Of a stretch of 64,000 bases of DNA, positions 1 through 64,000 are shown piece after piece. Source of the DNA: Xanthobacteraceae bacterium 501b (GTDB lineage: Bacteria > Pseudomonadota > Alphaproteobacteria > Rhizobiales > Xanthobacteraceae). Position 1 is the first letter of the stretch; each line of letters opens with the position of its first letter. The stretch is taken from the NCBI GenBank assembly GCA_000378025.1, contig KB899087.1, positions 496,001 to 560,000 of the forward strand, given 5' to 3'. Position numbers and translations under genes: made by a program. The notes beneath the pieces were generated by a model that saw only the letters and a list, made by a program, of their open reading frames with translations, had not been told where the DNA came from and ran no database searches.

Positions 1-962
<962 letters not shown>

Positions 963-984
963 GGGGTGGGCCGTGCCTATGGCC

Positions 985-1097
985 CCCTCATCCCCGGGCC
1001 GGACCCGGGGACCCAGACTTTTCCGCCTTCGCGCCCGCTGATTGTGAAGCGCCCGAGCCCGGCCACGGGGTGCCTGGGTCAAGCCCGGGCATGAGGG
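985..1097. repeat. Long imperfect inverted repeat, GC-rich
   Basis: The left arm (985-1016, starting CCCTCATCCCCGGG) and right arm (1074-1097, ending GCCCGGGCATGAGGG) are largely reverse complements, separated by a ~57-base spacer. Within the left arm CCCCGGG and CCCGGGG form a smaller hairpin. A related element with the same arms lies at 5356-5480. Both sit in the gaps between genes, as expected of a dispersed intergenic palindromic element; it could also work as a terminator. Confidence 0.6.
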
Positions 1098-1133
1098 AAG
1101 AAAGGCGAGCGTGCCAAGCGAAGCCCGCGTGAG

Positions 1134-1646
1134 TCACGCGCTCTCGCCGCCGGCCTCGTCGGACGAGGAGATGGACAGGATTTCGAGACTGCGGCCGCCG
1201 AACTCGACCACGTCGCCGACGACCTTGCCCATCAGCGCGATGGCGACGGGAGAGCCATGCGAAACGGTCGCCTGAGAGGGGTCGGCCTCGTCCTCGCCGA
1301 CAATGCGGTAGGTCTGCACGCGGCCATCCTCGCGCTCGAAGCGGACGGTGTGGCCGAACGCGACCACGTCGTCCGACGGTGGCGGCAGCGACACCCGCGC
1401 CGTCTCGACGCGCTGGGAAAAATAACGGATGTCGCGCAGGGGAATCGCCGACTGCCGCCGCCTCTCATTGACATCTTCCAGAGCATTCGCGACCGCCAGC
1501 GCCTGCTGGGCGCGTGCCAATTCCTCCTGCAGCCTCTGCAGGCCGACCGTGGTGACGAAATTGGTTCGACCGGAGATCGGACGCGGCGGCAGAATCGTTT
1601 CCGACGCCGCCTCGGCACTTTCTTCCTTCGCAAACGCCACGCTCAC
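1134..1646 (-). CDS. GreA/GreB-family transcription elongation factor-like protein
   Basis: 170 residues, close to the ~158-residue GreA length. The N-terminal half has a helical stretch (LQRLQEELARAQQALAVANA) that fits the Gre coiled coil. The C-terminal half matches the FKBP-like GreA/B C-terminal domain, including FGHTVRFEREDG and the SHGSPVAIALMGKVVGD segment. Gre factors enter the RNA polymerase secondary channel and stimulate cleavage of backtracked RNA. The acidic tip between the coiled-coil helices is not a clean match to canonical GreA, so this may be a Gre paralogue rather than housekeeping GreA. The start is GTG at 1646; a second GTG lies two codons downstream and the true start is uncertain. 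Confidence 0.8.
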   Translation of the reverse strand: MSVAFAKEESAEAASETILPPRPISGRTNFVTTVGLQRLQEELARAQQALAVANALEDVNERRRQSAIPLRDIRYFSQRVETARVSLPPPSDDVVAFGHTVRFEREDGRVQTYRIVGEDEADPSQATVSHGSPVAIALMGKVVGDVVEFGGRSLEILSISSSDEAGGESA

Positions 1647-1774
1647 TTTTCCGGGCTCCTGTCAGGTCTCTTCAGATGTCGAAGCCACAGCTAGCACTGC
1701 GCGGGGCTGGCGGGCCATGGCCCGCGCAGGCTGTGGATGTTCCCCGAGCGGCAAGCCCCGGGGGTGAGGGCGAT

Positions 1775-2248
1775 TTAATGTGAAATCCCCACAAATCCCA
1801 CGGTCTGCCGCAGCGCCTCGCCGAGAATCATCGCCCCCGCCAGCGCCACGTTGAGCGAGCGGGCGCCTGGCACGAGCGGGATGACGATTCGCGCATCGGC
1901 GGCGGTGTGCACCGCCTCCGGCACCCCCGCGCTCTCGCGGCCGAGCAGCAGCACATCGTCGGGCAAATAGGCGAGGGCGGTATAGGCCACCGCGCCGCGA
2001 GTCGTGCACAGGACAAGGCGCCGCCGCTCCTGCGCGCGCCACGCCTCGAAGGCGTCGAAGCTGGCATGGCGGGTGATTGCGGCGCGGTCGAGATAGTCCA
2101 TTCCCGCCCGCCGGAAGCCGGCATCGCCCACAGGAAAGCCGGCCGGCTCGATGATGTGCAGCGACAGACCGAAGCAGGCGCTGGTGCGCGCCAGCGTGCC
2201 GGCATTCTGGGCGATATCGGGCTGGTAGAGCGCCAGTGCCAGCGTCAT
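1775..2248 (-). CDS. trmL: tRNA (cytidine(34)-2'-O)-methyltransferase TrmL
   Basis: 157 residues from ATG 2248, the usual size of TrmL, a minimal SPOUT-class methyltransferase. It begins ALYQPDIAQNAGTLARTSAC, the family N-terminus, and carries the knot-forming motifs LLLGRESAGVP and IVIPLVPGARSLNVALAGA that bind S-adenosylmethionine. The enzyme methylates the ribose of the wobble base in certain leucine tRNAs. The open frame continues upstream for over 100 codons, but that part is low-complexity and unlike the family, so the internal ATG is chosen. The gene is divergent from petA. Confidence 0.93.
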   Translation of the reverse strand: MTLALALYQPDIAQNAGTLARTSACFGLSLHIIEPAGFPVGDAGFRRAGMDYLDRAAITRHASFDAFEAWRAQERRRLVLCTTRGAVAYTALAYLPDDVLLLGRESAGVPEAVHTAADARIVIPLVPGARSLNVALAGAMILGEALRQTVGFVGISH

Positions 2249-2541
2249 GCGGTGTCCTTCCTCGATCGGCGCCATGCCGGGCGCGGCGCCTTCCCTAGCG
2301 ACAGACGCCCCCTCCGGGAAGGACGCGGGCGCCGGCAGGCGCTCCGCCGCCGGGGGCAGGACGGGTTGCCGCACTGCCTTCATCTGGACAAGGAGCGGCC
2401 CGGATGCAATTAGAGGCAATCGAAGGTAGGGTCGACCGCGTGCCACGCGGACGCCTGCCCGTTTCGCGCGAGCGCTCGACGCCGCGCCGGGACGGTCTGG
2501 CCGAGGCAGCGGTGACGGGTTCGAGGGGAAAGGAAACCATC

Positions 2542-3102
2542 GTGGCAGCAACTGAGACGGCGGGTACCACGCGCCGCGACTTTCTCTACATCGCCACCGG
2601 CGCCATGGGCGCGGTCGGCGCCGCCGCACTCGTGTGGCCCTTCGTCTCCCAGCTCCAGCCCGACGCCTCGGTCCTCGCCATGTCCACCACCGAGGTGGAC
2701 CTGACGTCGATCGCCGAGGGCCAGATGGTCACGGTGAAGTGGCGCGGCAAGCCGGTCTTCGTGTGGAACCGCACGGAGAAGGACATTGCCGAGGCGAAGG
2801 AGACCCAGCTCTCCGCGCTGCTCGACCCGATCGCCCGCAACGCCAACCTGGCGGCGGACGCCCCGGCGACCGACGAGAACCGGGCCGGCGAAGGACATGA
2901 GAAGTGGCTGGTGGTCATCGGCATCTGCACGCATCTGGGCTGCGTGCCGATCGGCCATTCGGGCGAATATGATGGCTGGTTCTGCCCCTGCCATGGTTCG
3001 GAATACGACACGGCCGGGCGGGTCCGTCGCGGGCCGGCGCCGACCAACCTCGACATTCCGCCCTATCAGTTCGTGTCCGACACGAAGATCTCCATCGGCT
3101 GA
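2542..3102 (+). CDS. petA: Ubiquinol-cytochrome c reductase Rieske iron-sulfur subunit
   Basis: 186 residues. GTG at 2542 is chosen because AAAGGA lies just upstream and the protein then starts in the normal place, just before a Tat-type signal anchor ([12 protein letters not shown]) and one membrane helix. The open frame extends 46 codons further upstream, but that stretch does not resemble the family. The [2Fe-2S] ligands are visible as CTHLGC (Cys129, His131) and CPCHGS (Cys148, His151), with the other two cysteines of the disulfide between and beside them. The subunit takes electrons from ubiquinol in cytochrome bc1 and passes them to cytochrome c1. First gene of petABC; 24 bases separate it from petB. 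Confidence 0.96.
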
Positions 3103-3126
3103 GCCGGCGTTCAGGGATATTCACAG

Positions 3127-4401
3127 ATGAGCGGACACTCCACGTTCGAGCCGAAGCACCCGGCGCTCAAGTGGTTCGAGAGCCGGCTTCCGCTGGTTGG
3201 CCTGATCCATTCCTCCTTCGTCGCCTATCCGACGCCGCGCAACCTGAACTACTGGTGGACCTTCGGCGGCATCCTGTCGCTGATGCTGGTCTGCCAGATC
3301 GTCTCGGGCGTGGTGCTGGCGATGCACTACACGCCGCACATCACGCTGGCGTTCGATTCCGTCGAGCACATCATGCGCGATGTCAGCTATGGCTGGCTGA
3401 TCCGCTACATCCACGCGAACGGCGCCTCGATGTTCTTCATCGCGGTCTACATCCACATGTTCCGCGGCCTCTATTACGGGTCCTACAAGGCCCCGCGCGA
3501 GGTGCTGTGGATCCTCGGCTGCATCATCTACCTCCTGATGATGGCCACCGCCTTCATGGGCTATGTGCTGCCGTGGGGCCAGATGAGCTTCTGGGGCGCC
3601 ACCGTCATCACCAACCTGTTCTCGGCCTTCCCGGTCGTCGGCCCGACCATCGTCGAATGGCTGTGGGGCGGCTTCTCGGTCGATAACGCGACGCTCAACC
3701 GCTTCTTCTCGCTGCACTACCTGCTGCCCTTCATGATCGCGGGCGTCGTCGTCCTGCACGTCTGGGCGCTGCATGTGGTGGGCCAGAACAACCCGACCGG
3801 CGTCGAGCCGAAGAGCCCGAAGGACACCGTGCCGTTCACGCCCTACGCGACCATCAAGGACGGGTTCGGCATGGTGTGCTTCCTGATCTTCTTCGCGTGG
3901 TTCCTGTTCTACATCCCGAACTATCTCGGCCACGCCGACAACTACATCCCGGCCAACCCGCTGGTGACGCCGGCGCATATCGTGCCCGAATGGTACTACC
4001 TGCCGTTCTACGCCATGCTGCGCGCGGTGCCGGACAAACTCGGCGGCGTGCTCACCATGTTCGGCGCGATCATCGTGCTGTTCTTCGTGCCGTGGCTGGA
4101 TACGTCGAAGGTGCGCTCGGGCGTCTACCGTCCGCTGTTCAAGCAGTTCTTCTGGATCTGGGTGGTGGTGTGCATCGGCCTCGGCTGGCTCGGCTCCAAG
4201 CCGGCAGAAGGCGGCTATGTCATCGCCGGCCGCATCCTGACGATCTACTACTTCGCCCATTTCCTGATCATCCTTCCGCTGCTCGGCCTGTTCGAGAAGC
4301 CGAAGGCGGTCCCGGCCTCGATCACGGAAGCCGTTCTGGGCAAGAACAAGGGCGCGGCACCGGCCTCGGCAGGCGTCTCGGCGCCGCAGACCAAGGGTTG
4401 A
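3127..4401 (+). CDS. petB: Cytochrome b subunit of the bc1 complex
   Basis: 424 residues, a full-length single-chain cytochrome b with eight or more membrane helices, not the split b6/subunit IV form. Seen are the N-terminal [12 protein letters not shown] helix, the heme-binding helices with paired histidines (AMHYTPH and the [10 protein letters not shown] region, then FSLHYLLPF and [12 protein letters not shown]), and the Qo-site [14 protein letters not shown] motif. It oxidises quinol at the Qo site and reduces quinone at the Qi site across the inner membrane. The last ~25 residues form an Ala/Pro/Lys-rich tail. petC begins 10 bases after the stop. Confidence 0.97.
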
Positions 4402-4411
4402 GCGGATCATC

Positions 4412-5269
4412 ATGAGCACCACCATGTCCTTCCGTTCCAGCCTTCTCCGTCCGCTCGCCGTCGCCGCGCTGGCGTTCGGCCTTGCCGCCCCGGCGCTCGC
4501 CGCCGACGGGCACGGCACGCCGAAGCCCCCGCGCGAGGAGTGGAGCTTCGCCGGCCCGTTCGGCACGTTCGACCAGGCGCAGGTCCAGCGCGGCTTCCAG
4601 GTGTTCAAGGAAGTCTGCGCCTCCTGCCACGCCGCCCACCTGTTCTCGTTCCGCAACCTCGCCCAGCCGGGCGGGCCCTCCTTCAGCGAGGCGCAGGCCA
4701 AGGCGGTGGCGGAGAGCTACCAGGTGCAGGACGGGCCGAACGATGCGGGCGACATGTTCGACCGCCCCGGCCGGCTGTCCGACCGCTGGCCCTCGCCCTT
4801 CCCGAACGAGCAGGCGGCGCGCGCCTCCAATGGTGGCGCCTATCCGCCCGACTTCTCGACGCTGGCCAAGGCGCGCACCTATGAGGTCGGCTTCCCCGGC
4901 TTCCTGATCGACATCTTCACCCAGTACCAGGAGAATGGCGTGGACTATATCCACGCGCTGCTGGTGGGCTATGAGGAGCCGCCGGAAGGGTTCGCCCTGC
5001 CGGAAGGCGCGCATTACAACAAGTACTTCCCCGGCCACGCGATCAAGATGCCGCAGCCGCTCTCGGACGGGCAGGTGACCTACACCGACGGCACGCCCGA
5101 GACGCTCGACCAGTATTCGCGCGACGTGACCGCGTTCATGATGTGGATGGCCGAGCCGCATCTCGAAGCCCGCAAGCGCATCGGCTTCCAGGTGATGATC
5201 TTCCTCATCATCTTCGCCGGCCTGCTCTACTTCACCAAGAAGAAGGTGTGGAAGAGCGTCGGCCACTGA
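4412..5269 (+). CDS. petC: Cytochrome c1
   Basis: 285 residues. An N-terminal Sec signal peptide (ending near PALAADG) is followed by the class I heme c site CASCH (Cys69, Cys72, His73). A distal methionine ligand is expected; HAIKMPQPLSDG near residue 210 fits. One C-terminal membrane anchor (GFQVMIFLIIFAGLLYF) and a basic end (TKKKVWKS) keep the heme domain in the periplasm. The protein accepts electrons from the Rieske subunit and gives them to soluble cytochrome c. Last gene of petABC; a terminator follows 32 bases on. Confidence 0.97.
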   Translation: MSTTMSFRSSLLRPLAVAALAFGLAAPALAADGHGTPKPPREEWSFAGPFGTFDQAQVQRGFQVFKEVCASCHAAHLFSFRNLAQPGGPSFSEAQAKAVAESYQVQDGPNDAGDMFDRPGRLSDRWPSPFPNEQAARASNGGAYPPDFSTLAKARTYEVGFPGFLIDIFTQYQENGVDYIHALLVGYEEPPEGFALPEGAHYNKYFPGHAIKMPQPLSDGQVTYTDGTPETLDQYSRDVTAFMMWMAEPHLEARKRIGFQVMIFLIIFAGLLYFTKKKVWKSVGH

Positions 5270-5301
5270 GCCGCCGCTTCTCCTGCCGGCATGAATAAGC
5301 G

Positions 5302-5325
5302 AAGGGCCCCTGACGGGGCCCTTTT
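5302..5325 (+). terminator. Rho-independent terminator after petABC
   Basis: AAGGGCCCC, a TGAC loop, then GGGGCCCTT form a 9-bp perfect stem that runs into TTTT. It lies 32 bases after the petC stop and fits the end of the petABC transcript. Confidence 0.85.
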
Positions 5326-5355
5326 GCGTTGGGGGCTGCCCTTCGACCCCACACG

Positions 5356-5480
5356 CCCTCATCCCCGGGCTTGACCCGGGGACCCAGGGTTTGCGCCGTC
5401 CCCGCCATTCATCGCCGGGCGCGCACCCTGCGCCGGCAGAGGACAGGCTGGGTGCCCGGGGCACGCCCGGGCATCAGGGA
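5356..5480. repeat. Second copy of the GC-rich inverted-repeat element
   Basis: The left arm at 5356-5388 (GCCCTCATCCCCGGGCTTGA and on) and right arm at 5448-5480 (GCCCGGGCATCAGGGAGGG end) match the arms of the element at 985-1097, but the central spacer differs. Conserved arms around a variable core, each copy between genes, indicate a dispersed palindromic family. A further GGGATGAC-type fragment follows at about 5503-5540. Confidence 0.6.
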
Positions 5481-5554
5481 GGGGCATCGTTCGGCGCGCG
5501 ATCCCGGCTCTTCGGCTTCGCCTCCGGCCGGGATGACCGCTGGGCCAATGCCCC

Positions 5555-6031
5555 TCACGCCTCCAACCTTTCCACAAAGACGCAGTTGGTGAATTCCAGC
5601 ACCAGTTCGCCGGCGGCATCGGTGGCGGTCTCGCGGGTGAAGACGAGGCCCCATTCCGGGCGGCTGGCGCTGGGCTTCTTCGCCGTCACCTCGCTGAAAA
5701 AGGCGAGCGTGTCGCCGGGGCGCACCGGGCGCAGCCAGCGCAGGTCCTTGAAGCCGGGGGAGGGGCCGAGGCGCGGCACCGGCTTGCCCTCGCGGCGCAG
5801 CGCCTCGTGCTGGCGGCTGCAGGCCTGCGCCCGCAGCCGGGCCGAAATCGCCACCGCCTGCCAGCCCGAGGCGACCAGCCCGCCGAAATGGGTGCGCGCG
5901 CCGGCCGCCGCGTCGAGATGAAAGGGCTGCGGGTCGAAGGCGCGGGCGAAGGCGATGATCTCGGCGTCATTGAAGTGGTGCGAGCCAAGCCGCGTGAGCG
6001 CGCCGATCTCGATATCCTCAAAGAACAGCAT
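5555..6031 (-). CDS. MaoC-like dehydratase domain protein (copy 1)
   Basis: 158 residues with a single hotdog domain of the MaoC/R-hydratase type. The opening FFEDIEIG, the AFARAFDPQPFHLD stretch holding the usual Asp and His active-site region, and GGLVASGWQAVAIS match the family. Such proteins hydrate or dehydrate enoyl-CoA compounds; the substrate here is unknown. The gene lies 8 bases after a paralogue (6040-6498) on the same strand, and the pair probably form one operon and perhaps a heterodimer. ATG 6031 begins with the same MLF-ED pattern as the neighbour, which supports the start. Confidence 0.85.
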   Translation of the reverse strand: MLFFEDIEIGALTRLGSHHFNDAEIIAFARAFDPQPFHLDAAAGARTHFGGLVASGWQAVAISARLRAQACSRQHEALRREGKPVPRLGPSPGFKDLRWLRPVRPGDTLAFFSEVTAKKPSASRPEWGLVFTRETATDAAGELVLEFTNCVFVERLEA

Positions 6032-6039
6032 GGGTCCTC

Positions 6040-6498
6040 TCAGGCCGGCCGGAAGCCGGGATTGCGCCGGCCGAACAGGATTGTGCCGACAAGGTCGGTC
6101 CTCACCTCGCCGGCGGTGTCGAGGAGTTCAAAGCGGAATTTCACCAGCCCCATTTCCGGCCGGCTTTTGGACGAGCGGGTTTCCAGCACATGGCGGCGCA
6201 GGCTCAGCACCGTGCCGGGATGGACCGGCTTGAGGAAGCGCACCTCCTCCAGCCCCGGCGAGCCGAGGCAATCGCTGCCGATGAGGAAGCCGTCGGCAGC
6301 GAGGCGCATGAAGATGCAGCACAAATGCCAGCCGGAGGCGGAAAGCCCGCCGAGCCGCGTCGCCTCGGCGGCGGCATCGTCGAGGTGGATCGGCTGGGGG
6401 TCATAGTCGCGGGCGAAGGCGACGATTTCCTCGCGCCCGACCACATAGCGCCCGCAGGTCGCGACATGGCCTTCATGGAAGTCTTCCCAGAACAGCAT
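6040..6498 (-). CDS. MaoC-like dehydratase domain protein (copy 2)
   Basis: 152 residues and clearly homologous to the next gene: FWEDFHEGHV, AFARDYDPQPIHLDD and GGLSASGWHLCCIFMRLAAD align with the same segments of copy 1. A single hotdog fold with the Asp/His catalytic region is expected. Two side-by-side small MaoC proteins suggest an old tandem duplication and possibly a two-chain hydratase, since double-hotdog enzymes need two domains. No acyl-CoA pathway gene adjoins to fix the substrate. Confidence 0.85.
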   Translation of the reverse strand: MLFWEDFHEGHVATCGRYVVGREEIVAFARDYDPQPIHLDDAAAEATRLGGLSASGWHLCCIFMRLAADGFLIGSDCLGSPGLEEVRFLKPVHPGTVLSLRRHVLETRSSKSRPEMGLVKFRFELLDTAGEVRTDLVGTILFGRRNPGFRPA

Positions 6499-6640
6499 CG
6501 CGCCCCCCGTCAGGCGCGCCCCCAGCGGGCCGCGCGCCTCTTCCGGGTCCGATCACAGGCGACGATGCCCGCGAGGTCAAGAGCGGCGTTTGACGGGCGA
6601 AGGCGGCCGGGTCATCAACGCGCGCGGCGGCAGCTGTCGC

Positions 6641-7114
6641 TCACAGTTCCATCAGCACGACCGCGATCGGATCGCCGCCGATGCCGTGGGAAAAAGTGCC
6701 GGTGCCGACCGTGCGGAAGCCGTGGCGGCGGTAGAAGCCCTCGGCGTTGACGGTGGCCTCGACCTTGATCGGGCCGGCATGCCCCGCGCGCGCCTGACCG
6801 ATGCCGATCTCCAGCAGCCGCGCGCCGAGGCCCGCGCCGGCAGCGTCTGGAACGAGGAACAGCCGCGTCACCTCGCCGGGTTCGGCGTCGACGAAGCCGA
6901 CGATGAGGCCCTCGCATTCGGCGACGGTCACACCGCCCTTGGCGATCAGCCCCTCATAGGTGGCGGGGGTGCGGGCGCCCATCCAGCCCTCGATCTGCGC
7001 CGGGGAATAGGCGCCCGTGGCGAGGCCGGCGACGGAGAGCCGCGTGACCTCGAACAGGCGGGCGCCGTCGCCGGCGCGGGCGGGCCGCAGCACGAATCTC
7101 TCTGCGCCGCTCAT
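6641..7114 (-). CDS. GNAT-family N-acetyltransferase
   Basis: 157 residues, one GNAT domain. The acetyl-CoA loop region reads VTRLFLVPDAAGAGLGARLL, containing the typical Q/R-x-x-G-x-G/A pattern. A C-terminal YRRHGFRTVGTGTF segment matches the motif B end of the fold. The N-terminus (FVLRPARAGDGARLFEV) is typical of the family. The enzyme would transfer acetyl from acetyl-CoA to an amine; no substrate can be assigned. It lies 23 bases downstream of ychF on the same strand. Confidence 0.85.
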   Translation of the reverse strand: MSGAERFVLRPARAGDGARLFEVTRLSVAGLATGAYSPAQIEGWMGARTPATYEGLIAKGGVTVAECEGLIVGFVDAEPGEVTRLFLVPDAAGAGLGARLLEIGIGQARAGHAGPIKVEATVNAEGFYRRHGFRTVGTGTFSHGIGGDPIAVVLMEL

Positions 7115-7137
7115 GTCGGGGCCCCGTCCGGTGTCGC

Positions 7138-8235
7138 TCAGGTGTTGAAGCGGAAATGCAGCACGTCGCCATCGGCGACGACATATTCCTTGCCCTCCAG
7201 CCGCAGCCGGCCGGCATCGCGGGCGCCGGCCTCGCCATTGCCCTTGACGTAGTCGTCGAAGGCGATGGTTTCGGAACGGATGAAGCCCTTTTCGAAATCC
7301 GAATGGATCACGCCGGCCGCGCCGGGGGCCTTGGTGCCCGCCGTGATGGTCCAGGCGCGGGCTTCCTTCGGGCCGACGGTGAAATAGGTCACGAGCTTCA
7401 GGAGCTCGTAGCCGGTGCGGATGATGCGGTTGAGGCCGGGCTCCTCAAGGTCGATGGCTTCGAGATAGTCCTTCTGCTCGTCCGCCGGCAGCACGGCGAT
7501 CTCGCTCTCGATCTTGGCCGAGACGACCACCGCCTTGGCGCCTTCCTTCTTGGCGAGCGCGAACACCTCGGCGGAGAGGGCGTTGCCCGCCTTGGCCGAG
7601 GCTTCCTCGACATTGCAGACATAGAGCACGGGCTTGGAGGAGAGCAGGCCGAGCATGCGGAAGGCCTTTTCCTCCTCGGGCTTCACCTCGACGAGGCGCG
7701 CGGGCTTGCCTTCGCGCAGCAGCACGAGGGCGCGGGTCATCAGGTCGAGCAGTTCCTTGGCGTCCTTGTCGCCGCCCTTGGCCTTCTTCTCCAGCGCGCC
7801 GGCGCGCTTCTCAAGGCTTTCGAGATCGGCCAGCATCAACTCGGTCTCGATGGTCTCAATGTCGGAGATCGGCGCCAGCTTGCCCTCGACATGGGTGACG
7901 TCGGAATCCTCGAAGCAGCGCACCACATGGGCGATGGCGTCGCATTCGCGGATATTGGCGAGGAACTGGTTGCCGAGGCCCTCGCCCTTCGAGGCGCCGC
8001 GCACCAGGCCGGCAATGTCGACGAAGGTGAGGCGGGTGGGGATGATCTGCTGCGAGCCGGCGATCTTGGCCAGCGTCTCCAGCCGCGGATCAGGCACCGC
8101 CACATCGCCGACATTCGGCTCGATGGTGCAGAACGGGTAGTTCGCCGCCTGCGCCGCCGCCGTCTGCGTCAGCGCGTTGAAAAGGGTCGACTTGCCGACG
8201 TTGGGCAGGCCGACAATGCCGCATTTGAAGCCCAT
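7138..8235 (-). CDS. ychF: Redox-regulated ATPase YchF
   Basis: 365 residues, full length. Walker A is GLPNVGKST, and an NxxE-type G4 replaces NKxD as expected of YchF, a GTPase-fold protein that prefers ATP. The G3 region is TFVDIAGLVRGASKGEGLGN, and a helical arm lies near residues 130-170. The C-terminal TGS-like domain ends RLEGKEYVVADGDVLHFRFN. YchF/OLA1 binds ribosomes and affects the stress response and translation of leaderless messages. It lies upstream of a GNAT gene and next to pth, as in many Proteobacteria. Confidence 0.96.
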   Translation of the reverse strand: MGFKCGIVGLPNVGKSTLFNALTQTAAAQAANYPFCTIEPNVGDVAVPDPRLETLAKIAGSQQIIPTRLTFVDIAGLVRGASKGEGLGNQFLANIRECDAIAHVVRCFEDSDVTHVEGKLAPISDIETIETELMLADLESLEKRAGALEKKAKGGDKDAKELLDLMTRALVLLREGKPARLVEVKPEEEKAFRMLGLLSSKPVLYVCNVEEASAKAGNALSAEVFALAKKEGAKAVVVSAKIESEIAVLPADEQKDYLEAIDLEEPGLNRIIRTGYELLKLVTYFTVGPKEARAWTITAGTKAPGAAGVIHSDFEKGFIRSETIAFDDYVKGNGEAGARDAGRLRLEGKEYVVADGDVLHFRFNT

Positions 8236-8322
8236 GATGCGATGCTCGATCGAGAGGAACGGTTGCCGCCGTGGTTAGGCAGAATGGCGGGCGAGTGCAA
8301 GTGATGGCGCGCTGTCAGCAGG

Positions 8323-8934
8323 TCAGCCGGGCTTCTTGCCGGGCTTGTCAGGCGGCCCGAAGCCACGCGCTTCGAGAAACAGGTGCATCCGGTTCTGGAA
8401 CTCGTCCAGCCGGTGGGTGGCGAGCAGGCCGGCGAGATCGGCGCAGCCTTCGCACACCGCCTCCACCCAGTCGCGCTCGGCCTTGGCGAAGTCGCTCAGC
8501 ACATAATGGTGCACCAGCGCCTTGTCGCCGGGATGGCCGATGCCGAGGCGGATGCGGGCATAGTCATTGCCGCAATGGGCGGTGATGGAGCGCAGGCCAT
8601 TATGCCCGGCATTGCCGCCGCCGACCTTGTAGCGGATCTTGGCCGGCGGCAGGTCGAGCTCGTCATGGAAGGCGAACACGTCGCGCAACTCGATCTTGTA
8701 GAAGCGCTGGGCTTCCGCCACCGCGCGGCCGCTCTCGTTCATGAAGGTCTCGGGCAGCAGCGCGAGCACCTTCTGGCCGTCGATCTCGCCTTCGCAGGCG
8801 GCGCCCTGGAAGCGCCGGCGCCACGGCGAGAAACGATGCCGGCGGGCGATGGCATCCACCGCCATGAAGCCGATATTGTGCCGGTTGCCGGCATATTTCG
8901 AGCCGGGATTGCCGAGCCCGGTGAACAGCAGCAC
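8323..8934 (-). CDS. pth: Peptidyl-tRNA hydrolase
   Basis: 203 residues. GTG at 8934 is chosen because GGAGG stands 7 bases upstream and the protein then starts directly at [19 protein letters not shown], the conserved N-terminus with the catalytic His in NRHNIG. Other family segments are [21 protein letters not shown] and [13 protein letters not shown]. The enzyme frees tRNA from peptidyl-tRNA dropped by ribosomes. It lies downstream of rplY on the same strand, the usual rplY-pth-ychF order. Confidence 0.95.
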
Positions 8935-8974
8935 CGTGTGCCTCCTGCAGTTCGTGCCATGCCCCGAAACGACA

Positions 8975-9000
8975 AGAGCCGGAAGCGGGCTTCCGGCTCT
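8975..9000 (-). terminator. Stem-loop between rplY and pth
   Basis: AGAGCCGGAAG, a four-base CGGG loop and CTTCCGGCTCT form a perfect 11-bp stem between rplY (ends 9068) and pth (starts 8934). The T tract on the minus strand is interrupted, so it may only partly stop transcription or may protect the rplY message end. Confidence 0.6.
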
Positions 9001-9067
9001 CCTCGCGGGATGGTCGGGCGGCGCCGCGCAGGGCCGCCCGATCAGCCGTATCAGCCGTTCAGGCGCA

Positions 9068-9691
9068 TCAGGCCTTGGCGGCGTCGGCGGCGGCGGCCGC
9101 AGCTTCGTCTTCCTCGGCTTCCTTGAGGCCCGACGGGGCCGCAATGGTGGCGAGCGTGTCGTCGCCATGGCCGGCCCAGGTCACGCCTGCCGGCAGCTTG
9201 ATCGCCGAGAGGTGGATGGAATCGCCGAAGGCGTAGTCGGCGATATCGACCTCGATGGCGGTCGGGATGGCGTCGGCCGGCACGTTCAGCGCCACGGTGT
9301 GGCTGACGATGTTGAGCGAGCCGCCTTCCTTGATCGCCGGCGCGGTGTCGGCGTTGAGGAAGTGCACCGGCACGTCGACGGCGAGGGTGGCGCCAACGGC
9401 GACGCGCAGGAAATCGATGTGCAGCGGGAAGTCCTTGACCACGTCGAGCTGGTAGTCGCGCGGGATCACCCGGTGCTTCTGGCCGTCAACCTCGACGTTG
9501 AACAGCGTGGTCAGGAAGTGACCGGCATAGATGATCTTGTTGATCTCGACATGGTCGAGCGTGATGCCGACGGGGGCCTTGCCGTCGCCGTAGATCACGG
9601 CGGGTACGCGACCGGCGCGGCGTTCAGCACGAGCGGCCCCCTTGCCGACCTTCGTGCGGGCCTGCGCCTTCAGTTCCTTGATGGCGGTCAT
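9068..9691 (-). CDS. rplY: 50S ribosomal protein L25/general stress protein Ctc
   Basis: 207 residues from ATG 9691, the long CTC form with an L25 domain plus a C-terminal beta domain. The start [20 protein letters not shown] and [19 protein letters not shown] are typical of L25, which binds 5S rRNA. The end is an Ala/Glu-rich tail ([17 protein letters not shown]). The open frame continues upstream, but only this ATG gives a family N-terminus. Located directly upstream of pth. Confidence 0.95.
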
Positions 9692-9859
9692 GGTTGTCCT
9701 CAATGGTTGCAAATGGACAAGGCCGCTCGCGCGGCCCGTTCCTTCAGGCGTGGTAGGTTTGAGTCCACGGCGCGCCTCCAGGGGTGCGGAAAGGCCGGGA
9801 CCGGGCGCGCTCATAGCAGCAAAAGCCTTGGCGGGCAATGTTTGCCCGCGGCTGCGGCC

Positions 9860-10780
9860 TCAGAACTTGCCGAGAACGCCCGCCTTGACGATGCCGCTGG
9901 CCTCCGAGCCGGGGCTCTGCGAGCGCTGCACCGAGATGAAGCGCTCGGCGCTGCCGGCCGGCGCGCGCAGCTCGATGCCGGTGGTCACGGTCTGGCCCTT
10001 GTCCATCTCGACGCTGGCGCCGAGTTTTTCCGGCCCGAGGCCGAGCGGGGCGAGCGGCACGGAATAGGTGCTGCCGACCGCCATGTTGTCATAGACCGTG
10101 GCTGAGCCGGGGCTGGCGGCGGCGCCCACCGTGCCGGCGCTGTAGACGGTGAGGTTGTCCTGCTCCAGCCCGAGGCGGCCCTTGATCTCGCCCGAGCCAC
10201 TGGTGGCGGTGGTGGCGAGCGCGCCCGAGGCCGGGGCGGTGGCGCTGGCGCTGGAGGAGACGGAAACCATCGCCGCGCCCTGGCGCAGCTCCATCTGGGT
10301 CGGCAGGGTGGCGCGTGCCCGCTCGACCGGCGCCGTGCGCGGCTGCAGCTGCTGATAGGGCTTGGGCGGCTCCGGCGCGGGCTCCTCGGGGGCGCCGCCG
10401 ATGCCGAGCTCGATGGTTTCCCAGAGCGAGGGCATGGTCGCCGTCTCCTTTTCAGGATCGAACGGTTCCAGCGGCGCGTCCGTCGCCACGGTGGCTTCAG
10501 TGGGGGCGGGCGCCGTCCCCTCAGTCTGCGCCGCCTCCGCCGCGCGCTGGGCGGCCTCGTAGGGCGACACCTCGTCAAACGGGGTGATGATGATGACGCC
10601 GTGCCACGGGTCCGGCAGGCCCGGCTTCGTCACCGTGCCGATGGACTGCGCCGCCGCCGGCAGGGATAGGCCCAGCCCAATTGCCACGCCGAGGCCCAGA
10701 CCCGCCACCCGCACCGGCAGGCGGGCGAAGGGCGTGGCACGGCGAATCTCGGAGGGGCGCGGCAAGAGGGTGCGCAGCAT
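9860..10780 (-). CDS. Secreted low-complexity protein of unknown function
   Basis: 306 residues from ATG 10780, where GGACGAG lies upstream; an in-frame start 29 codons earlier is possible. Residues ~20-50 are a hydrophobic signal peptide (VAGLGLGVAIGLGLSLPAAAQS, cut near AAA-QS). The middle is rich in Ala, Pro, Thr and Glu with little predicted structure, then comes a more ordered C-terminal part (KGRLGLEQDNLTVYSAGTV and GASVEMDKGQTVTTGIELRA). That end looks beta-rich and might be a small outer-membrane or envelope domain. No family is recognised. Neighbours are rplY and prs, with no shared operon evident. Confidence 0.7.
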   Translation of the reverse strand: MLRTLLPRPSEIRRATPFARLPVRVAGLGLGVAIGLGLSLPAAAQSIGTVTKPGLPDPWHGVIIITPFDEVSPYEAAQRAAEAAQTEGTAPAPTEATVATDAPLEPFDPEKETATMPSLWETIELGIGGAPEEPAPEPPKPYQQLQPRTAPVERARATLPTQMELRQGAAMVSVSSSASATAPASGALATTATSGSGEIKGRLGLEQDNLTVYSAGTVGAAASPGSATVYDNMAVGSTYSVPLAPLGLGPEKLGASVEMDKGQTVTTGIELRAPAGSAERFISVQRSQSPGSEASGIVKAGVLGKF

Positions 10781-10914
10781 GGTCTCGTCCAGATCGTTGA
10801 GCGAGCGGACAGGGTGCTGCCGAACTGTGGAACGAAAATGGCGCAGCGCACAATTGCGCCGCCGCACCGGCGCTTTCGCCGAATTGCGGTAGCGACGTGC
10901 CGGCGTGCCGGCGC

Positions 10915-11868
<954 letters not shown>

Positions 11869-12016
11869 TCCGGCGCGCTCCCAGCCGTCACTCTTCCGCC
11901 GGCCGTCTTATAGCCGTCGCGCAGCCCTGATAGGCGGGCCGGCCCGGCCTGTAAAGCTTCCAAAGGCCCGCATTGCCGGCTTGTCCCTATGCACGGCTGC
12001 ATAGGTGCGATGCCGG

Positions 12017-12691
12017 TCAGGGATGGGCGGCGAAGGTGAGGGCGCGCGAAGGCTCGCCGGCCTGCGAAGCTACCGTAACGGCATCCGCCGGTATGTCGTC
12101 CGGCGTCGCCTCGGCGACGGCGGGGCCATCGCCGGGCACCACGGGCGGCGCATCCGCCGGGTCGAGCTCCGGGGTCGCCGACGTCGCCGCGCTGGAAGAG
12201 GGGGCGCCGCCGGAGAGGCGGGCGGAAATCTCGTCGAGGCTCTGGCTGGCGATGCGCTGCACCGTGGCGTCGTCCAGCTTGGCCCAGACATCCTTGCCGG
12301 GGCCGAGCTTCTCGCGGCCGGTGACGCGCAGCACGCGGTCGCTGTCGGCGTCGAACACGTCCCACACCCAATCGACCTCGCCCTTGCCGTTGGCGACGCT
12401 GGCGGCGAGATAGCCGCGCACGCGATAGGCGGCGGGCGATTCGCGCGAGACGATGGGAATCTGCCGGGCCTTGGCCTGATCGGACAGGTCCGCCACCAGC
12501 CGCTCGAACACCGGCTCGGGCGCGCCGTCGATCGATTCAAAGGCGATGGTCTTGCTGCCGGAGGAGACCGAGGCCGCCGCCACCGGCTTGTTGCCGCCAC
12601 CATTGGTCTGGCAGGCGCCGAGGGCGAGGGCGGCAAGCAGAACCGCGGTCGTCGTGAGGCGTCGGCCCAGAGGGCGAAGGCGATCGATCAT
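12017..12691 (-). CDS. Lipoprotein of unknown function
   Basis: 224 residues with a lipoprotein signal: basic start, hydrophobic core and lipobox LGAC at about residue 27, so lipidation on that Cys is expected. Residues ~50-165 form a compact region (PEPVFERLVADLSDQAKARQ; YRVRGYLAASVANGKGEVDW; VWDVFDADSDRVLRVTGRE) resembling conserved alphaproteobacterial envelope lipoproteins. The last ~60 residues are an Ala/Pro/Asp-rich tail. Function unknown; probably anchored to the inner or outer membrane facing the periplasm. Confidence 0.8.
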   Translation of the reverse strand: MIDRLRPLGRRLTTTAVLLAALALGACQTNGGGNKPVAAASVSSGSKTIAFESIDGAPEPVFERLVADLSDQAKARQIPIVSRESPAAYRVRGYLAASVANGKGEVDWVWDVFDADSDRVLRVTGREKLGPGKDVWAKLDDATVQRIASQSLDEISARLSGGAPSSSAATSATPELDPADAPPVVPGDGPAVAEATPDDIPADAVTVASQAGEPSRALTFAAHP

Positions 12692-12777
12692 GAACCATCC
12701 CCAGAGAGCCGGTCGCGCCGCGTATCCCTGCCGAAGCAGGTTCGCGGCTGTCGCCAGCGGACGGGGAATGGTTAAGA

Positions 12778-13929
12778 CTAATTAACGATCAGGTCCAGAG
12801 GGGCGGGCGTTAAGCCCTCGTTACCGTTAACGCCGAGAAGGTACGTCCGCCCCAGGCACATCGCCGTGCCGGTGTCGCTGTCCATCAGGATCATGTGCGC
12901 GAACAGCACCATGCCGGGCTCCAGCACCCAGGGATTGCCGGCATAGAACATGGGCGGGTCCATCCAGGAGGGGGTGAACTTGGCGCCGAGCGAATAGCCG
13001 CAGGCCGCCAACCGGTGCTTTTCCAGCCCGTGGCCGTCCATCACATGGGCATGGGCGGCGAACACGTCGCCGGCGGTCTTGCCCGGCACCATGGCGTGGA
13101 CACAGGCTTCCAGCGCCTGCTTCGCCGCCGCGAACAGCTCCAGATGCCGGTCGCGCGGCGGGCCGATCACCACCGTCTCCATCATCGCCGCATGGTAGTG
13201 GCGATAGGCGCCGGCCCATTCCAGGGTGAGCTGGTCTTCCTCATCCAGCACCCGCCGCCCGCTCTTGTAGCGGCAGAGCAGGGCGTCCGCGCCGGAACCG
13301 ATGATGAACTCATTGGCGGGATAGTCGCCGCCGCCGCGGAAGATGGCGCCCTGCATGGCCGCCAGCACCTCGCCCTCGTCGACGCCGGGCGCGATGGTGG
13401 CGAGCGCCGCCTCGCGCGCCGCCAGCGCCAATTTGCCGGCCTGCCGGACATAGAGAATCTCCGCCGCCGACTTCACCGCCCGCAGCGCATCCACCAGGCG
13501 CGAGGCGTCGATCAGCGTGGCAAAGCCCTCAAAGGCGGCGTCGAGCTTTTTGCCGTTTGCGGCGGTGAGGCCGTAGCTCTCATATTCGACGCCGATCCGC
13601 CCGCCCGCGCCGCCCAGCTCCGCCACCATGTCGCGCAGCTGCTGCTGCGGCGTGGCGTCGGCGCGGTCGGTCCAGACGCGGATGTCGGCGATCAGCGAGG
13701 TGTGCTGCGCCTGCCGCAGATCGGCCGAGCGGGTGAGCAGGGCGAGCCGCCCATCGGCGCCGAGCCACAGCGCCTGGAAGAAGCAGAAGCCGAACGTGTC
13801 GTAGCCGGTGAGCCAGTACATCGATTCCTGCTGGAACATCAGCAGCCCGTCGAGCCGCTGCTCCGCCATCACGGTGAGCAGGCGCTGGCGGCGGCGGTCA
13901 AATTCGGGGCCGGTGAAGTGGAGGGTCAT
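12778..13929 (-). CDS. M24-family (creatinase/Xaa-Pro peptidase fold) hydrolase lacking several metal ligands
   Basis: 383 residues: an N-terminal creatinase-like domain (QQESMYWLTGYDTFGFCFFQ) and a C-terminal pita-bread fold. Metal-dependent M24 peptidases carry Asp, Asp, His, Glu and Glu. Here the first positions read LEWAGAYRHYHAAMMET, with Glu and Ala where Asp is expected, and the His region reads GYSLGAKF rather than GHGLG. This fits the metal-free branch that includes creatinase and ectoine hydrolase DoeA, which cut non-peptide C-N bonds. The substrate is unknown. It is the last gene of the lgt-midA-pgeF series, 9 bases after pgeF. Confidence 0.8.
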   Translation of the reverse strand: MTLHFTGPEFDRRRQRLLTVMAEQRLDGLLMFQQESMYWLTGYDTFGFCFFQALWLGADGRLALLTRSADLRQAQHTSLIADIRVWTDRADATPQQQLRDMVAELGGAGGRIGVEYESYGLTAANGKKLDAAFEGFATLIDASRLVDALRAVKSAAEILYVRQAGKLALAAREAALATIAPGVDEGEVLAAMQGAIFRGGGDYPANEFIIGSGADALLCRYKSGRRVLDEEDQLTLEWAGAYRHYHAAMMETVVIGPPRDRHLELFAAAKQALEACVHAMVPGKTAGDVFAAHAHVMDGHGLEKHRLAACGYSLGAKFTPSWMDPPMFYAGNPWVLEPGMVLFAHMILMDSDTGTAMCLGRTYLLGVNGNEGLTPAPLDLIVN

Positions 13930-13938
13930 GGCAGGGCC

Positions 13939-14700
13939 TCACACCAGCGTAATGGCGGCGATCAGCCGGCCGTAATCGGGCTCATTGCGATGGGTGGCGC
14001 GGCGATAGGAGAAGAAGCGCGCCTCGTCGGCATAGGTGTCGAGGCCGAGATCGTCGATCGTGCCGACGCCGAGCGCCGTGAGCCGGGCGGCGATGTAGCC
14101 GGGCAGGTCGAACAGCGCATGGTCCGGCCGCGCCGAGGGGATGAGGAAGCGCTCATTGCCGGCGGCAAGGCCGGTGAGGGTGGCGATGAAGTCCGGCCCG
14201 ACCTCGTAGCTTTCCTGCCGGATCAGCGGACCGATGGCGGCGACGATGTTCTCCCGCCGGGCGCCGAGCTGTTCCATGCGGGCGAGGGTGGCGTCCAGCA
14301 CCCCGCCGACCGCGCCCTTCCAGCCGGCATGGGCGGCGCCGACGACGCGGGCCTCAGGATCGGCGAACAGCACCGGGCCGCAATCGGCGATGGTGACGGC
14401 GGCGGCGATGCCTGTGGTGGCGGTGGCCACCGCATCCGCCTTCGGCCGCTCGTCCCAGAGCCGGTCGACGATGACGCAATCGGGGGAATGCACCTGCCAG
14501 GCGGTGAGAAGATGGCCGGCCGGCACGGCGAGCGCGGCCTCCATGCGGGCGCGGTTCTCCGCGACATGGGCGGGGACGTCGCGCGAGCCGGTGCCACCAT
14601 TGAGCCCGGCATAGATCCCTTCCGAGACGCCGCCCTCGCGGGTGAAGAAGGCGTGGCGGATGCCGGGCAGGGCGCTCAGGGCGGCGGATTCGACCTTCAT
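13939..14700 (-). CDS. pgeF: Peptidoglycan editing factor PgeF (multicopper polyphenol oxidase-like fold)
   Basis: 253 residues of the YfiH/PgeF family. Conserved zinc-site motifs are present: HSPDCVIVDRLWDERPKADA, TIADCGPVLFADPEARVVGA and AAHAGWKGAVGGVLDATL. The family was once called laccase-like; E. coli PgeF removes misplaced L-Ser from UDP-MurNAc peptides. Start ATG 14700 overlaps the midA stop by four bases, so translation is probably coupled. Confidence 0.93.
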   Translation of the reverse strand: MKVESAALSALPGIRHAFFTREGGVSEGIYAGLNGGTGSRDVPAHVAENRARMEAALAVPAGHLLTAWQVHSPDCVIVDRLWDERPKADAVATATTGIAAAVTIADCGPVLFADPEARVVGAAHAGWKGAVGGVLDATLARMEQLGARRENIVAAIGPLIRQESYEVGPDFIATLTGLAAGNERFLIPSARPDHALFDLPGYIAARLTALGVGTIDDLGLDTYADEARFFSYRRATHRNEPDYGRLIAAITLV

Positions 14701-15806
14701 GCCTGGATGTCCTCAAATGCCTCGCCGGGGGCGAACCCGGCCACCATGTCCAGCGCAGGATGCACCAGCGCCAGCGCCTTGAAGAGCGTGCCCATCTGAC
14801 CTTCGTCCGGCCCGGCAAGGCGCAGGCGTGCCGCCTCCACCATCTCCCGGTCGGCCTCGCTGGCGGCGCGCTTCAGCCGGAACGCGCGGTCGTCGAGGCC
14901 GAGCCGCTCCAGCAGCACGCCCTGGCCGATCGGTCCGAAGGCGCGGGCGCCGGCCGCCGAGGCGGCGCGGGCGAGGGCTGCGAAGTCGACATGGGCGGTG
15001 AGATCGGCGTGCCCGGGATGGGCCAGCACGTCGTCAAAAGCCTGGCGATACAGCGCCTGCAGCGTGTCGCCGAAACCGCCGGCATGGCCGTAATCGACCA
15101 GCAGGGCGCCGCCGCCGGTGGTGGCGAGCCGGGCGCCGAGATGTGCCGCGATGGACAGGCCGATCGGGCAAATTTCCAGCACCGCGCCGAGCGGGGCGGC
15201 GGCAAGGCGCGCCTCGGCACGGGAATCGAGCCGGGCGCCGGGGCGCAGGCCGAAGGCGAGCTTCCCCTCCGGCCCGAGGCCTACCATGCGCTCGGCGATG
15301 CCTTCCGGCGTGCGGACGAACTGGCGGATCGGCAGGGCGTCGACGAACTCATTGGCGAGCAGGACAAGAGGGCCGGGCGGCAACTCGTCAATTGTGCCGA
15401 CCCATTCGACGCGATGGCCGCCGACGGTCTGCGCCTGGATCTGCCGCAGGCGCGGCGAGGCTTCCACCAGCACCACGCGGGCCGCTTCAAGGAAGCCCGG
15501 CACGCGGGAGGTGGCGCGCAGCATGTCGGCCATCATCGTGCCGCGCCCGGGGCCGAGCTCGGCGAGGACGAAAAGCGCGGGCGAACCCAGCCGCAGCCAT
15601 GTCTCCGCCGCCCACAGGCCGAGCAACTCGCCGAACATCTGGCTGATCTCGGGCGCGGTGATGAAATCGCCTGAGGCGCCGAAGGGTTCACGCGTGGTGT
15701 AGTAGCCGAGCGTCGGGTGGAACAGGCACTGTTCCATATAGTCAGCGACGGTGATCGGCCCGCTGAGGGCAATCTGCCGGGCGAGGTGGTCCGCCAATGC
15801 CGTCAT
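14697..15806 (-). CDS. MidA/NDUFAF7-like SAM-dependent methyltransferase
   Basis: 369 residues. The N-terminus (GPITVADYMEQCLFHPTLGYYTTREPFGASGDFITAPEISQMFGE, shown here only as the family landmark region around residues 17-60) and the SAM-binding LAELGPGRGTMMADMLR are typical of the NDUFAF7/MidA family. In mitochondria NDUFAF7 methylates an arginine of complex I subunit NDUFS2; the bacterial substrate is not established here. It overlaps lgt by four bases upstream and pgeF by four bases downstream. Confidence 0.92.
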   Translation of the reverse strand: MTALADHLARQIALSGPITVADYMEQCLFHPTLGYYTTREPFGASGDFITAPEISQMFGELLGLWAAETWLRLGSPALFVLAELGPGRGTMMADMLRATSRVPGFLEAARVVLVEASPRLRQIQAQTVGGHRVEWVGTIDELPPGPLVLLANEFVDALPIRQFVRTPEGIAERMVGLGPEGKLAFGLRPGARLDSRAEARLAAAPLGAVLEICPIGLSIAAHLGARLATTGGGALLVDYGHAGGFGDTLQALYRQAFDDVLAHPGHADLTAHVDFAALARAASAAGARAFGPIGQGVLLERLGLDDRAFRLKRAASEADREMVEAARLRLAGPDEGQMGTLFKALALVHPALDMVAGFAPGEAFEDIQA

Positions 15807-16651
15807 GCGGCACCCGCGCTGAGCGCCGGGCGGCGGCGGGCGCGCCAGACCAGCCAGCTTCCCAGCGCCAGCATCGGCAGGGAGAGCAGCATGCCCATAG
15901 TGAGCCAGCCGCCGAGGAGATAGCCGATCTGCGGGTCCGGCTCGCGGAAGAACTCGACGAAGATGCGGGCGCAGCCATAGAGGAACACGAACATCCCCGC
16001 GACCGTGCCCGGCCGCGCCAGCGCCCCGGCCCGGATGGCGATCTGCAGGACGATGAAGATCGCCAGCCCTTCCAGCCCGGCCTCATAGAGCTGGCTGGGA
16101 TGGCGCGGCTCCGGCCCGCCATGGGGGAAGACGAAGGCCCAGGCGACATCGGTCGGGCGGCCCCACAATTCGCCGTTCACGAAATTGGCCAGCCGGCCGA
16201 GGAACAGGCCGACCGGCACCACGCTGGCGGCGATGTCGAGCATCGAGACGAAGGGCAGGCTCCGCCGCCGGCAGAACAGGTACATGGCCAGGATGGAGCC
16301 GAGGAAGCCGCCATGGAAGGCCATGCCGCCATGCCACAGCGTCAGCGCCTGCAAGGGGTTCGCAGCATAGAAGGGCAGGTTGTAGAACAGCACATAGCCG
16401 ATGCGCCCGCCGAGAATGACGCCGACCGCGATCCACACCACCGCGTCGTCGAACTCCTCCGGCTTGATCGGGGCGTGGCCGCCCCACAGCGCCGGGCTCG
16501 AACAGAGCCGCTTGGCCATCCACCAGCCGAACAGCAGCCCACCAATATAGGCGAGGGCGTACCAGCGTATGGCGAAGGGGCCGAGCTCGATCAGCACCGG
16601 ATCGATGTTCGGGAAGGGCAGGGCGAAGAGCGGCGGGGCGAGCATGAGCAT
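15803..16651 (-). CDS. lgt: Prolipoprotein diacylglyceryl transferase
   Basis: 282 residues with about seven membrane helices. It shows IRWYALAYIGGLLFGWWMA, the essential-His region MAFHGGFLGS, the Lgt signature GRLANFVNGELWGRPTDVAW and the terminal GWLTMGMLLSLPML helix. It moves diacylglycerol from phosphatidylglycerol to the lipobox cysteine, the first step in lipoprotein maturation. Head of the lgt-midA-pgeF-M24 operon. Two ATGs lie close together (16651 and 16642). Confidence 0.96.
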   Translation of the reverse strand: MLMLAPPLFALPFPNIDPVLIELGPFAIRWYALAYIGGLLFGWWMAKRLCSSPALWGGHAPIKPEEFDDAVVWIAVGVILGGRIGYVLFYNLPFYAANPLQALTLWHGGMAFHGGFLGSILAMYLFCRRRSLPFVSMLDIAASVVPVGLFLGRLANFVNGELWGRPTDVAWAFVFPHGGPEPRHPSQLYEAGLEGLAIFIVLQIAIRAGALARPGTVAGMFVFLYGCARIFVEFFREPDPQIGYLLGGWLTMGMLLSLPMLALGSWLVWRARRRPALSAGAA

Positions 16652-16865
16652 CCCATATCTCGGCGGAAGGCGGGCGGGCGCGGGGCGATGCAGACAAAGG
16701 CCGCACGTTCCGCTTTGCCCCCGTTGCGTGACGGGATCAAGGCGCCTTGTGTCGACCGCGGTGGCTTACGGGGCGGTTGCCCTTGCGATCACCGCGCCGC
16801 CGCCCCATTGTTTCCGAACAGGCACGACAGAGTAAGGGCCCGATCGCAGGGGCCCAAGTCGGGAG

Positions 16866-17159
16866 ATGACAATGACCCAGACCACCGGCCGAATCTTCGA
16901 CGATTTCGCCAAGCTGATGAACGACGCGGCCGGCGTCGCCACCGGCGTGCGCCGCGAGGCGGAAGGCGTGATGCGCGCCCAGGCCGAACGCATCCTGCGC
17001 GAGCTTGACGTCGTCACTCGCGAGGAATTCGAGACGGTGAAGGAACTCGCCGCCGCCGCCCGCGAGGAAAACGAGCGTCTTAGCGCCCGTCTCGCCGTGC
17101 TGGAGGCGCGGGAAGCCAAGCTTGAGGCGACGATCGACCCGCCCGATTCGCTTGGCTGA
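16866..17159 (+). CDS. UbiK-family accessory factor (YqiC/BMFP)
   Basis: 97 residues, nearly all helical. The N-terminal TTGRIFDDFAKLMNDAAGVA and the central REAEGVMRAQAERILRELDV fit the membrane-fusogenic BMFP domain. The second half (FETVKELAAAAREENERLSA) is a coiled coil that trimerises in homologues. In E. coli UbiK binds UbiJ and helps aerobic ubiquinone synthesis; a role here is inference. Divergent from lgt. ATG 16866 is two codons ahead of a second ATG. Confidence 0.88.
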   Translation: MTMTQTTGRIFDDFAKLMNDAAGVATGVRREAEGVMRAQAERILRELDVVTREEFETVKELAAAAREENERLSARLAVLEAREAKLEATIDPPDSLG

Positions 17160-17263
17160 GTCTTTTTCACACAAGCTTTCGCGCGCAACGCTTGTGGACG
17201 TCTCGCCTTGGTGCTTGCCGCGCCGGGGCGAATCCCCCGACAAGTCAATTGTGCCAATTTTCG

Positions 17264-17291
17264 CCATGGTCCGTTTTTCCACGGACCATGG
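17264..17291. other. Perfect 11-bp stem-loop upstream of the YbjN-like gene
   Basis: CCATGGTCCGT, a six-base TTTTCC loop, then ACGGACCATGG. There is no T tract after either arm, so it is not an ordinary terminator. It lies in the 272-base gap between ubiK-like and the YbjN-like gene. It may be an operator or an RNA structure in the leader; nothing else in this gap was recognised. Confidence 0.55.
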
Positions 17292-17431
17292 TACAACGGT
17301 CGTAGCGAGGTACGGATTCAGCGCGATATAGTTGGGACGACGGCGATTCGTTTGATTCTGGAACGGCTTGTCGGGAACCGTCGCGTTGCGTGCGTTCGAC
17401 CCCCTCCGCGTCCACCCTCGCGAGGTCGAGC

Positions 17432-17932
17432 ATGACCTATACTAGTGACTTCGAAGCCGACACCAGCCTGAACCCACTCGACCTGGTCGAGCGCATGGCC
17501 GCGCTCAACGAATGGGCGTTCGAGCGCTCGGCCGAGGACGAGATCACCATCTCCCTCGAAGGGCGCTGGACGGACTGCCATGTCTCGTTTCAGTGGATGG
17601 ACGAGGTCGAGGCGCTGCACATCGCCTGCGCCTTCGACCTGAAGGTGCCGGAGAAGCGCAAGACCGAAGTGCTGCGCCTGCTCTCGCTCATCAACGAACA
17701 GATGTGGGTGGGCCATTTCGACCTGTGGTCGAAGGAAGGCGTCATCATGTTCCGCCACGCCTTGCTGCTGGCCGGGGCGGAAGCCACCGACCGCCAGTGC
17801 GAAGTGCTGATGGAATGCGCCATCGAGGCGGTGGAGCGGTATTTCCCCGCCTTCCAGTTCGTCGTCTGGGCCGGCAAGACCGCGCGCGAGGCGATGGACG
17901 CCACCCTGTTCGAGACCGTCGGCGAGGCCTGA
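17432..17932 (+). CDS. YbjN domain-containing protein
   Basis: 166 residues from ATG 17432; an in-frame GTG lies 14 codons earlier but the added residues are not family-like. The fold is an alpha/beta YbjN/sensory-transduction-like domain with landmarks EWAFERSAEDEITISLEGRW, LLSLINEQMWVGHFDLWSKE and the acidic MECAIEAVERYFPAFQF helix. YbjN proteins resemble type III chaperones and are linked to stress and motility control in enterobacteria; the role here is unknown. proC follows in the same direction ~100 bases on. Confidence 0.85.
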   Translation: MTYTSDFEADTSLNPLDLVERMAALNEWAFERSAEDEITISLEGRWTDCHVSFQWMDEVEALHIACAFDLKVPEKRKTEVLRLLSLINEQMWVGHFDLWSKEGVIMFRHALLLAGAEATDRQCEVLMECAIEAVERYFPAFQFVVWAGKTAREAMDATLFETVGEA

Positions 17933-18034
17933 GCGGCGTCGCCGGCGCACGCCCCGCCATTGCCAAAAACACGCGCGAGCGGCACTAAGGCCGCGTGACG
18001 GCGCGCGGGCGCGCGCGGGCATGGGAGTTCCACG

Positions 18035-18859
18035 ATGGCCACACTTTCCGACATTCCGGGCCGGGTGCTGCTTGTCGGCGCCGGCAAGATGGGCGGCGCC
18101 ATGCTGGAAGGCTGGCTCGATCTCGGGCTCGATCCGGCGCTGGCGGCGGTGATCGATCCGGCCCCGCCGGCGGAGGTCGCTGCCCTCATCGAGGCGCGCG
18201 GCGTGGCGCTGAACCCGCTCAATGGCGCCCCGCCCGCCGTGATGCTTCTGGCGGTGAAGCCGCAGGTCGCCCCGGACGTTCTGGCCCGGGTGGCGCCGCT
18301 GGCCGATGCCGGCACGCTCATCGTCTCGGTCATGGCCGGGCGCACGCTCGGCTTCCTCGAATCCTACTTCCCCGCCGGCACCGCGGTGGTGCGCTCCATT
18401 CCCAACACCCCGGCGGCGATCGGCCGCGGCGTCACTGTCGCGGTGCCGAACGGTGCCGTCACCTCGGACCAGATGAACATCGCCGATGCGCTGCTGCGCG
18501 CCACGGGCGGGGTGGAATGGGTGGAGGACGAGGCGCTGATCGACGTCGCCACCGCCGTTTCCGGTTCCGGGCCGGCCTATGTGTTCCTGCTGGCCGAGGC
18601 GCTGGCGGCGGCGGGCGTCGAGGCCGGGCTGCCGGCCGACATGGCCGACCGGCTGGCGCGGGCGACCGTGGCCGGGGCGGGCGAACTGATGGTCCGCACC
18701 GGCATCGACCCGGCGCAGCTGCGGCGCAACGTCACCTCGCCCAACGGCACGACGGCGGCGGCGCTCGCCGTGCTGATGGACGAGGAAAGGGGTTTCGGCC
18801 CGCTGCTCGCCGAGGCAGTGGCGGCGGCGGCGAAGCGCTCGCGCGAACTCGCCGGCTGA
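18035..18859 (+). CDS. proC: Pyrroline-5-carboxylate reductase
   Basis: 274 residues. The N-terminal Rossmann motif is LLVGAGKMGGAMLEGW. The conserved VVRSIPNTPAAIGRGVT and the signature SGSGPAYVFLLAEALAAAGVEAGLP (around residues 165-190) mark the substrate region. The C-terminal NVTSPNGTTAAAL segment is typical. It reduces pyrroline-5-carboxylate to proline with NAD(P)H in the cytoplasm, the final step of proline synthesis. Confidence 0.96.
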   Translation: MATLSDIPGRVLLVGAGKMGGAMLEGWLDLGLDPALAAVIDPAPPAEVAALIEARGVALNPLNGAPPAVMLLAVKPQVAPDVLARVAPLADAGTLIVSVMAGRTLGFLESYFPAGTAVVRSIPNTPAAIGRGVTVAVPNGAVTSDQMNIADALLRATGGVEWVEDEALIDVATAVSGSGPAYVFLLAEALAAAGVEAGLPADMADRLARATVAGAGELMVRTGIDPAQLRRNVTSPNGTTAAALAVLMDEERGFGPLLAEAVAAAAKRSRELAG

Positions 18860-19004
18860 CGCTTCCCCATTCCTGACGCCCCCACATTCCTGACGCTCCC
18901 GCAAACGTGCGGCAACAGCGCGCGCGGGGGTGTGCCGGGGTCTTCTCCTTGGCCGGGGCACGCCTTACATAGAGGTGAGGCAACGTTCAGGACAGGAGGT
19001 CTTC

Positions 19005-19706
19005 ATGGCACGCTCCCCGGGAACGAAAGCGACCGTCGACAAACCCAGCGAGACGCGAGCGCTCGCCCTCGACAGTTTCATGCGCCTGCTGGCGCGCATG
19101 CCGTTCGAGCGCATCAGCCTCGGCGCGGTGGCGGATGAGGCGAAGATTCCCCTCGCCGAACTGCGCGCCTCCTTCGGCTCCACCTTCGACATGCTGGCCG
19201 GCTTCCTGCGCGAGGTCGATGCCAAAGTGCTGGCGCCTTCCAGCGACGACATGGCGGACGAGCCGGCCCGGGACCGGGTGTTCGACGTGCTGATGCGGCG
19301 GCTCGACGTGCTGGCGCCGCACAAGCCGGCGCTGCGCTCGCTGATGGACTCGGCCCGGCGCAACCCGTTCTTCGCCCTGGCGCTGAACAAGCTTTCCGTC
19401 CGCTCGCAGCAATGGATGCTGGCGGCGGCGCGGATCGACACCGCCGGCCTCAAAGGCGCGGTGCGGGCGCAAGGGCTGGCGCTGGTGTTCGGCCGGGTGC
19501 TGCAGACGTTCCTCACAGATGACGACCCGGCACTGGCCCGCACCATGGCGGCGCTGGACCGCGAGCTGGCGCGCGGCGAGCGGGCGCTCGGCCTGATCGA
19601 GGGCGCGGTGTGCCTCGCCACCGGCGGACGACGCGGGCGCGGTGGCAAGGCCGCGTCGTCCGAGGCGACGCCGTCCGCCCCGCCGGACGCGCCCGTGGTG
19701 GCGTGA
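19005..19706 (+). CDS. TetR-family transcriptional regulator
   Basis: 233 residues. ATG 19005 is chosen because of a strong AGGAGG site upstream. Residues ~15-65 form the TetR helix-turn-helix (LARMPFERISLGAVADEAKI and PLAELRASFGSTFDMLAGFL). The remaining helical region would bind a ligand and dimerise; it has no clear subfamily match. The C-terminus is a basic, Gly/Ala-rich tail. No divergent target gene is next to it; csaA and a LysE exporter lie downstream on the same strand, and the exporter is a plausible but unproved target. Confidence 0.85.
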   Translation: MARSPGTKATVDKPSETRALALDSFMRLLARMPFERISLGAVADEAKIPLAELRASFGSTFDMLAGFLREVDAKVLAPSSDDMADEPARDRVFDVLMRRLDVLAPHKPALRSLMDSARRNPFFALALNKLSVRSQQWMLAAARIDTAGLKGAVRAQGLALVFGRVLQTFLTDDDPALARTMAALDRELARGERALGLIEGAVCLATGGRRGRGGKAASSEATPSAPPDAPVVA

Positions 19707-19781
19707 GGCCTCCCCGGGCTGGGCTTTCGCGTATATTCCAGTGAGGAATCAGCCGTCAGCATCGATACTGAGGCGGCCAGC

Positions 19782-20150
19782 GTGAGGAACCCCATCGTGA
19801 GTCTCGCCCCCCTCGAACAGATCACCTTCGCCGATTTCCTGAAAGTGGATATCCGCGTCGGCACCATCATCCAGGCCGAGACCTTCCCGGAGGCGCGCAA
19901 GCCGGCGCTCAAGCTGGTGATCGATTTCGGCCCGCATATCGGCTGCAAGAAGTCCTCGGCCCAGATCACCGTGCATTACGCGGCGGAGGATTTGATCGGG
20001 CGGCAGGTGGCGGCGGTGGTGAATTTCCCCTCCCGCCAGATCGGCCCGATCATGTCCGAGGTGCTGACCCTCGGCTTCCCGGACGAGGACGGCGCCGTGG
20101 TGCTGTTCAAGCCCGACCAGGAAGTGCCGAACGGCGCGCGGCTGTTCTGA
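19782..20150 (+). CDS. csaA: CsaA-like tRNA-binding domain protein
   Basis: 122 residues or slightly fewer. A single EMAP/tRNA-binding OB domain matches Csa[41 protein letters not shown] and [19 protein letters not shown]. CsaA homologues bind tRNA and have been described as secretion-related chaperones. Two GTG starts are possible, 19782 and 19797; the second has GAGG nine bases ahead and could be the true start. Confidence 0.9.
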
Positions 20151-20160
20151 GGGGCGTGCG

Positions 20161-20790
20161 GTGCCCCCGCTTGAACTGATGGCCGCCTTCGCCGCCGCCG
20201 CCGCGATCTATGCCTTCATGCCCGGCCCTGCCATGCTCTACGCGGCGGCCCAGACTCTGGGGCATGGGCGACGGGCCGGGCTGATGGCGGCGCTCGGCAT
20301 CCATCTTGGCGGCTATGTCCATGTGCTGGCCGCGGGGCTTGGCCTGTCGGCGCTGTTCGCCGCCGTGCCGTTGCTCTATGTCGCCGTGAAGTTGCTCGGC
20401 GCCTTCTATCTCGTCTATCTCGGGCTGCGTCTCGTGTGCCGGCGCGGCGCACATCCTGCTGTCGAGGGAGGGCCGGCACGGTCGGCGCGGCGGGCTTTTG
20501 CCGAGAGCGTTGCGGTCGAGGTGCTCAACCCGAAGACCGCTCTGTTCTTCATCGCCTTCCTGCCGCAGTTCACCGATGCGGCGGCGGCGCTGCCACTGTG
20601 GGCGCAACTGCTGATCCTCGGCACGCTGGTGAATGCGATGTTCACCGCCGCCGATCTGGTTTGCGTGTGCATGGCCGGAGCGATCCTGCGGCACCTGCGA
20701 GGTTCGGATGAGCTGCGGAGGTGGGCGGCGCGGCTTGGTGGCGGGCTGCTGATCGGCCTCGGGGCGCGGCTGGCGCTGCAGCGCGGCTAG
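20161..20790 (+). CDS. LysE/RhtB-family amino acid exporter
   Basis: 209 residues with about six membrane helices. The first helix contains YAFMPGPAMLYAAAQTLGHG, with the Gly-Pro motif of RhtB/LysE transporters, followed by GRRAGLMAALGIHLGGYVHV. The central loop is basic and a long LGAFYLVYLGLRLV helix precedes it. Such proteins export amino acids or homoserine lactone-like compounds. GTG start 20161, 10 bases after csaA, suggests a shared transcript. The stop codon directly adjoins a mosaic repeat. Confidence 0.9.
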   Translation: MPPLELMAAFAAAAAIYAFMPGPAMLYAAAQTLGHGRRAGLMAALGIHLGGYVHVLAAGLGLSALFAAVPLLYVAVKLLGAFYLVYLGLRLVCRRGAHPAVEGGPARSARRAFAESVAVEVLNPKTALFFIAFLPQFTDAAAALPLWAQLLILGTLVNAMFTAADLVCVCMAGAILRHLRGSDELRRWAARLGGGLLIGLGARLALQRG

Positions 20791-20891
20791 TCATTTCACT
20801 GTTTCATGGAAACAGTGAAATGATCTAATTCTCTGTTTTATCGCGTTTTCTTCACGCGAACCGGCATCCACTTCGCTCGAAAACGCTCTAG
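20791..20891. repeat. ~100 bp mosaic palindromic repeat, copy A
   Basis: The 5' part is a perfect 15-bp hairpin: TCATTTCACTGTTTC, ATG loop, GAAACAGTGAAATGA. The 3' part carries TTTTCTTCACGCGAACCGG and CCACTTCGCTCGAAAACGC, nearly identical to the element at 42659-42765. The 5' hairpins of the two copies differ, so the family is a mosaic. The type is widespread in Rhizobiales intergenic regions. It lies between two convergent genes and may also end both transcripts. Confidence 0.75.
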
Positions 20892-20900
20892 TCGCGCTCT

Positions 20901-22304
20901 TCAGACCGGAATCCGGATCGCCGCCCGCAGGCCGCCGAGCGCGCTCTCGCCGAGGATGACGTCGCCGCCATGGGCGCGGGCGGCGTCGCGGGCGATGGTG
21001 AGGCCGAGGCCGGAGCCGCCGGCGTCCTGGTTGCGCGCCTCGTCCAGCCGGAAGAACGGGCGGAAGACATCCTCGCGCAGCGCGGGGGCGATGCCGGGCC
21101 CGTCATCGTCGACGGCGATGGTGAGCCAGCGCTCGTCGCGGGTGCCTGTGATCTCGATGCGCGCGCCGTGCCGGCCGGCATTGCCGACCAGATTGGCGAG
21201 GCAGCGGCGGAAGGCGTCGACCCGCACCATCACCATCGGGTCGCCGCTGTAGCTGGCGCTGACCTTCGCGCCCTGGCGCTCGGCATTGATCCGCGCCTCC
21301 TCGATCAGCCGCGCCATGTCGGCCATCGCCGGCGTCTCGGCGACATCCTCGCGGGCGAAGGCGAGATAGGCTTCCAGCATGCTCTGGAGATCGTCGACAT
21401 CCTTGCGCAGCGCCTCGGTGTCGGCGCTGTCGCCGAGCAGCGCCAGTTCCAGCTTGAAGCGGGTGAGGATGGTCCGCATGTCGTGGCTGACGCCGGCGAG
21501 CATGGTGGTGCGCTGCTCGATCTGCCGCTCGATCCGCCGCTTCATCTCCAGGAAGGCCAGCGCCGCGCCGCGCACCTCGCGCGCCCCGCGCGGGCGGAAG
21601 CCGGGCACGTCGCGGCCCTTGCCGAAGGCGATGGCGGCATCGGCCAGCGCCTCGATCGGCTTGATCTGGTTGCGCAGGAACAGGATGGCGACCGCCATCA
21701 GCACCAGCGCGGTGCCCACCATCCACAACAGGAAGATGTGCGAATTGGAGAGATAGGCCTGGCTGCGACGGGCGAAGACCCGCAGCACCATGCCATCCAT
21801 CTGCACCCGCACCTCGATCAGGTTCGAATTGCCCACCGTATCGGTCCAGAACGGCCGGTGCAGCCGCTTCGCCAGTTCGCCGGTGAAGGCGGAATCGAGG
21901 GTGGAGAAGAAGGGCTTGGGGCCGGGCGGCGGCAGGCGCTCGCCGGGCAGGAAATCCACCGTCAGGCCCATGGTGATCTGGGCGATCCGCTTGATCTTGT
22001 CCTGGTCTTCCTCGGTGGGGAAGGCGAGGGCGAGCTGGGTGACGGCGGTGATGTCCTGCGACACCGCCGCCGACAGGCGGCGGGTCACGGTGTTGTAGTG
22101 CCGCTCCATGAAGACGAAGGCGAGCACCGATTGCAGGATCACCACCGGGGTGACGATGATGATCAGCGAACGGGCGAACAGCCCCTTCGGCATGATGCGG
22201 TTGAACCACGCGCCGAAGCGGGCATTGTTCTCGCGCATGCGGCGCTGGGTCAGGCGAAGGCGGGCGCGGGCGGCGCCGACGACGCTGGTGTCGCGGGCGC
22301 TCAA
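20901..22304 (-). CDS. EnvZ-type sensor histidine kinase
   Basis: 467 residues. Two membrane helices (about 46-66 and 190-210) enclose a ~125-residue periplasmic sensor. A HAMP-like stretch follows, then the H-box SHDMRTILTRFKLELALLGD (His274), an N-box around FRRCLANLVGNAGRHGARIE and the ATP lid DDDGPGIAP with GGSGLGLTIARDAARAHGG. It is EnvZ-like in size and in the DMRT H-box. It would phosphorylate the OmpR-type regulator encoded just upstream, with a four-base overlap. The stimulus is unknown. Confidence 0.93.
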   Translation of the reverse strand: MSARDTSVVGAARARLRLTQRRMRENNARFGAWFNRIMPKGLFARSLIIIVTPVVILQSVLAFVFMERHYNTVTRRLSAAVSQDITAVTQLALAFPTEEDQDKIKRIAQITMGLTVDFLPGERLPPPGPKPFFSTLDSAFTGELAKRLHRPFWTDTVGNSNLIEVRVQMDGMVLRVFARRSQAYLSNSHIFLLWMVGTALVLMAVAILFLRNQIKPIEALADAAIAFGKGRDVPGFRPRGAREVRGAALAFLEMKRRIERQIEQRTTMLAGVSHDMRTILTRFKLELALLGDSADTEALRKDVDDLQSMLEAYLAFAREDVAETPAMADMARLIEEARINAERQGAKVSASYSGDPMVMVRVDAFRRCLANLVGNAGRHGARIEITGTRDERWLTIAVDDDGPGIAPALREDVFRPFFRLDEARNQDAGGSGLGLTIARDAARAHGGDVILGESALGGLRAAIRIPV

Positions 22305-23041
22305 GGAGCGACGACCAGCCGGTAGCCGACGCCGCGCACCGTCTGCACATAGGCGGGATTGGCCGGGTCACGCTCGATCTTGCGGCGCAGTCGGTTCACC
22401 TGCACGTCCACCGCCCGGTCGCCGGCAGCGACGCCGGGGGCCACCAAGTCCTGGCGCGGCACGGTCTGGCCCGGCGCCTCGCCGAGCACCCGCAGCATGT
22501 CGCGCTCGCGGTCGGTGAGGCGCACCATCTCGCCCTCGCGGGTGAGTTCGCCGCGCGCCAGATGGAAGCTGAACGGGCCGAAGCGCACCGTTTCGATCGC
22601 CTGCGCCGGCGGGGTGGCCGAGCGCTTGATGATGTTGCCGATCCGCAGCAGCAATTCGCGCGGCTCGAACGGCTTGGCGAGGTAGTCGTCGGCGCCGATT
22701 TCCAGCCCCTGGATGCGGTCGCCCGGCTCGGAGCGGGCGGTGAGCATGAGGATCGGCACGGAAGAAGTTTCGCGCACCCCGCGGGCGAGGTCGAAGCCGG
22801 TTTCGCCAGGCATCATCACGTCGAGAATCAGCAGGTCGAAGGTGAGGCCGGCGAGCCGGGCGCGGGCATCGGCGCCCGATTCCGCCGTGGTGACGCGGTA
22901 GCCATGCTCGCTGAGGAAGCGCGAGAGCAGGTCGCGGATGCGCCGGTCGTCATCGACGATGAGCAGGTGGAAGGCGTCGTCGGCAGGCATGGTGCGGGCT
23001 TCCCTTGCCGCCGCGACCGGGCTTTGGCGGGCGTCGAGCAT
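22301..23041 (-). CDS. OmpR-type response regulator
   Basis: 246 residues; the true start may be the internal ATG at 22990. The receiver domain has acidic residues LIVDDDRR, phosphoacceptor Asp74 in LLILDVMMPG, LMLTARS and the conserved Lys in YLAKPFEP. The C-terminal winged helix includes VRLTDRERDMLRVLGEAPGQ and DVQVNRLRRKIERDPANPAY. It works with the histidine kinase that overlaps it and lies 14 bases downstream of a MarR gene. Target promoters are not known; the neighbouring Omp-type porins are only a guess. Confidence 0.94.
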   Translation of the reverse strand: MLDARQSPVAAAREARTMPADDAFHLLIVDDDRRIRDLLSRFLSEHGYRVTTAESGADARARLAGLTFDLLILDVMMPGETGFDLARGVRETSSVPILMLTARSEPGDRIQGLEIGADDYLAKPFEPRELLLRIGNIIKRSATPPAQAIETVRFGPFSFHLARGELTREGEMVRLTDRERDMLRVLGEAPGQTVPRQDLVAPGVAAGDRAVDVQVNRLRRKIERDPANPAYVQTVRGVGYRLVVAP

Positions 23042-23055
23042 GGCGATCCTCCCCG

Positions 23056-23640
23056 TCAGCCGGCCGGCCGGCTGCGGGCGGCGCTGCGCGCCTCCACGGC
23101 CTGGTCGGCGCGGGCGATCAGCTTCTCTGTCGGGCTGCGATCTTCCGGGTCGATCATGGCGACAAGAAAGCGGCGCACGACATCGCGCGCATCGCCGCCG
23201 CTCTCTTCCAGCGCGCGGCGCAGGCGGCGCGACTGGATGGCGACGAATTCCTGGGTCAGCGCCTCGCCCTTCGGGGTGAGGTAAAGCAGGCGCTGGCGGC
23301 GGTCGGAGGCGCCGGCCCGGCTGTCGATGAAGCCCTGGTCCACCAGCTCGCGCAGCACCCGGCCGAGGCTCTGCTTGGTGATGCGCAGAATGTCGAGCAG
23401 GTCGGTAACGCGCATCCCGGGATGGCGATTGACGAAATGCAGCACCCGGTGATGGGCCCGGCCGAAGCCGAAGCCGTGCAGGATCTCGTCGGGATCGCTG
23501 ACGAAATTGCGATAGGCGAAAAACAGAAGCTCGATCAGGTCGAGCATCGGCTCGCCTTCCGGGGCGGGGGACAGGCGCGGGGCAGCCCCCGGCTCGCTCT
23601 TGCCGGTGCGCGCTGTCAGCGAGACATTTATGTCAGCCAT
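23056..23640 (-). CDS. MarR-family transcriptional regulator
   Basis: 194 residues. A winged helix-turn-helix occupies residues ~55-130: GRAHHRVLHFVNRHPGMRVT, DLLDILRITKQSLGRVLREL and DSRAGASDRRQRLLYLTPKG, the last being the wing. Helical flanks form the dimer. It heads an apparent operon with the response regulator and kinase and is divergent from the aminotransferase gene. An AACGA-N5-TCGTT inverted repeat upstream (23683-23697) is a candidate binding site. Whether it controls itself, the aminotransferase or both is inference. Confidence 0.9.
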   Translation of the reverse strand: MADINVSLTARTGKSEPGAAPRLSPAPEGEPMLDLIELLFFAYRNFVSDPDEILHGFGFGRAHHRVLHFVNRHPGMRVTDLLDILRITKQSLGRVLRELVDQGFIDSRAGASDRRQRLLYLTPKGEALTQEFVAIQSRRLRRALEESGGDARDVVRRFLVAMIDPEDRSPTEKLIARADQAVEARSAARSRPAG

Positions 23641-23682
23641 GTTGACTTTTTTCGTTATGATCGTTACCCAGATGTCCCGTTC

Positions 23683-23697
23683 AACGAAAGGATCGTT
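23683..23697. promoter_or_regulatory. Candidate operator between MarR and aminotransferase genes
   Basis: AACGA-AAGGA-TCGTT forms a 5-bp inverted repeat in the 251-base divergent region. A related TTCGTTATGATCGTTAC stretch lies about 30 bases closer to the MarR gene, near a TTGACT hexamer. The half-site size and place fit a MarR-dimer site, but the repeat is short and could arise by chance. Confidence 0.35.
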
Positions 23698-23891
23698 CGG
23701 CTAGCCGCCCGATCCGCCTCGGAACAGGATAGAGTCGCGCTCGCTCTTACTGAGCCGCGACGATAACGGGACTTCGGCCGCGAGGCAAAGCGTTGCGCGC
23801 TCGCCTGACAGGCCGTAGCCACCATGCCGAAGGAACAGAAGGGCTCCGGCGCCTCCCATGGCGCGCTGGCGCCCCGGTTGGGAGACTTACC

Positions 23892-24782
23892 ATGGCGAGC
23901 GAACCTTTCGACAAACGCAGCGGCTGGATCTGGTATGACGGCGCCTTCGTGCCCTGGCAGGACGCGCAGGTCCATGTACTGACCCACGGGCTGCACTATG
24001 GCAGCTGCGTCTTCGAGGGCGAGCGCGCCTATGGCGGCGAGATCTTCAAGCTGGACGAGCACACGGCGCGGCTGAAGCACAGCGCCGAACTGCTCGATTT
24101 CGAGATCCCCTATGGCACGGACGAGATCAACGCCGCCTGCCGCGAGCTGCTGGTGCGGCAGAAGCTGAACGACGCCTATCTGCGTCCCGTCGCCTGGCGC
24201 GGCTCGGACATGATGGGCGTTTCGGCCCAGCACAACCAGATCCACCTCGCCATCGCGGCGTGGGAATGGCCGAGCTATTTCGATCCGGCCCAGCGGCTCA
24301 AGGGCATCCGCATCGGCATGGCGAAGTACCGCCGTCCCGACCCGATGACCGCGCCCTCGACCTCCAAGGCGGCCGGGCTCTACATGATCTGCACCATCTC
24401 CAAGCACGCCGCCGAGCGCGAGGGCTTCGCTGACGCGCTGATGCTGGACTGGCGCGGCCGTGTCGCCGAATGCACCGGCGCCAATGTGTTCTTCGCCAAG
24501 GACGGAGTGATCCACACGCCTGACGCCGACGCCTTCCTGAATGGCATCACCCGCCAGACGGTGATCGCGCTCGCCAAGCGGCGCGGCATCGAGGTGGTGG
24601 AACGGGCGATCATGCCGGAGGAACTGCCGAGCTTCGACGAGTGCTTCATCACCGGCACCGCCGCCGAGGTGACGCCGGTCGCCGAGATCGCCGGCCAGCA
24701 CTTCCAGCCCGGCCCGGTCACCAAGACGCTGCTGGAGGACTATATGTCCGAAGTGCAGCCGAAGAAGGCCGAGGCGGCCTGA
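23892..24782 (+). CDS. ilvE: Branched-chain amino acid aminotransferase
   Basis: 296 residues from ATG 23892; the upstream open extension is not family-like. It is a fold-type IV PLP enzyme: HVLTHGLHYGSCVFEGERAY, YLRPVAWRGSDMMGVSAQHN, the substrate/lysine region TSKAAGLYMICTISKHAAER with the PLP Lys near TAPSTSKAAG, and EVTPVAEIAGQHFQPGPVTK. It exchanges amino groups between 2-oxoglutarate and leucine, isoleucine or valine. A strong terminator follows. The divergent MarR operon may regulate it. Confidence 0.93.
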   Translation: MASEPFDKRSGWIWYDGAFVPWQDAQVHVLTHGLHYGSCVFEGERAYGGEIFKLDEHTARLKHSAELLDFEIPYGTDEINAACRELLVRQKLNDAYLRPVAWRGSDMMGVSAQHNQIHLAIAAWEWPSYFDPAQRLKGIRIGMAKYRRPDPMTAPSTSKAAGLYMICTISKHAAEREGFADALMLDWRGRVAECTGANVFFAKDGVIHTPDADAFLNGITRQTVIALAKRRGIEVVERAIMPEELPSFDECFITGTAAEVTPVAEIAGQHFQPGPVTKTLLEDYMSEVQPKKAEAA

Positions 24783-24806
24783 GGGCTGCAAAGATCGCAG
24801 ACTGGA

Positions 24807-24833
24807 AATGCCGGCCTTCGGGCCGGCATTTTT
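24807..24833 (+). terminator. Rho-independent terminator after ilvE
   Basis: AATGCCGGCC, a TTCG tetraloop and GGCCGGCATT form a perfect 10-bp stem followed by TTT, 24 bases beyond the ilvE stop. Confidence 0.88.
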
Positions 24834-24884
24834 CGTTTGCCCGGCTCTTCGCGTCAGGCCGGCCCCAGCCCGCAGGGCGGAGAG

Positions 24885-24950
24885 CCGGGATCGCTTCCCG
24901 CTACCTCTCGGCCGAGGATCCCGGATCGTCTTGCGGCCGTCCGGGATGAC
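24885..24950. repeat. Small inverted-repeat element with CCGGGATC arms
   Basis: CCGGGATC at 24885-24892 and GATCCCGG at 24917-24924 are perfect reverse complements, followed by CCGGGATGAC. A similar CCGGGATGAC string occurs in the gap near 5530. It fills part of the space between the convergent ilvE and moaE genes and looks like a fragment of a dispersed intergenic repeat. Confidence 0.4.
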
Positions 24951-24974
24951 GGCGGCTGGCGGGCGGCCTCGGTG

Positions 24975-25433
24975 TCAGGCCCAGCGTTCCGCCGCCGCGT
25001 CGTCTTCGTCCTTGGCGGCGACCCAGCCCTTGCCGTCGTCGCGCTCTTCCATCTTCCAGAACGGCGCGCGTGTCTTCAGCCAGTCCATCAGGAATTCGGC
25101 GGCTTCGAAGGCTGCGGCGCGGTGGGCGGAGGCGGTGACGACGAGCACGATGTTGTCGCCCGGCACCATGCGGCCATAGCGGTGGATGACGGTGGCGCCG
25201 ACCAGCGGCCAGCGGGCGCGGGCCTGCTCCATCAGCCGGCCGATCTCCTCTTCCGCCATGCCGGGATAATGCTCCAGCGTCAGGGCGATGAGCGGCGCGC
25301 CGCCGGGCGCGTCCTGCGCGCGGCACAGGCCGGCGAAGGTGACGACCGCGCCGATGTCCGTGCGCCCGCGCGCCAGGGCGGCGGCCTCGGCGGCGGCGTC
25401 GAAATCCTGCGCCTGTATGCGGACGGTGAACAT
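24975..25433 (-). CDS. moaE: Molybdopterin synthase catalytic subunit MoaE
   Basis: 152 residues, MoaE length. Landmarks are GAVVTFAGLCR, LTLEHYPGMAEEEI, ATVIHRYGRMVPGDNIVLVV and the lysine-bearing WLKTRAPFWKMEE active-site region. With MoaD it forms the tetramer that adds two sulfurs to precursor Z (cPMP), making the molybdopterin dithiolene. It follows moaD by 15 bases. The C-terminal ~20 residues are an Asp/Ala-rich extension. Confidence 0.95.
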   Translation of the reverse strand: MFTVRIQAQDFDAAAEAAALARGRTDIGAVVTFAGLCRAQDAPGGAPLIALTLEHYPGMAEEEIGRLMEQARARWPLVGATVIHRYGRMVPGDNIVLVVTASAHRAAAFEAAEFLMDWLKTRAPFWKMEERDDGKGWVAAKDEDDAAAERWA

Positions 25434-25448
25434 CTCCGCCCTCCCGGT

Positions 25449-25700
25449 TCAGCCGCCCGTCATGGGCGGGAAGAAGGCAATCTCGCGCGCGGCGCCGAGC
25501 GGCGTGTCCGGCTTGGCGTGCCGCCGGTCGAGCGCGGCCCGCACGATACGCGGATTCTCGAAGGCACGGGCATAGCCCTCGCCGCGCGCGCCGAGAAAGG
25601 CGGCGAGTTCGGCGACGGTGGCGACGCCCTGCGGCAGGTCGATCTCCTCCGCCTCAAGGCCGATGCGCTCGCGCACCCAGGCGAAATAAAGCACCTTCAC
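25449..25700 (-). CDS. moaD: Molybdopterin synthase sulfur carrier subunit MoaD
   Basis: 83 residues with a ubiquitin-like fold. It starts MKVLYFAWVRERIG and ends FFPPMTGG, the C-terminal Gly-Gly that is thiocarboxylated for sulfur transfer. It overlaps pgsA by four bases and is followed by its partner moaE. Confidence 0.95.
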   Translation of the reverse strand: MKVLYFAWVRERIGLEAEEIDLPQGVATVAELAAFLGARGEGYARAFENPRIVRAALDRRHAKPDTPLGAAREIAFFPPMTGG

Positions 25701-26338
25701 GCATCATCCCCGATCAGATGGCGGGCGCCGGCGCGGAAATAGTCCCAGCCGGTATAGAGCGTCAGCAGCGCCGCGATCCACAACAGGCCGATGCCGAACA
25801 GCGTGATGCCTGGCACCACAAGGTCCGCCGCCGGCCCGGCCAGCAGCACGCCCACCGCCACGAGCTGGGCGGTGGTCTTCCATTTGGCGAGGCGGGTGAC
25901 GGGGACGCTGACCCGCAATTCGGCGAGAAATTCGCGCAGGCCGGAGACGAGAATCTCACGGCACAGAATCACCAGCGCCGCCCAGAGCGACCAGCCGCGA
26001 ATGGTGCCGTCCGAGGCCAGCATCAGCAGCGAGGCGGACACCAGCAGCTTGTCGGCGATCGGGTCCAGCATGCGGCCGATGGCCGATTGCTGCTGCCAGG
26101 CGCGGGCGAGGTAGCCGTCGAAGAAATCGGTGACGGCGGCGACGACATAGATGACCACCGCCACCCAGCGCAGCCAGACGCCGCCTTCCAATATGTCGGA
26201 CCAGAACAGGCAGGCCGCCACCAGCGGCACCGCCACGCAGCGGCCATAGGTGAGCAGATTGGGCAAAGACAAGGCGTGACCGCGAGTCACCTTGGCCGGC
26301 TCCCGTGCTGTCTGCGGGTTTGATGCAACATCGACCAT
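25697..26338 (-). CDS. pgsA: CDP-diacylglycerol-glycerol-3-phosphate 3-phosphatidyltransferase
   Basis: 213 residues with five or so membrane helices. The CDP-alcohol phosphotransferase signature is intact: DFFDGYLARAWQQQSAIGRM followed by LDPIADK, giving the D-x2-DG-x2-AR-x8-G-x3-D-x3-D pattern. It makes phosphatidylglycerol phosphate in the inner membrane, feeding the lipid that Lgt uses. uvrC lies upstream by 143 bases and moaD overlaps downstream; uvrC-pgsA-moaD-moaE is a conserved alphaproteobacterial order. Confidence 0.95.
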   Translation of the reverse strand: MVDVASNPQTAREPAKVTRGHALSLPNLLTYGRCVAVPLVAACLFWSDILEGGVWLRWVAVVIYVVAAVTDFFDGYLARAWQQQSAIGRMLDPIADKLLVSASLLMLASDGTIRGWSLWAALVILCREILVSGLREFLAELRVSVPVTRLAKWKTTAQLVAVGVLLAGPAADLVVPGITLFGIGLLWIAALLTLYTGWDYFRAGARHLIGDDA

Positions 26339-26481
26339 AGTGCGCCGGCTCCCTCACAGGCAGGTAAACACGCGAGCCGGCTACGTCAATTGCGTGGCGG
26401 CCATTGCTTTGCCTGCCGTGGCGCTTTCACGATGCGGCAGGGCTGTGGCCATCGCATGACGGGAATGGCCGGACAGGCGCT

Positions 26482-28638
26482 TCATGTGGCTTTCGCATGA
26501 AAGAAGTCATAAACCGCCCGCGCCATCGCCGCGTTCACCCCCGGCACACCCTCAAGATCGGCGAGCGAGGCGCGCTCGATCGCCTTCAGAGTTCCAAAAT
26601 GGTGCAGCAGCGCGCGTTTACGAGTGGGGCCGATGCCGGGAATTTCCTGCAGGCCGGCCTGGGTGATGTCCTTCTTGCGGCGGGCGCGGTGCGAGCCGAT
26701 GGCGAAGCGGTGCGCCTCGTCGCGCAGGCGCTGGATGAAATAGAGCACCGGGTCGCGCGGCTCCAGCCGGAAAGGCTCGCGGCCATCGGCATAGAAGGTC
26801 TCGCGGCCGGCATCGCGGTCCGGGCCCTTGGCGACGCCGACCATCGGCACATCGGTGACGCCGAGCCCGGCCAGGGTTTCGCGCGCGGCCTTCAACTGGC
26901 CGGGGCCACCATCGATCAGCAGCAGGTCCGGCCAGGCCGAGGAGGCGGCGGAGGCTTCCACCTCGGCGCCTTCGCTCGCCCCATCGGCGAGGGATAGCCC
27001 GCCAAGCGGGTCGGCGTGGGGGAGGGCGTTCGCCACGCTCGGCGCGGTTTCCCCCTCGCCCGGGCGCTCTCCCAGGTGGGGAGAGGGCGCGGCCTCCCCC
27101 TCGGCGAGAGAGGTCGCGCCGGCCGGAATCGCCCGTGGATTCTCCTTCAGCAGGCGGGAGAAGCGGCGGGTCAGCACTTCGCGCATCATGCCGTAATCGT
27201 CGCCGGGGGTGAGTTCGGTCGAGCGGATGTTGAACTTGCGGTACTGGCTCTTGGCGAAGCCCTCCGGCCCGGCCACGATCATGCCCCCCACCGCATTGCT
27301 GCCCATGATGTGGCTGTTGTCATAGACCTCGATGCGCCGGGGCGGCGCCTTGAGGGCGAAGGCGCGGGCGAGTTCCTCCAGCAGCCGGGCCTGGCTGGCG
27401 CTCTCGGCCAGCTTGCGGCCCAGCGCCTCGCGGGCATTCTGCAAGGCGTGCTCGACCAGCTCGCGCTTCTCGCCGCGCTTGGGCGCCGCGACCTCCACCC
27501 GGTGGCCGGCGCGGGTGGAGAGCGCCTCCTCCAGCAGTTCGCGCTCGGCGATGTCGTGGCTGATCAGCACGAGGCGCGGGCAGGGCTTGTCCTCGTAGAA
27601 CTGGGCCAGGAACGATTCCAGCACCTCGCCGATCTCCAGCGTCCGGTCGGCGCGGGGATAGAGCGCGTGGTTGCCCCAGTTCTGGCCGGTGCGGAAGAAG
27701 AACACCTGCACGCAGGTCGCCCCGCCCTCCTGGTGGATGGCGAACACATCCGCCTCCTCCACCGAGCGCGGGTTGATGCCCTGCGTGCCCTGAACGGCGG
27801 AAAGCGCGGCGAGGCGGTCGCGCAGGGCGGCGGCGCGCTCGAATTCCAGTTCCTGCGAGGCGGCTTCCATCTCGCGCGCCAGCTGTTCCTTCACCGCCTT
27901 GCTGCGGCCGGAGAGGAAGTCGCGCGCCTCGTGCACATATTCGGCGTAGTCGGTGTGGCTGACCTCGCCGGTGCAGGGGCCGGCGCAGCGCTTGATCTGG
28001 AACAGCAGGCAGGGGCGGGTGCGGGCCTCGTAGAAGCTGTCCGAGCAGGAGCGCACCAGAAACGCCTTCTGCAGCGCGTTGATGGTGCGGTTCACCGCCC
28101 AGACCGAGGCGAAGGGGCCGTAATAATCGCCCGGCCGGTTGCGGGCGCCGCGGTGCTTGGTGATCTGCGGCGACACATGATCCTTGGTGATGAGGATATA
28201 GGGAAACGACTTGTCGTCGCGCAGCAGCACGTTGAAGCGCGGGCGCAGCTGCTTGATGAAGTTGGCCTCCAGCAGCAGCGCCTCGGTCTCGGTGCCGGTG
28301 GAGACGAATTCCATCTCGCAGGTGGCCGCCACCATCCGCATGATGCGGGCGGTGAGCCCTGTGGGGCGGGTATAGGCGACGATGCGGCGCTTGATGCTCT
28401 TGGCCTTGCCGACATACAGCACCGCCCCGTCAGCGCCGATCATGCGGTAGACGCCGGGCCCGTTCGGCGCGTGCTTGAGGGCGCGGACAATGGCGGCGCG
28501 GCCCATGGCGACGGAGCCCGGCGCGGGCTCGGCCTCCTCGGCAAGGTCGGCAATAAGGGCCTCGTCCTGGTCCAGCTCGGCGATGTCGGCATCGTCGGCG
28601 TCGAGGTCGGGCATGTCGCGGGTCGGTCGGGCAATCAT
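26482..28638 (-). CDS. uvrC: Excinuclease ABC subunit C
   Basis: 718 residues, longer than the ~610 of E. coli UvrC. Domains in order: acidic N-terminal extension (~45 residues, Asp/Glu-rich), GIY-YIG nuclease ([20 protein letters not shown]), Cys-rich [22 protein letters not shown] helix ([20 protein letters not shown]), the RNase H-like nuclease with [16 protein letters not shown], and a C-terminal double HhH ([20 protein letters not shown]). A ~60-residue Ser/Glu/Pro-rich insert sits in the second nuclease domain before [10 protein letters not shown]. UvrC makes both cuts around bulky DNA damage with UvrA and UvrB (uvrB is at 40044). Confidence 0.96.
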
Positions 28639-28814
28639 GAGTCCCTAGATACGTATTTGCGCTCCTCGCGAACAGGGGGCGGCGCATGTTCCCGGCGCCT
28701 GTTTCCGGCGCGTGTTCCCGCTACGGCACAGGGCACGAAAATGCATCGGGCGTCGGCCGGCCATGCGCCGGCGGCCGGTGTCAGCGCCGGCAAAAGGGTC
28801 TAAGGGAGCCCATC

Positions 28815-29750
28815 ATGTCCCATTCCGGCGATGCTGCTTCCCACCCGCCCTTTCCCCTGGCCGGCTACGCCTTCGGCGCCGCCGGGGCGATGCTGTTCGC
28901 CTCCAAGGGCATCATCATCAAGCTCGCCTATGCCGAGGGCATCGACCCGGAGACGCTGCTGGCGCTGCGCATGGCGTTCTCGCTGCCGTTCTATCTCGCG
29001 GTCGGCGCCTTCGCGCTGCTGCGGCTGCGCGGCATGGGCGAGCCTCTGCCGAGTGGCCGGCTGGTGGTGCAGTCCATGCTGGTGGGGGCGCTGGGCTACT
29101 GGCTGGCCAGCTATCTCGATTTCGCCGGGCTGCAATACACATCCGCCTCGTTCAGCCGGCTGATCCTCTTCACCTATCCGATCTATGTCGCGCTGTTCGG
29201 CGCGCTGCTGTTCGGCCAGCCGATCCGACCGAAGGCGATGCTGGCCTTCGCGCTCGCCTATGGCGGGCTGGCGCTGATCTTCCTGCAGAATGTCACCACC
29301 ATGGGCTCGGACGTGGTGAAGGGTTCCGCGCTGGTGACGCTGGCGGCGATCTCCTTCGCGCTCTACCAGCTCTGCGCCCGCTCGCTGCTGCAGCGGGTCG
29401 GCTCGGCCCTGTTCACCTGCATCGCCATGATCTCGGCCTCGATCATGGCGATCGGCCAGTTCGCGGTGTTGCGGCCGGTCGAGGCGCTGATGGTGTCGCC
29501 GCATGGGCTGATGCTGGCGGTCAGCGTGGCGATCGGCGCCACCGTGCTGCCGACCTTCCTGATGAACGCGGCGCTTAAGCGCATTTCGGCGCAGGCCAAT
29601 TCGATGATCAGCACGGTGAGCCCGGTCGCCACCATGGTGCTGGCGGTGATTTTTCTCGGCGAGAGCGCCAGCCCGGCCGAACTCGCCGGCGCGGTGCTGG
29701 TCATGGCCAGCATCGGCTGGTTCACGTTGAGCGACGCCCGCAAACGCTGA
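28815..29750 (+). CDS. EamA-family (DMT) transporter
   Basis: 311 residues with ten membrane helices, in two EamA repeats. It starts at ATG 28815 after a GGGAG site. Examples of helices are AGYAFGAAGAMLFASKGIII, LVVQSMLVGALGYWLASYLD and LVTLAAISFALYQLCARSLL. The second EamA half ends with AELAGAVLVMASIGWFTLSD. Members export metabolites or amino acids, but the substrate cannot be read from sequence. Divergent from uvrC. Confidence 0.88.
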   Translation: MSHSGDAASHPPFPLAGYAFGAAGAMLFASKGIIIKLAYAEGIDPETLLALRMAFSLPFYLAVGAFALLRLRGMGEPLPSGRLVVQSMLVGALGYWLASYLDFAGLQYTSASFSRLILFTYPIYVALFGALLFGQPIRPKAMLAFALAYGGLALIFLQNVTTMGSDVVKGSALVTLAAISFALYQLCARSLLQRVGSALFTCIAMISASIMAIGQFAVLRPVEALMVSPHGLMLAVSVAIGATVLPTFLMNAALKRISAQANSMISTVSPVATMVLAVIFLGESASPAELAGAVLVMASIGWFTLSDARKR

Positions 29751-29770
29751 TCGCCCGCAGGGGCTGAGGC

Positions 29771-30568
29771 TCAGTCGTCCTCCACGTCCGGCGTGCGCCA
29801 GGCGAGGTGCTGCCCGCCATCGACCGCGATCATCTGCCCGGTGACGCTGGAGGCGCGGGCAAGATAGGCGACAGTGTCGGCGATCTCCTCCGGGCTCGGG
29901 CCGCGCCCGAGCAGGACGGAGGCGGACTGACGGGCGAAGGCGCTGTCGTCCTGCCGGCCATTGGCCAGTGTCGGGCCGGGGCCCACCGCATTGACCCGCA
30001 CGCGCGGCGCCAGCGCCTGCGCCAGCATCCTTGTGGCGGCCCACAGCGCTTCCTTGGTCACGCTGTAGGAGAAATAGGCCGGGGTCGGCTTCAGCACGCG
30101 CTGGTCGATGAGGTTGACGATCGCGCCCGGCGCGCCCTCCGGCAGCTGCGCGGCGAAGGCGCGGGCGAGCTGCACCGGCGCGCGCAGATTGACCGCCATG
30201 TGCCGCTCCCACACGCCGAGGTCGAGCACTGCCACGCTGTCGGGATGGAATTCCGAGGCGTTGTTGACCAGCAGGGCAAGCGGCCCCAGCGCCGCCACGG
30301 CGGCAGGGACAACGCCGTCCACCGCCTCGGCCTCGGCGAGCTCGGCGACGATGATGGCCGCGCGCCCACCCGCCTCCCGGATCGCGGCGGCGGTCTCCTC
30401 CGCCGCAGGGCCAGGCCGGCGCACATGCAGCGCGATGTCATAGCCATCACGGGCGAGGCGCAGGCTGATGGCGCGGCCGATCCGCACCGCGCCGCCGGTG
30501 ACGAGGGCGACGGGACGGAGGGACGGTTGGGACGTGTCGGGTGCGGGCGGCGAGGGGGCAGGGGTCAT
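29771..30568 (-). CDS. SDR oxidoreductase, pteridine reductase-like
   Basis: 265 residues. The nucleotide-binding start is VALVTGGAVRIGRAISLRLA, whose GGA-x-RIG form, rather than TGxxxGxG, is typical of pteridine/dihydromonapterin reductases (PTR1/FolM). NNASEFHPDS and YFSYSVTKEALW supply the Asn, Tyr and Lys catalytic residues; GPTLANGRQDDSAF and GQMIAVDGGQHLAW are the C-terminal landmarks. It would reduce a pterin or related carbonyl with NADPH. No fol genes are next to it, so the substrate is not certain. Confidence 0.85.
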   Translation of the reverse strand: MTPAPSPPAPDTSQPSLRPVALVTGGAVRIGRAISLRLARDGYDIALHVRRPGPAAEETAAAIREAGGRAAIIVAELAEAEAVDGVVPAAVAALGPLALLVNNASEFHPDSVAVLDLGVWERHMAVNLRAPVQLARAFAAQLPEGAPGAIVNLIDQRVLKPTPAYFSYSVTKEALWAATRMLAQALAPRVRVNAVGPGPTLANGRQDDSAFARQSASVLLGRGPSPEEIADTVAYLARASSVTGQMIAVDGGQHLAWRTPDVEDD

Positions 30569-30951
30569 CAGGTTTCAGGCGCTGCATTGAAAGGGCGGCG
30601 GGCAAGGGACGGCTGCGCCGCCCGGCTGACAATACGTCGCGCGACGGTGCGCGGATGAGGATAGGTGGCCTTGATCGGGTAAATTCGTGCCGGCGGGCAC
30701 GGCCGCCCTTTTAACGGGGCAAAGGCCGGTGTGCCATCTCAGTGTGCCGGATCCCCGGCAGGGCGCGGGTGCCGGCGGATCTGTGGTCGGTATTCAAGTA
30801 TACATGAAGGTTACGTTTCATTAAGTATAATATAGCCTATCGGAATTCGACATTATTTCGGCCGCACCTTTCTGGAAGTGTCGGACTTATCTCAGCGACG
30901 GCGATGTCTTTTCGCCGGCTGGTCGGCTGAGCCAGGATCCAGGAGACGATC
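30569..30951. other. 383-bp intergenic region with an AT-rich promoter-like patch
   Basis: The right half is notably AT-rich around 30790-30850, including TATAAT at 30826-30831 and an imperfect TATAC/GTATA symmetry, in contrast to the GC-rich surroundings. A good Shine-Dalgarno (AGGAGA) stands at 30941-30946 before the Omp gene. This is probably the Omp promoter and a ~120-base leader. No -35 box stands out and no gene was found. Confidence 0.45.
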
Positions 30952-31683
30952 ATGAAGAACAGCATCCGCGCAGATCGCATTCGTGCAGATCGCATTCGTG
31001 CAGATCGCATTCGTGCAGATCGCATTCGTGCAGATCGCATGCGTGCAGGTCGCATTCGTGCAGGTCGCATGCGTGCAGGTCGCATTCTTGGCGGTCTCGG
31101 GCTTGTGGCCCTGATGGCCGCTCCCGCCGCTGCGGCTGATATGTCCTACCCCGCCCCGGCCGGGGTCGCCTATGCACCGGCGCCGGTCTTCAGCTGGACC
31201 GGCTTCTATCTCGGCGCAAATGCTGGCTATGGCTGGGGCACGGCGGATGCCTCGCCGGATATTGACGGTTTCCTCGGCGGCCTGCAGGCCGGCTATAACT
31301 GGCAGGGCAATGGCCCGCTGGTGCTCGGCGTGGAAACCGACATCCAATATGCCGGCCTGTCCAGCTCGGCCTTCACGCTGGACTATTTCGGCACGGTGCG
31401 GGCGCGGCTCGGCTACGCCTTCGACCAGTTCCTGGTCTATGGCACCGGCGGCCTGGCCTATGGCGGCGGCAGCTACGAATTGCTCGGCCTTTCCAATGAC
31501 CGCAACCATATCGGCTGGACCATCGGCGCCGGCGCCGAATACGCCATCGGCGGCAATTGGAGCGTCAAGGGCGAGTATCTCTATGTCGACCTCGGCGAGG
31601 AGACCTATACGAGCTATTTCGGCCCGCGCGATGTCGGCATGAGCGCGAATGTGCTACGCGCCGGCGTGAACTACCGCTTCTGA
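30952..31683 (+). CDS. Omp25/Omp31-like outer-membrane beta-barrel with pentapeptide-repeat signal peptide
   Basis: 243 residues. ATG 30952 follows AGGAGA. After MKNS come eight IRADR/MRAGR-type pentapeptides, then the hydrophobic signal core (LGGLGLVALMAAPAAA) and a likely cut after AAA-ADMSYP. The mature part is a standard eight-strand barrel: FSWTGFYLGANAGYGWGTAD, YFGTVRARLGYAFDQFLVYG, the WSVKGEYLYVDLGEE strand and a terminal aromatic residue in AGVNYRF, as the BAM system needs. Such proteins are abundant outer-membrane structural proteins in Hyphomicrobiales. The signal n-region is far longer than usual; an ATG within repeat 8 (31069) would give a normal-length signal peptide, so the true start is open. 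Confidence 0.9.
   Translation: MKNSIRADRIRADRIRADRIRADRIRADRMRAGRIRAGRMRAGRILGGLGLVALMAAPAAAADMSYPAPAGVAYAPAPVFSWTGFYLGANAGYGWGTADASPDIDGFLGGLQAGYNWQGNGPLVLGVETDIQYAGLSSSAFTLDYFGTVRARLGYAFDQFLVYGTGGLAYGGGSYELLGLSNDRNHIGWTIGAGAEYAIGGNWSVKGEYLYVDLGEETYTSYFGPRDVGMSANVLRAGVNYRF
30964..31083. repeat. Eight tandem 15-bp repeats inside the Omp gene
   Basis: Eight consecutive units of ATTCGTGCAGATCGC type (120 bases). Units 2-5 are identical; unit 1 is ATCCGCGCAGATCGC; units 6 and 8 are ATGCGTGCAGGTCGC and unit 7 ATTCGTGCAGGTCGC. Each codes for five residues, so copy changes keep the frame. Near-identical neighbouring units indicate recent expansion. Confidence 0.95.
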
Positions 31684-32057
31684 TCGGCGCATGGCGGGCG
31701 ATGACGCCGAATCCGGCGCGCCCGCCTCGCCTTCGGGCGATGAAGTCGCTCAATCTGTGACATCAGAAACACACCCGCCGATGATCTGAAGTCGATCATG
31801 GCGAAATTGTTGCGCGTTTCGCGGTTCTGTGGGTGCGGTATTTTTCGCATAGATCCAGTCGGGCGAAGGGTTTGCGGGCCCTCCGGCCGCGTTCGACGGA
31901 GGGCGCGGACGGCAAATGCGGCGGTGTTGCCCCAATCCAGCCCTTGGCCTGCCCATCTGGGCTTCTACTTCACACTCCGAGACGCAGCCTCAACGGTTTC
32001 GCAAACCTTTCCTGGCGCCAAGCCCCCCCCGGCTCCAGGTTGTTTCGGAGAGTACCT
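31684..32057. other. 374-bp gap between two Omp genes
   Basis: It holds no convincing gene. An open frame joins the second Omp gene from 31833 but lacks a signal-peptide-like start. There is no strong terminator after the first Omp. An AT-rich patch around 31800-31850 may be part of the promoter for the second Omp; no clear boxes were seen. Confidence 0.4.
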
Positions 32058-32708
32058 ATGAAGAACATCCTCTGCTCGGGCGTCGCCGCGGTCGCCCTTC
32101 TCGCCGCGGCCCCCGCCTTCGCGGCCGACCTGGCGCAGCAGCAGCCCTACCCGACCAAGGCCGCCCCGATGTATGTCGAGCCGGCGTTCACCTGGACGGG
32201 CTTCTATCTCGGCGCCAATGCCGGCTATGCCTGGGGCCAGGGTGAGGGCGGCGCCGGCGTCGTCAATCTCGACCCGACGGGCTTCCTCGGTGGTGGCCAG
32301 ATCGGCGTCAACTACCAGTTCGACAACAACATCGTTCTGGGCGCCGAAGCCGACTTCCAGGGCTCGGACATCAAGGACAGCTATGCCGGTTACGAGTCCA
32401 AGATGGACTATTTCGGCACGGTCCGCGCCCGCCTCGGCTATGCCTTCGGCAATGTGATGCCCTACGTAACCGGTGGTCTGGCCTGGGGCCACACCGAGGT
32501 GAACGACAACGTGTTCGGCCTGTCCTCGGACAAGACCCAGGTGGGCTGGACGGTTGGCGGCGGCGTGGAATACGCCCTCACCAACAACTGGACCATCAAG
32601 GGCGAGTATCTCTACATGGATCTCGGCGAGGACTATTACGACAGCATCGGCTACAAGACCGGCCTGACGGCCAACATTGTCCGCGCTGGCGTGAACTACA
32701 AGTTCTGA
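32058..32708 (+). CDS. Omp25-like outer-membrane beta-barrel protein
   Basis: 216 residues from ATG 32058. A normal signal peptide (MKNILCSGVAAVALLAAAPA, cut after AFA-ADL) contrasts with the repeat-bearing neighbour. The barrel strands match it closely: FTWTGFYLGANAGYAWGQGE, DYFGTVRARLGYAFGNVMPY, NNWTIKGEYLYMDLGEDYY and terminal RAGVNYKF with final Phe. The two genes are tandem paralogues. A terminator follows directly, so this is the end of the unit. Confidence 0.93.
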   Translation: MKNILCSGVAAVALLAAAPAFAADLAQQQPYPTKAAPMYVEPAFTWTGFYLGANAGYAWGQGEGGAGVVNLDPTGFLGGGQIGVNYQFDNNIVLGAEADFQGSDIKDSYAGYESKMDYFGTVRARLGYAFGNVMPYVTGGLAWGHTEVNDNVFGLSSDKTQVGWTVGGGVEYALTNNWTIKGEYLYMDLGEDYYDSIGYKTGLTANIVRAGVNYKF

Positions 32709-32734
32709 TGCGGGCCTGACGGCTCTTCGACGAC

Positions 32735-32767
32735 AAAGGCCCCGGATCGACGATCCGGGGCCTTTTT
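32735..32767 (+). terminator. Rho-independent terminator after the second Omp gene
   Basis: AAAGGCCCCGGATCG and CGATCCGGGGCCTTT are complementary around a tight centre, followed by further T residues. The stem is very strong and 26 bases past the stop. Confidence 0.9.
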
Positions 32768-32805
32768 GCGTTGGCGCGAGAAGGTTGCAGGATCAGATCT
32801 TTGGG

Positions 32806-33414
32806 TCAGACCTGCGGGGTCGTTGCCTCGAAAGCAGGCACACGCTCGGAAAAGGCGTCGAGCCAGGCGACCAGCGCCGGATGGCCGGCGCGCCAGGCGC
32901 CGGCAAAGCGCAAATCGAGATAGCCGAGCGCGCAGGCCACCGCGATCTCGCCGACATGTGCGGCGCCGCTGACCGGCAGGGGCTGCGGCGGCGCCGCCTC
33001 CAGCGCGGCCAGCCCGCGCGCCACCTTGCCGGCCTGATGGTCGAGCCAGCGGGCGCTGTGGGTTTCGGCGTCGCGGAAGCGGCTCTCATACATCTGGAGC
33101 AGCGCGGCGTCGGCAATGCCGTCGCCGAGCGCGAGCATGGTCAGGGCCGCGATCCGGTCCTCGCCGCCGGCCGGGAACAGCACGCCGCCGCCCGTCGCCA
33201 TGTCGAGATACTCGATGATGACGCGCGAATCATAAATCGCCGGCCCGTCCTCGCGCAGCAGCACCGGGATCTTGCCGAGGGGGTTCTGCTCCCGCAGCGA
33301 ATCGGTGGGATCGGTGGTGTCGGCCGGCAGGACATCGAGATGGATGTCGCACAGAATGGCGCCGATCTTGACCTTACGCCCGAACGGGGACAGCGGGGAG
33401 GAACGAAGCTTCAT
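32806..33414 (-). CDS. Glutathione S-transferase family protein
   Basis: 202 residues. The N-terminal thioredoxin-like domain has RSSPLSPFGRKVKIGAILCD with a serine at the usual catalytic place, NPLGKIPVLL with the cis-Pro, and DSRVIIEYLD for glutathione gamma-Glu binding. The helical C-terminal domain follows. It conjugates or reduces using glutathione; the substrate is unknown. It is convergent with the Omp genes. Confidence 0.9.
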   Translation of the reverse strand: MKLRSSPLSPFGRKVKIGAILCDIHLDVLPADTTDPTDSLREQNPLGKIPVLLREDGPAIYDSRVIIEYLDMATGGGVLFPAGGEDRIAALTMLALGDGIADAALLQMYESRFRDAETHSARWLDHQAGKVARGLAALEAAPPQPLPVSGAAHVGEIAVACALGYLDLRFAGAWRAGHPALVAWLDAFSERVPAFEATTPQV

Positions 33415-33515
33415 CGGGGTTCGACACCTGTTGGGGGCGAGCCGCCCCCGTGCCGGGATGCCCGGCGGCGCTGCGCCCGGCCGCGGCGGAGCCGCAGCTT
33501 CGGCCGGCAGGCTTA

Positions 33516-33731
33516 TCAGTCGGCCGGCTGCAGGTCGATTGCCTTCGGGCCCTTGCCGCGCTTGTCCGGCTCGATCTCGAAGCTCACGCGCTGCCCCTCC
33601 ATCAGCGTGCCCAGCCCGGAGCGGCTCACGGCCGAGACATGCACGAACACATCGCGCCCCCCATCATCCGGCCGGATGAAGCCATAGCCCTTTTCGGTGT
33701 TGAAGAATTTGACGGTGCCCATCGTCGCCAT
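33516..33731 (-). CDS. CspA-family cold-shock protein
   Basis: 71 residues from ATG 33731 (a second ATG is at 33722). The OB fold shows RNP1 KGYGFIRPD and RNP2 VFVHVSAV, preceded by GTVKFFNTE. Cold-shock proteins bind single-stranded nucleic acid and melt RNA structure. A GGGGGC-GAGCC-GCCCCC hairpin about 70 bases past the stop (33433-33449) may end the message. Confidence 0.95.
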
Positions 33732-33853
33732 GCGCCTGCTCCTGACCTCGGATGGCCGCACCCATCCGCCGCTTGACTCTGCCCGGGCAGAGTGAAGCAA
33801 GACCGATGCCGATTAATGACGCGGGGGAGGTGCGGTCGGCCGGCGCGGCGGGG

Positions 33854-34729
33854 TCAGCGTTCCGGCGTCAGCCAGCCGAGGCGCACGCGCCCGGTTCCGT
33901 CGGTGGCAAGCACCGGGGCGAGGGCGCCCAGCACCGTGCGCAGTTCCTCGGCGAGGGTGAAGGGCGGGTTGACCACAATGAGGCCGCAGCCGGTCATGGT
34001 GTCCGCCTGCCGCACGGCGCGCAGGTCGAACTGGATGTTCAGCGTCTTCGGGATTCCGGCGCGTTCGATCTCGCGGCGGAAGCCGTCGACCGCGCGCACA
34101 TCCTTGATCGGGTACCAGAGCAGGTAGATGCCGCCGGACCAGCGCCGGTGCGCCTCGGCGAGGCCATGGGCGAGGCGGTGGAACTCGCCCTGTTCCTCGA
34201 AAGGCGGGTCGACCAGCACCACGCCGCGCCGCTCCTTGGGCGGCACATAGGCGTTGAGCGCCTGCCAGCCATCGGTCGCCAGCACCTTGGCGCGGACATC
34301 ATGGCCGATCGATTCCTCCAGCGCCGCCCGCACGCCGGGCTGGGTCTCGCACAGCAACAGCCTGTCCTGGGCGCGGGCGAGCGCCTGGGCGATGAGCGGC
34401 GAGCCGGGATAGCGGCAGAGCGTTGCCGCCAGCGCGGCATCGTCCGCCGCCGGCGGGTTCACCGCCCGCACGGCATCGAGCCAGGGGGCGAGCAACTCGG
34501 CCACATTGGGGGCGAACGATGCGCGCAGCACCGCGCCGATGCCGCCCTCCCACTCGCCGGTGCGGCGGGCCTCGTCGCCCGTGAGGTCATAAAGCCCGGC
34601 GCCGGCATGGGTGTCGATGACGCGATAGGCGGCATCCTTGCGTCCGAGATAGGCAAGAATGCGCGCGAGCACGACATGCTTGACGACATCGGCGAAATTG
34701 CCGGCATGGAAGGCGTGGCGGTAGTTCAT
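33854..34729 (-). CDS. rlmJ: 23S rRNA (adenine(2030)-N6)-methyltransferase RlmJ
   Basis: 291 residues. The N-terminus MNYRHAFHAGNFADVVKHVV is the clear family mark. DTHAGAGLYDLTGDEA is the SAM-binding region, and GVVLVDPPFEEQGEFHRL holds the DPPF catalytic motif of N6-adenine methyltransferases. It methylates A2030 of 23S rRNA. It is 9 bases upstream... of nothing on its 3' side and begins 8 bases after the RNase T2 stop, so the two may share a transcript. Confidence 0.95.
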   Translation of the reverse strand: MNYRHAFHAGNFADVVKHVVLARILAYLGRKDAAYRVIDTHAGAGLYDLTGDEARRTGEWEGGIGAVLRASFAPNVAELLAPWLDAVRAVNPPAADDAALAATLCRYPGSPLIAQALARAQDRLLLCETQPGVRAALEESIGHDVRAKVLATDGWQALNAYVPPKERRGVVLVDPPFEEQGEFHRLAHGLAEAHRRWSGGIYLLWYPIKDVRAVDGFRREIERAGIPKTLNIQFDLRAVRQADTMTGCGLIVVNPPFTLAEELRTVLGALAPVLATDGTGRVRLGWLTPER

Positions 34730-34737
34730 CGCGTCCT

Positions 34738-35409
34738 CTATTTCGCGCCGGCGCTCTCACGCAGCGGCGGCATCACCACGCGGCTTGCCCGGCAGGCGCG
34801 GCGATCCACCTCCTCGCAAGGCGTGAAACCGAGCGTGCGGTCCATGCAGATGCGGACCTCAGTCAGCCGGCGGCCATCGCAGGCGATGGCGATCATATCA
34901 GGCGCCAGCCCCGGATTGGCGGCGCGGAAGGCGTCCTCGACCTCGCCGGGCGACACCATGCGGTAGTCGTCGAGCCGGCGAAAGCCTTCCGGGATCGTTA
35001 CCCGCTCATAGGCGCGGCGTACCTCGGCGAAATAGGCGGCGGCATCGGCGCCGTCGCAGGTGCCGTGCTTGCGCCACTGGTGCAGCACCAGCCGGCGGCT
35101 CGGCATGATGTCGAGCATGGCGCGCAGCACCGGCTCGGGGACGAAAGGGGCGGGGGTGACGCAGTTTTCCGGCCAGCCGCGCTTATATTGCGGCCAGAGC
35201 CCGTGCACGACGAAGGCGAAGGGGCGGGCGCCTGCGCATTGCGCCGGCTCGGCGCGCTCGCCCATCGCCTCGCAATAGGAGGGCGACCAGGACAGGGCGA
35301 GCACATAGTGGTCGAAGCGGCCCGGATCGCCCTTCTGCTGGGCGAAGGCCAGTGCCGGCCAGAGCAGCAGTGCGGCGAGGGCCAGCCCCGCCGCCCGCGC
35401 CAGCCTCAC
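34738..35409 (-). CDS. Secreted ribonuclease T2 family protein
   Basis: 223 residues from GTG 35409, whose bases overlap the upstream gene's TGA as GTGA; a TTG six codons earlier is the other choice. A signal peptide (LALAALLLWPALAFAQQ) is followed by both T2 active-site boxes: FVVHGLWPQ (CAS I) and LHQWRKHGTC (CAS II), each with its His, plus cysteines for disulfides. It would degrade RNA in the periplasm or outside the cell. The close coupling to an unknown secreted protein gene is notable. Confidence 0.93.
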   Translation of the reverse strand: MRLARAAGLALAALLLWPALAFAQQKGDPGRFDHYVLALSWSPSYCEAMGERAEPAQCAGARPFAFVVHGLWPQYKRGWPENCVTPAPFVPEPVLRAMLDIMPSRRLVLHQWRKHGTCDGADAAAYFAEVRRAYERVTIPEGFRRLDDYRMVSPGEVEDAFRAANPGLAPDMIAIACDGRRLTEVRICMDRTLGFTPCEEVDRRACRASRVVMPPLRESAGAK

Positions 35410-36026
35410 GGACGGGCCATGCGGCAATTCGGGGCGTAGGTCCAGGAGCGGTCGAAGCCCTCGACGCAGAAATCAACGCCCCAGGAGGCGCCGAGGAAGC
35501 CGCCATCCTCGATGATCGAGTACCAGACGGTGTGGTAGAGCGGGGCGCCATGGGCCTTGCCGACGACCTTGCCCACCGGCTTGCCCGTCGCCTGGCCCCC
35601 ATAGGGGCTGCTGTCATAGGCGCCGCTGCCATAGGCGCCCTCGGTCTGGAAGCTGGGCGTGCCTTCAATGCCGGAGACGATGACCTCGGCGCGGCAATAG
35701 CGGCGCGGCATGTATTCCTCGCCCCAGGGCCGGAACGCGACCTCGCGGACATGCTCGATGCGGTCGATGGTGAGCTTGGAATTCCAGAAGCGCGATTCGG
35801 TGGTGGAGAAATCCCGCTGGATCTTCGACAGCGCCGAGGGCGTGTCGCAGGCCGGCACGTCGCCGCTGTAATTGGGGCCCGACATCCAGAAGTTCTTCTC
35901 GAAGAAATTGGCCGCCTGCGCGCCGCCGAGCGAGCCGGCCAGCATGCCGATGACGGCGAGGCCGGTGGCGGCCCGCGCCATGGCCCGCTTCGCCCGCCCT
36001 GTCGCGCCCTTCATGTCGGCCAGCAT
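35406..36026 (-). CDS. Secreted protein of unknown function, coupled to RNase T2
   Basis: 206 residues. A signal peptide (AATGLAVIGMLAGSLGGAQA, cut before ANFFEKNFW) precedes a domain rich in aromatic residues with four cysteines (VPACDTPSA, RRYCRAEV, VDFCVEG, APNCRMA), suggesting two disulfides. Parts such as FRPWGEEYMPRRYCRAEVIV and HTVWYSIIEDGGFLGASWGV look conserved in structure. No family is named with confidence. Its stop overlaps the RNase T2 start. An accessory or inhibitor role is possible but unproved. Confidence 0.75.
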   Translation of the reverse strand: MLADMKGATGRAKRAMARAATGLAVIGMLAGSLGGAQAANFFEKNFWMSGPNYSGDVPACDTPSALSKIQRDFSTTESRFWNSKLTIDRIEHVREVAFRPWGEEYMPRRYCRAEVIVSGIEGTPSFQTEGAYGSGAYDSSPYGGQATGKPVGKVVGKAHGAPLYHTVWYSIIEDGGFLGASWGVDFCVEGFDRSWTYAPNCRMARP

Positions 36027-36122
36027 CGCACATCTCCTGCTTCATCTGCGGCGAAGATGCGTCGCGTCTGCCGCGCGGTCAATGACGGCAAGGCCACACT
36101 CGGCCGGATTCGGGCACCGTTC

Positions 36123-36476
36123 TCAGATGAGGCGGATGACATAATGCTTGCGGGTGGTCTCGATGACTTCCCACACGCCCTTGAAGCCGGGCCGCAGGGC
36201 GAAGGCGTCGCCCGCCTTCACCGTCACCGGCGCCTCGCCATCCTCGTGCAGGACGGAGACGCCTTCGAGAATCGAGCAGAACTCCCATTCCTCATAATCC
36301 ACCCGCCAGGCGCCGGGAGAGGATTGCCAGATGCCGGCGAACAGGGCGCCGTCCGGCAGGGTCTCGATGTTCCAGGTGAGGTGGCGGGGATCGCCGGCCA
36401 CGAGGCGCTCGGCCAGCGGCGCGGTTTCCTCCGGTTCCCCAAGCGTGGCCGGATCGAAGGAAAGCAGGAACGACAT
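36123..36476 (-). CDS. Small cupin (EutQ-like/DUF861) protein
   Basis: 117 residues, a single cupin barrel: GIWQSSPGAWRVDYEEWEFC, SILEGVSVLHEDG and VKAGDAFALRPGFKGVWEVI are the two cupin motifs. The usual first-motif histidines are replaced (DYEEWEFC), which is common in the cupin_3/DUF861 group with no clear metal site. Function unknown. Confidence 0.8.
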   Translation of the reverse strand: MSFLLSFDPATLGEPEETAPLAERLVAGDPRHLTWNIETLPDGALFAGIWQSSPGAWRVDYEEWEFCSILEGVSVLHEDGEAPVTVKAGDAFALRPGFKGVWEVIETTRKHYVIRLI

Positions 36477-36537
36477 GGAAAACCTCGCAGGCGGGGCATA
36501 GGGCGGGAGCCGTCCGGCGGTAGGCTGGAAACAAGAG

Positions 36538-36570
36538 CGGCGCGGCCATCCTGAAGGATGAGCCGCGCCG
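36538..36570 (-). terminator. Terminator hairpin after the permease gene
   Basis: CGGCGCGGC pairs with GCCGCGCCG, with an inner CATCC/GGATG stem and TGAA loop. On the minus strand it is followed by CTCTTGTTT. It lies 42 bases past the permease stop; a smaller GCTTCGA/TCGAAGC hairpin (36580-36605) is in between. Confidence 0.65.
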
Positions 36571-36611
36571 TCTCAAGCTGCTTCGACACCCCCCAGCATC
36601 GAAGCAAAAAC

Positions 36612-38228
36612 TCATTCCGCCGGTGCTGGCTGCGGCCCGTCCGCGCTCACTGCGGCGGGCGATTCCTCCCGCGCGGCGTATTTCGCGCAGGCGAAGAGGA
36701 AGCCGGCTACCAGAAGGTAGGCGAATGCTACCGTCGGTGTCACGCCAATTCCGACGCTTTCCCCGTGCATGAAGCCGAAAAAGGTGAGCACGGCGCCGGC
36801 AAGGGCGAAGGCGGCGGCGTTGACGAATTGCCGTTCGACCACGAACACGCCGATGGCGCCTAGCACCAGCCCGACCAGGATGGCGCCGCCGCCCATCACT
36901 TCCAGCCCGTGATAGAGCACGCCGACCGTGCCCAGCTTCTCCAGCCCGAGCGCGGCGGCCGAGGTGCCGGCGACGGCGAGCGAATTGTCGATCAGCAGCT
37001 TGGCCCAGGCGGCCAGATGCGGGGTCAGCGCCAGCACCACGGCGGGGGCATGCTTGGAGGGCGTGGTCTGGAACGCCTGCGCCCCGATCAGCATGCCGAT
37101 ATAGAGCAGGATCGGCGAGATGGCGACGACCGGGATCAGCGCCAGCAGCAGCGCGATGATGCCGAACCAGGACAGCACGATCACCATCAGCCCGGTGGCG
37201 GCGGAATAGCCGATGCGCCCGCCCATCGATTTCCAGCCGGGATGGCCGATATAGACGGCGTTGATGAAGGGGTTGCCCATCAGGCAGCCGATCAGGCTCA
37301 CCACGCCGTCGGCGGTGAGCACGCGGGTGGTGGGGTAATGGTCGCCCGCCGCCTCGGCGCTCTCCACATTGTCCATCGCCTCGACGAGATCATAGATGCC
37401 GAAAGGAATGGCGGTGACGAGGATGATGCCGAGATAATCGAAGCCGTGGAACACATGGTCGAAGGCCGGCAGCGGCACGGAGAAACCGAAGGTGGTGAAG
37501 GCGGCGCCGACATTGTCGAGGCTCATGCCGCCATAGTTCAGCCCGAACAGGTTCGAGCCCCAGGCGATGATCATGCCGACCGCGATGGCGATGAGGCCGG
37601 CGGGAATGCCGCGCGGGTATTTCACCCCGCCGAACCAGCTGACCATGATGATGGCGAAGCAGGTGAGGCCGATCACCGGGGTGGCGAAGATCTCGAAGGC
37701 CGGGCGCATGGAGATGAAGGCGATCGACACGCCCGCCAGCGTGCCGAGCAGCGCCGCCCGGGGGGTAATCTTGCGGATATAGGGAGCGACGAAGCCGCCG
37801 ATCATCAGGATGAAGCTCTGGAAGAACACCCAGACGAGGCCCGCCTCCCAGCCCTGGATCGGGTCGCCGGTGGCCGCGCCGATCGGCAGCATGATGACGA
37901 AGGTAACGACGAACATGTGCGGCACCGAGATGCCCGAGGGCAGGGCGCAGACATCGTCGCGGCCGGTCTTTTTCGCCAGCTGGTAGCCGAGCCAGGCGTA
38001 ATAGACGGTGGAGAGGAACATCATCAGCCCCACCGCCGGCAGGATGCGGCCGAAGACGATGTCGGGCGGCATTTTCAGCACGAATTGCAGCAGGCCGGTC
38101 AGCACCAGCATGTTGACCAGTATGTTGGTGCCGAAGCCGAACAGGGCATTCCAGTCGCCGCGCACCCACAGGGTCGGGCGCATGCCGGTGCGGGCGGGTG
38201 AGATCGGGGTCATTTCAGTCGCGGACAT
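36612..38228 (-). CDS. NCS2/AzgA-like xanthine-uracil-type permease
   Basis: 538 residues with about twelve to fourteen membrane helices (for example WNALFGFGTNILVNMLVLTG, VCALPSGISVPHMFVVTFVI, and IPFGIYDLVEAMDNVESAEA, the last matching the NCS2 substrate-site region). GCLMGNPFINAVYIGHPGW resembles the conserved NCS2 Asn/Gly segment. The family imports nucleobases or related amides by cation symport. It sits 75 bases downstream of a biuret-hydrolase-like gene in one operon, so uptake of a nitrogen compound such as biuret or a ureide is plausible. Confidence 0.82.
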   Translation of the reverse strand: MSATEMTPISPARTGMRPTLWVRGDWNALFGFGTNILVNMLVLTGLLQFVLKMPPDIVFGRILPAVGLMMFLSTVYYAWLGYQLAKKTGRDDVCALPSGISVPHMFVVTFVIMLPIGAATGDPIQGWEAGLVWVFFQSFILMIGGFVAPYIRKITPRAALLGTLAGVSIAFISMRPAFEIFATPVIGLTCFAIIMVSWFGGVKYPRGIPAGLIAIAVGMIIAWGSNLFGLNYGGMSLDNVGAAFTTFGFSVPLPAFDHVFHGFDYLGIILVTAIPFGIYDLVEAMDNVESAEAAGDHYPTTRVLTADGVVSLIGCLMGNPFINAVYIGHPGWKSMGGRIGYSAATGLMVIVLSWFGIIALLLALIPVVAISPILLYIGMLIGAQAFQTTPSKHAPAVVLALTPHLAAWAKLLIDNSLAVAGTSAAALGLEKLGTVGVLYHGLEVMGGGAILVGLVLGAIGVFVVERQFVNAAAFALAGAVLTFFGFMHGESVGIGVTPTVAFAYLLVAGFLFACAKYAAREESPAAVSADGPQPAPAE

Positions 38229-38303
38229 GCTCGGTATCCCTCAAGGACGAATGACGGGACGCGGTGAAAGGCGGCGCCGGGCGCCGGACGCGGCAGGCGA
38301 AAA

Positions 38304-39053
38304 TCAGGCGGCGCTCGGGGGCGCGGCGTGGGTGGCGGTGCCGGCGAGTGCGGCGAGAAGGGCGGTGGAATCGGACACCCAGCCGAAGATTCCGCCCTGC
38401 GCCTTGATCATCTCCAGGCCGACGCGGTGGAATTCGGGGATGTAGGAGGCGCAGCAATCGGCCAGCGCCACGCAGCGATAGCCGCGGTCATTGCCCTCGC
38501 GAATGGTGGTGTGGACGCAGACCTCGGTGGTGACGCCGGCGACCAGCAGCGTGTCGATGCCCCGGTTCTTCAGCATCAGTTCGAGGTCGGTCTGGTAGAA
38601 GGCGCCCTTGCCGGGCTTGTCGAGCACCGGCTCGCCGGGTGCGGGGGCGAGGGCGGCGATGATGTCGTGGCCGGGCTCGCCGCGAATGAGGATGCGCCCC
38701 ATCGGCCCGGCGCAGCCGATGCGCGCGGTGGGCGCGCCGCGCTCGACCTTGGCCGGGGGCGCGTCCATCATGTCCGGGCGGTGGCCCTCGCGGGTGTGGA
38801 TGACCATGAGCCCGGCGGCGCGGGCGGCGGCGAGCACGGCCTGGCAGGGAGCGACCGCCGCCTGGAGGCGCGAGACATCATTGCCCAGCGTCTCGCCGAA
38901 CCCGCCCGGCTCCAGGAAATCGCGCTGCATGTCGATGATGACCAGCGCGGCGCGGGCGGGATGGAAGGCGAGGGGCGCGGGCTCGGCGGCGAGCTGCGTT
39001 TCGGAAGGGGGTGCGGGCGGTGTCGCGGGCATGAGCAAGCCTGACATTTTCAT
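38304..39053 (-). CDS. Isochorismatase-like cysteine hydrolase, biuret hydrolase-like
   Basis: About 249 residues from ATG 39053; ATGs at 39047 and 39032 are also possible and no strong ribosome site decides. The triad of this family is visible: Asp in ALVIIDMQRDFLEPGG, Lys in LDKPGKGAFYQTDLEL, and Cys in GVTTEVCVHTTIREGNDRGY. The segments HTREGHRPDMM, DKPGKG and REGNDRGYRC agree with what I recall of biuret amidohydrolase (BiuH) rather than RutB or nicotinamidase. It would hydrolyse an amide to ammonia. Substrate is inferred, not shown. It is co-transcribed with a permease. Confidence 0.82.
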   Translation of the reverse strand: MKMSGLLMPATPPAPPSETQLAAEPAPLAFHPARAALVIIDMQRDFLEPGGFGETLGNDVSRLQAAVAPCQAVLAAARAAGLMVIHTREGHRPDMMDAPPAKVERGAPTARIGCAGPMGRILIRGEPGHDIIAALAPAPGEPVLDKPGKGAFYQTDLELMLKNRGIDTLLVAGVTTEVCVHTTIREGNDRGYRCVALADCCASYIPEFHRVGLEMIKAQGGIFGWVSDSTALLAALAGTATHAAPPSAA

Positions 39054-39201
39054 TGCATACAATGGTGCATGCAGAAATCGTGCCGCCGGCTTGTTTGCAG
39101 ATCATAAAATAAATCGAAGTTATATCAATATGTTATATGGAGGGATGTCGGTGCGAGGCTCGCATTGGCGGGGCACCCATGCACCGCGTGAGAGGTTCTT
39201 G

Positions 39202-39220
39202 TTGCTTATATTATAAGCAA
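39202..39220. promoter_or_regulatory. Perfect 19-nt palindrome, candidate operator
   Basis: TTGCTTATA-T-TATAAGCAA is a perfect 9-bp inverted repeat around one base. It lies in the AT-rich 266-base divergent gap between the cysteine hydrolase gene and a lipoprotein gene. The size fits a dimeric repressor site such as GntR. A second, shorter ATTG-N4-CAAT symmetry is at 39052-39063, overlapping the hydrolase start. Confidence 0.5.
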
Positions 39221-39319
39221 ACTGCCAGCGTGCGCAGCTTTCCGGCCCGGTGGTGAATTGGTGCTTGAGTGTAGCTCTCCGGTTGTGCAACTTAAGAGTG
39301 TATTAACCTGGGGGCTGCA

Positions 39320-39979
39320 ATGAAGGCGTTCATCCCGGCCATAATGGCCTTGAGTCTAAGTCTCGCGGGGTGCCAGACGGCCCCCTTGCCCGGTGCGACG
39401 AGCATCGAGCCGCCCACCAAGGGCGTGTATGTCGGCGGGCTCTACAAGCCCATTCGCGACGGTCGGCGGCGTTCGGCGCCGGTCAATCTCATCCGCATCT
39501 GTACCGTGTCGCCGACGCTGGCCGAGTTCGGTGTGCCCGCCCCGGAGGGCAACGAGGTCAGCGACATCGATCTGCTGGTGTCGCGCAAGCTCTCGGCCTC
39601 CGTCTCCCTGCTCAATGCCGCTGTGGCCAAGGCGGGGCTGTCCGGATCGATCTCGGATTACTACGAGTACAAGATCGTCAATGCGGCGTCCTATGAACTC
39701 GGACTTGCCGACGCCAGCGTCGTCTACGCCAAGCTGATGAAGAACGCCCAATGCCGCCGGCAGGTGGACGAGGAATTGGCCGAGGGCAAGGTGGTGCAGG
39801 TCACGAAGGCCTATGTCGGTGACATCGTCTTCCGCCGCAAGACCGGGCTGGACCTTTCCGGCGATCTCAGCACCAAGGCGGTGCAGGCCACCCTGTCCAG
39901 CAGCACCGATCTCCGCTTCTCCGGCAAGGGGATGATCTTCGCCTTTGTCGGCAAGACCAAGACCGGCACCGGCTACTGA
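39320..39979 (+). CDS. Lipoprotein of unknown function
   Basis: 219 residues with a lipobox: [20 protein letters not shown], lipidation expected at Cys18. The mature part includes [20 protein letters not shown] and [20 protein letters not shown], mostly mixed alpha/beta with basic patches, one further pair of cysteines (RICTVSP, NAQCRRQ) and a C-terminal [19 protein letters not shown]. No family is recognised. It is likely an envelope protein. uvrB begins 64 bases after the stop. Confidence 0.72.
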
Positions 39980-40043
39980 ATCCGGGCCTGCTATGGGTGC
40001 GGCGGGGCTTCCCCCCGTCGCGCCCGCACCCCATATTGCCGCC

Positions 40044-42647
40044 ATGGCCAAAGCAGCACGTCCCGGCGGGTTCTCCGAGCGCTCCCAGCGCGCTTTCGAG
40101 CCCGCGCAATCCGCCACGCTCGATCCCGCCCTCGCCGAGAAGCTCGGCGTGGCGCCGACCTCGGGCGCCTCCGCCACCGTCGCCGCGCTGTCGGCGCTGA
40201 TCGAGGGCGGCCGCCCGGAAGTGGACGGCCAGCTCTGGGCGCCGCATCGCCCCGCGCGGCCCGAGAAGTCGGAAGGCGGCGTCCGCTTCGTGCTGAAATC
40301 CGACTACACGCCAAATGGCGACCAGCCGGAAGCGATCAAGGAACTGGTGGCGGCGGCCAATGAGGGCGAGCGCGACCAGGTGCTGCTCGGCGTCACCGGC
40401 TCGGGCAAGACCTTCACCATGGCCAATGTCATCGAGCGGGTGCAGCGCCCGGCGCTGATCCTGGCGCCGAACAAGACGCTGGCGGCGCAGCTCTATGGCG
40501 AGTTCAAGAGCTTCTTCCCCGACAATGCGGTGGAGTATTTCGTCTCCTATTACGACTACTACCAGCCCGAGGCCTATGTGCCGCGCACCGACACCTTCAT
40601 CGAGAAGGAATCGTCGATCAACGAGCAAATCGACCGCATGCGCCACTCGGCCACGCGCTCGCTGCTGGAGCGTGACGATGTGATCATCGTCGCCTCGGTG
40701 TCCTGCATTTACGGTATCGGCTCGGTCGAGACCTATGCCTCGATGACCTTCAAGATCGAGGTCGGCGAGCGCATCGACCAGCGCCAGATGCTCGCCGATC
40801 TGGTGGCGCTGCAGTACAAGCGCACCCAGGGCGATTTCGGCCGCGGCACCTTCCGGGTGCGCGGCGACGTGATCGAGATCTTCCCGGCGCATTACGAGGA
40901 CCGGGCCTGGCGCGTCTCGCTGTTCGGCGACGAGGTGGAGAGCATCCAGGAATTCGACCCACTGACGGGGCAGAAGTCGCAGGATCTGAAATTCGTCAAG
41001 CTCTACGCCAATTCGCACTATGTGACGCCGCGCCCGACGCTGATCCAGGCGATCCAGGGCATCAAGGCCGAGCTGAAGCACCGTCTCGACGAACTGCACG
41101 CCATGGGCCGGCTGCTGGAGGCGCAGCGGCTGGAACAGCGCTGCACCTTCGATATCGAGATGATGGAGGCGACGGGAAGCTGCGCCGGCATCGAGAACTA
41201 TTCGCGCTGGCTCACCGGGCGGCTTCCCGGCGAACCGCCGCCGACGCTGTTTGAGTACATTCCCGACAATGCGCTGATCTTCTGTGACGAGAGCCATGTG
41301 ACCGTGCCGCAGATCGGCGCGATGTATCGCGGCGACTTTCGCCGCAAGGCGACGCTGGCGGAATATGGCTTCCGCCTGCCAAGCTGCATGGACAACCGGC
41401 CGCTGCGCTTCGAGGAATGGGAGGCGATGCGCCCGCAGACGGTGCATGTCTCCGCCACGCCAGGCAAATGGGAGATGGAGCGCACCGGCGGCGTGTTCGT
41501 CGAGCAGGTGATCCGCCCCACCGGACTGGTCGACCCCGAGGTCGAGGTGCGCCCGGCCCGCACCCAGGTCGACGACCTGCTCGGCGAGGTGCGCGCCACG
41601 GCGGCGAAGGGCTACCGCACGCTGGTGACGGTGCTCACCAAGCGCATGGCGGAGGATCTTACCGAGTATCTGCACGAGAACGGCATCCGCGTGCGCTACA
41701 TGCATTCGGACATCGACACGATCGAACGCATCGAGATCCTGCGCGATTTGCGGCTCGGCGCGTTCGATGTGCTGATCGGCATCAACCTGCTGCGCGAGGG
41801 GCTCGACATTCCCGAATGCGGGCTGGTGGCGATCCTCGATGCCGACAAGGAGGGCTTCCTGCGCTCGGAAACCTCGCTGATCCAGACCATCGGCCGCGCC
41901 GCGCGCAATGTCGACGGGCGGGTGGTGCTCTATGCCGACAACATCACCGGCTCGATGGAGCGGGCGATGGCCGAGACCGAGCGCCGCCGCACCAAGCAGG
42001 TGGCGTGGAATGTCGAGCACGGCATCACCCCCGAGAGCGTGAAGAAGGCGATCGGCGATATTCTCAACAGCGTCTATGAGCGCGACCATGTGACGGTGGA
42101 TGCCGGGCTGGCCGAGGGCGCGAGCACCTATGGCAACAACCTCGCCACCGTGATCGCCGACCTCGAAAAGCGCATGCGCAAGGCGGCGGCCGATCTCGAC
42201 TTCGAGCAGGCGGCGCGGCTGCGCGACGAGATCAAGCGGCTGCAGGCGACCGAGCTGATGCTGTCGGATGATCCGCTGGCGCGGCAGGACAGCGTCGACG
42301 ACCGCACCGGCGGCTATCGCGGCGAGCGCAAATATGGCCGCTCCGCCAACATGCCGGAGAAGAAGGCGAAGGGTGGGGGGCGGGCCGGCACCGGGCGTTC
42401 CTCGCCCGGCCATGTCTCTTCCGGCGCGGAGGCGCGGGCGGACGAGGCGCAGGCGAGCTATGAGCCGGGCGAACCGTCCATGTTCGGGGGAGGCACGTCC
42501 CGCCTCGTCAAGCCGTCGCTCGACGATATGGGCCCCGGCACCGACCGGGTGGAACCGCTGCGGGTTGAGGACTGGGTGCGCCCGGAACGGCCGGACCCGA
42601 TGACCAAGGGCTACCGCAAGGGCGGAAGGCGGGCGCCGAAGCGCTGA
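40044..42647 (+). CDS. uvrB: Excinuclease ABC subunit B
   Basis: 867 residues from ATG 40044 (ATG 39993 is possible), against ~670 in E. coli. The N-terminal extra ~85 residues are Ala/Pro-rich. The core has Walker [16 protein letters not shown], the beta-hairpin [20 protein letters not shown], Walker B region [14 protein letters not shown], helicase motif V/VI ([24 protein letters not shown]) and the UVR domain ([20 protein letters not shown]) that binds UvrC. The last ~130 residues are a disordered Gly/Arg/Glu-rich tail. UvrB verifies damage and loads UvrC. Confidence 0.96.
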
Positions 42648-42658
42648 GGGCGGGCGCT

Positions 42659-42765
42659 CCAGAGCACGTCCGGTGAAAACCGGTTCGCCTGATGTGCTCT
42701 AGGTTTTTGTTTTTACGCATTTTCTTCACGCGAACCGGAACCCACTTCGCTCGAAAATGCTCTAG
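42659..42765. repeat. ~107 bp mosaic palindromic repeat, copy B
   Basis: AGAGCAC (42661-42667) pairs with GTGCTCT (42694-42700), enclosing an inner CCGGT/ACCGG hairpin. The 3' part TTTTCTTCACGCGAACCGG and CCACTTCGCTCGAAAATGC matches copy A at 20791-20891. The final TCTAG supplies the stop codon of the GNAT gene at 42762-43175. Confidence 0.8.
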
Positions 42766-43175
42766 AGCCGCTTCTTCAGCCAGATGCAGCAATGGCCGGG
42801 CGGGTAATCGTCGATCTCCCCGAAGCGCTGATAGCCGTGCCTCTCGTAGAAGTCCGGCGCCTGGAAGCTGTAGGTTTCGAGATGGGCCCCGATGCAGCCG
42901 CGCGCGCGGGCCTCAGCCTCGGCGGCGTTCAGCAGGGCGCTGCCGACGCCGCTGCCGCGTGCCTCGGGTGACACCCATAGCCAGTCGATGTGCAGCCAGC
43001 CGAAATAGGTGCGTGCCTTCAGCCCCGCCTTCGCGGTTCCTTCGTCGTCCCGGGCGATGACCCACAGCTCCGAGGCCTGCAGCGGGCCGGCCTTCGTCTC
43101 GTTGAAGAGGTCGAGGCCCTGATCGATCAGGTCGCGCACCTGCGCGCCCGGCTCGTCTTCCACGGCAATCCGCAT
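42762..43175 (-). CDS. GNAT-family N-acetyltransferase
   Basis: 137 residues from ATG 43175. The acetyl-CoA loop is WLWVSPEARGSGVGSALLNA and the C-terminal motif is FYERHGYQRFGEIDDYPPGH, ending CCIWLKKRL. The substrate is unknown. Oddly, its TAG stop lies inside the end of the mosaic repeat, so insertion of the repeat may have trimmed or set the C-terminus, though KKRL is a normal end for the family. Confidence 0.88.
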   Translation of the reverse strand: MRIAVEDEPGAQVRDLIDQGLDLFNETKAGPLQASELWVIARDDEGTAKAGLKARTYFGWLHIDWLWVSPEARGSGVGSALLNAAEAEARARGCIGAHLETYSFQAPDFYERHGYQRFGEIDDYPPGHCCIWLKKRL

Positions 43176-43280
43176 CGGTGCTCCCCTGCAACCCGCTGCC
43201 CCCGCCCGATGCGGGGGATGGCTCTGCGTGTCTTTCGTGCCAAGAATAGCGCGCACCGCCAATGGGGCACGGGGGACGAC

Positions 43281-43670
43281 ATGACTTTCACGCAGGCGAT
43301 TTCCAGCGTTCTCGGCAAATACGCCACCTTTTCCGGGCGCGCGCCGCGCTCGGAATATTGGTGGTTCGTCGTGTTCTCGATCTTGGCGAGCATCGCTGCC
43401 GGCGTCCTCGACACCGCCCTCTTCGGCGCGTTCTCGCTGCTCACTTTCGGCGAAATCGACGCCTTTACACCCATCAGCACCCTGGTCGGTCTGGGGCTGC
43501 TGATCCCCTCGATCGCCGTCGGGGTGCGGCGCTTCCACGACATGGATCACGCCGGCTGGTGGCTGCTGCTGATCATCACCGGTATCGGCGCCCTCGTCGT
43601 TTTCTTCTGGTTCATGGTCCGGGGCACGCGCGGGCCGAACCGCTTCGGGCCGGACCCTCTGGAATTCTGA
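43281..43670 (+). CDS. DUF805 membrane protein
   Basis: 129 residues with three or four membrane helices. The DUF805 marks are present: YATFSGRAPRSEYWWFVVFS, GVRRFHDMDHAGWWLLLIIT and RGPNRFGPDPLEF. The biochemical role of the family is not known. Divergent from the GNAT gene; the stem-loop downstream mainly serves the opposite strand. Confidence 0.92.
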   Translation: MTFTQAISSVLGKYATFSGRAPRSEYWWFVVFSILASIAAGVLDTALFGAFSLLTFGEIDAFTPISTLVGLGLLIPSIAVGVRRFHDMDHAGWWLLLIITGIGALVVFFWFMVRGTRGPNRFGPDPLEF

Positions 43671-43680
43671 CGCGCATGAA

Positions 43681-43706
43681 AAAGGGCGGCCCGAAGGCCG
43701 CCCTTT
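43681..43706 (-). terminator. Rho-independent terminator between convergent genes
   Basis: AAAGGGCGGCC, CGAA loop, GGCCGCCCTTT is a perfect 11-bp stem. On the minus strand it runs into TTTTTCAT-type sequence, so it ends the Tim44-like transcript (stop at 43733). The plus side has no T tract, though the stem may still slow transcription from DUF805. Confidence 0.82.
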
Positions 43707-43732
43707 CGACTGTTGGATGAGAGAGGCGCGGC

Positions 43733-44737
43733 TCAGCCCTGCTGAATGGCGCTGAGCTTCCACGCGCCGCGCGGCGGGCGGGCAAAGGTCCAGAATTCCA
43801 CCGCCTGCTCCAGCCGGTCCGGGTCGCCCTGGACGACGCGGCCGGTGGCCTTGTCGAGGGTGACATCCTTCAGCTCGTAGCGCATGGCGACGGTGGCGTA
43901 TTCGGTGTCGCCTTCCGACCAGGCTTCCGACAGGTCGCCCTGCAGCAGCTTCACATCGGTGATGCGGTTCTCCAGCCCGTCGCGGGCCATCTCGTCGAGT
44001 TCCTCGCCCATGTAACCCGCCATTTCGGGGGTGAGCAGGGCGGCGAGCGCAGGCTTGTCGGCGCGGCCATAGGCGGACTGCACCTCGGTGAGGGTGCGCT
44101 CGAAAGCGTCGAAATCCGCGCCTTCCAGCTTGATCGGCTTGCCGCGCGGGGCGGTGCCGAAGCCGGCGCGGGGGGCCGCTGTACCGGCCGCTGTGCCCAT
44201 GGAGCCGCCACCCTGGGGGGCCGAGCCGGCGCCGTTCAGCGCGTCACGGTTCATCGGGTCCGGACGGGCGCCGCCGGCATAGGAAGGCTGATTGCGCGAG
44301 CGCATCCAGCCCATCACCAGCCGCACGACGATGAAGATCAGGCCGACCTGCAGCAGCAGGCCGAGAATGCCGGAGAGGCTGCCGAGGCCGGAGAAGAAGC
44401 CCGAGCCCATCAGCAGGCCGAAAATGCCGGCGCCGAGCAGGCCGCCCATCAGCCCGCCCATGAAGCCGCCGCGCATGAAGCCGCCAGGCTGCGCGCCAGC
44501 AGCGCGGGCCGGAGAGGCGGCCTGGGTCGGGGCCGCGGAACGCTGCAGCGGCTGGGCGGTGGGAGCGGTTGGCGTCGGGGCAGGGGTCGACCAGCTGCGC
44601 GTGCCGCGGCTGCCGAAGCTGCCGCTGCGGCCGGCGCGAGCCTCGGCGAAGTCGACGGCCACCAGAACGCCGGCGGCAACGAACAGGGCGCCAATGACGA
44701 GACGCAGGGCTACGGGACGTAGACGCAGAGAACGCAA
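43733..44737 (-). CDS. Tim44-like domain membrane protein
   Basis: 334 residues if TTG 44737 is the start (GAGAGG upstream); ATG 44788 is the other choice. A signal peptide or anchor (RLVIGALFVAAGVLVAVDFA) is followed by a Pro/Thr/Ala linker, a Gly/Met-rich hydrophobic stretch (MGGLMGGLLGAGIFGLLMGS) with a second membrane helix (LLLQVGLIFIVVRLVMGWM), another linker, and a C-terminal Tim44-like fold (DFDAFERTLTEVQSAYGRAD through EFWTFARPPRGAWKLSAIQQ). Bacterial relatives are membrane-bound with unclear roles. Confidence 0.88.
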   Translation of the reverse strand: MRSLRLRPVALRLVIGALFVAAGVLVAVDFAEARAGRSGSFGSRGTRSWSTPAPTPTAPTAQPLQRSAAPTQAASPARAAGAQPGGFMRGGFMGGLMGGLLGAGIFGLLMGSGFFSGLGSLSGILGLLLQVGLIFIVVRLVMGWMRSRNQPSYAGGARPDPMNRDALNGAGSAPQGGGSMGTAAGTAAPRAGFGTAPRGKPIKLEGADFDAFERTLTEVQSAYGRADKPALAALLTPEMAGYMGEELDEMARDGLENRITDVKLLQGDLSEAWSEGDTEYATVAMRYELKDVTLDKATGRVVQGDPDRLEQAVEFWTFARPPRGAWKLSAIQQG

Positions 44738-45017
44738 GGGCTTGGCCTCTCTAGGACGGTTTTCGGGCGACAGGTGCCGCAACGTCATCCATATGGGAAG
44801 AGAGGGCCGGGAATCCAGCCCCTTGTGCGTCAACTGGGGCCCGGGGTCGTGCCGGCCGGGGGCGGGTCGGCACGAAATGGCGCTTTGCGCGCGGCACACA
44901 ATCCCGTGAAGACGGGTGCGCGGCCGTGGCGGATTCACTGCGCAAGCTGCTGAATCGGCAGGCTGCGGAACGGCGCGCGCTCTGGGGCGGCGTCACCCGG
45001 CTGCAGCTGCTGCGACG

Positions 45018-45191
45018 TCAGAAGCCGAGCTGCGATTCGATGGCGGCGATCGAGCCGACCGGGGCGTTCGCCAGCTTCTTCTCGCGCGCATCGGCGGGAC
45101 GCAGCGGCGAGATCGCGCCAGTATACGACGTCTTGGGCTGGGAGCCGGCGAGGGGGGCCTGAACCTCATTGCGGTTCATGACGGGGGGCAT
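45018..45191 (-). CDS. Small protein of 57 residues, unknown
   Basis: The frame starts at ATG 45191 with AGGAAGG eight bases upstream, an excellent ribosome site; a second ATG is at 45179. The product begins MPPVMNRNEVQAPLAG, continues TSYTGAISPLRPADAREKKL and ends AIESQLGF. It has no signal peptide or membrane helix and looks partly disordered with one charged helix. It lies alone between the Tim44-like gene and ppc. An opposing plus-strand frame (44926-45162) has a weaker start. The start signal is the best evidence that it is real. Confidence 0.6.
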   Translation of the reverse strand: MPPVMNRNEVQAPLAGSQPKTSYTGAISPLRPADAREKKLANAPVGSIAAIESQLGF

Positions 45192-45597
45192 CTCAAATTC
45201 CTTCCTGATACGCTTACGCTGACTTTGACCAACGGCCTTTCGGCCGGCTTGTTCATTCCCACGGCCTCTCGGCCGGCTTTTCCAAAAGGCACCGCCCGAG
45301 AACGACGCCCTGCATACTCACTTCTCTACAGCCTGAACCCTGAAGCTTTCCTGAGCATGGTGTTCATGCTGGCGGGGGATTCGTTCACAATCGCGGCGGC
45401 TCTGCGGCATTTCGCAAGAAACGCGGCCGCTGTGGCCCGGCGGCCTCACCTCATCCACAGCCGGCGCGGCGGGCGGTATCGCAGTGGCGACAGGGACGGA
45501 GCGGGGCGGGGACAGGGCCGGGGATAAGCGCACCCGCATGGGTGTCATCGACGGCATGCTAATTGCTAAGTTGGTCTACGCCTTAAGGAGTATCGCC
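45192..45597. other. 406-bp divergent region upstream of ppc
   Basis: Two direct copies of ACGGCCTTTCGGCCGGCTT (45232-45250 and, with one change, 45261-45279), each a small GGCC hairpin, stand 29 bases apart upstream of the small minus-strand gene. The rest shows no gene that can be supported. ppc has AAGGAG at 45584-45589. No clear promoter boxes. Confidence 0.4.
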
Positions 45598-48390
45598 ATG
45601 TCCGTTGCCCTGACCATCGCCCTTTCCGATGCCGAGCCCGAAGCCGATGGCGAGCTCGATCTTTCCCTGCGCGAGGACATCCGCATGCTCGGCCGGGTGC
45701 TGGGCGACACGCTGCGCGACCAGGAAGGCGAGGCGATCTATGAGCTGGTGGAGCATATACGCCGCGTCTCCACCCGCTTCCACCGCGAGGAAGACGAGGG
45801 CGCCCGGCACGAGCTGGAAGCTATTCTGAGCGATCTGGGGGCGGACCAGACGATCTCCATCGTCCGCGCCTTCTCCTATTTCTCGCATCTCGCCAACATC
45901 GCCGAGGACCAGAACGTCATCCGGCGCATGCGCGCGGCCGCCGCCCATGGCAGCGCGGCGGGACCGGCCACCGTCGCGCGGGCGCTGGAGCGGGCGCGCG
46001 AGGCGGGGATTTCCACCGCCGATCTGCGCGCGTTCTTCACCACCGCGCTGGCCAGCCCGGTGCTGACCGCGCACCCCACCGAGGTGCGCCGCCGATCCAC
46101 CCTGACCCATGAAATGAAGGTGGCGGAGCTGCTCGCCGACCGCGCCCGCCGCGACCCGACGCCGGAGGAGCTGGAGCTGGCGACCGCCGAGCTGCGCCGG
46201 CGGGTGCTGATGCTCTGGCAGACCAATCTGCTGCGGCGGACCAAGCTGACCGTGCTGGACGAGGTGGCGAACGGCCTTGCCTATTACGACTACACTTTCC
46301 TGCGCCAGCTGCCGTCGCTCTATGCGGCGCTGGAGGACCGGATGGCTGATATGGAGGGGCTGGAGGGCGAGGCGCCGGAAATCGCCTCCTTCGTGCGCAT
46401 GGGCAGCTGGATCGGCGGCGATCGCGACGGCAACCCCTTCGTCACCGCCGAGGTGACGCGCGAGACCATGCGGATGCAGAGCGCGCAGGCCGTGCGCTTC
46501 TATCTCGAAGAACTGGACAGCCTCGGCGCCGAGCTTTCCATCAGCACCATCCGGGTGAGCGTGTCGAGCGACCTGCTGGCGCTGGTGGACGCCTCGCCCG
46601 ACCTTTCGCCGCACCGGCGGGGCGAGCCCTACCGCCTCGCCGTCACCTGTATCGCCTCGCGCCTGCGCGCCACAGCCTTCCGGCTGGAGATTGCCGACCT
46701 GCTGGGCATCACGCAGATGCCGCAGGCACGGCCCTATGGCTCGGCCGCCGAATTGCGCGCCGATCTCGACATCATCGACGCCTCGCTCAAGGCGCATAAA
46801 TCCGGCGTCATCGCCGGCGGCAAGCTGCGGGCGCTGCGGCGGGCGGTGGATGCGTTCGGCTTCCACCTCGCCGTGCTGGATTCGCGGCAGAATTCCGACG
46901 TGCATGAGCGCTGCGTCGCCGAACTGTTCGAGGTCGCCGCGCCCGGCACCAACTACAAGGCGCTGCCGGAGGGCACCCGCGTCGCTCTGCTGCTGCGCGA
47001 GCTGACCACCGCCCGGCCGCTCACCTCGCCCTTCGCTGCCTATTGCGACGAGACGGTGGGCGAACTGGCGATGCTGCGCACCTGCGCCCGCATCCACCAG
47101 ATCTACGGGCGCGAGGCGATCCAGACCTGCATCATCTCCAAGGCCGAGAGCGTCTCCGACATGCTGGAGCTGGCGCTGCTGCTGAAGGAGGTCGGGTTGG
47201 TCGATCCCGCCGGCGCTGCGGCGGTGAACATCGTGCCGCTGTTCGAGACCATCGGCGACCTGCGCAACGCCGCCAAGGTGATGGAGCAGATGTTCCGCCT
47301 GCCGGAATATCGCAAGCTGGTCGACAGCCGGGGCAGCGTGCAGGAAGTGATGCTCGGCTATTCCGACAGCAACAAGGATGGCGGGTTCCTCACCTCCGGC
47401 TGGGAACTCTACAAGGCCGAGATCGAGCTGATCGAGGTGTTCAAGCGCCATGGCGTGCGGCTGCGCCTGTTCCATGGGCGCGGCGGCTCGGTCGGGCGCG
47501 GCGGCGGGCCAAGCTATGACGCCATTCTCGCCCAGCCGGGCGGGGCGGTGCAGGGGCAGATCCGCATCACCGAGCAGGGCGAGATCATCTCGTCGAAATA
47601 CTCCAACCCGGCGGTGGGGCGCGGCAACCTGGAGATCCTCGCCGCCGCGACGCTGGAGGCGACGCTGCTTTCCGGCGACGCCATGGCGCCGCGCGCGGAA
47701 TATCTCACCGTGATGGAGGCGCTGTCCGACGCCGCTTTCGCCGCCTATCGGGCTCTGGTCTACGAGACCCCGCGCTTCGAGGACTATTTCTGGGAATCCA
47801 CCGTCATCAACGAAATCGCGACGCTGAACATCGGCTCGCGCCCGGCCTCGCGCAAGAAGACGCGGCGGATCGAGGATCTGCGCGCCATTCCCTGGGTGTT
47901 CTCCTGGGCGCAGTGCCGGCTGATGCTGCCGGGCTGGTACGGCTTCGGCACGGCGGTGCGGGCCTGGCTGGAGGCCAATCCCGACGGGCTGCCGCTGCTG
48001 CAGGAAATGTACCGGGAATGGCCGTTCTTCCGCACCCAGCTGTCCAACATGGACATGGTGCTCTCCAAGAGCTCCATCGCCATCGCCTCGCGCTATGCCG
48101 CGCTGGTGGAGGATGTGGAACTGCGCGAGAGCATTTTCGGCCGCATCCGCGCCGAGCACCATGATTCCATCGAGGCGCTGCTGACGATTTCCCAGCAGCC
48201 GGCGCTGCTGGCCTCCAACCCGCTGCTGGAACGCTCGATCCGCGCCCGCTTCCCCTATATCGACCCGCTCAACCATGTGCAGGTCGGCCTGCTGCGGAAG
48301 TACCGCGCCAGCGACACCGACGAGAAGGTGCTGCAGGGCATCCAGCTCACCATTAACGGTATTTCCGCCGGTCTGCGGAACTCGGGGTAA
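45598..48390 (+). CDS. ppc: Phosphoenolpyruvate carboxylase
   Basis: 930 residues from ATG 45598, with AAGGAG eight bases upstream. Catalytic motifs are intact: the His of [34 protein letters not shown], the second signature [20 protein letters not shown] and the Gly-rich loop [20 protein letters not shown]. The C-terminal [14 protein letters not shown] carries the RNxG end used in allosteric and catalytic contacts. The enzyme adds bicarbonate to PEP to give oxaloacetate, refilling the TCA cycle. A damaged copy of its last ~20 codons lies ~1.0 kb downstream (49431-49487). Confidence 0.97.
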
Positions 48391-48396
48391 GTCATC

Positions 48397-48690
48397 ATGG
48401 CGTTCGCCTGCACCATACCGGCCGTGCCCACCCAGCTGGCCGATGACGCGCGCGTGCGCATCACGCGCTGGGATTTCGCCCCGGGCGCCACGACGGGCTG
48501 GCACGAGCACGCGATGGACTATGCCATCGTCTTCATCACCGACGGGCTGATGGAGATCGACGTGGACGGCGCGGTGACGCAGGTCGCCATGGCGGCCGGC
48601 GCCGCCTATTCCCGCCCGGCCGGCATACGCCACGATGTGCGCAATGCCGGCGCCGCGCCGATGAGCTTTGTCGAGGTGGAGATGAAATAG
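48397..48690 (+). CDS. Small cupin-domain protein
   Basis: 97 residues, one cupin barrel. Motif 1 is GATTGWHEHAMDYAIVFITD, with His residues in WHEHAMDY, and motif 2 is AAYSRPAGIRHDVRNAG with a His. A metal site is therefore likely. The gene begins six bases after ppc, so it may be co-transcribed; a role tied to PEPC is not known. The substrate is unknown. Confidence 0.85.
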   Translation: MAFACTIPAVPTQLADDARVRITRWDFAPGATTGWHEHAMDYAIVFITDGLMEIDVDGAVTQVAMAAGAAYSRPAGIRHDVRNAGAAPMSFVEVEMK

Positions 48691-48782
48691 GCGGCGGTGG
48701 CGGTGGGAAGCGACGGCGGGGTTTATCACGGCTCGCCTTGGTTTATGCTGGCGCTTTCTTCCCTCGCGCGTTCCGATCCGCC

Positions 48783-49379
48783 ATGTACACGCCGCCCGCC
48801 TTCCGTGAAGACGACCCCGTCCTGCTGCGCCAGATCATGCGCGAGGCGCGGCTGGCGACCCTTGTCACCGCCACCGCCGACGGGCTGATGGCGACGCCGC
48901 TGCCGCTGTTCCTGGAGGAAGGCGAGGGCGAGCAGGGCGTGCTCTACGGCCATCTCGCCCGGGCCAACCCGCAGTGGAAGACGCCGCCCACAGGCGAGGC
49001 GCTGGTGCTGTTTTCCGGCGCCGACGCCTACATCACGCCGAGCTGGTACGCGGCCAAGGCCGAGCACGGCAAGGTGGTGCCGACCTGGAACTATGAGGCG
49101 GTGCACGCCTATGGGGCGGTGGAGTTTTTCGACGATCCCGCCCGCCTGCGCGACGCCGTGACGCGGCTCACCGCGCTCTATGAGCAGCCGCGCGCCGAGC
49201 CCTGGGAGGTGAGCGACGCGCCGGAGGCTTTTGTCGCGGCGCAGCTGCGGGGGATCGTCGGCGTGCGGCTGCCGATTGCCCGCATCGAGGGCAAGCGCAA
49301 GATGAGCCAGAACCGTTCCGAAGCCGACCGCGCGGGCGTCGCCGCCGGGCTGGCGCAGAGCGAGCGCCCGAGCGACTAG
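48783..49379 (+). CDS. PaiB-family FMN-binding negative transcriptional regulator
   Basis: 198 residues. It opens MYTPPAFREDDPVLLRQIMR and shows LATLVTATADGLMATPLPLF, GHLARANPQWKT and SPSWY-like ITPSWYAAKAEHGKVVPTWN, all PaiB hallmarks. The fold is an FMN-binding split barrel. In Bacillus PaiB affects sporulation and protease gene expression; the family in Proteobacteria is poorly characterised. ATG 48783 is chosen over an upstream in-frame ATG because the family begins at MYTPP. Confidence 0.9.
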   Translation: MYTPPAFREDDPVLLRQIMREARLATLVTATADGLMATPLPLFLEEGEGEQGVLYGHLARANPQWKTPPTGEALVLFSGADAYITPSWYAAKAEHGKVVPTWNYEAVHAYGAVEFFDDPARLRDAVTRLTALYEQPRAEPWEVSDAPEAFVAAQLRGIVGVRLPIARIEGKRKMSQNRSEADRAGVAAGLAQSERPSD

Positions 49380-49430
49380 CGTGTGGCCGCGATGATCCCC
49401 ACCCGGCGGGAGTAGGCGTCAGGCTGCCGG

Positions 49431-49487
49431 AGGCTGCGGGGTATCAAGTTCACCACCAATGGGATTTCGGTCGGCTGCGGCACTCGG
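49431..49487 (+). pseudogene. Decayed fragment of the ppc 3' end
   Basis: Read from 49432, the frame gives R-L-R-GIKFTTNGISVG, against [15 protein letters not shown] at the end of ppc (48332-48390). After a one-base deletion it continues LRHS, matching LRNS. About three quarters of the bases agree by eye over the ~55 bases. It is a fragment only, with no open frame of its own, in the 153-base gap after PaiB. Confidence 0.55.
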
Positions 49488-49532
49488 CTTAAGGGTAGGC
49501 CGCTGAGCCGATGGATCGGCCAGTTGTTCAGT

Positions 49533-49949
49533 TCATAACCTGGGAACAGAGATAATTAAGCCCCTGACGACATCATCGCTGTCCACTTTTATCTTGCAAA
49601 TGGCCTCAAATTTTTGGCCTGGCCAATCTCGGAGTTTCATGAAGTCGGCGACTTGCTTGGCGTCTCGTTTAGTGGGTGGGGAACAAAACGACCAAGCGTC
49701 TTTGAGATAGAAAGGAACTTCGACTGGAATGCCAAGATAACGTCTGGTTTCCTGATCGTTTGGTACATTTACTAGTATCGCGCGTAATCCGCTCTTATAA
49801 GAGATCGAGAAGGCGCCTTCAGGCATGGCTGGTCTCGTATGGTATCCAGCATGGTATGTATCATATGCTACATAGCATCCGCCGACGATGAGCATAAGAA
49901 GTGTAATTCGTCCTATCCACTTCAGCATCCGACTTGCCCGAATTCCCAT
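49533..49949 (-). CDS. Membrane-anchored protein of unknown function, AT-richer than neighbours
   Basis: 138 residues. One N-terminal membrane helix (MLKWIGRITLLMLIVGGCYV) is followed by a soluble domain with PEGAFSISYKSGLRAILVNV, YLGIPVEVPFYLKDAWSFCS and FEAICKIKVDSDDVVRGLII. Two cysteines (WSFCSP, EAICKI) might pair. No family is recognised. Its base composition and codon use are visibly more AT-rich (AAT, TTT, ATA codons) than those around it, which suggests acquisition by transfer. ATG 49949 or 49928 could be the start. Confidence 0.7.
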   Translation of the reverse strand: MGIRASRMLKWIGRITLLMLIVGGCYVAYDTYHAGYHTRPAMPEGAFSISYKSGLRAILVNVPNDQETRRYLGIPVEVPFYLKDAWSFCSPPTKRDAKQVADFMKLRDWPGQKFEAICKIKVDSDDVVRGLIISVPRL

Positions 49950-50039
49950 CTATCCAAGAACGCATAGGTAAAGGAGGGGCGGAAATCCGCAATCGCCAAA
50001 CTTGGAACATGGTAATTCATTCCGCCTGGGGGATCACCA

Positions 50040-50798
50040 TCACCCCGCCAGCGGCGGCACGGCGTCCGGCGGGAGGTTCGGCGGCACGCGGGCGAGGCGG
50101 AAGGCGGCTTTGATGAGGGCGGCATTGTCCTGCGCCTCGCTGCCGTCGGGCAGATGCTTGCCGTCCTCCAGCCCGATGCGGCCGTCGAGCCCGCGCATCA
50201 GCGCGTCCTGGTAGAGCGGCCAGACGCTGGCATCCAGCCCGTGCTGCAGCACCGGGACATCGAGGCTGGCGCGCGCCAGCACCTTGCGGATCGCGGCGGC
50301 GACCGCGAGCCCTTCCTCGACATCCTGCTCATTGATCTCGATGAGGATGCGCAGGCACTGCTTGGCTTCGGGCAGCGCGGTGAAGCGCTCGGCATCCGCC
50401 ACCGACCACAGCCCCGCCTCGACGCCGATGCCGCGCGCGAGGCACAGCGCGATCATCTCGGGCGCGTCTTCCTCGATCAAATTGACCGACACATAGTCTG
50501 GCAGCACCTGCCACGTCTTCATCGCCTTCAGCCGGCCCGTCCCGCCCGGGGCGATGCCGGCATGGGTGGAGAGGCCGATGGGCACGCCCGGCACACGGGC
50601 GCGGATCGCCTCGATGGCGGCGGCGACATGGGCGGCCTCCAGCGTCTCGGCCCCGGAGGGATCGCGCGGGTGAAGATGCAGTTCGCTGGCCCCGGCCGCG
50701 ATGACCGCCGCCGCATCCGCCGCGAGGCGGGCGGGGGTGAGGGGGGTGTAGGCATGGAAAGCACTGTCGCGCGATCCGTTGAGGCAGGCTTGCAGCAT
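50040..50798 (-). CDS. BKACE (3-keto-5-aminohexanoate cleavage-like, DUF849) enzyme
   Basis: 252 residues from ATG 50798. The zinc-site motif ELHLHPRDPSGAETL and the family segments PIGLSTHAGIAPG, PDYVSVNLIEEDAPEM and GRIGLEDGKHLPDG are present. BKACE enzymes split beta-keto acids with acetyl-CoA to give acetoacetate and a CoA thioester. The specific keto acid is unknown. The DUF188 gene precedes it by 26 bases on the same strand. Confidence 0.88.
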   Translation of the reverse strand: MLQACLNGSRDSAFHAYTPLTPARLAADAAAVIAAGASELHLHPRDPSGAETLEAAHVAAAIEAIRARVPGVPIGLSTHAGIAPGGTGRLKAMKTWQVLPDYVSVNLIEEDAPEMIALCLARGIGVEAGLWSVADAERFTALPEAKQCLRILIEINEQDVEEGLAVAAAIRKVLARASLDVPVLQHGLDASVWPLYQDALMRGLDGRIGLEDGKHLPDGSEAQDNAALIKAAFRLARVPPNLPPDAVPPLAG

Positions 50799-50824
50799 TG
50801 CGGTCTCCCTTTTCCTTGCCCCCT

Positions 50825-51325
50825 TCAACCCGCCAGAAAGCCCTTTCGTTTCAAGCGCTGCACTGATCTCTCCAGCGCCTGCAGAAATTCCGAGCGGTCG
50901 CGGGGCGAGAACGGGCGGGGGCCGCGGGTGATCTCGCCCGCTTCGCGCAGATCCGCCATCAAATTGCGGGTCGCCAGCTGCATGCCGATGGAGGCGGCGG
51001 TGAAGGGCTTTCCGGTGGGACCGATGGCCTCCGCCCCCTTCGCCACCACCCGGGCGGCAAGCGGCACATCGGCGGTGATGACGAGGTCGCCCTCTTCCAC
51101 CCGCTCGACGATCCAGTCATCGGCGACGTCAGGCCCGGCGGCGACCACGACGCGCTCCACCTCGGCCTCGCGCGGCACCGCGATCCAGGAATTGGCGACG
51201 AGGAACACCTTGATCTGGTGGCGGGCGGCGACGCGATAGGTCTCGTCCTTCACCGGACAGGCGTCGGCGTCGATATAGATGAGGATCGGCTTCGGCAAAG
51301 TAATCCTGGAGGTAAGGGCTGGCAT
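50825..51325 (-). CDS. YaiI/YqxD-family (DUF188) protein
   Basis: 166 residues. Landmarks are [60 protein letters not shown] and [18 protein letters not shown], giving several conserved Asp residues like a PIN-type nuclease. The family is widespread but uncharacterised. It lies downstream of a terminator that ends the micro-gene at 51421-51498 and upstream of BKACE. Confidence 0.92.
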
Positions 51326-51334
51326 TCAAGAAAG

Positions 51335-51360
51335 AAGGGCTGCCCGCGAGGACAGCCCTT
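51335..51360 (-). terminator. Terminator of the micro-gene transcript
   Basis: AAGGGCTG and CAGCCCTT pair around a ten-base loop. On the minus strand it is followed by CTTTCTTG. It lies 35 bases past the second tiny frame and just ahead of the DUF188 start, so a short minus-strand RNA of ~150-200 bases may end here. Confidence 0.7.
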
Positions 51361-51394
51361 CCCATGTCAGACCGCGGTCCGGTCCGGTAACTGC

Positions 51395-51421
51395 CTAGAG
51401 GGGCAGCGCGACGTATCGCAT
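51395..51421 (-). CDS. Eight-codon frame overlapping the micro-gene stop
   Basis: ATG at 51421 overlaps the TGA of the 25-codon frame (TGATG) and reads MRYVALPL to TAG. The overlap would allow re-initiation by the same ribosome. At eight codons this could be chance; it is listed because the arrangement is tidy. A CTGCC/GGCAG stem covers its end (51391-51406). Confidence 0.3.
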   Translation of the reverse strand: MRYVALPL

Positions 51422-51498
51422 CACGCGGAACGAACCTCGTAAGAGGCAAGCGTCCAGGTCACGGATACCGACGACCGCGGATCAAGACGATCAGACAC
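51421..51498 (-). CDS. 25-codon micro-gene with a full anti-Shine-Dalgarno match
   Basis: GTG at 51498 is preceded by GAAAGGAGGTGATCCAG, which complements 17 bases of the usual 16S rRNA 3' tail, with AGGAGG eight bases from the start. The product is MSDRLDPRSSVSVTWTLASY plus EVRSA, then TGA. It has no membrane helix. A terminator lies downstream and ggt is divergent. A leader peptide, a ribosome-sequestering RNA or a real small protein are all possible. The extraordinary ribosome site is direct evidence; function is unknown. Confidence 0.55.
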   Translation of the reverse strand: MSDRLDPRSSVSVTWTLASYEVRSA

Positions 51499-51648
51499 TG
51501 GATCACCTCCTTTCGATTGTTAACGACAACTGAAGCTTAGACCGATTCGTCGAAAGGTCACGCGCTTGTTGCAGTGCGATGGCGGAATCCGCTGTTCACT
51601 TCGCGTTACGGCGCGCAATCTTGAGTGTGCGCAAAGGGAAGGAACGCG

Positions 51649-53400
51649 ATGAGGCGAAGCGGCTGGTTGTTCGCGCTGGTGCTGGCGGCAACGCCGCTGC
51701 AGGCCCAGCAGATCTCCGACACCCACGCGCCGGAGGCGGCCAGCGCGCGGGCCGGCGGCCCGAAGTCCGCCACCGGCCGGGACTGGATGGTGACGGCGGC
51801 CAACCCGCTGGCGGCGGAGGCCGGCGCGGCGATGCTGCGCGCGGGGGGCAACGCCATCGACGCCATGGTCGCGGTTCAGCTCGTGCTGGGTCTGGTGGAG
51901 CCGCAATCCTCCGGCCTCGGCGGCGGGGCGTTCCTGGTCTATTGGGACGCCGCCGCCGGCACGCTTACCACCTTTGACGGGCGCGAGACGGCGCCGCGCG
52001 CGGCGACGCCAACCCTGTTCCAGAATGGAGAGGGCGAGCCGCTCGCCTTCATGGAAGCGGTGATCGGCGGGCGCTCGGTCGGCACGCCGGGCACGCCGGC
52101 GCTGCTGGAGGCGGTGCACAAACGCTATGGCCGGCTCGGCTGGGGCGCGCTGTTCGCGCCCGCGCTGGAACTGGCGGAGAACGGTTTCGCCGTCTCGCCC
52201 CGCCTTGCCGGGCTGATCGCCGGCGACGCGGCGACGCTGGCGCGCGACCCGGCAGCGCGGGCCTATTTCCTCGACGCCGCCGGTGCGCCGCTGGCAGAGG
52301 GCACCCTGCTGAAGAACCCGGGCTATGCCGATACGCTGCGCACCTTGCGAGTGGAGGGCGCGGCGGCGTTCTATCAGGGGGCGCTGGCGCAGGGGATCGT
52401 CGCGGCGGTGCGCGGTTCGGTCAATCCGGGCGGGTTGTCGCTGGATGATCTGCGCGACTACGCGGTAAAGGAGCGGGCGCCGGTGTGCGGCGCCTATCGC
52501 GGCCTCGATGTCTGCGGCATGGGGCCGCCGAGCTCGGGCGCGCTCACTCTGGGCCAGATTTTGGGCCTGCTGGAGCCCTATGATTTGAAGGCGCTCGGCC
52601 CCGCTTCCTCCGAGGCGTGGCGGCTGATCGCCGATGCCTCGCGCCTCGCCTTCGCCGATCGCGAGCGCTACATCGCCGATGTCGATTTCGTGCCGGTGCC
52701 GGCAAAGGGGCTACTGGCGCGCGACTATCTCGCGGCGCGGGCGAAGCTGCTGGAAGGCGACGATGCACTGCCCGAGGTGGCGGCGGGAACGCCCCGATGG
52801 GACCACGCGATGGCTCCCCCGGCGCGGGTGGACGGCGCGGCGCCGGAACTGCCCTCCACCACCCAGATCACCATCGTTGATGACGACGGCAATGTGGTTT
52901 CCATGACCTCCACCATCGAGGCCGGCTTCGGCTCGCGGCTGATGGTGGGCGGCTTCCTGCTCAACAATGAGCTGACCGACTTTTCCTTCCGCTCGCACCG
53001 CGACGGCGTGCCGGTGGCCAACCGGGTGGAGCCGGGCAAGCGGCCGCGCTCCTCCATGGCGCCGACCATCGTGCTGAAGGACGGGCGCCCGGTGCTGGCG
53101 CTGGGCTCACCCGGCGGTAGCCAGATCATCGGCTATGTCGCCAAGACGCTGATCGCCCATCTCGACTGGGGAATGAGTTTGCCCGACGCCATCGCCGCGC
53201 CGAACGTGCTGGCGCGGTTCGACGCGGTGGAGATCGAGGCGGGAACAGCGGCGGAAGAGCTGGCGCCCGGGATGCGGGAGCTTGGCTTCCAGGTGAAAAC
53301 TGGGCCGATGACATCCGGCGTGCAGGCGGTGGCGATCACGCCGGGCGGTCTCATCGGCGCCGCCGACCCGCGCCGCGAGGGCGTGGCGATCGGGGAGTAG
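51649..53400 (+). CDS. ggt: Gamma-glutamyltransferase
   Basis: 583 residues from ATG 51649 (AAGGAA upstream). A signal peptide (LFALVLAATPLQAQQ) sends it to the periplasm. The proenzyme is cut at PSTTQITIVDDDGNVV, where Thr404 becomes the new N-terminal nucleophile. Other marks are LGGGAFLVYWDAAAG, DGRETAPRAATP and MAPTIVLKDGRPVLALGSPG. It hydrolyses glutathione or moves its glutamyl group. Divergent from the micro-gene; a repeat cluster follows. Confidence 0.95.
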   Translation: MRRSGWLFALVLAATPLQAQQISDTHAPEAASARAGGPKSATGRDWMVTAANPLAAEAGAAMLRAGGNAIDAMVAVQLVLGLVEPQSSGLGGGAFLVYWDAAAGTLTTFDGRETAPRAATPTLFQNGEGEPLAFMEAVIGGRSVGTPGTPALLEAVHKRYGRLGWGALFAPALELAENGFAVSPRLAGLIAGDAATLARDPAARAYFLDAAGAPLAEGTLLKNPGYADTLRTLRVEGAAAFYQGALAQGIVAAVRGSVNPGGLSLDDLRDYAVKERAPVCGAYRGLDVCGMGPPSSGALTLGQILGLLEPYDLKALGPASSEAWRLIADASRLAFADRERYIADVDFVPVPAKGLLARDYLAARAKLLEGDDALPEVAAGTPRWDHAMAPPARVDGAAPELPSTTQITIVDDDGNVVSMTSTIEAGFGSRLMVGGFLLNNELTDFSFRSHRDGVPVANRVEPGKRPRSSMAPTIVLKDGRPVLALGSPGGSQIIGYVAKTLIAHLDWGMSLPDAIAAPNVLARFDAVEIEAGTAAEELAPGMRELGFQVKTGPMTSGVQAVAITPGGLIGAADPRREGVAIGE

Positions 53401-53409
53401 GAGCGTGCC

Positions 53410-53605
53410 CGGACAACATCCTTCGGGGCTCGCTCCGCTCGCACCTCAGGATGACGGTGTTGGGGGGAAGAAGGCCGCGCCGATGCCTCCTGGGAGGTTC
53501 ACCCGTCATGCTGAGGTGCCGCCCGTGAGGGCGGCCTCGAAGCACGCAGGCGGGGCAGGGTCCTTCGAGTCCCGCCTGCGGCTCGCACCTCAGGATGACG
53601 GTGCT
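53410..53605. repeat. Dispersed repeat cluster with CTCAGGATGACGGTG units
   Basis: GCTCGCACCTCAGGATGACG occurs at about 53436-53457 and again at 53580-53601, with an inverted GTCATGCTGAGGTGCC at about 53507-53522 and GTCCTTCGAG/CATCCTTCGGGG arms. Together they form nested inverted and direct copies of an intergenic element typical of Hyphomicrobiales genomes. It lies between convergent ggt and fmdB. Confidence 0.6.
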
Positions 53606-53622
53606 GCCATCCGTGTGCCGGT

Positions 53623-53979
53623 TCAGTGGCTGATCATCCACGGCCGGGCGGAGGGGAAACTCTTGGCGCCGCTGGCGGCGGTGGCGGTCTTGGATTTCTT
53701 GGTCCGGCTCTTCATGCCGCCGGCGCAGCAGGAGCAGCTCGACGGGTGCTTCTTCGCCGCGTATTCGCCCGTGGTCATCGGCGCGTGGCTTGCCCGCTCA
53801 TTGGTGGCGTGGGCTTGGAGGCTGTCGCGCGACATGCCGGAAAAATGCGGTGCTGTCAGCATCACCCGCGGGGCCATCGCGCCGCAATCCGGGCAGGGCT
53901 GGGGCGCCTGATACTCGCTCATCGGCCGCATGGCGGTGAAATCGCCGCAGCTGTCGCATTCATATTCGTAGACGGGCAT
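53623..53979 (-). CDS. fmdB: FmdB-type zinc-ribbon protein
   Basis: 118 residues from ATG 53979. It begins MPVYEYECDSCGDFTAMRPM and PQPCPDCGAMAPRVMLTAPH, the FmdB/DUF-type zinc ribbon with two Cys pairs. A second cysteine group (SSCSCCAGGMKSRTKKSKTA) and a basic tail follow. FmdB was named as a putative regulator in the formamidase operon of Methylophilus. Its place after fmdA supports the name; the mechanism is unknown. A 254-base gap with tandem hairpins separates the two genes. Confidence 0.85.
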   Translation of the reverse strand: MPVYEYECDSCGDFTAMRPMSEYQAPQPCPDCGAMAPRVMLTAPHFSGMSRDSLQAHATNERASHAPMTTGEYAAKKHPSSCSCCAGGMKSRTKKSKTATAASGAKSFPSARPWMISH

Positions 53980-54053
53980 GAGCGTGTCCTTCACTCGGCA
54001 TGGCGTTCGGGCGGGCCTTTGCTGCGGCCTTGTGTGCCCCTTGGGCGTTTCCT

Positions 54054-54213
54054 CGAAGGCAAGGGCGATGCCAGGCATCGCCCCGGAATCTTGGGAAGGG
54101 TGGGGCGATGCCGTTGGCGTCGCTCCAAATCTCTAGGAAGGAGCGGGGCGACGCCTTCGGCATCGCCCCAGAATCCTGAGGAAGAGCGGGGCGACGCTTC
54201 GCGCCGCCCCGCA
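54054..54213. repeat. Tandem 41-44 bp hairpin repeats between fmdA and fmdB
   Basis: Three tandem units start with GAATC-like sequence at 54086, 54127 and 54171, preceded by a partial one. Each holds a GC-rich hairpin such as GGGGCGACGCCTTCGGCATC with CGCCCC completing the stem. They fill the fmdA-fmdB gap and could stop or stabilise the message. Confidence 0.6.
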
Positions 54214-54233
54214 TGCACCGGACTAAGAGGGGG

Positions 54234-55463
54234 TCAAAGGTCCGGTGAAAGCGGCATGTCGATCGAGCCGTCGATGAACTTGGTCGGCCCGGCGGCGGTG
54301 GGGTTGATGTCGAAGTCGAAGATCTCGGTCGGCAGCCACAGCGTGGCGCAGGCGTTGGGGATGTCGACCACGCCGGAGATGTGGCCCTGCACCGGCGCTG
54401 TGCCGAGGATCGAATAGGCTTGGGCGCCGGAATAGCCGAACTTCTTCAGGTACTCGATGGCGTTGAGGCAGGCCTGGCGATAGGCGATGTGCACGTCGAG
54501 ATAGTGCTGGCCGCCATATTCGTCGACCGAGATGCCCTCGAAGATCAGGTAGTCCTTATAGTTCGGCGTCACCGGCGAGGGCTTGAAGATCGGGTTCTTG
54601 ATGCCGTACTTGGCCATGCCGCCCTTCAGCACCTCGACCTTGAGGTGTACCCAGCCGGCCATTTCGATGGCGCCGCAGAAGGTGATCTCGCCGTCGCCCT
54701 GGCTGAAATGCAGGTCGCCCATGGAGAGGCCGCCGCCTTCGACATAGACCGGGAAATAGATCTTGGAGCCGCGCGACAGGTCCTTGATGTCGCAATTGCC
54801 GCCATGCTCGCGCGGGGGAACGGTGCGCGCGCCGGTGGCGGCGGCGGCGGCCCGCGCGTCGCCGGTCAGCCGGCCCATATGGGCGGTGGCGGCGAAGGGC
54901 GGGACGGCGAGGGCGGGCACGCGGGTCGGGTTGGTGTCGATCAGCGCCTGCTCGCGGGTGTTCCAGGTCTCCAGCAGCTTCGGGTCGGGCAGGCAGCCGA
55001 TCAGGCCGGGGTGGATCAGCCCGGCGAAGTTCACGCCGGGGACGTGGCGGGAGGAGGTGTACATGCCCTTGAAGTCCCAGATCGACTTCTGGGCCAGCGG
55101 GAAATGGTCGGTCAGGAAGCCGCCGCCATTCTTCTTCGAGAAGAAGCCGTTGAAGCCCCACTGGCTGTCGGGCATGGCGCCGATGTCGAGCAGGTCGACC
55201 ACCAGCAGGTCGCCCGGCTCGGCGCCCTTGACGCCGATCGGGCCGGACAGGAAATGCACGATCGACAGGTCGATGTCGCGCACATCGTCGGCGGAATCGT
55301 TGTTCTTGATGAAGCCGCCGGTCCAGTCATAGGTCTCGACGATGAAATCGTCGCCCGGCTTCACCCAGGCCACCATCGGAATGTCCGGGTGCCAGCGGTT
55401 GTGAACCATGTCGTTGTCATAGGCCGACTGGTTCAGGTCAACTTTGATAAGCGTCTCGGTCAT
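54234..55463 (-). CDS. fmdA: Formamidase (FmdA/AmdA family)
   Basis: 409 residues, the usual length of formamidase. It starts MTETLIKVDLNQSAYDNDMV and shows MVAWVKPGDDFIVETYDWTG, FLSGPIGVKGAEPGDLLVVD, the FSKKNGGGFLTDHFPLAQKS region, EHGGNCDIKDLSRGSKIYFP and FSQGDGEITFCGAIEM, all conserved in the acetamidase/formamidase family. It hydrolyses formamide to formate and ammonia. Located directly after urtE, it gives the Urt-type importer a likely amide role. Confidence 0.93.
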   Translation of the reverse strand: MTETLIKVDLNQSAYDNDMVHNRWHPDIPMVAWVKPGDDFIVETYDWTGGFIKNNDSADDVRDIDLSIVHFLSGPIGVKGAEPGDLLVVDLLDIGAMPDSQWGFNGFFSKKNGGGFLTDHFPLAQKSIWDFKGMYTSSRHVPGVNFAGLIHPGLIGCLPDPKLLETWNTREQALIDTNPTRVPALAVPPFAATAHMGRLTGDARAAAAATGARTVPPREHGGNCDIKDLSRGSKIYFPVYVEGGGLSMGDLHFSQGDGEITFCGAIEMAGWVHLKVEVLKGGMAKYGIKNPIFKPSPVTPNYKDYLIFEGISVDEYGGQHYLDVHIAYRQACLNAIEYLKKFGYSGAQAYSILGTAPVQGHISGVVDIPNACATLWLPTEIFDFDINPTAAGPTKFIDGSIDMPLSPDL

Positions 55464-55528
55464 GCGTCTCTCTCCCCGGGTACGAACTGGAAGTTTGGGC
55501 AGGCTGGGAACGGCGGTCTGGCGGGGGC

Positions 55529-56218
55529 TCAGACCGAAAGGAATCGGGCGACCTTGGCCTCGTCGATGTCGGCGCGCTTGTCCTCGTGGACGATCTCGCC
55601 ATTCTCGATGACCAGTACCCGGTCGGCGATTTCGAGCGCGAAGGACAGCACCTGCTCGGACACCACGATGGAGAGGCCGCGCTCGTCGCGGATGCGCTTC
55701 AGCGTCCGCGCCATCTCTCGGATGATCGAGGGCTGGATGCCTTCCGTCGGCTCATCGAGCAGCAGCACCTTGGGCGCCGTGGCGAGCGCGCGGGCGATGG
55801 CGAGCTGCTGCTGCTGGCCGCCGGACAGATTGCCGCCGCGCCGGCCCTTCATCTCCAGAAGGACGGGGAACAGCTCGTAGATGTCGGGCGGCACCTTGCT
55901 CTCGCCGCGCGGGATGAGGCCGGTCTCGATGTTCTCCTGCACCGTCATGGTGGAGAAGATCATCCGGCCCTGAGGCACATAGGCGACGCCGTTCTTGACC
56001 CGCTCATAGCTCTTGAAGCGGGTGATATCGGTGCTGCCGACGCTTACCGTGCCGCTCTTGGTCGGCACGATGCCCATGAGCGACTTCATGAGCGTGGTCT
56101 TGCCCATGCCGTTGCGGCCCATGATGGCGATGATCTCGTTCGGCGCCACCTTGAAGTCGAGGCCGTGCAGAACCTCGCTCTCGCCATAGGAGACGTGCAG
56201 CCTGGATACGTTCAGCAT
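55529..56218 (-). CDS. urtE: Urt-type ABC transporter ATP-binding protein UrtE-like
   Basis: 229 residues, a LivF-type ATPase: SRLHVSYGESEVLHGLDFKV, Walker A MGRNGMGKTTLMKSLMGI, signature NLSGGQQQQLAIARAL and Walker B VLLLDEPTEGIQPS, the EGIQPSII form being typical of UrtE. It powers branched-chain/urea/amide import with UrtD. It lies 10 bases after urtD and ~65 bases before fmdA. Confidence 0.93.
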   Translation of the reverse strand: MLNVSRLHVSYGESEVLHGLDFKVAPNEIIAIMGRNGMGKTTLMKSLMGIVPTKSGTVSVGSTDITRFKSYERVKNGVAYVPQGRMIFSTMTVQENIETGLIPRGESKVPPDIYELFPVLLEMKGRRGGNLSGGQQQQLAIARALATAPKVLLLDEPTEGIQPSIIREMARTLKRIRDERGLSIVVSEQVLSFALEIADRVLVIENGEIVHEDKRADIDEAKVARFLSV

Positions 56219-56228
56219 GATCCGCCCC

Positions 56229-56996
56229 TCAATGGCCGAGATAGACTTCGACGACCTTCGGGTCCGCCTGGACCTTGGCCATCGAGCCTTCCGAGAGAAT
56301 CTTGCCCTGGTGCAGAACCGTCACCTTGTGGGCGATGTCCTCGACGAACTTCATGTCGTGCTCGATCACGATCACCGAGCGGTTCTTGATGATGGTGTTG
56401 AGCAGTTCGGCCGTCTTCTTGCGCTCGGAAACGCTCATGCCGGCCACCGGCTCGTCGAGCATGAGCAGTTCCGGGTCCTGGATCAGCAGCATGCCGATCT
56501 CCAGCCACTGCTTCTGGCCGTGCGAGAGATATTCGGCGCGCTGGTCGAGCTGGTCGGCGAGGAAGATGGTCTCGGCGATCTCCTGCACCCGCTCCTTCAC
56601 CGCCCGGTCGCGCCGGAAGGTCAGCGCCCCGGGCACCGAGCGGCCCTTGGGGTAGGAGATTTCCAGGTTCTCGAAGACGGTGAGGTCCTCATAGATCGAC
56701 GGGTTCTGGAACTTGCGCCCCACCCCGGCGCGCACGATCTCGTGCTCCTTCATCTTGGTCAGCTCGCGGTCCTTGAAGCGGATCGAGCCGGTGGTCGCCT
56801 TGGTGCGGCCGCAGATCAGATCGAGCACCGTGGTCTTGCCGGCCCCGTTGGGGCCGATGATGACGCGGATCTCGTTCTCATCGACGTAGAAGGACAGGTC
56901 GTTGACCGCCTTGAAGCCGTCGAAAGAGACGGTGAGGCCTTCCACCGCAAGGACGAAATCCTTGTTCATGGTGTCGGCGATGACAGCACTGTTCAT
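56229..56996 (-). CDS. urtD: Urt-type ABC transporter ATP-binding protein UrtD-like
   Basis: 255 residues from ATG 56996. LivG-type: LTVSFDGFKAVNDLSFYVDE, Walker A IGPNGAGKTTVLDLICGRT, GVGRKFQNPSIYEDLTVFEN, signature LSHGQKQWLEIGMLLIQDP (LSHGQKQWLE is the UrtD form of the signature) and Walker B LLMLDEPVAGMS. The open frame runs far upstream through urtC in another frame, which is an artefact of codon bias. It pairs with UrtE. Confidence 0.94.
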   Translation of the reverse strand: MNSAVIADTMNKDFVLAVEGLTVSFDGFKAVNDLSFYVDENEIRVIIGPNGAGKTTVLDLICGRTKATTGSIRFKDRELTKMKEHEIVRAGVGRKFQNPSIYEDLTVFENLEISYPKGRSVPGALTFRRDRAVKERVQEIAETIFLADQLDQRAEYLSHGQKQWLEIGMLLIQDPELLMLDEPVAGMSVSERKKTAELLNTIIKNRSVIVIEHDMKFVEDIAHKVTVLHQGKILSEGSMAKVQADPKVVEVYLGH

Positions 56997-57007
56997 GGCT
57001 CGCGCTC

Positions 57008-58180
57008 CTATTCGGCGGCGGCAGGGGCGGCCGCCGAGGGGGGCGGCGAGGCGGGCGGCGTCGCGGGAGGGCTGGCCCGGCGCGCGGCGGTGCCACCGAA
57101 GAGCGGGCCGAGGCGCGGAGCGATATAGGTCTGCCAGAGGCCGGCAATGCCGTTCGGGAAGATCAGCACCACCGCGATGAACAGGCCGCCGAGGCCGAAC
57201 AGCCAGAGCTCGGGGAAGCTCTCCGAGAACGAGGTCTTGGCCCAGTTCACCAGCAGCGTGCCGTAGATGGCGCCGAGGATGGACAGCCGCCCGCCGACCG
57301 CGGCGTAGATCACCATTTCGATCGAGGGCACGATGCCGACGAAGGAGGGCGACATGAAGCCGACCTGCAGGGTGAACATCGCCCCGCCAATGGCCGAGAG
57401 CGAAGCGGCGAGGCAGAACACGAACACCTTGAAATTGGCGACGTCGTAACCGGAGAAGCGCACCCGGTCCTCCTTGTCGCGCATGGCGACGAGGATGCGG
57501 CCGAGCTTCGAGGACTTCACGAAATAGGCGATCAGGATGCAGGCGATCAGCAGGGCGACGCAGACGAAATAGAGGATGGTCTTGGCGCTGTCGGTGCGGA
57601 TGTCCCAGCCGTTCAGCGTGCGCAGATCGGTGATGCCGTTGATACCGCCGGTATAGCCCTGCTGGCCGATGATCAGGATGGTCATGATCGCGGCGAGTGC
57701 CTGGGTGATGATGGCGAAGTACACGCCGCCCACCCGCCGCTTGAACATGGCGAAGCCGACGATGAAGGCGAACAGCGCCGGCACCAGGATCACCGCGATG
57801 AGGGTGAGGGTGAGGCTGTTGAAGGGCTGCCACATATAGGGCAGCTCGGTGATCTGGTTCCAGTCCATGAAGTCCGGGATGCCCGGCGTGGTCTGGATCT
57901 TGGTGGCCTCGACGCTGGAGGATTCCAGCTTGAGGAACATCGCCATGCAGTAGCCGCCAAGGCCGAAGAACACGCCCTGGCCGAGCGACAGAATGCCGGC
58001 ATAGCCCCAGCACAACACCAGGCCGAGCGCCACGAAGGCGTAGGTGAGGTATTTGCCGACGAATTGCAGGCGGAAATTGTCCAGCGTCAGCGGCAGGATC
58101 ACGATCAGCAGGAATGCGAGGACGGCGATCCCGATCATGTCCTGCGGGCGCAGGAAGAAGGTGCGGTCGGACTTGAACAT
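57008..58180 (-). CDS. urtC: Urt-type ABC transporter permease UrtC-like
   Basis: 390 residues with about ten membrane helices. LivM-type landmarks are GLVLCWGYAGILSLGQGVFF, GLGGYCMAMFLKL, VYFAIITQALAAIMTILIIG and SEMVIYAAVGGR-like PSIEMVIYAAVGGRLSILGA. A ~110-residue soluble loop after the third helix is typical of UrtC. The C-terminus is an Ala/Pro-rich tail. It forms the channel with UrtB; urtB ends 10 bases upstream. Confidence 0.93.
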   Translation of the reverse strand: MFKSDRTFFLRPQDMIGIAVLAFLLIVILPLTLDNFRLQFVGKYLTYAFVALGLVLCWGYAGILSLGQGVFFGLGGYCMAMFLKLESSSVEATKIQTTPGIPDFMDWNQITELPYMWQPFNSLTLTLIAVILVPALFAFIVGFAMFKRRVGGVYFAIITQALAAIMTILIIGQQGYTGGINGITDLRTLNGWDIRTDSAKTILYFVCVALLIACILIAYFVKSSKLGRILVAMRDKEDRVRFSGYDVANFKVFVFCLAASLSAIGGAMFTLQVGFMSPSFVGIVPSIEMVIYAAVGGRLSILGAIYGTLLVNWAKTSFSESFPELWLFGLGGLFIAVVLIFPNGIAGLWQTYIAPRLGPLFGGTAARRASPPATPPASPPPSAAAPAAAE

Positions 58181-58190
58181 GTGCGCCTCC

Positions 58191-59117
58191 TCAGCGACGG
58201 ACCTTGATGACGAACAGGCCCTGCGGCCGCAGCATCAGGATGATGACCACGCCGAGCAGCGTGAGGACCTTGGCCATCGAACCGGAGAGGAAGAACTCCA
58301 TGGTCGACTGGGCCTGCGAGATGGTGAAGGCGGAGGCGATGGTGCCGAGCAGGCTCTGCGCGCCGCCGAAGACGACGACCAGGAAGGTGTCGACGATGTA
58401 GAGCTGGCCGGAGGTGGGGCCGGTCGAGCCGATCATGGTGAAGGCTGACCCGGCGACGCCGGCAATGCCGCAGCCGAGGCCGAACGTGTAGCGGTCGACC
58501 TTCTCGGTATCGATGCCGACGGCGCCGGCCATGACGCGGTTCTGCACCACGGCGCGCACCTGCTTGCCCCAGGCCGATTTGTACATCAGCAGCGCGACAG
58601 CGACGGTGATGACGATGGTGAGGCCCATGACGAACAGGCCGTTGATCTGCACCTCGATCGTGTCGGTGACGGAGATCGAGCCCATCATCCAGTTCGGCAG
58701 CTCGACGCCGACCTCGCGCGGGCCGAAGACCGAGCGATAGAGCTGCTGAAGAATGAGGCTGAGGCCCCAGGTCGCGAGCAGCGTGTCGAGTGGGCGTTTG
58801 TAGAGCCGGCGGATCATCAGCCATTCCACCGCCATGCCGAGCGCCCCGGCGGCGAAGAAGGCCAGTATCATCGCGAGGAAGAAGTAGGCGCCGAACAAGC
58901 CGGGAAGGTAGTTCAGGAAAAATTGCGAAGTGAAATAGGTGACATAGGCGCCGAGAATCATGAACTCGCCATGCGCCATGTTGATGACGCCCATCTGGCC
59001 GAAGATGATGGCCAGGCCGAGGGCCATGAGGACGAAAACCGAGAACAGGATGAGGCCTGCGAAGCCCTGCATCACGAAAATCGAGCCAAGCTCGGCCAGC
59101 GAATAGTCAGCGAACAT
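58191..59117 (-). CDS. urtB: Urt-type ABC transporter permease UrtB-like
   Basis: 308 residues, eight or so membrane helices. LivH-type marks are LGLAIIFGQMGVINMAHGEF, MAVEWLMIRRLYKRPLDTLL and TWGLSLILQQLYRSVFGPRE, the last being characteristic of UrtB. It pairs with UrtC. The gap to urtA is 101 bases and holds a strong stem-loop, so expression of urtB onwards may be lower than that of urtA. Confidence 0.93.
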   Translation of the reverse strand: MFADYSLAELGSIFVMQGFAGLILFSVFVLMALGLAIIFGQMGVINMAHGEFMILGAYVTYFTSQFFLNYLPGLFGAYFFLAMILAFFAAGALGMAVEWLMIRRLYKRPLDTLLATWGLSLILQQLYRSVFGPREVGVELPNWMMGSISVTDTIEVQINGLFVMGLTIVITVAVALLMYKSAWGKQVRAVVQNRVMAGAVGIDTEKVDRYTFGLGCGIAGVAGSAFTMIGSTGPTSGQLYIVDTFLVVVFGGAQSLLGTIASAFTISQAQSTMEFFLSGSMAKVLTLLGVVIILMLRPQGLFVIKVRR

Positions 59118-59173
59118 TCAAGGTTCCCCCGGCGAGCGCGCAGTTGCGCGGTCTTGCGTCAACGGCAAAGAGC

Positions 59174-59202
59174 CCCGGAGAGGGCGCGGGGCCCTCTCCG
59201 GG
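59174..59202 (-). other. Intercistronic stem-loop between urtA and urtB
   Basis: CCCGGAGAGGGC, a GCGGG loop and GCCCTCTCCGGG form a perfect 12-bp stem just after urtA. There is no long T tract. In operons that begin with a binding protein such hairpins often protect the first message and lower the rest; that role here is inference. Confidence 0.7.
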
Positions 59203-59218
59203 TGGGAGTGTCAGGCGA

Positions 59219-60502
59219 TCACTGGTAGCCCTTCGGGAACGGATCGGGCTCGATCAGGTCCGGGGTCTCGTAGACGACCTTGAACTGGCCATCGGGCAGA
59301 GCGAGGCCGATGCGGGCCTTCGACCAGAGATGATGGTTGTCGTGGATCTTGACGTAGCCTTCCGGCGCCTTGTTGAACTCGATGCCGGCCGAGGCGGCGG
59401 CGATCTTGTCGATGTCGAAGGAGCCGGCCTTCTCGACGGTCATTTTCCACAGCCACGGGCCGAGATAGGCGGCCTGGGTGACGTCGCCGATCACGGTCTT
59501 CTCGCCCCACATCTTCTTGAAGGCGGCGACGAATTCCTTGTTGTTCGGGTTGTCGAGCGACTGGAAGTACTTCATCGAGCTGTAGGCGCCGGCGATGTTC
59601 TCGCCGCCGATGCCGTCGATCTCGTCCTCGGTGACCGAGATGGTCAGCAGGGTCTGCTTGTTGAGGTCGATGCCGGCCGCCTTCAGCTGCTTGTAGAAGG
59701 CGACGTTGGAGCCGCCGACGACGGCGGCGTAGATCACGTCCGGCTTCTTCAGCTTGATCTTGTTGATGACCGAGTTGAACTGGGTGTGGCCGAGCGGGAA
59801 ATACTCTTCGCCGACAACCGAGGAATCCTTCAGATGCCCCTCAATGTGCTTGCGGGCGATCTTCATCGAGGTGCGCGGCCAGATATAGTCTGAGCCGATG
59901 AGGTAGAAGGTCTTGCCGTTCTTGGTCTTGGCGACCCAGTCGAGGCCGGCGAGGATCTGCTGGGTGGCTTCCTGGCCGGTGTAGATGACGTTCTTGGACT
60001 GCTCCAGGCCTTCATAGAAGGTGGGGTAGTAGAGCATGCCGTTATACTGCTCGACCACCGGCAGCACCGCCTTGCGGGACGCCGAGGTCCAGCAGCCCAT
60101 GATGGCCGCGACCTTGTCGTTGACGAGGAGCTTCTTGGCCTTCTCGGCGAAGGTCGGCCAGTCGGAGGCGCCGTCTTCCTGGATGAACTTGATCTTGCGG
60201 CCGAGCACGCCGCCCATGGCGTTGATCTGGTCGATCGCCAGCTTTTCGGCCTGCACCGAGCCGGTCTCGGAGATAGCCATGGTGCCGGTGACGGAGTGCA
60301 GGATGCCGACGGTGACTTCCGTATCGGTAACGGCAAGGCCGGTGGTGTTCACCGCCGAGGTGGCGGGCGCCTGGGCCATGGCGGGTGTCGAAAAGAGGCC
60401 GGTGGACGCAAGAAGAGGCACCGCCGGCAGCGCCGCAATTCCCATCAAGAGCTTGCGCCGCGTCGTTGAAAACTTGTTCGATTGATCGTTTTGCGAAGAC
60501 AT
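59219..60502 (-). CDS. urtA: Urt/Fmd-type ABC transporter substrate-binding protein
   Basis: 427 residues from ATG 60502, with GGAGGGG just ahead (GTG 60517 is the longer choice). A twin-arginine-like signal (STTRRKLLMGIAALPAVPLL, cut after AMA-QA) exports it. The mature protein is type I periplasmic: VGILHSVTGTMAISETGSVQ, EDGASDWPTFAEKAKKLLVN, GCWTSASRKAVLPVVEQYNG and YIWPRTSMKIARKHIEGH, as in UrtA and FmdD. The ligand may be urea, formamide or a short amide; fmdA in the operon favours formamide or both. Confidence 0.92.
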   Translation of the reverse strand: MSSQNDQSNKFSTTRRKLLMGIAALPAVPLLASTGLFSTPAMAQAPATSAVNTTGLAVTDTEVTVGILHSVTGTMAISETGSVQAEKLAIDQINAMGGVLGRKIKFIQEDGASDWPTFAEKAKKLLVNDKVAAIMGCWTSASRKAVLPVVEQYNGMLYYPTFYEGLEQSKNVIYTGQEATQQILAGLDWVAKTKNGKTFYLIGSDYIWPRTSMKIARKHIEGHLKDSSVVGEEYFPLGHTQFNSVINKIKLKKPDVIYAAVVGGSNVAFYKQLKAAGIDLNKQTLLTISVTEDEIDGIGGENIAGAYSSMKYFQSLDNPNNKEFVAAFKKMWGEKTVIGDVTQAAYLGPWLWKMTVEKAGSFDIDKIAAASAGIEFNKAPEGYVKIHDNHHLWSKARIGLALPDGQFKVVYETPDLIEPDPFPKGYQ

Positions 60503-60594
60503 ACGATTCCCCTCCACGGGTTTGACGTGGCCTCAACAAGCTTCTCATGTGCTTGCATTGGCTGGATCGTGGCGGCCGATGTCGCGATGCAGCA

Positions 60595-60612
60595 ATACGT
60601 CGATTGACGTAT
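60595..60612. promoter_or_regulatory. Candidate response-regulator operator, ATACGTC-N4-GACGTAT
   Basis: ATACGTC, GATT, GACGTAT is a perfect 7-bp inverted repeat, 93 bases from the urtA start. Seven-base arms with a four-base centre resemble sites of LuxR/NarL-type response regulators. Its place upstream of urtA and the divergent hybrid kinase makes it a good candidate control site. Confidence 0.5.
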
Positions 60613-60698
60613 AGGGGAACCGTCTCTCCTCCCGCACAGTGGAGCCCAACATGGGATGTGTGTGTTTCCGCCAAGATGTTGGCGCGGGGCTGGAGATA

Positions 60699-60720
60699 TT
60701 TCTCGCGCGCGCGCGAGAAA
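60699..60720. other. 22-nt perfect palindrome with alternating CG core
   Basis: TTTCTCGCGCG followed directly by CGCGCGAGAAA is a perfect palindrome with a 12-base alternating CG centre. Such a tract can form a cruciform or Z-DNA and lies midway in the divergent control region. Its function is unknown. Confidence 0.5.
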
Positions 60721-60958
60721 AGATGTTTAGTTGATAAGCGTAATGGCTCGCCGTGCAGCCGTATTATTGGGCAGTCGGGTAGAGTTTTAGCAGATAGCGG
60801 TAATTAGATGCGTGTAGGTTCGTTGGAATGACTTTCTTTTGTCGGTCTCGCGCGAATGGAACGATTTATGCTTCGTTGTCCGGGGCGGCGATCGTGGCGG
60901 GCCGGAACTGACGTGGTGCAAAAACACGACATGCCCTGGGGAGGGTGAGCGCGGAAGA

Positions 60959-63900
60959 ATGTCTGGCGTTGGCACGGCGAGGCAAAACCCCATGGCGGCG
61001 GAGCAGAAGATCGTTCGCGTTCGGCGCCGCTATAATCAGTGGGTCGTCAACGAGACGCTGGAGGACTATGCGCTCCGCTTCACCGCCAAGAGCGCGCGCC
61101 GCTGGTCGGCGCTGCGCGTGGCCAATACCGCGCTCGGCGCCGTGTCGTTCCTGGCGCTGGAGGCGATCGGCGGGGCGATCACGCTGGCCTATGGCTTTCC
61201 AAACGCGGTGGCGGCGATCCTGGTGGTCTGCGTCGTCATCTTCGCCGCAGGCCTGCCGATCAGCTACTACGCCGCCAAGTTCGGCGTCGATATCGACCTG
61301 CTGACCCGCGGCGCCGGCTTCGGCTATATCGGCTCGACGCTCACCTCGCTGATCTACGCCTCCTTCACCTATCTGTTCTTCGCCATCGAGGCGGCGATCA
61401 TGGCGCTGGCGCTGGAGATGTGCTTCGGCGTGCCGCTGATGGTGGGCTATTTCATCAGCGCGCTGGTGGTGATCCCGCTGGTCACGCACGGCATCACCTT
61501 CATCAGCCGGTTCCAGCTGTGGACCCAGCCGGTCTGGCTAGTGCTGAACATCATTCCCTTCATTTTCATCTTCGCGCTCTATGACGCGCCGCTGGCCGGC
61601 TGGACCTCCTATACCGGCCGCTTCGGCGCCCCGGATGGCTCGTTCGACCTGGTGCTGTTCGGCACCGCGACCACCGTGGTGTTCGCGCTGATTGCGCAGA
61701 TTGGCGAGCAGGTGGATTTTCTCCGCTTCCTGCCCCGCCGGGCGCCGGGCCGCACCGAGACCCGGCGCAACGTGCTGTGGTGGGTGGCGCTGCTGAGCGC
61801 GGGGCCGGGCTGGATCATCCCCGGCGGCATCAAGATGCTGGCGGGCTCGTTCCTCGCCTATTTTGCCCTCACCCAGGGCATCCCCTTCCTGCACGCCGCC
61901 GAGCCGACCCAGATGTATCTGGTGGCGTTCAGGACGGTGTTTTCCCCCGAGCTGGCGCTGGCCTTCACCGGCTTGTTCGTCATCCTGGCGCAGCTCAAGA
62001 TCAATGTGACCAACGCCTATGCCGGCTCGATCGCCTGGTCGAACTTCTTCTCCCGCCTGACCCACAGCCATCCCGGCCGGGTGGTGTGGCTGGTGTTCAA
62101 CGTCACCATCGCGCTGATGCTGATGGCGCTCGGCATCTACAAGGTTCTGGAGCAGATCCTCGGGCTGTATTCCATCGTCGCGGTGGCCTGGGTGGCGGCG
62201 CTGGTGGCCGACCTCGTGGTCAACAAGCCGATGGGCTGGAGCCCGCCGGGCATCGAGTTCAAGCGGGCGCATCTCTACGACATTAACCCGGTGGGCGTCG
62301 GCGCGCTGCTGGCCGGCACGCTGATCGGCGTCATTGCCTTTGCCGGCTTCTTCGGCCCGACGCTGAAAGTGTTCGCGCCGTTCCTGGCGTTGGTGGTCTC
62401 CTTCGTCGCTGCGGCCGGCATCGCCTATGCCACCGGCGGGCGCTACTACATCGCGCGGCGGACGGCGAAGAACTGGGAGGCCCGCCACACGCTCAAATGC
62501 TGCATTTGCGAGCACAAGTTCGAGCCGGAGGACATGGCGCACTGCCCGGTCTATGCCGGCCCGATCTGCTCGCTGTGCTGCTCGCTGGATGCCCGCTGCA
62601 ACGACCGCTGCAAGGAGGATGCGCGCTTTCCCGAGCAGATTCTGGGCGCGCTGCGGGCCACCCTGCCGGGCTGGATGGTGGCGCAGCTCAATTCCCGGCT
62701 GGGCCATTATATCGGCGTGATGTCGCTGCTGGCGATCGTCATCGGCGGCATATTGGGCGTCATCTATTTCCAGTCGACCTTCGCGCCGCCCGACCAGACC
62801 GAGACGGTCGGCAATGTGCTGTTCACGCTCTATTTTATCCTTCTGATCATTGCCGGTGTCGCCGCCTGGCTGTTCGTGCTGGCGCAGGAGAGCCGGCGCG
62901 TGGCGCAGGAGGAGAGCAACCGCCAGACCGCGCTGCTGATGCGCGAGATCGAGGCGCACAAGCGCACCGACGCCAAGCTGCAGAAGGCCAAGGAGGCCGC
63001 CGAGGCCGCCAATCTCGCCAAGAGCCGCTATGTGGTCGGCATCAGCCACGAGCTGCGCACCCCGCTCAACGCGATCCTTGGCTATGCCCAGCTGCTGGAG
63101 CGCGATGTCGCCATTCCCCCGCACCGGCGCGACGCCATCCGCGTGGTGCGCCGCTCGGCCGAGCATCTGTCCGGCCTGATCGACGGGCTGCTCGACATCT
63201 CGAAAATCGAGGCCGGCCGGCTCTATCTCACCCGCGACGAGGTGCGGATCGGCGAGTTCCTCGACCAGCTGGTCGACATGTTCCGGCTGCAGGCCACCGC
63301 CAAGGGGATCGATTTCGTCTATGTCCGGCCCGATCGGTTACCCGGAACCGTCTTCACCGACGAGAAGCGGCTGCGGCAGATCCTCATCAACCTGCTCTCC
63401 AACGCCATCAAGTTCACCGAGCGCGGCCGGGTGGCGCTGCGCGTTTCCTATCGCAACCAGGTGGCGGAGTTCGAGATCGAGGACAGCGGCATCGGCATTC
63501 CCGCCGCCGACCACAAGCGCATCTTCGAGCCGTTCGAGCGCGGCGAGAGGGCGGGCACCTATTCGACCGCCGGCATCGGCCTCGGCCTCACCATCACCAA
63601 GCTGCTCACCGAGATCATGGGCGGGGAAATCTCGCTGAAATCGGCGCCGGGCGAGGGCAGCGTCTTCCGCGTCAAGATGATGCTGTCGGAAGTGACCAAC
63701 CCCTCGCGCCTCGGCCCGATCCAGCACCGGCATATCGCCGGCTACACCGGCCCGCGCCGCACCGTTCTGGTGGCCGATGACGATGTCGCCCATCGCGACC
63801 TGATGCACGAATTGCTGGTGCCGCTCGGCTTCACCGTGCTCGCCGCCTCGGACGGCGTGCAGGCGCTCGACATGGTGCGCGAATGGGAGCCGGACATGCT

Positions 63901-64000
63901 GCTGCTCGACATCGCCATGCCCGGCCTCAATGGCTGGGAGGTGGTGCGCCAGCTGCGCGACGAGGGCTTCGGGCGGCTGCGCATCATCATGATCTCCGCC
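60959..64000 (+). CDS. NCS1 permease-like hybrid sensor histidine kinase/response regulator (3' truncated)
   Basis: 1014 codons are open to the window end, with no stop. ATG 60959 is used; ATG 60992 is the other choice. Residues ~20-500 are a whole NCS1 purine/cytosine-permease-like domain of about twelve helices (GVDIDLLTRGAGFGYIGSTL; FTYLFFAIEAAIMALALEM; INVTNAYAGSIAWSNFFSRL). Residues 514-551 hold nine cysteines (KCCICEHKF, HCPVYAGPICSLCC, RCNDRCK), a likely metal site. Two more helices lie at ~573-640, then a coiled coil, HisKA with His697 in GISHELRTPLNAILGYAQLL, an N-box (RQILINLLSNAIKF), DSGIGIP and GIGLGLTITKLL, and a receiver with Asp940-942 and phosphoacceptor Asp984 in LLLDIAMPG. 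Divergent from urt-fmd, which it probably helps to control. Confidence 0.93.
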   Translation, partial: MSGVGTARQNPMAAEQKIVRVRRRYNQWVVNETLEDYALRFTAKSARRWSALRVANTALGAVSFLALEAIGGAITLAYGFPNAVAAILVVCVVIFAAGLPISYYAAKFGVDIDLLTRGAGFGYIGSTLTSLIYASFTYLFFAIEAAIMALALEMCFGVPLMVGYFISALVVIPLVTHGITFISRFQLWTQPVWLVLNIIPFIFIFALYDAPLAGWTSYTGRFGAPDGSFDLVLFGTATTVVFALIAQIGEQVDFLRFLPRRAPGRTETRRNVLWWVALLSAGPGWIIPGGIKMLAGSFLAYFALTQGIPFLHAAEPTQMYLVAFRTVFSPELALAFTGLFVILAQLKINVTNAYAGSIAWSNFFSRLTHSHPGRVVWLVFNVTIALMLMALGIYKVLEQILGLYSIVAVAWVAALVADLVVNKPMGWSPPGIEFKRAHLYDINPVGVGALLAGTLIGVIAFAGFFGPTLKVFAPFLALVVSFVAAAGIAYATGGRYYIARRTAKNWEARHTLKCCICEHKFEPEDMAHCPVYAGPICSLCCSLDARCNDRCKEDARFPEQILGALRATLPGWMVAQLNSRLGHYIGVMSLLAIVIGGILGVIYFQSTFAPPDQTETVGNVLFTLYFILLIIAGVAAWLFVLAQESRRVAQEESNRQTALLMREIEAHKRTDAKLQKAKEAAEAANLAKSRYVVGISHELRTPLNAILGYAQLLERDVAIPPHRRDAIRVVRRSAEHLSGLIDGLLDISKIEAGRLYLTRDEVRIGEFLDQLVDMFRLQATAKGIDFVYVRPDRLPGTVFTDEKRLRQILINLLSNAIKFTERGRVALRVSYRNQVAEFEIEDSGIGIPAADHKRIFEPFERGERAGTYSTAGIGLGLTITKLLTEIMGGEISLKSAPGEGSVFRVKMMLSEVTNPSRLGPIQHRHIAGYTGPRRTVLVADDDVAHRDLMHELLVPLGFTVLAASDGVQALDMVREWEPDMLLLDIAMPGLNGWEVVRQLRDEGFGRLRIIMISA

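Follow-up and report, generated by a model that had tools for sequence, protein, structure and literature searches.

What does a histidine kinase with a transporter-like half do when its gene lies back to back with genes for the uptake and hydrolysis of a small amide, and which molecule does it respond to? The question is raised by a stretch of 64,000 nt (hereafter the window) from Xanthobacteraceae bacterium 501b, contig KB899087.1, corresponding to C1:496001-560000 of the genome. An earlier note on this DNA described urtABCDE-fmdA-fmdB running in one direction and a transporter-kinase in the other with a 456-bp region between them, and suggested a self-contained amide system. The layout was confirmed for all genes, and the suggested system is supported by linkage to FmdA, by a LuxR-type regulator and by a conserved palindrome, with a formamide-type amide as the putative ligand.

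The operon is of a known kind, previously described in Methylophilus (fmdCABDEF) and Bradyrhizobium japonicum (blr0968-0972). On the minus strand, a UrtA-type binding protein of the amide branch (type 1; 59219-60502) is followed by UrtB-type (58191-59117) and UrtC-type (57008-58180) permeases, UrtD-type (56229-56996) and UrtE-type (55529-56218) ATPases, the formamidase FmdA (409 aa; 54234-55463) and FmdB (118 aa; 53623-53979), a zinc-ribbon protein with an RPWMISH C-terminal domain. All seven products exceed NCBIfam cut-offs. FmdA matches NF045496 over residues 3-406 of 409 with 770.3 bits (cut-off 500) and Pfam PF03069 at E 8.3e-183, and PDB entry 2wkn ('FORMAMIDASE') aligns to its residues 1-408 with 807.8 bits, while FmdB scores 150.8 bits with NF053663 (cut-off 120) and 55.6 with TIGR02605 (cut-off 31.3). 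The five Urt subunits pass the urea cut-offs TIGR03407-03411, which indicates their ancestry and not their substrate: UrtA scores 539.5 with TIGR03407 (cut-off 492.75), UrtB 393.1 bits with TIGR03409 (250.3), UrtC 445.8 with TIGR03408 (296.2), UrtD 383.8 with TIGR03411 (304.1) and UrtE 332.9 with TIGR03410 (285.8). Among PDB entries, UrtA matches 8tg1 best (422 bits), followed by the urea UrtA 7s6e (341) and AmiC 1pea (153). The intergenic gaps from UrtA to FmdB are 101, 10, 11, 10, 65 and 254 bp, and because of the last of these it is FmdB whose place in a single transcript is least certain. The kinase ATG is at position 60959, so the divergent control region between it and the urtA start (60503-60958) is exactly 456 bp long; a scan of this region for sigma-70 promoters found none. 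As in the Methylophilus-type amide operon, the genes for formamidase and FmdB stand here together with those for ABC uptake of the amide type, and the operon's role is probably the import and cleavage of formamide.

Unlike the operon, its regulator looks new. The kinase gene (60959-64381, plus strand, 1140 aa) ends 381 bp past the window, and its stop overlaps by 11 bases the start of a plus-strand gene for a 310-aa REC-GerE (LuxR-type) regulator (64371-65303, counted past the window end; positions 4372-5304 of locus L011); the earlier note had pointed to the sequence just beyond position 64000 as the place to look for such a protein. Kinase residues 1-500 (60959-62458) form a predicted NCS1-like transmembrane sensor domain, residues 506-560 (62474-62638) a module with eight invariant cysteines, and residues from 561 onward (62639-64000 and on to the gene's end at 64381) predicted helices followed by HisKA (E 1.3e-17), HATPase_c (5.1e-27) and REC (5.2e-19). 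Pfam scans gave no match to PAS and no STAC entry.

The sensor half (residues 1-504) matches no Pfam family at E up to 10, with no direct match to PF02133, and a sequence search against the PDB gave no match either. Its AlphaFold2 model aligns with CodB (Z 34.1, rmsd 3.4, 397 residues aligned) and Mhp1 (Z 29.4, rmsd 4.2, 435 aligned), the best non-NCS1 family in the fold search reaching Z 23.2. By hhalign, the sensor half matches L100, a transporter-only protein, at E 1.6e-31 and 31% identity; L100 is itself a PF02133 protein (36.4 against a cut-off of 23.5), with only a chance hit in the PDB by phmmer. Because the Pfam and PDB sequence searches were empty, kinship to NCS1 rests on the fold and on L100 as an intermediate, by which the sensor half looks like a nucleobase (NCS1) transporter. 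An SLC5 identity was rejected, as the SLC5 structures listed reach Z of about 20-22 against 34 for CodB and the profile link is to NCS1. The eight cysteines of the module are invariant in 27/27 and 54/54 rows (a further set of 41 rows is included in these), and the module is confined to this kinase family in a search scoring at most 16 candidates per genome. Its comparison with RING/FYVE-like cross-brace zinc fingers gave a best E of 0.37 and a best Z of 4.0 (model pLDDT 75), with zinc fingers numerous among the top rows. The home genome encodes a paralogue of the kinase, and this too has a formamidase as its neighbor.

From the computed gene content, homology, fold, linkage and conserved palindrome we infer a mechanism, and we consider it reasonably likely that this is a dedicated two-component system which senses formamide-type amides through the transporter-like domain and switches on their uptake and hydrolysis. 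A small amide, the putative ligand, would be bound (or transported) by the NCS1-transporter-like membrane domain of the kinase, whose conformation would change; the eight-cysteine module and the helices that follow would relay this change to the histidine kinase, the presumed direction of the signal, and phosphate would be passed on to the LuxR-type regulator, whose gene comes next and overlaps that of the kinase. The lack of a Pfam match to Hpt in the REC-bearing hybrid kinase makes this presumed phosphotransfer route less certain. The regulator would then occupy the palindrome upstream of urtA and would activate, and not repress, urtABCDE-fmdA(-fmdB), whose products would import the amide and hydrolyse it to ammonia and formate.

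The linkage of the kinase with urt-fmd genes, which the earlier note proposed to look for in related genomes, is conserved. Relatives of the kinase were found in 54 of 398 Pseudomonadota genomes, and 39 of the 58 kinase loci in this sample adjoin FmdA. Urease lies within 16 kb of 17 of the 58 (contig ends cut two of the 58); 14 of these adjoin urease genes and three have a urea-type UrtA only, with UreC about 10-16 kb off. In 40 of the 398 genomes FmdA scores above the equivalog cut-off; the kinase is present in 39 of these, and a kinase match occurs in 15 of the 358 others, a comparison for which Fisher's test ignores the relatedness of genomes. In G114, an FmdA genome without the kinase, neither urt nor the palindrome is found near FmdA. 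Among 80 named kinase loci, 57 combine FmdA, type-1 urt, FmdB and the regulator, seven have type-1 urt without FmdA in view, 13 have type-2 (urea) urt, with urease in view at seven, and three have neither urt type in view; FmdA together with type-2 urt occurs at none of the 80. The regulator lies downstream of the kinase in 134 of 138 loci, and urtA is divergent from the kinase within 1 kb in 114 of the 138, well above chance. An Azospirillum kinase with complete flanks (L177) has no FmdA, urt, urease or palindrome in view. Since sister kinases adjoin urease, the kinase family probably senses small amides (formamide, urea). The linkage of kinase and operon could also come from shared nitrogen control, which counts against a dedicated sensor.

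It is also conceivable, though we think it rather unlikely, that the NCS1 half works as a low-affinity transporter of amides or urea and that the kinase senses cytoplasmic nitrogen status, or a metal or redox signal at the cysteine module, with the regulator still controlling the operon. The 31% identity to a transporter-only protein and the position of eight invariant cysteines between the transporter and kinase parts fit such an arrangement, as does CbrA, which is reported in the accessible parts of PMC13022988 and PMC9100948 to import histidine and to have an SLC5 domain that is non-essential for signal perception; because of that report, the analogy with CbrA does not show sensing by the NCS1 domain. 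However, the partners of the kinase follow the substrate, with at least five switches between formamidase and urease on the kinase tree, and a generic nitrogen or redox signal needs none. Of the 95 forks of this quickly made tree, 24 are open; it was built after removal of near-duplicates at 90% identity or more had reduced 138 kinase rows to 98. Also left out were L100 and L101, in which there is no kinase, the fragment G236, and L044, which repeats L063 in shorter form. Further, at position 338 of the transporter-like domain the majority residue departs from that of the amide class in all five urease clades (amide class G48 V12 T8 A3; urease class A16 C4 V2; V at the hybrid locus). The best score of this comparison was equalled by the null in one of 300 draws, and 14 columns were observed against a null mean of 1.27, the largest null count being also 14. 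The partner classes are not cleanly told apart by residue 338, which weakens our reading.

Upstream of urtA the palindrome ATACGY-N6-RCGTAT occurs with at most one mismatch in 57 of 79 non-redundant regions as compared with two of 790 shuffles, the same 79 regions having served for its discovery and this first test. Of 10 loci in which urtA does not directly adjoin the kinase, and which were not used for motif discovery, 7 also have it close upstream of urtA. The predicted operator in the window, ATACGTCGATTGACGTAT (60595-60612, plus strand), precedes the start codon of urtA by 93-110 bp and is the sole site in the home genome with no mismatches to ATACGTCNNNTGACGTAT. Direct repeats in the control regions were found in three regions at most. 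Nine of the 79 control regions have three or more mismatches to the palindrome, which counts against our preferred explanation. Palindromes of such size fit several regulator families, and this one, whose operator role is a prediction, stays with urtA even where the kinase is some kb off, so it may belong to another regulator, e.g., a repressor of the GntR or TetR type whose gene lies elsewhere. We hold this to be unlikely, as the palindrome is present in both partner classes (at most three mismatches in 8/10 urea-type and 43/69 amide-type regions, with L067, whose partial urtA is type 1, counted as amide-type), and three paralogue loci with an OmpR-type regulator have no site with at most one mismatch.

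As to the ligand, the earlier note had favored formamide or a short amide over urea on the ground that the window contains no urease genes. Their absence was confirmed, but as an argument it is weak and was dropped, since urease is encoded at two other places in the home genome (only C1:1764616 and C1:4671497), neither linked to the window's urt. The preference itself gains from a second urt in the home genome that adjoins urease, has a higher-scoring UrtA and comes without this type of kinase: because one urease locus thus has its own urea urt, an amide role of the window's operon is supported. The type-1 UrtA exceeds the urea UrtA cut-off, which counts against the amide reading, and the kinase's signal could instead be urea or nitrogen status. 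That urea is the main imported and sensed ligand, with FmdA secondary or detoxifying formamide, is quite improbable, for although all five transporter subunits score over the urea cut-offs, urea has that separate urt, FmdA never accompanies type-2 urt in the loci examined, G360, the single locus observed to combine FmdA with urease, has type-1 urt, and the SIMBAL authors argued likewise for B. japonicum in the accessible part of PMC3098086.

More tentatively, and here we would not call the odds even, these kinases may represent a widespread prokaryotic transceptor family in which NCS1 cores serve as direct formamide/urea receptors coupled by a private zinc-type cysteine module to the kinase, with at least five preference switches accompanied by a recurrent change at one position in a helix, residue 338, and with the operator type kept. 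If our proposals are true, the missing fmd sensor, regulator and binding site have been found in one gene set, an NCS1 class is added to the few bacterial receptors that derive from transporters, and the replicate switches that nature provides from one tiny ligand to another may reveal how a receptor chooses. In that case, too, the annotation 'urea ABC transporter' next to this kinase would in many instances probably denote amide uptake.

A literature search that was thin on subscription journals found no paper that connects a kinase of the NCS1 type to either formamidase or urease, and the comparisons that follow concern the accessible parts of the papers cited. The fmdCABDEF cluster of Methylophilus methylotrophus (Wyborn 1996, Mills 1998, via the review PMC10781810) is reported to be induced by formamide and urea, but an outer-membrane porin (FmdC) belongs to it, as does a putative positive regulator, and no sensor kinase is named in that part of the review. 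In B. japonicum blr0968-blr0973, UrtB/C-like permeases adjoin a PF03069 formamidase as they do here, and the SIMBAL authors already favored amide over urea; an amidase gene is adjoining there, however, and the accessible text discusses no regulator (PMC3098086). The chromosomal amiE, fmdA, fmdB and urtABCDE of Pseudomonas veronii Yu15, which uses formamide as sole nitrogen source and whose transporter was proposed to import it, make up the same gene set with amiE in addition, and the term 'histidine kinase' does not occur in the text (PMC13209695). In urt operon III of Ectopseudomonas guguanensis G3, fmdA and urtABCDE have two regulator genes adjacent by locus numbers, and a figure legend names a LuxR-type regulator and a hybrid kinase; the operon was interpreted as a urea system, and the accessible text does not say what the sensor domain is (PMC13296017). 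In CbrA and CrbS/RpuS, too, a histidine kinase is joined to a solute-symporter domain, and the partner of RpuS is a LuxR-family regulator (PMC13022988, PMC9100948), but these proteins combine SLC5, STAC and PAS whereas the present kinase combines an NCS1-like domain with the eight-cysteine module. The ammonium sensor kinase of Kuenenia is a further case of a histidine kinase fused to a domain that resembles a transporter of a nitrogen compound, with an ammonium transporter domain in place of the NCS1-like domain and putative amide ligands of the kinase described here (PMC5764959).

The seven genes of the urtABCDE-fmdA-fmdB operon are all present in the window (bases 496001-560000 of contig 1 of the 5.1-Mb genome) and score over the curated cut-offs in NCBIfam and Pfam scans. 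UrtA begins at 60502 and the divergent hybrid kinase at 60959, so the 456-bp shared control region claimed in the earlier note is exact. The kinase (1140 aa) runs past the window end to 64381 and is overlapped by the next gene, which starts at 64371 and encodes a REC-GerE protein of the LuxR/NarL type: the LuxR-type regulator that the same note proposed to look for just beyond 64000 is there. Over its N-terminal 654 residues the kinase shares 98% identity with an Ancylobacter dichloromethanicus kinase, which places the home organism in or close to Ancylobacter. Past the regulator, outside the window (5320-9617 of L011, the stretch reaching beyond its end), lie genes for a DUF779 protein, an aldehyde dehydrogenase and a divergent GAF/sigma-54 activator, taken to be a separate unit. 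The C-terminus of FmdB (53623-53979) is a conserved RPWMISH domain (NF053663), and the gap between fmdA and fmdB is 254 bp. The UrtA N-terminus (60450-60502) reads STTRRKLLMG, which we take to resemble a twin-arginine export signal.

The linkage of the kinase with urt-fmd, expected to be conserved in related genomes, is indeed conserved. A search of 398 Pseudomonadota genomes with the kinase N-terminal 654 residues (E up to 1e-10) gave matches in 54. Sixty places, the home genome's two included and the G236 fragment left out, were fetched with up to about 20 kb around each; L100 and L101 hold no kinase, leaving 58 kinase loci. FmdA is in view at 39 of these, 36 with the amide-branch (type-1) urt of the home operon and three, of a paralogue class, without urt. 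Urease genes are found at 14, urea-type UrtA alone at three, with the urease alpha subunit about 10-16 kb off, and two are cut by contig ends; thus formamidase, urease or both lie within about 16 kb of the kinase at all 56 uncut sampled loci. At one of the 14 urease-linked loci, in G360, fmdA-fmdB and type-1 urtABCDE belong to the same cluster, which runs fmdA-fmdB-urtABCDE-ureD onward to urease, kinase and regulator (L215 3402-11001; L059). Viewed from the enzyme, FmdA exceeds its equivalog cut-off in 40 of the 398 genomes, and 39 of the 40 also carry the kinase; in the remaining one, G114, a 20-kb stretch with FmdA shows neither urt nor kinase nor palindrome (described below). The kinase query matches 15 of the 358 genomes without equivalog-level FmdA, two of these matches being a remote transporter (G175) and a fragment (G236); urease is present in 12 of the other 13, G224 being the one without. 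Since urease occurs in 144 of the 398 genomes, the kinase is not needed for it. The kinase near 9004 of L085 (G340) contains one in-frame TAG, which may be genuine or stem from an error in sequencing.

A scan in which each species was represented by a single genome agrees with this sample. Among the best 80 of at least 579 relatives, 57 have FmdA, type-1 urt, FmdB and the regulator; seven have type-1 urt without FmdA in view (L138, and six whose stretches are truncated by contig ends), seven have urea-type (type-2) urt with urease and six type-2 urt only, and FmdA together with type-2 urt occurs at none of the 80. The remaining three show no FmdA, urt or urease in view; two are on short contigs, and the third, L177 of Azospirillum sp. 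TSO35-2, has full flanks and therefore carries kinase and regulator without the usual neighbours, and without the palindrome. When both sets are pooled, the regulator follows 1-3 kb downstream of the kinase at 134 of 138 loci, the other four being three paralogues and L172 at a contig end, and urtA is divergent within 1 kb of the kinase at 114, elsewhere at 10 and not in view at 14.

The control regions share an 18-bp palindrome, ATACGTCA-N2-TGACGTAT, present with at most three mismatches in 16 positions in 51 of 79 non-redundant regions versus 1 of 395 shuffles. The looser ATACGY-N6-RCGTAT occurs with at most one mismatch in 12 in 57 of the 79 (2 of 790 block shuffles; 2 of 1580 Markov sequences). 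Because the motif was found on the same 79 regions, independent tests weigh more. At 10 loci the kinase is not the immediate neighbour of urtA; a site with at most one mismatch stands just upstream of urtA in seven, with none in L080, L085 and L086. The home genome has a single perfect site, at 60595-60612; the others carry three mismatches, and their number is close to that expected by chance (a total of 19 strand hits versus 13 in a reversed control). No palindrome with at most one mismatch was found at the three paralogue loci, which have an OmpR-type regulator. This comparative evidence makes it probable that kinase and regulator control the urt-fmd operon through the palindrome. In G360 a site with one mismatch lies about 1.3 kb before fmdA, and in several Bradyrhizobium-like and Methylobacterium loci (e.g. 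L046, L070, L148) the predicted operator reads ATACGC-N6-GCGTAT instead of ATACGT-N6-ACGTAT.

Although a Pfam scan of kinase residues 1-504 finds no family with the E threshold raised to 10, and a PDB sequence search with a 54-row sensor-half profile nothing at E up to 1, the name NCS1-kinase is right because of fold and an intermediate sequence. The AlphaFold2 model (pLDDT 79.9, pTM 0.82) matches the NCS1 transporters CodB (Z 34.1, rmsd 3.4, 397 aligned) and Mhp1 (Z 29.4, rmsd 4.2, 435 aligned), the top match outside the family reaching Z 23.2; L100 (G193), a transporter-only relative over the NCS1 Pfam cut-off, can be aligned with the kinase profile (E 1.6e-31, 31% identity). Between the NCS1-like domain and the kinase part sits a module with eight cysteines that are conserved without exception in alignments of 27 and of 54 rows. 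A module-only search (41 rows) of the 398 genomes, with at most 16 candidates scored per genome, found 58 strong matches (E up to 5.8e-17), all of them at the 58 kinase loci; another five, with E above 0.003, are weak and taken as noise. The module model (pLDDT 75) weakly resembles RING/FYVE-type zinc fingers (best E 0.37, best Z 4.0), and the module may bind zinc. In the urease-linked L062, L097 and L098 (G019, G389 and the second kinase of G379) the kinase match is split and longer, pointing to a possible insert between the transporter-like domain and the module.

The proposal that formamide or a short amide, rather than urea, is the main ligand is the more likely one. Urea is favored by all five home-operon transporter subunits passing urea transporter models. 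An amide is favored by FmdA, which is close to PDB 2wkn, deposited as a formamidase; by a separate urt beside urease at 1.76-1.77 Mb of the home genome, whose UrtA scores 561.7 bits versus 540 for that of the fmd operon; and by the PDB relatives of the home-operon UrtA, 8tg1 (422 bits) ranking before urea-binding proteins (341) and AmiC (153). A second home urease, at 4.67 Mb, has no urt in view, and neither urease locus is near any kinase of the NCS1-type family. An amide ligand had been put forward for B. japonicum in 2010 (PMC3098086) and was again for P. veronii in 2026 (PMC13209695).

The home genome has a second formamidase locus (L010 4604-13216; contig 1, 1460603-1469215) with a paralogous NCS1-type kinase lacking REC, a REC-kinase, an OmpR-type regulator, an amidase and an FmdA 70% identical to that of the operon, and with no urt in view; kinase, REC-kinase, regulator and FmdA are arranged likewise in L061 and L096.

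In a tree built from 98 non-redundant sensor halves, the kinases tied to urease or urea-type urt, 22 in number, form five separate groups; the well-supported branches by themselves require five partner changes, against 20 for shuffled labels (0 of 500 as low). At position 338 the majority residue of all five urease groups (A, A, C, A, A) is rare in the amide class, where 48 of 69 kinases have G, and of 300 random sets of five amide clades, one did as well at some column. The distinction is not absolute: V occurs in 2 of 22 urease rows and also in the hybrid G360 kinase, and A in 3 of 71 amide rows. Differences in at least three of the five groups are seen at 14 columns (null mean 1.27, null maximum 14). 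The switches may reflect a change of ligand or an exchange of neighbours, both natural if the NCS1 domain reads the substrate; gene exchange alone may also account for them. From such comparisons we consider it reasonably likely, with less assurance than for control through the palindrome, that the NCS1 domain directly senses a formamide-type amide.

The operon type is already known, and the regulator is the unusual part. Formamide and urea reportedly induce Methylophilus fmdCABDEF (PMC10781810). A 2026 genome paper describes a hybrid kinase and LuxR regulator beside such an operon, but interprets the operon as a urea transport system (PMC13296017). No description linking an NCS1-type kinase to formamidase or urease turned up in our literature search, whose coverage takes in a minority of subscription papers. 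According to a study of transporter-like receptors, which omits STAC-linked ones such as CbrA, the cases on record are extremely few; the term NCS1 does not occur in that study (PMC11109136). CbrA, CrbS and RpuS (PMC13022988, PMC9100948) and the ammonium sensor kinase (PMC5764959) are likewise transporter-kinase fusions, but their transporter part is SLC5 in the former and an ammonium transporter in the latter, whereas here it is of the NCS1 type.
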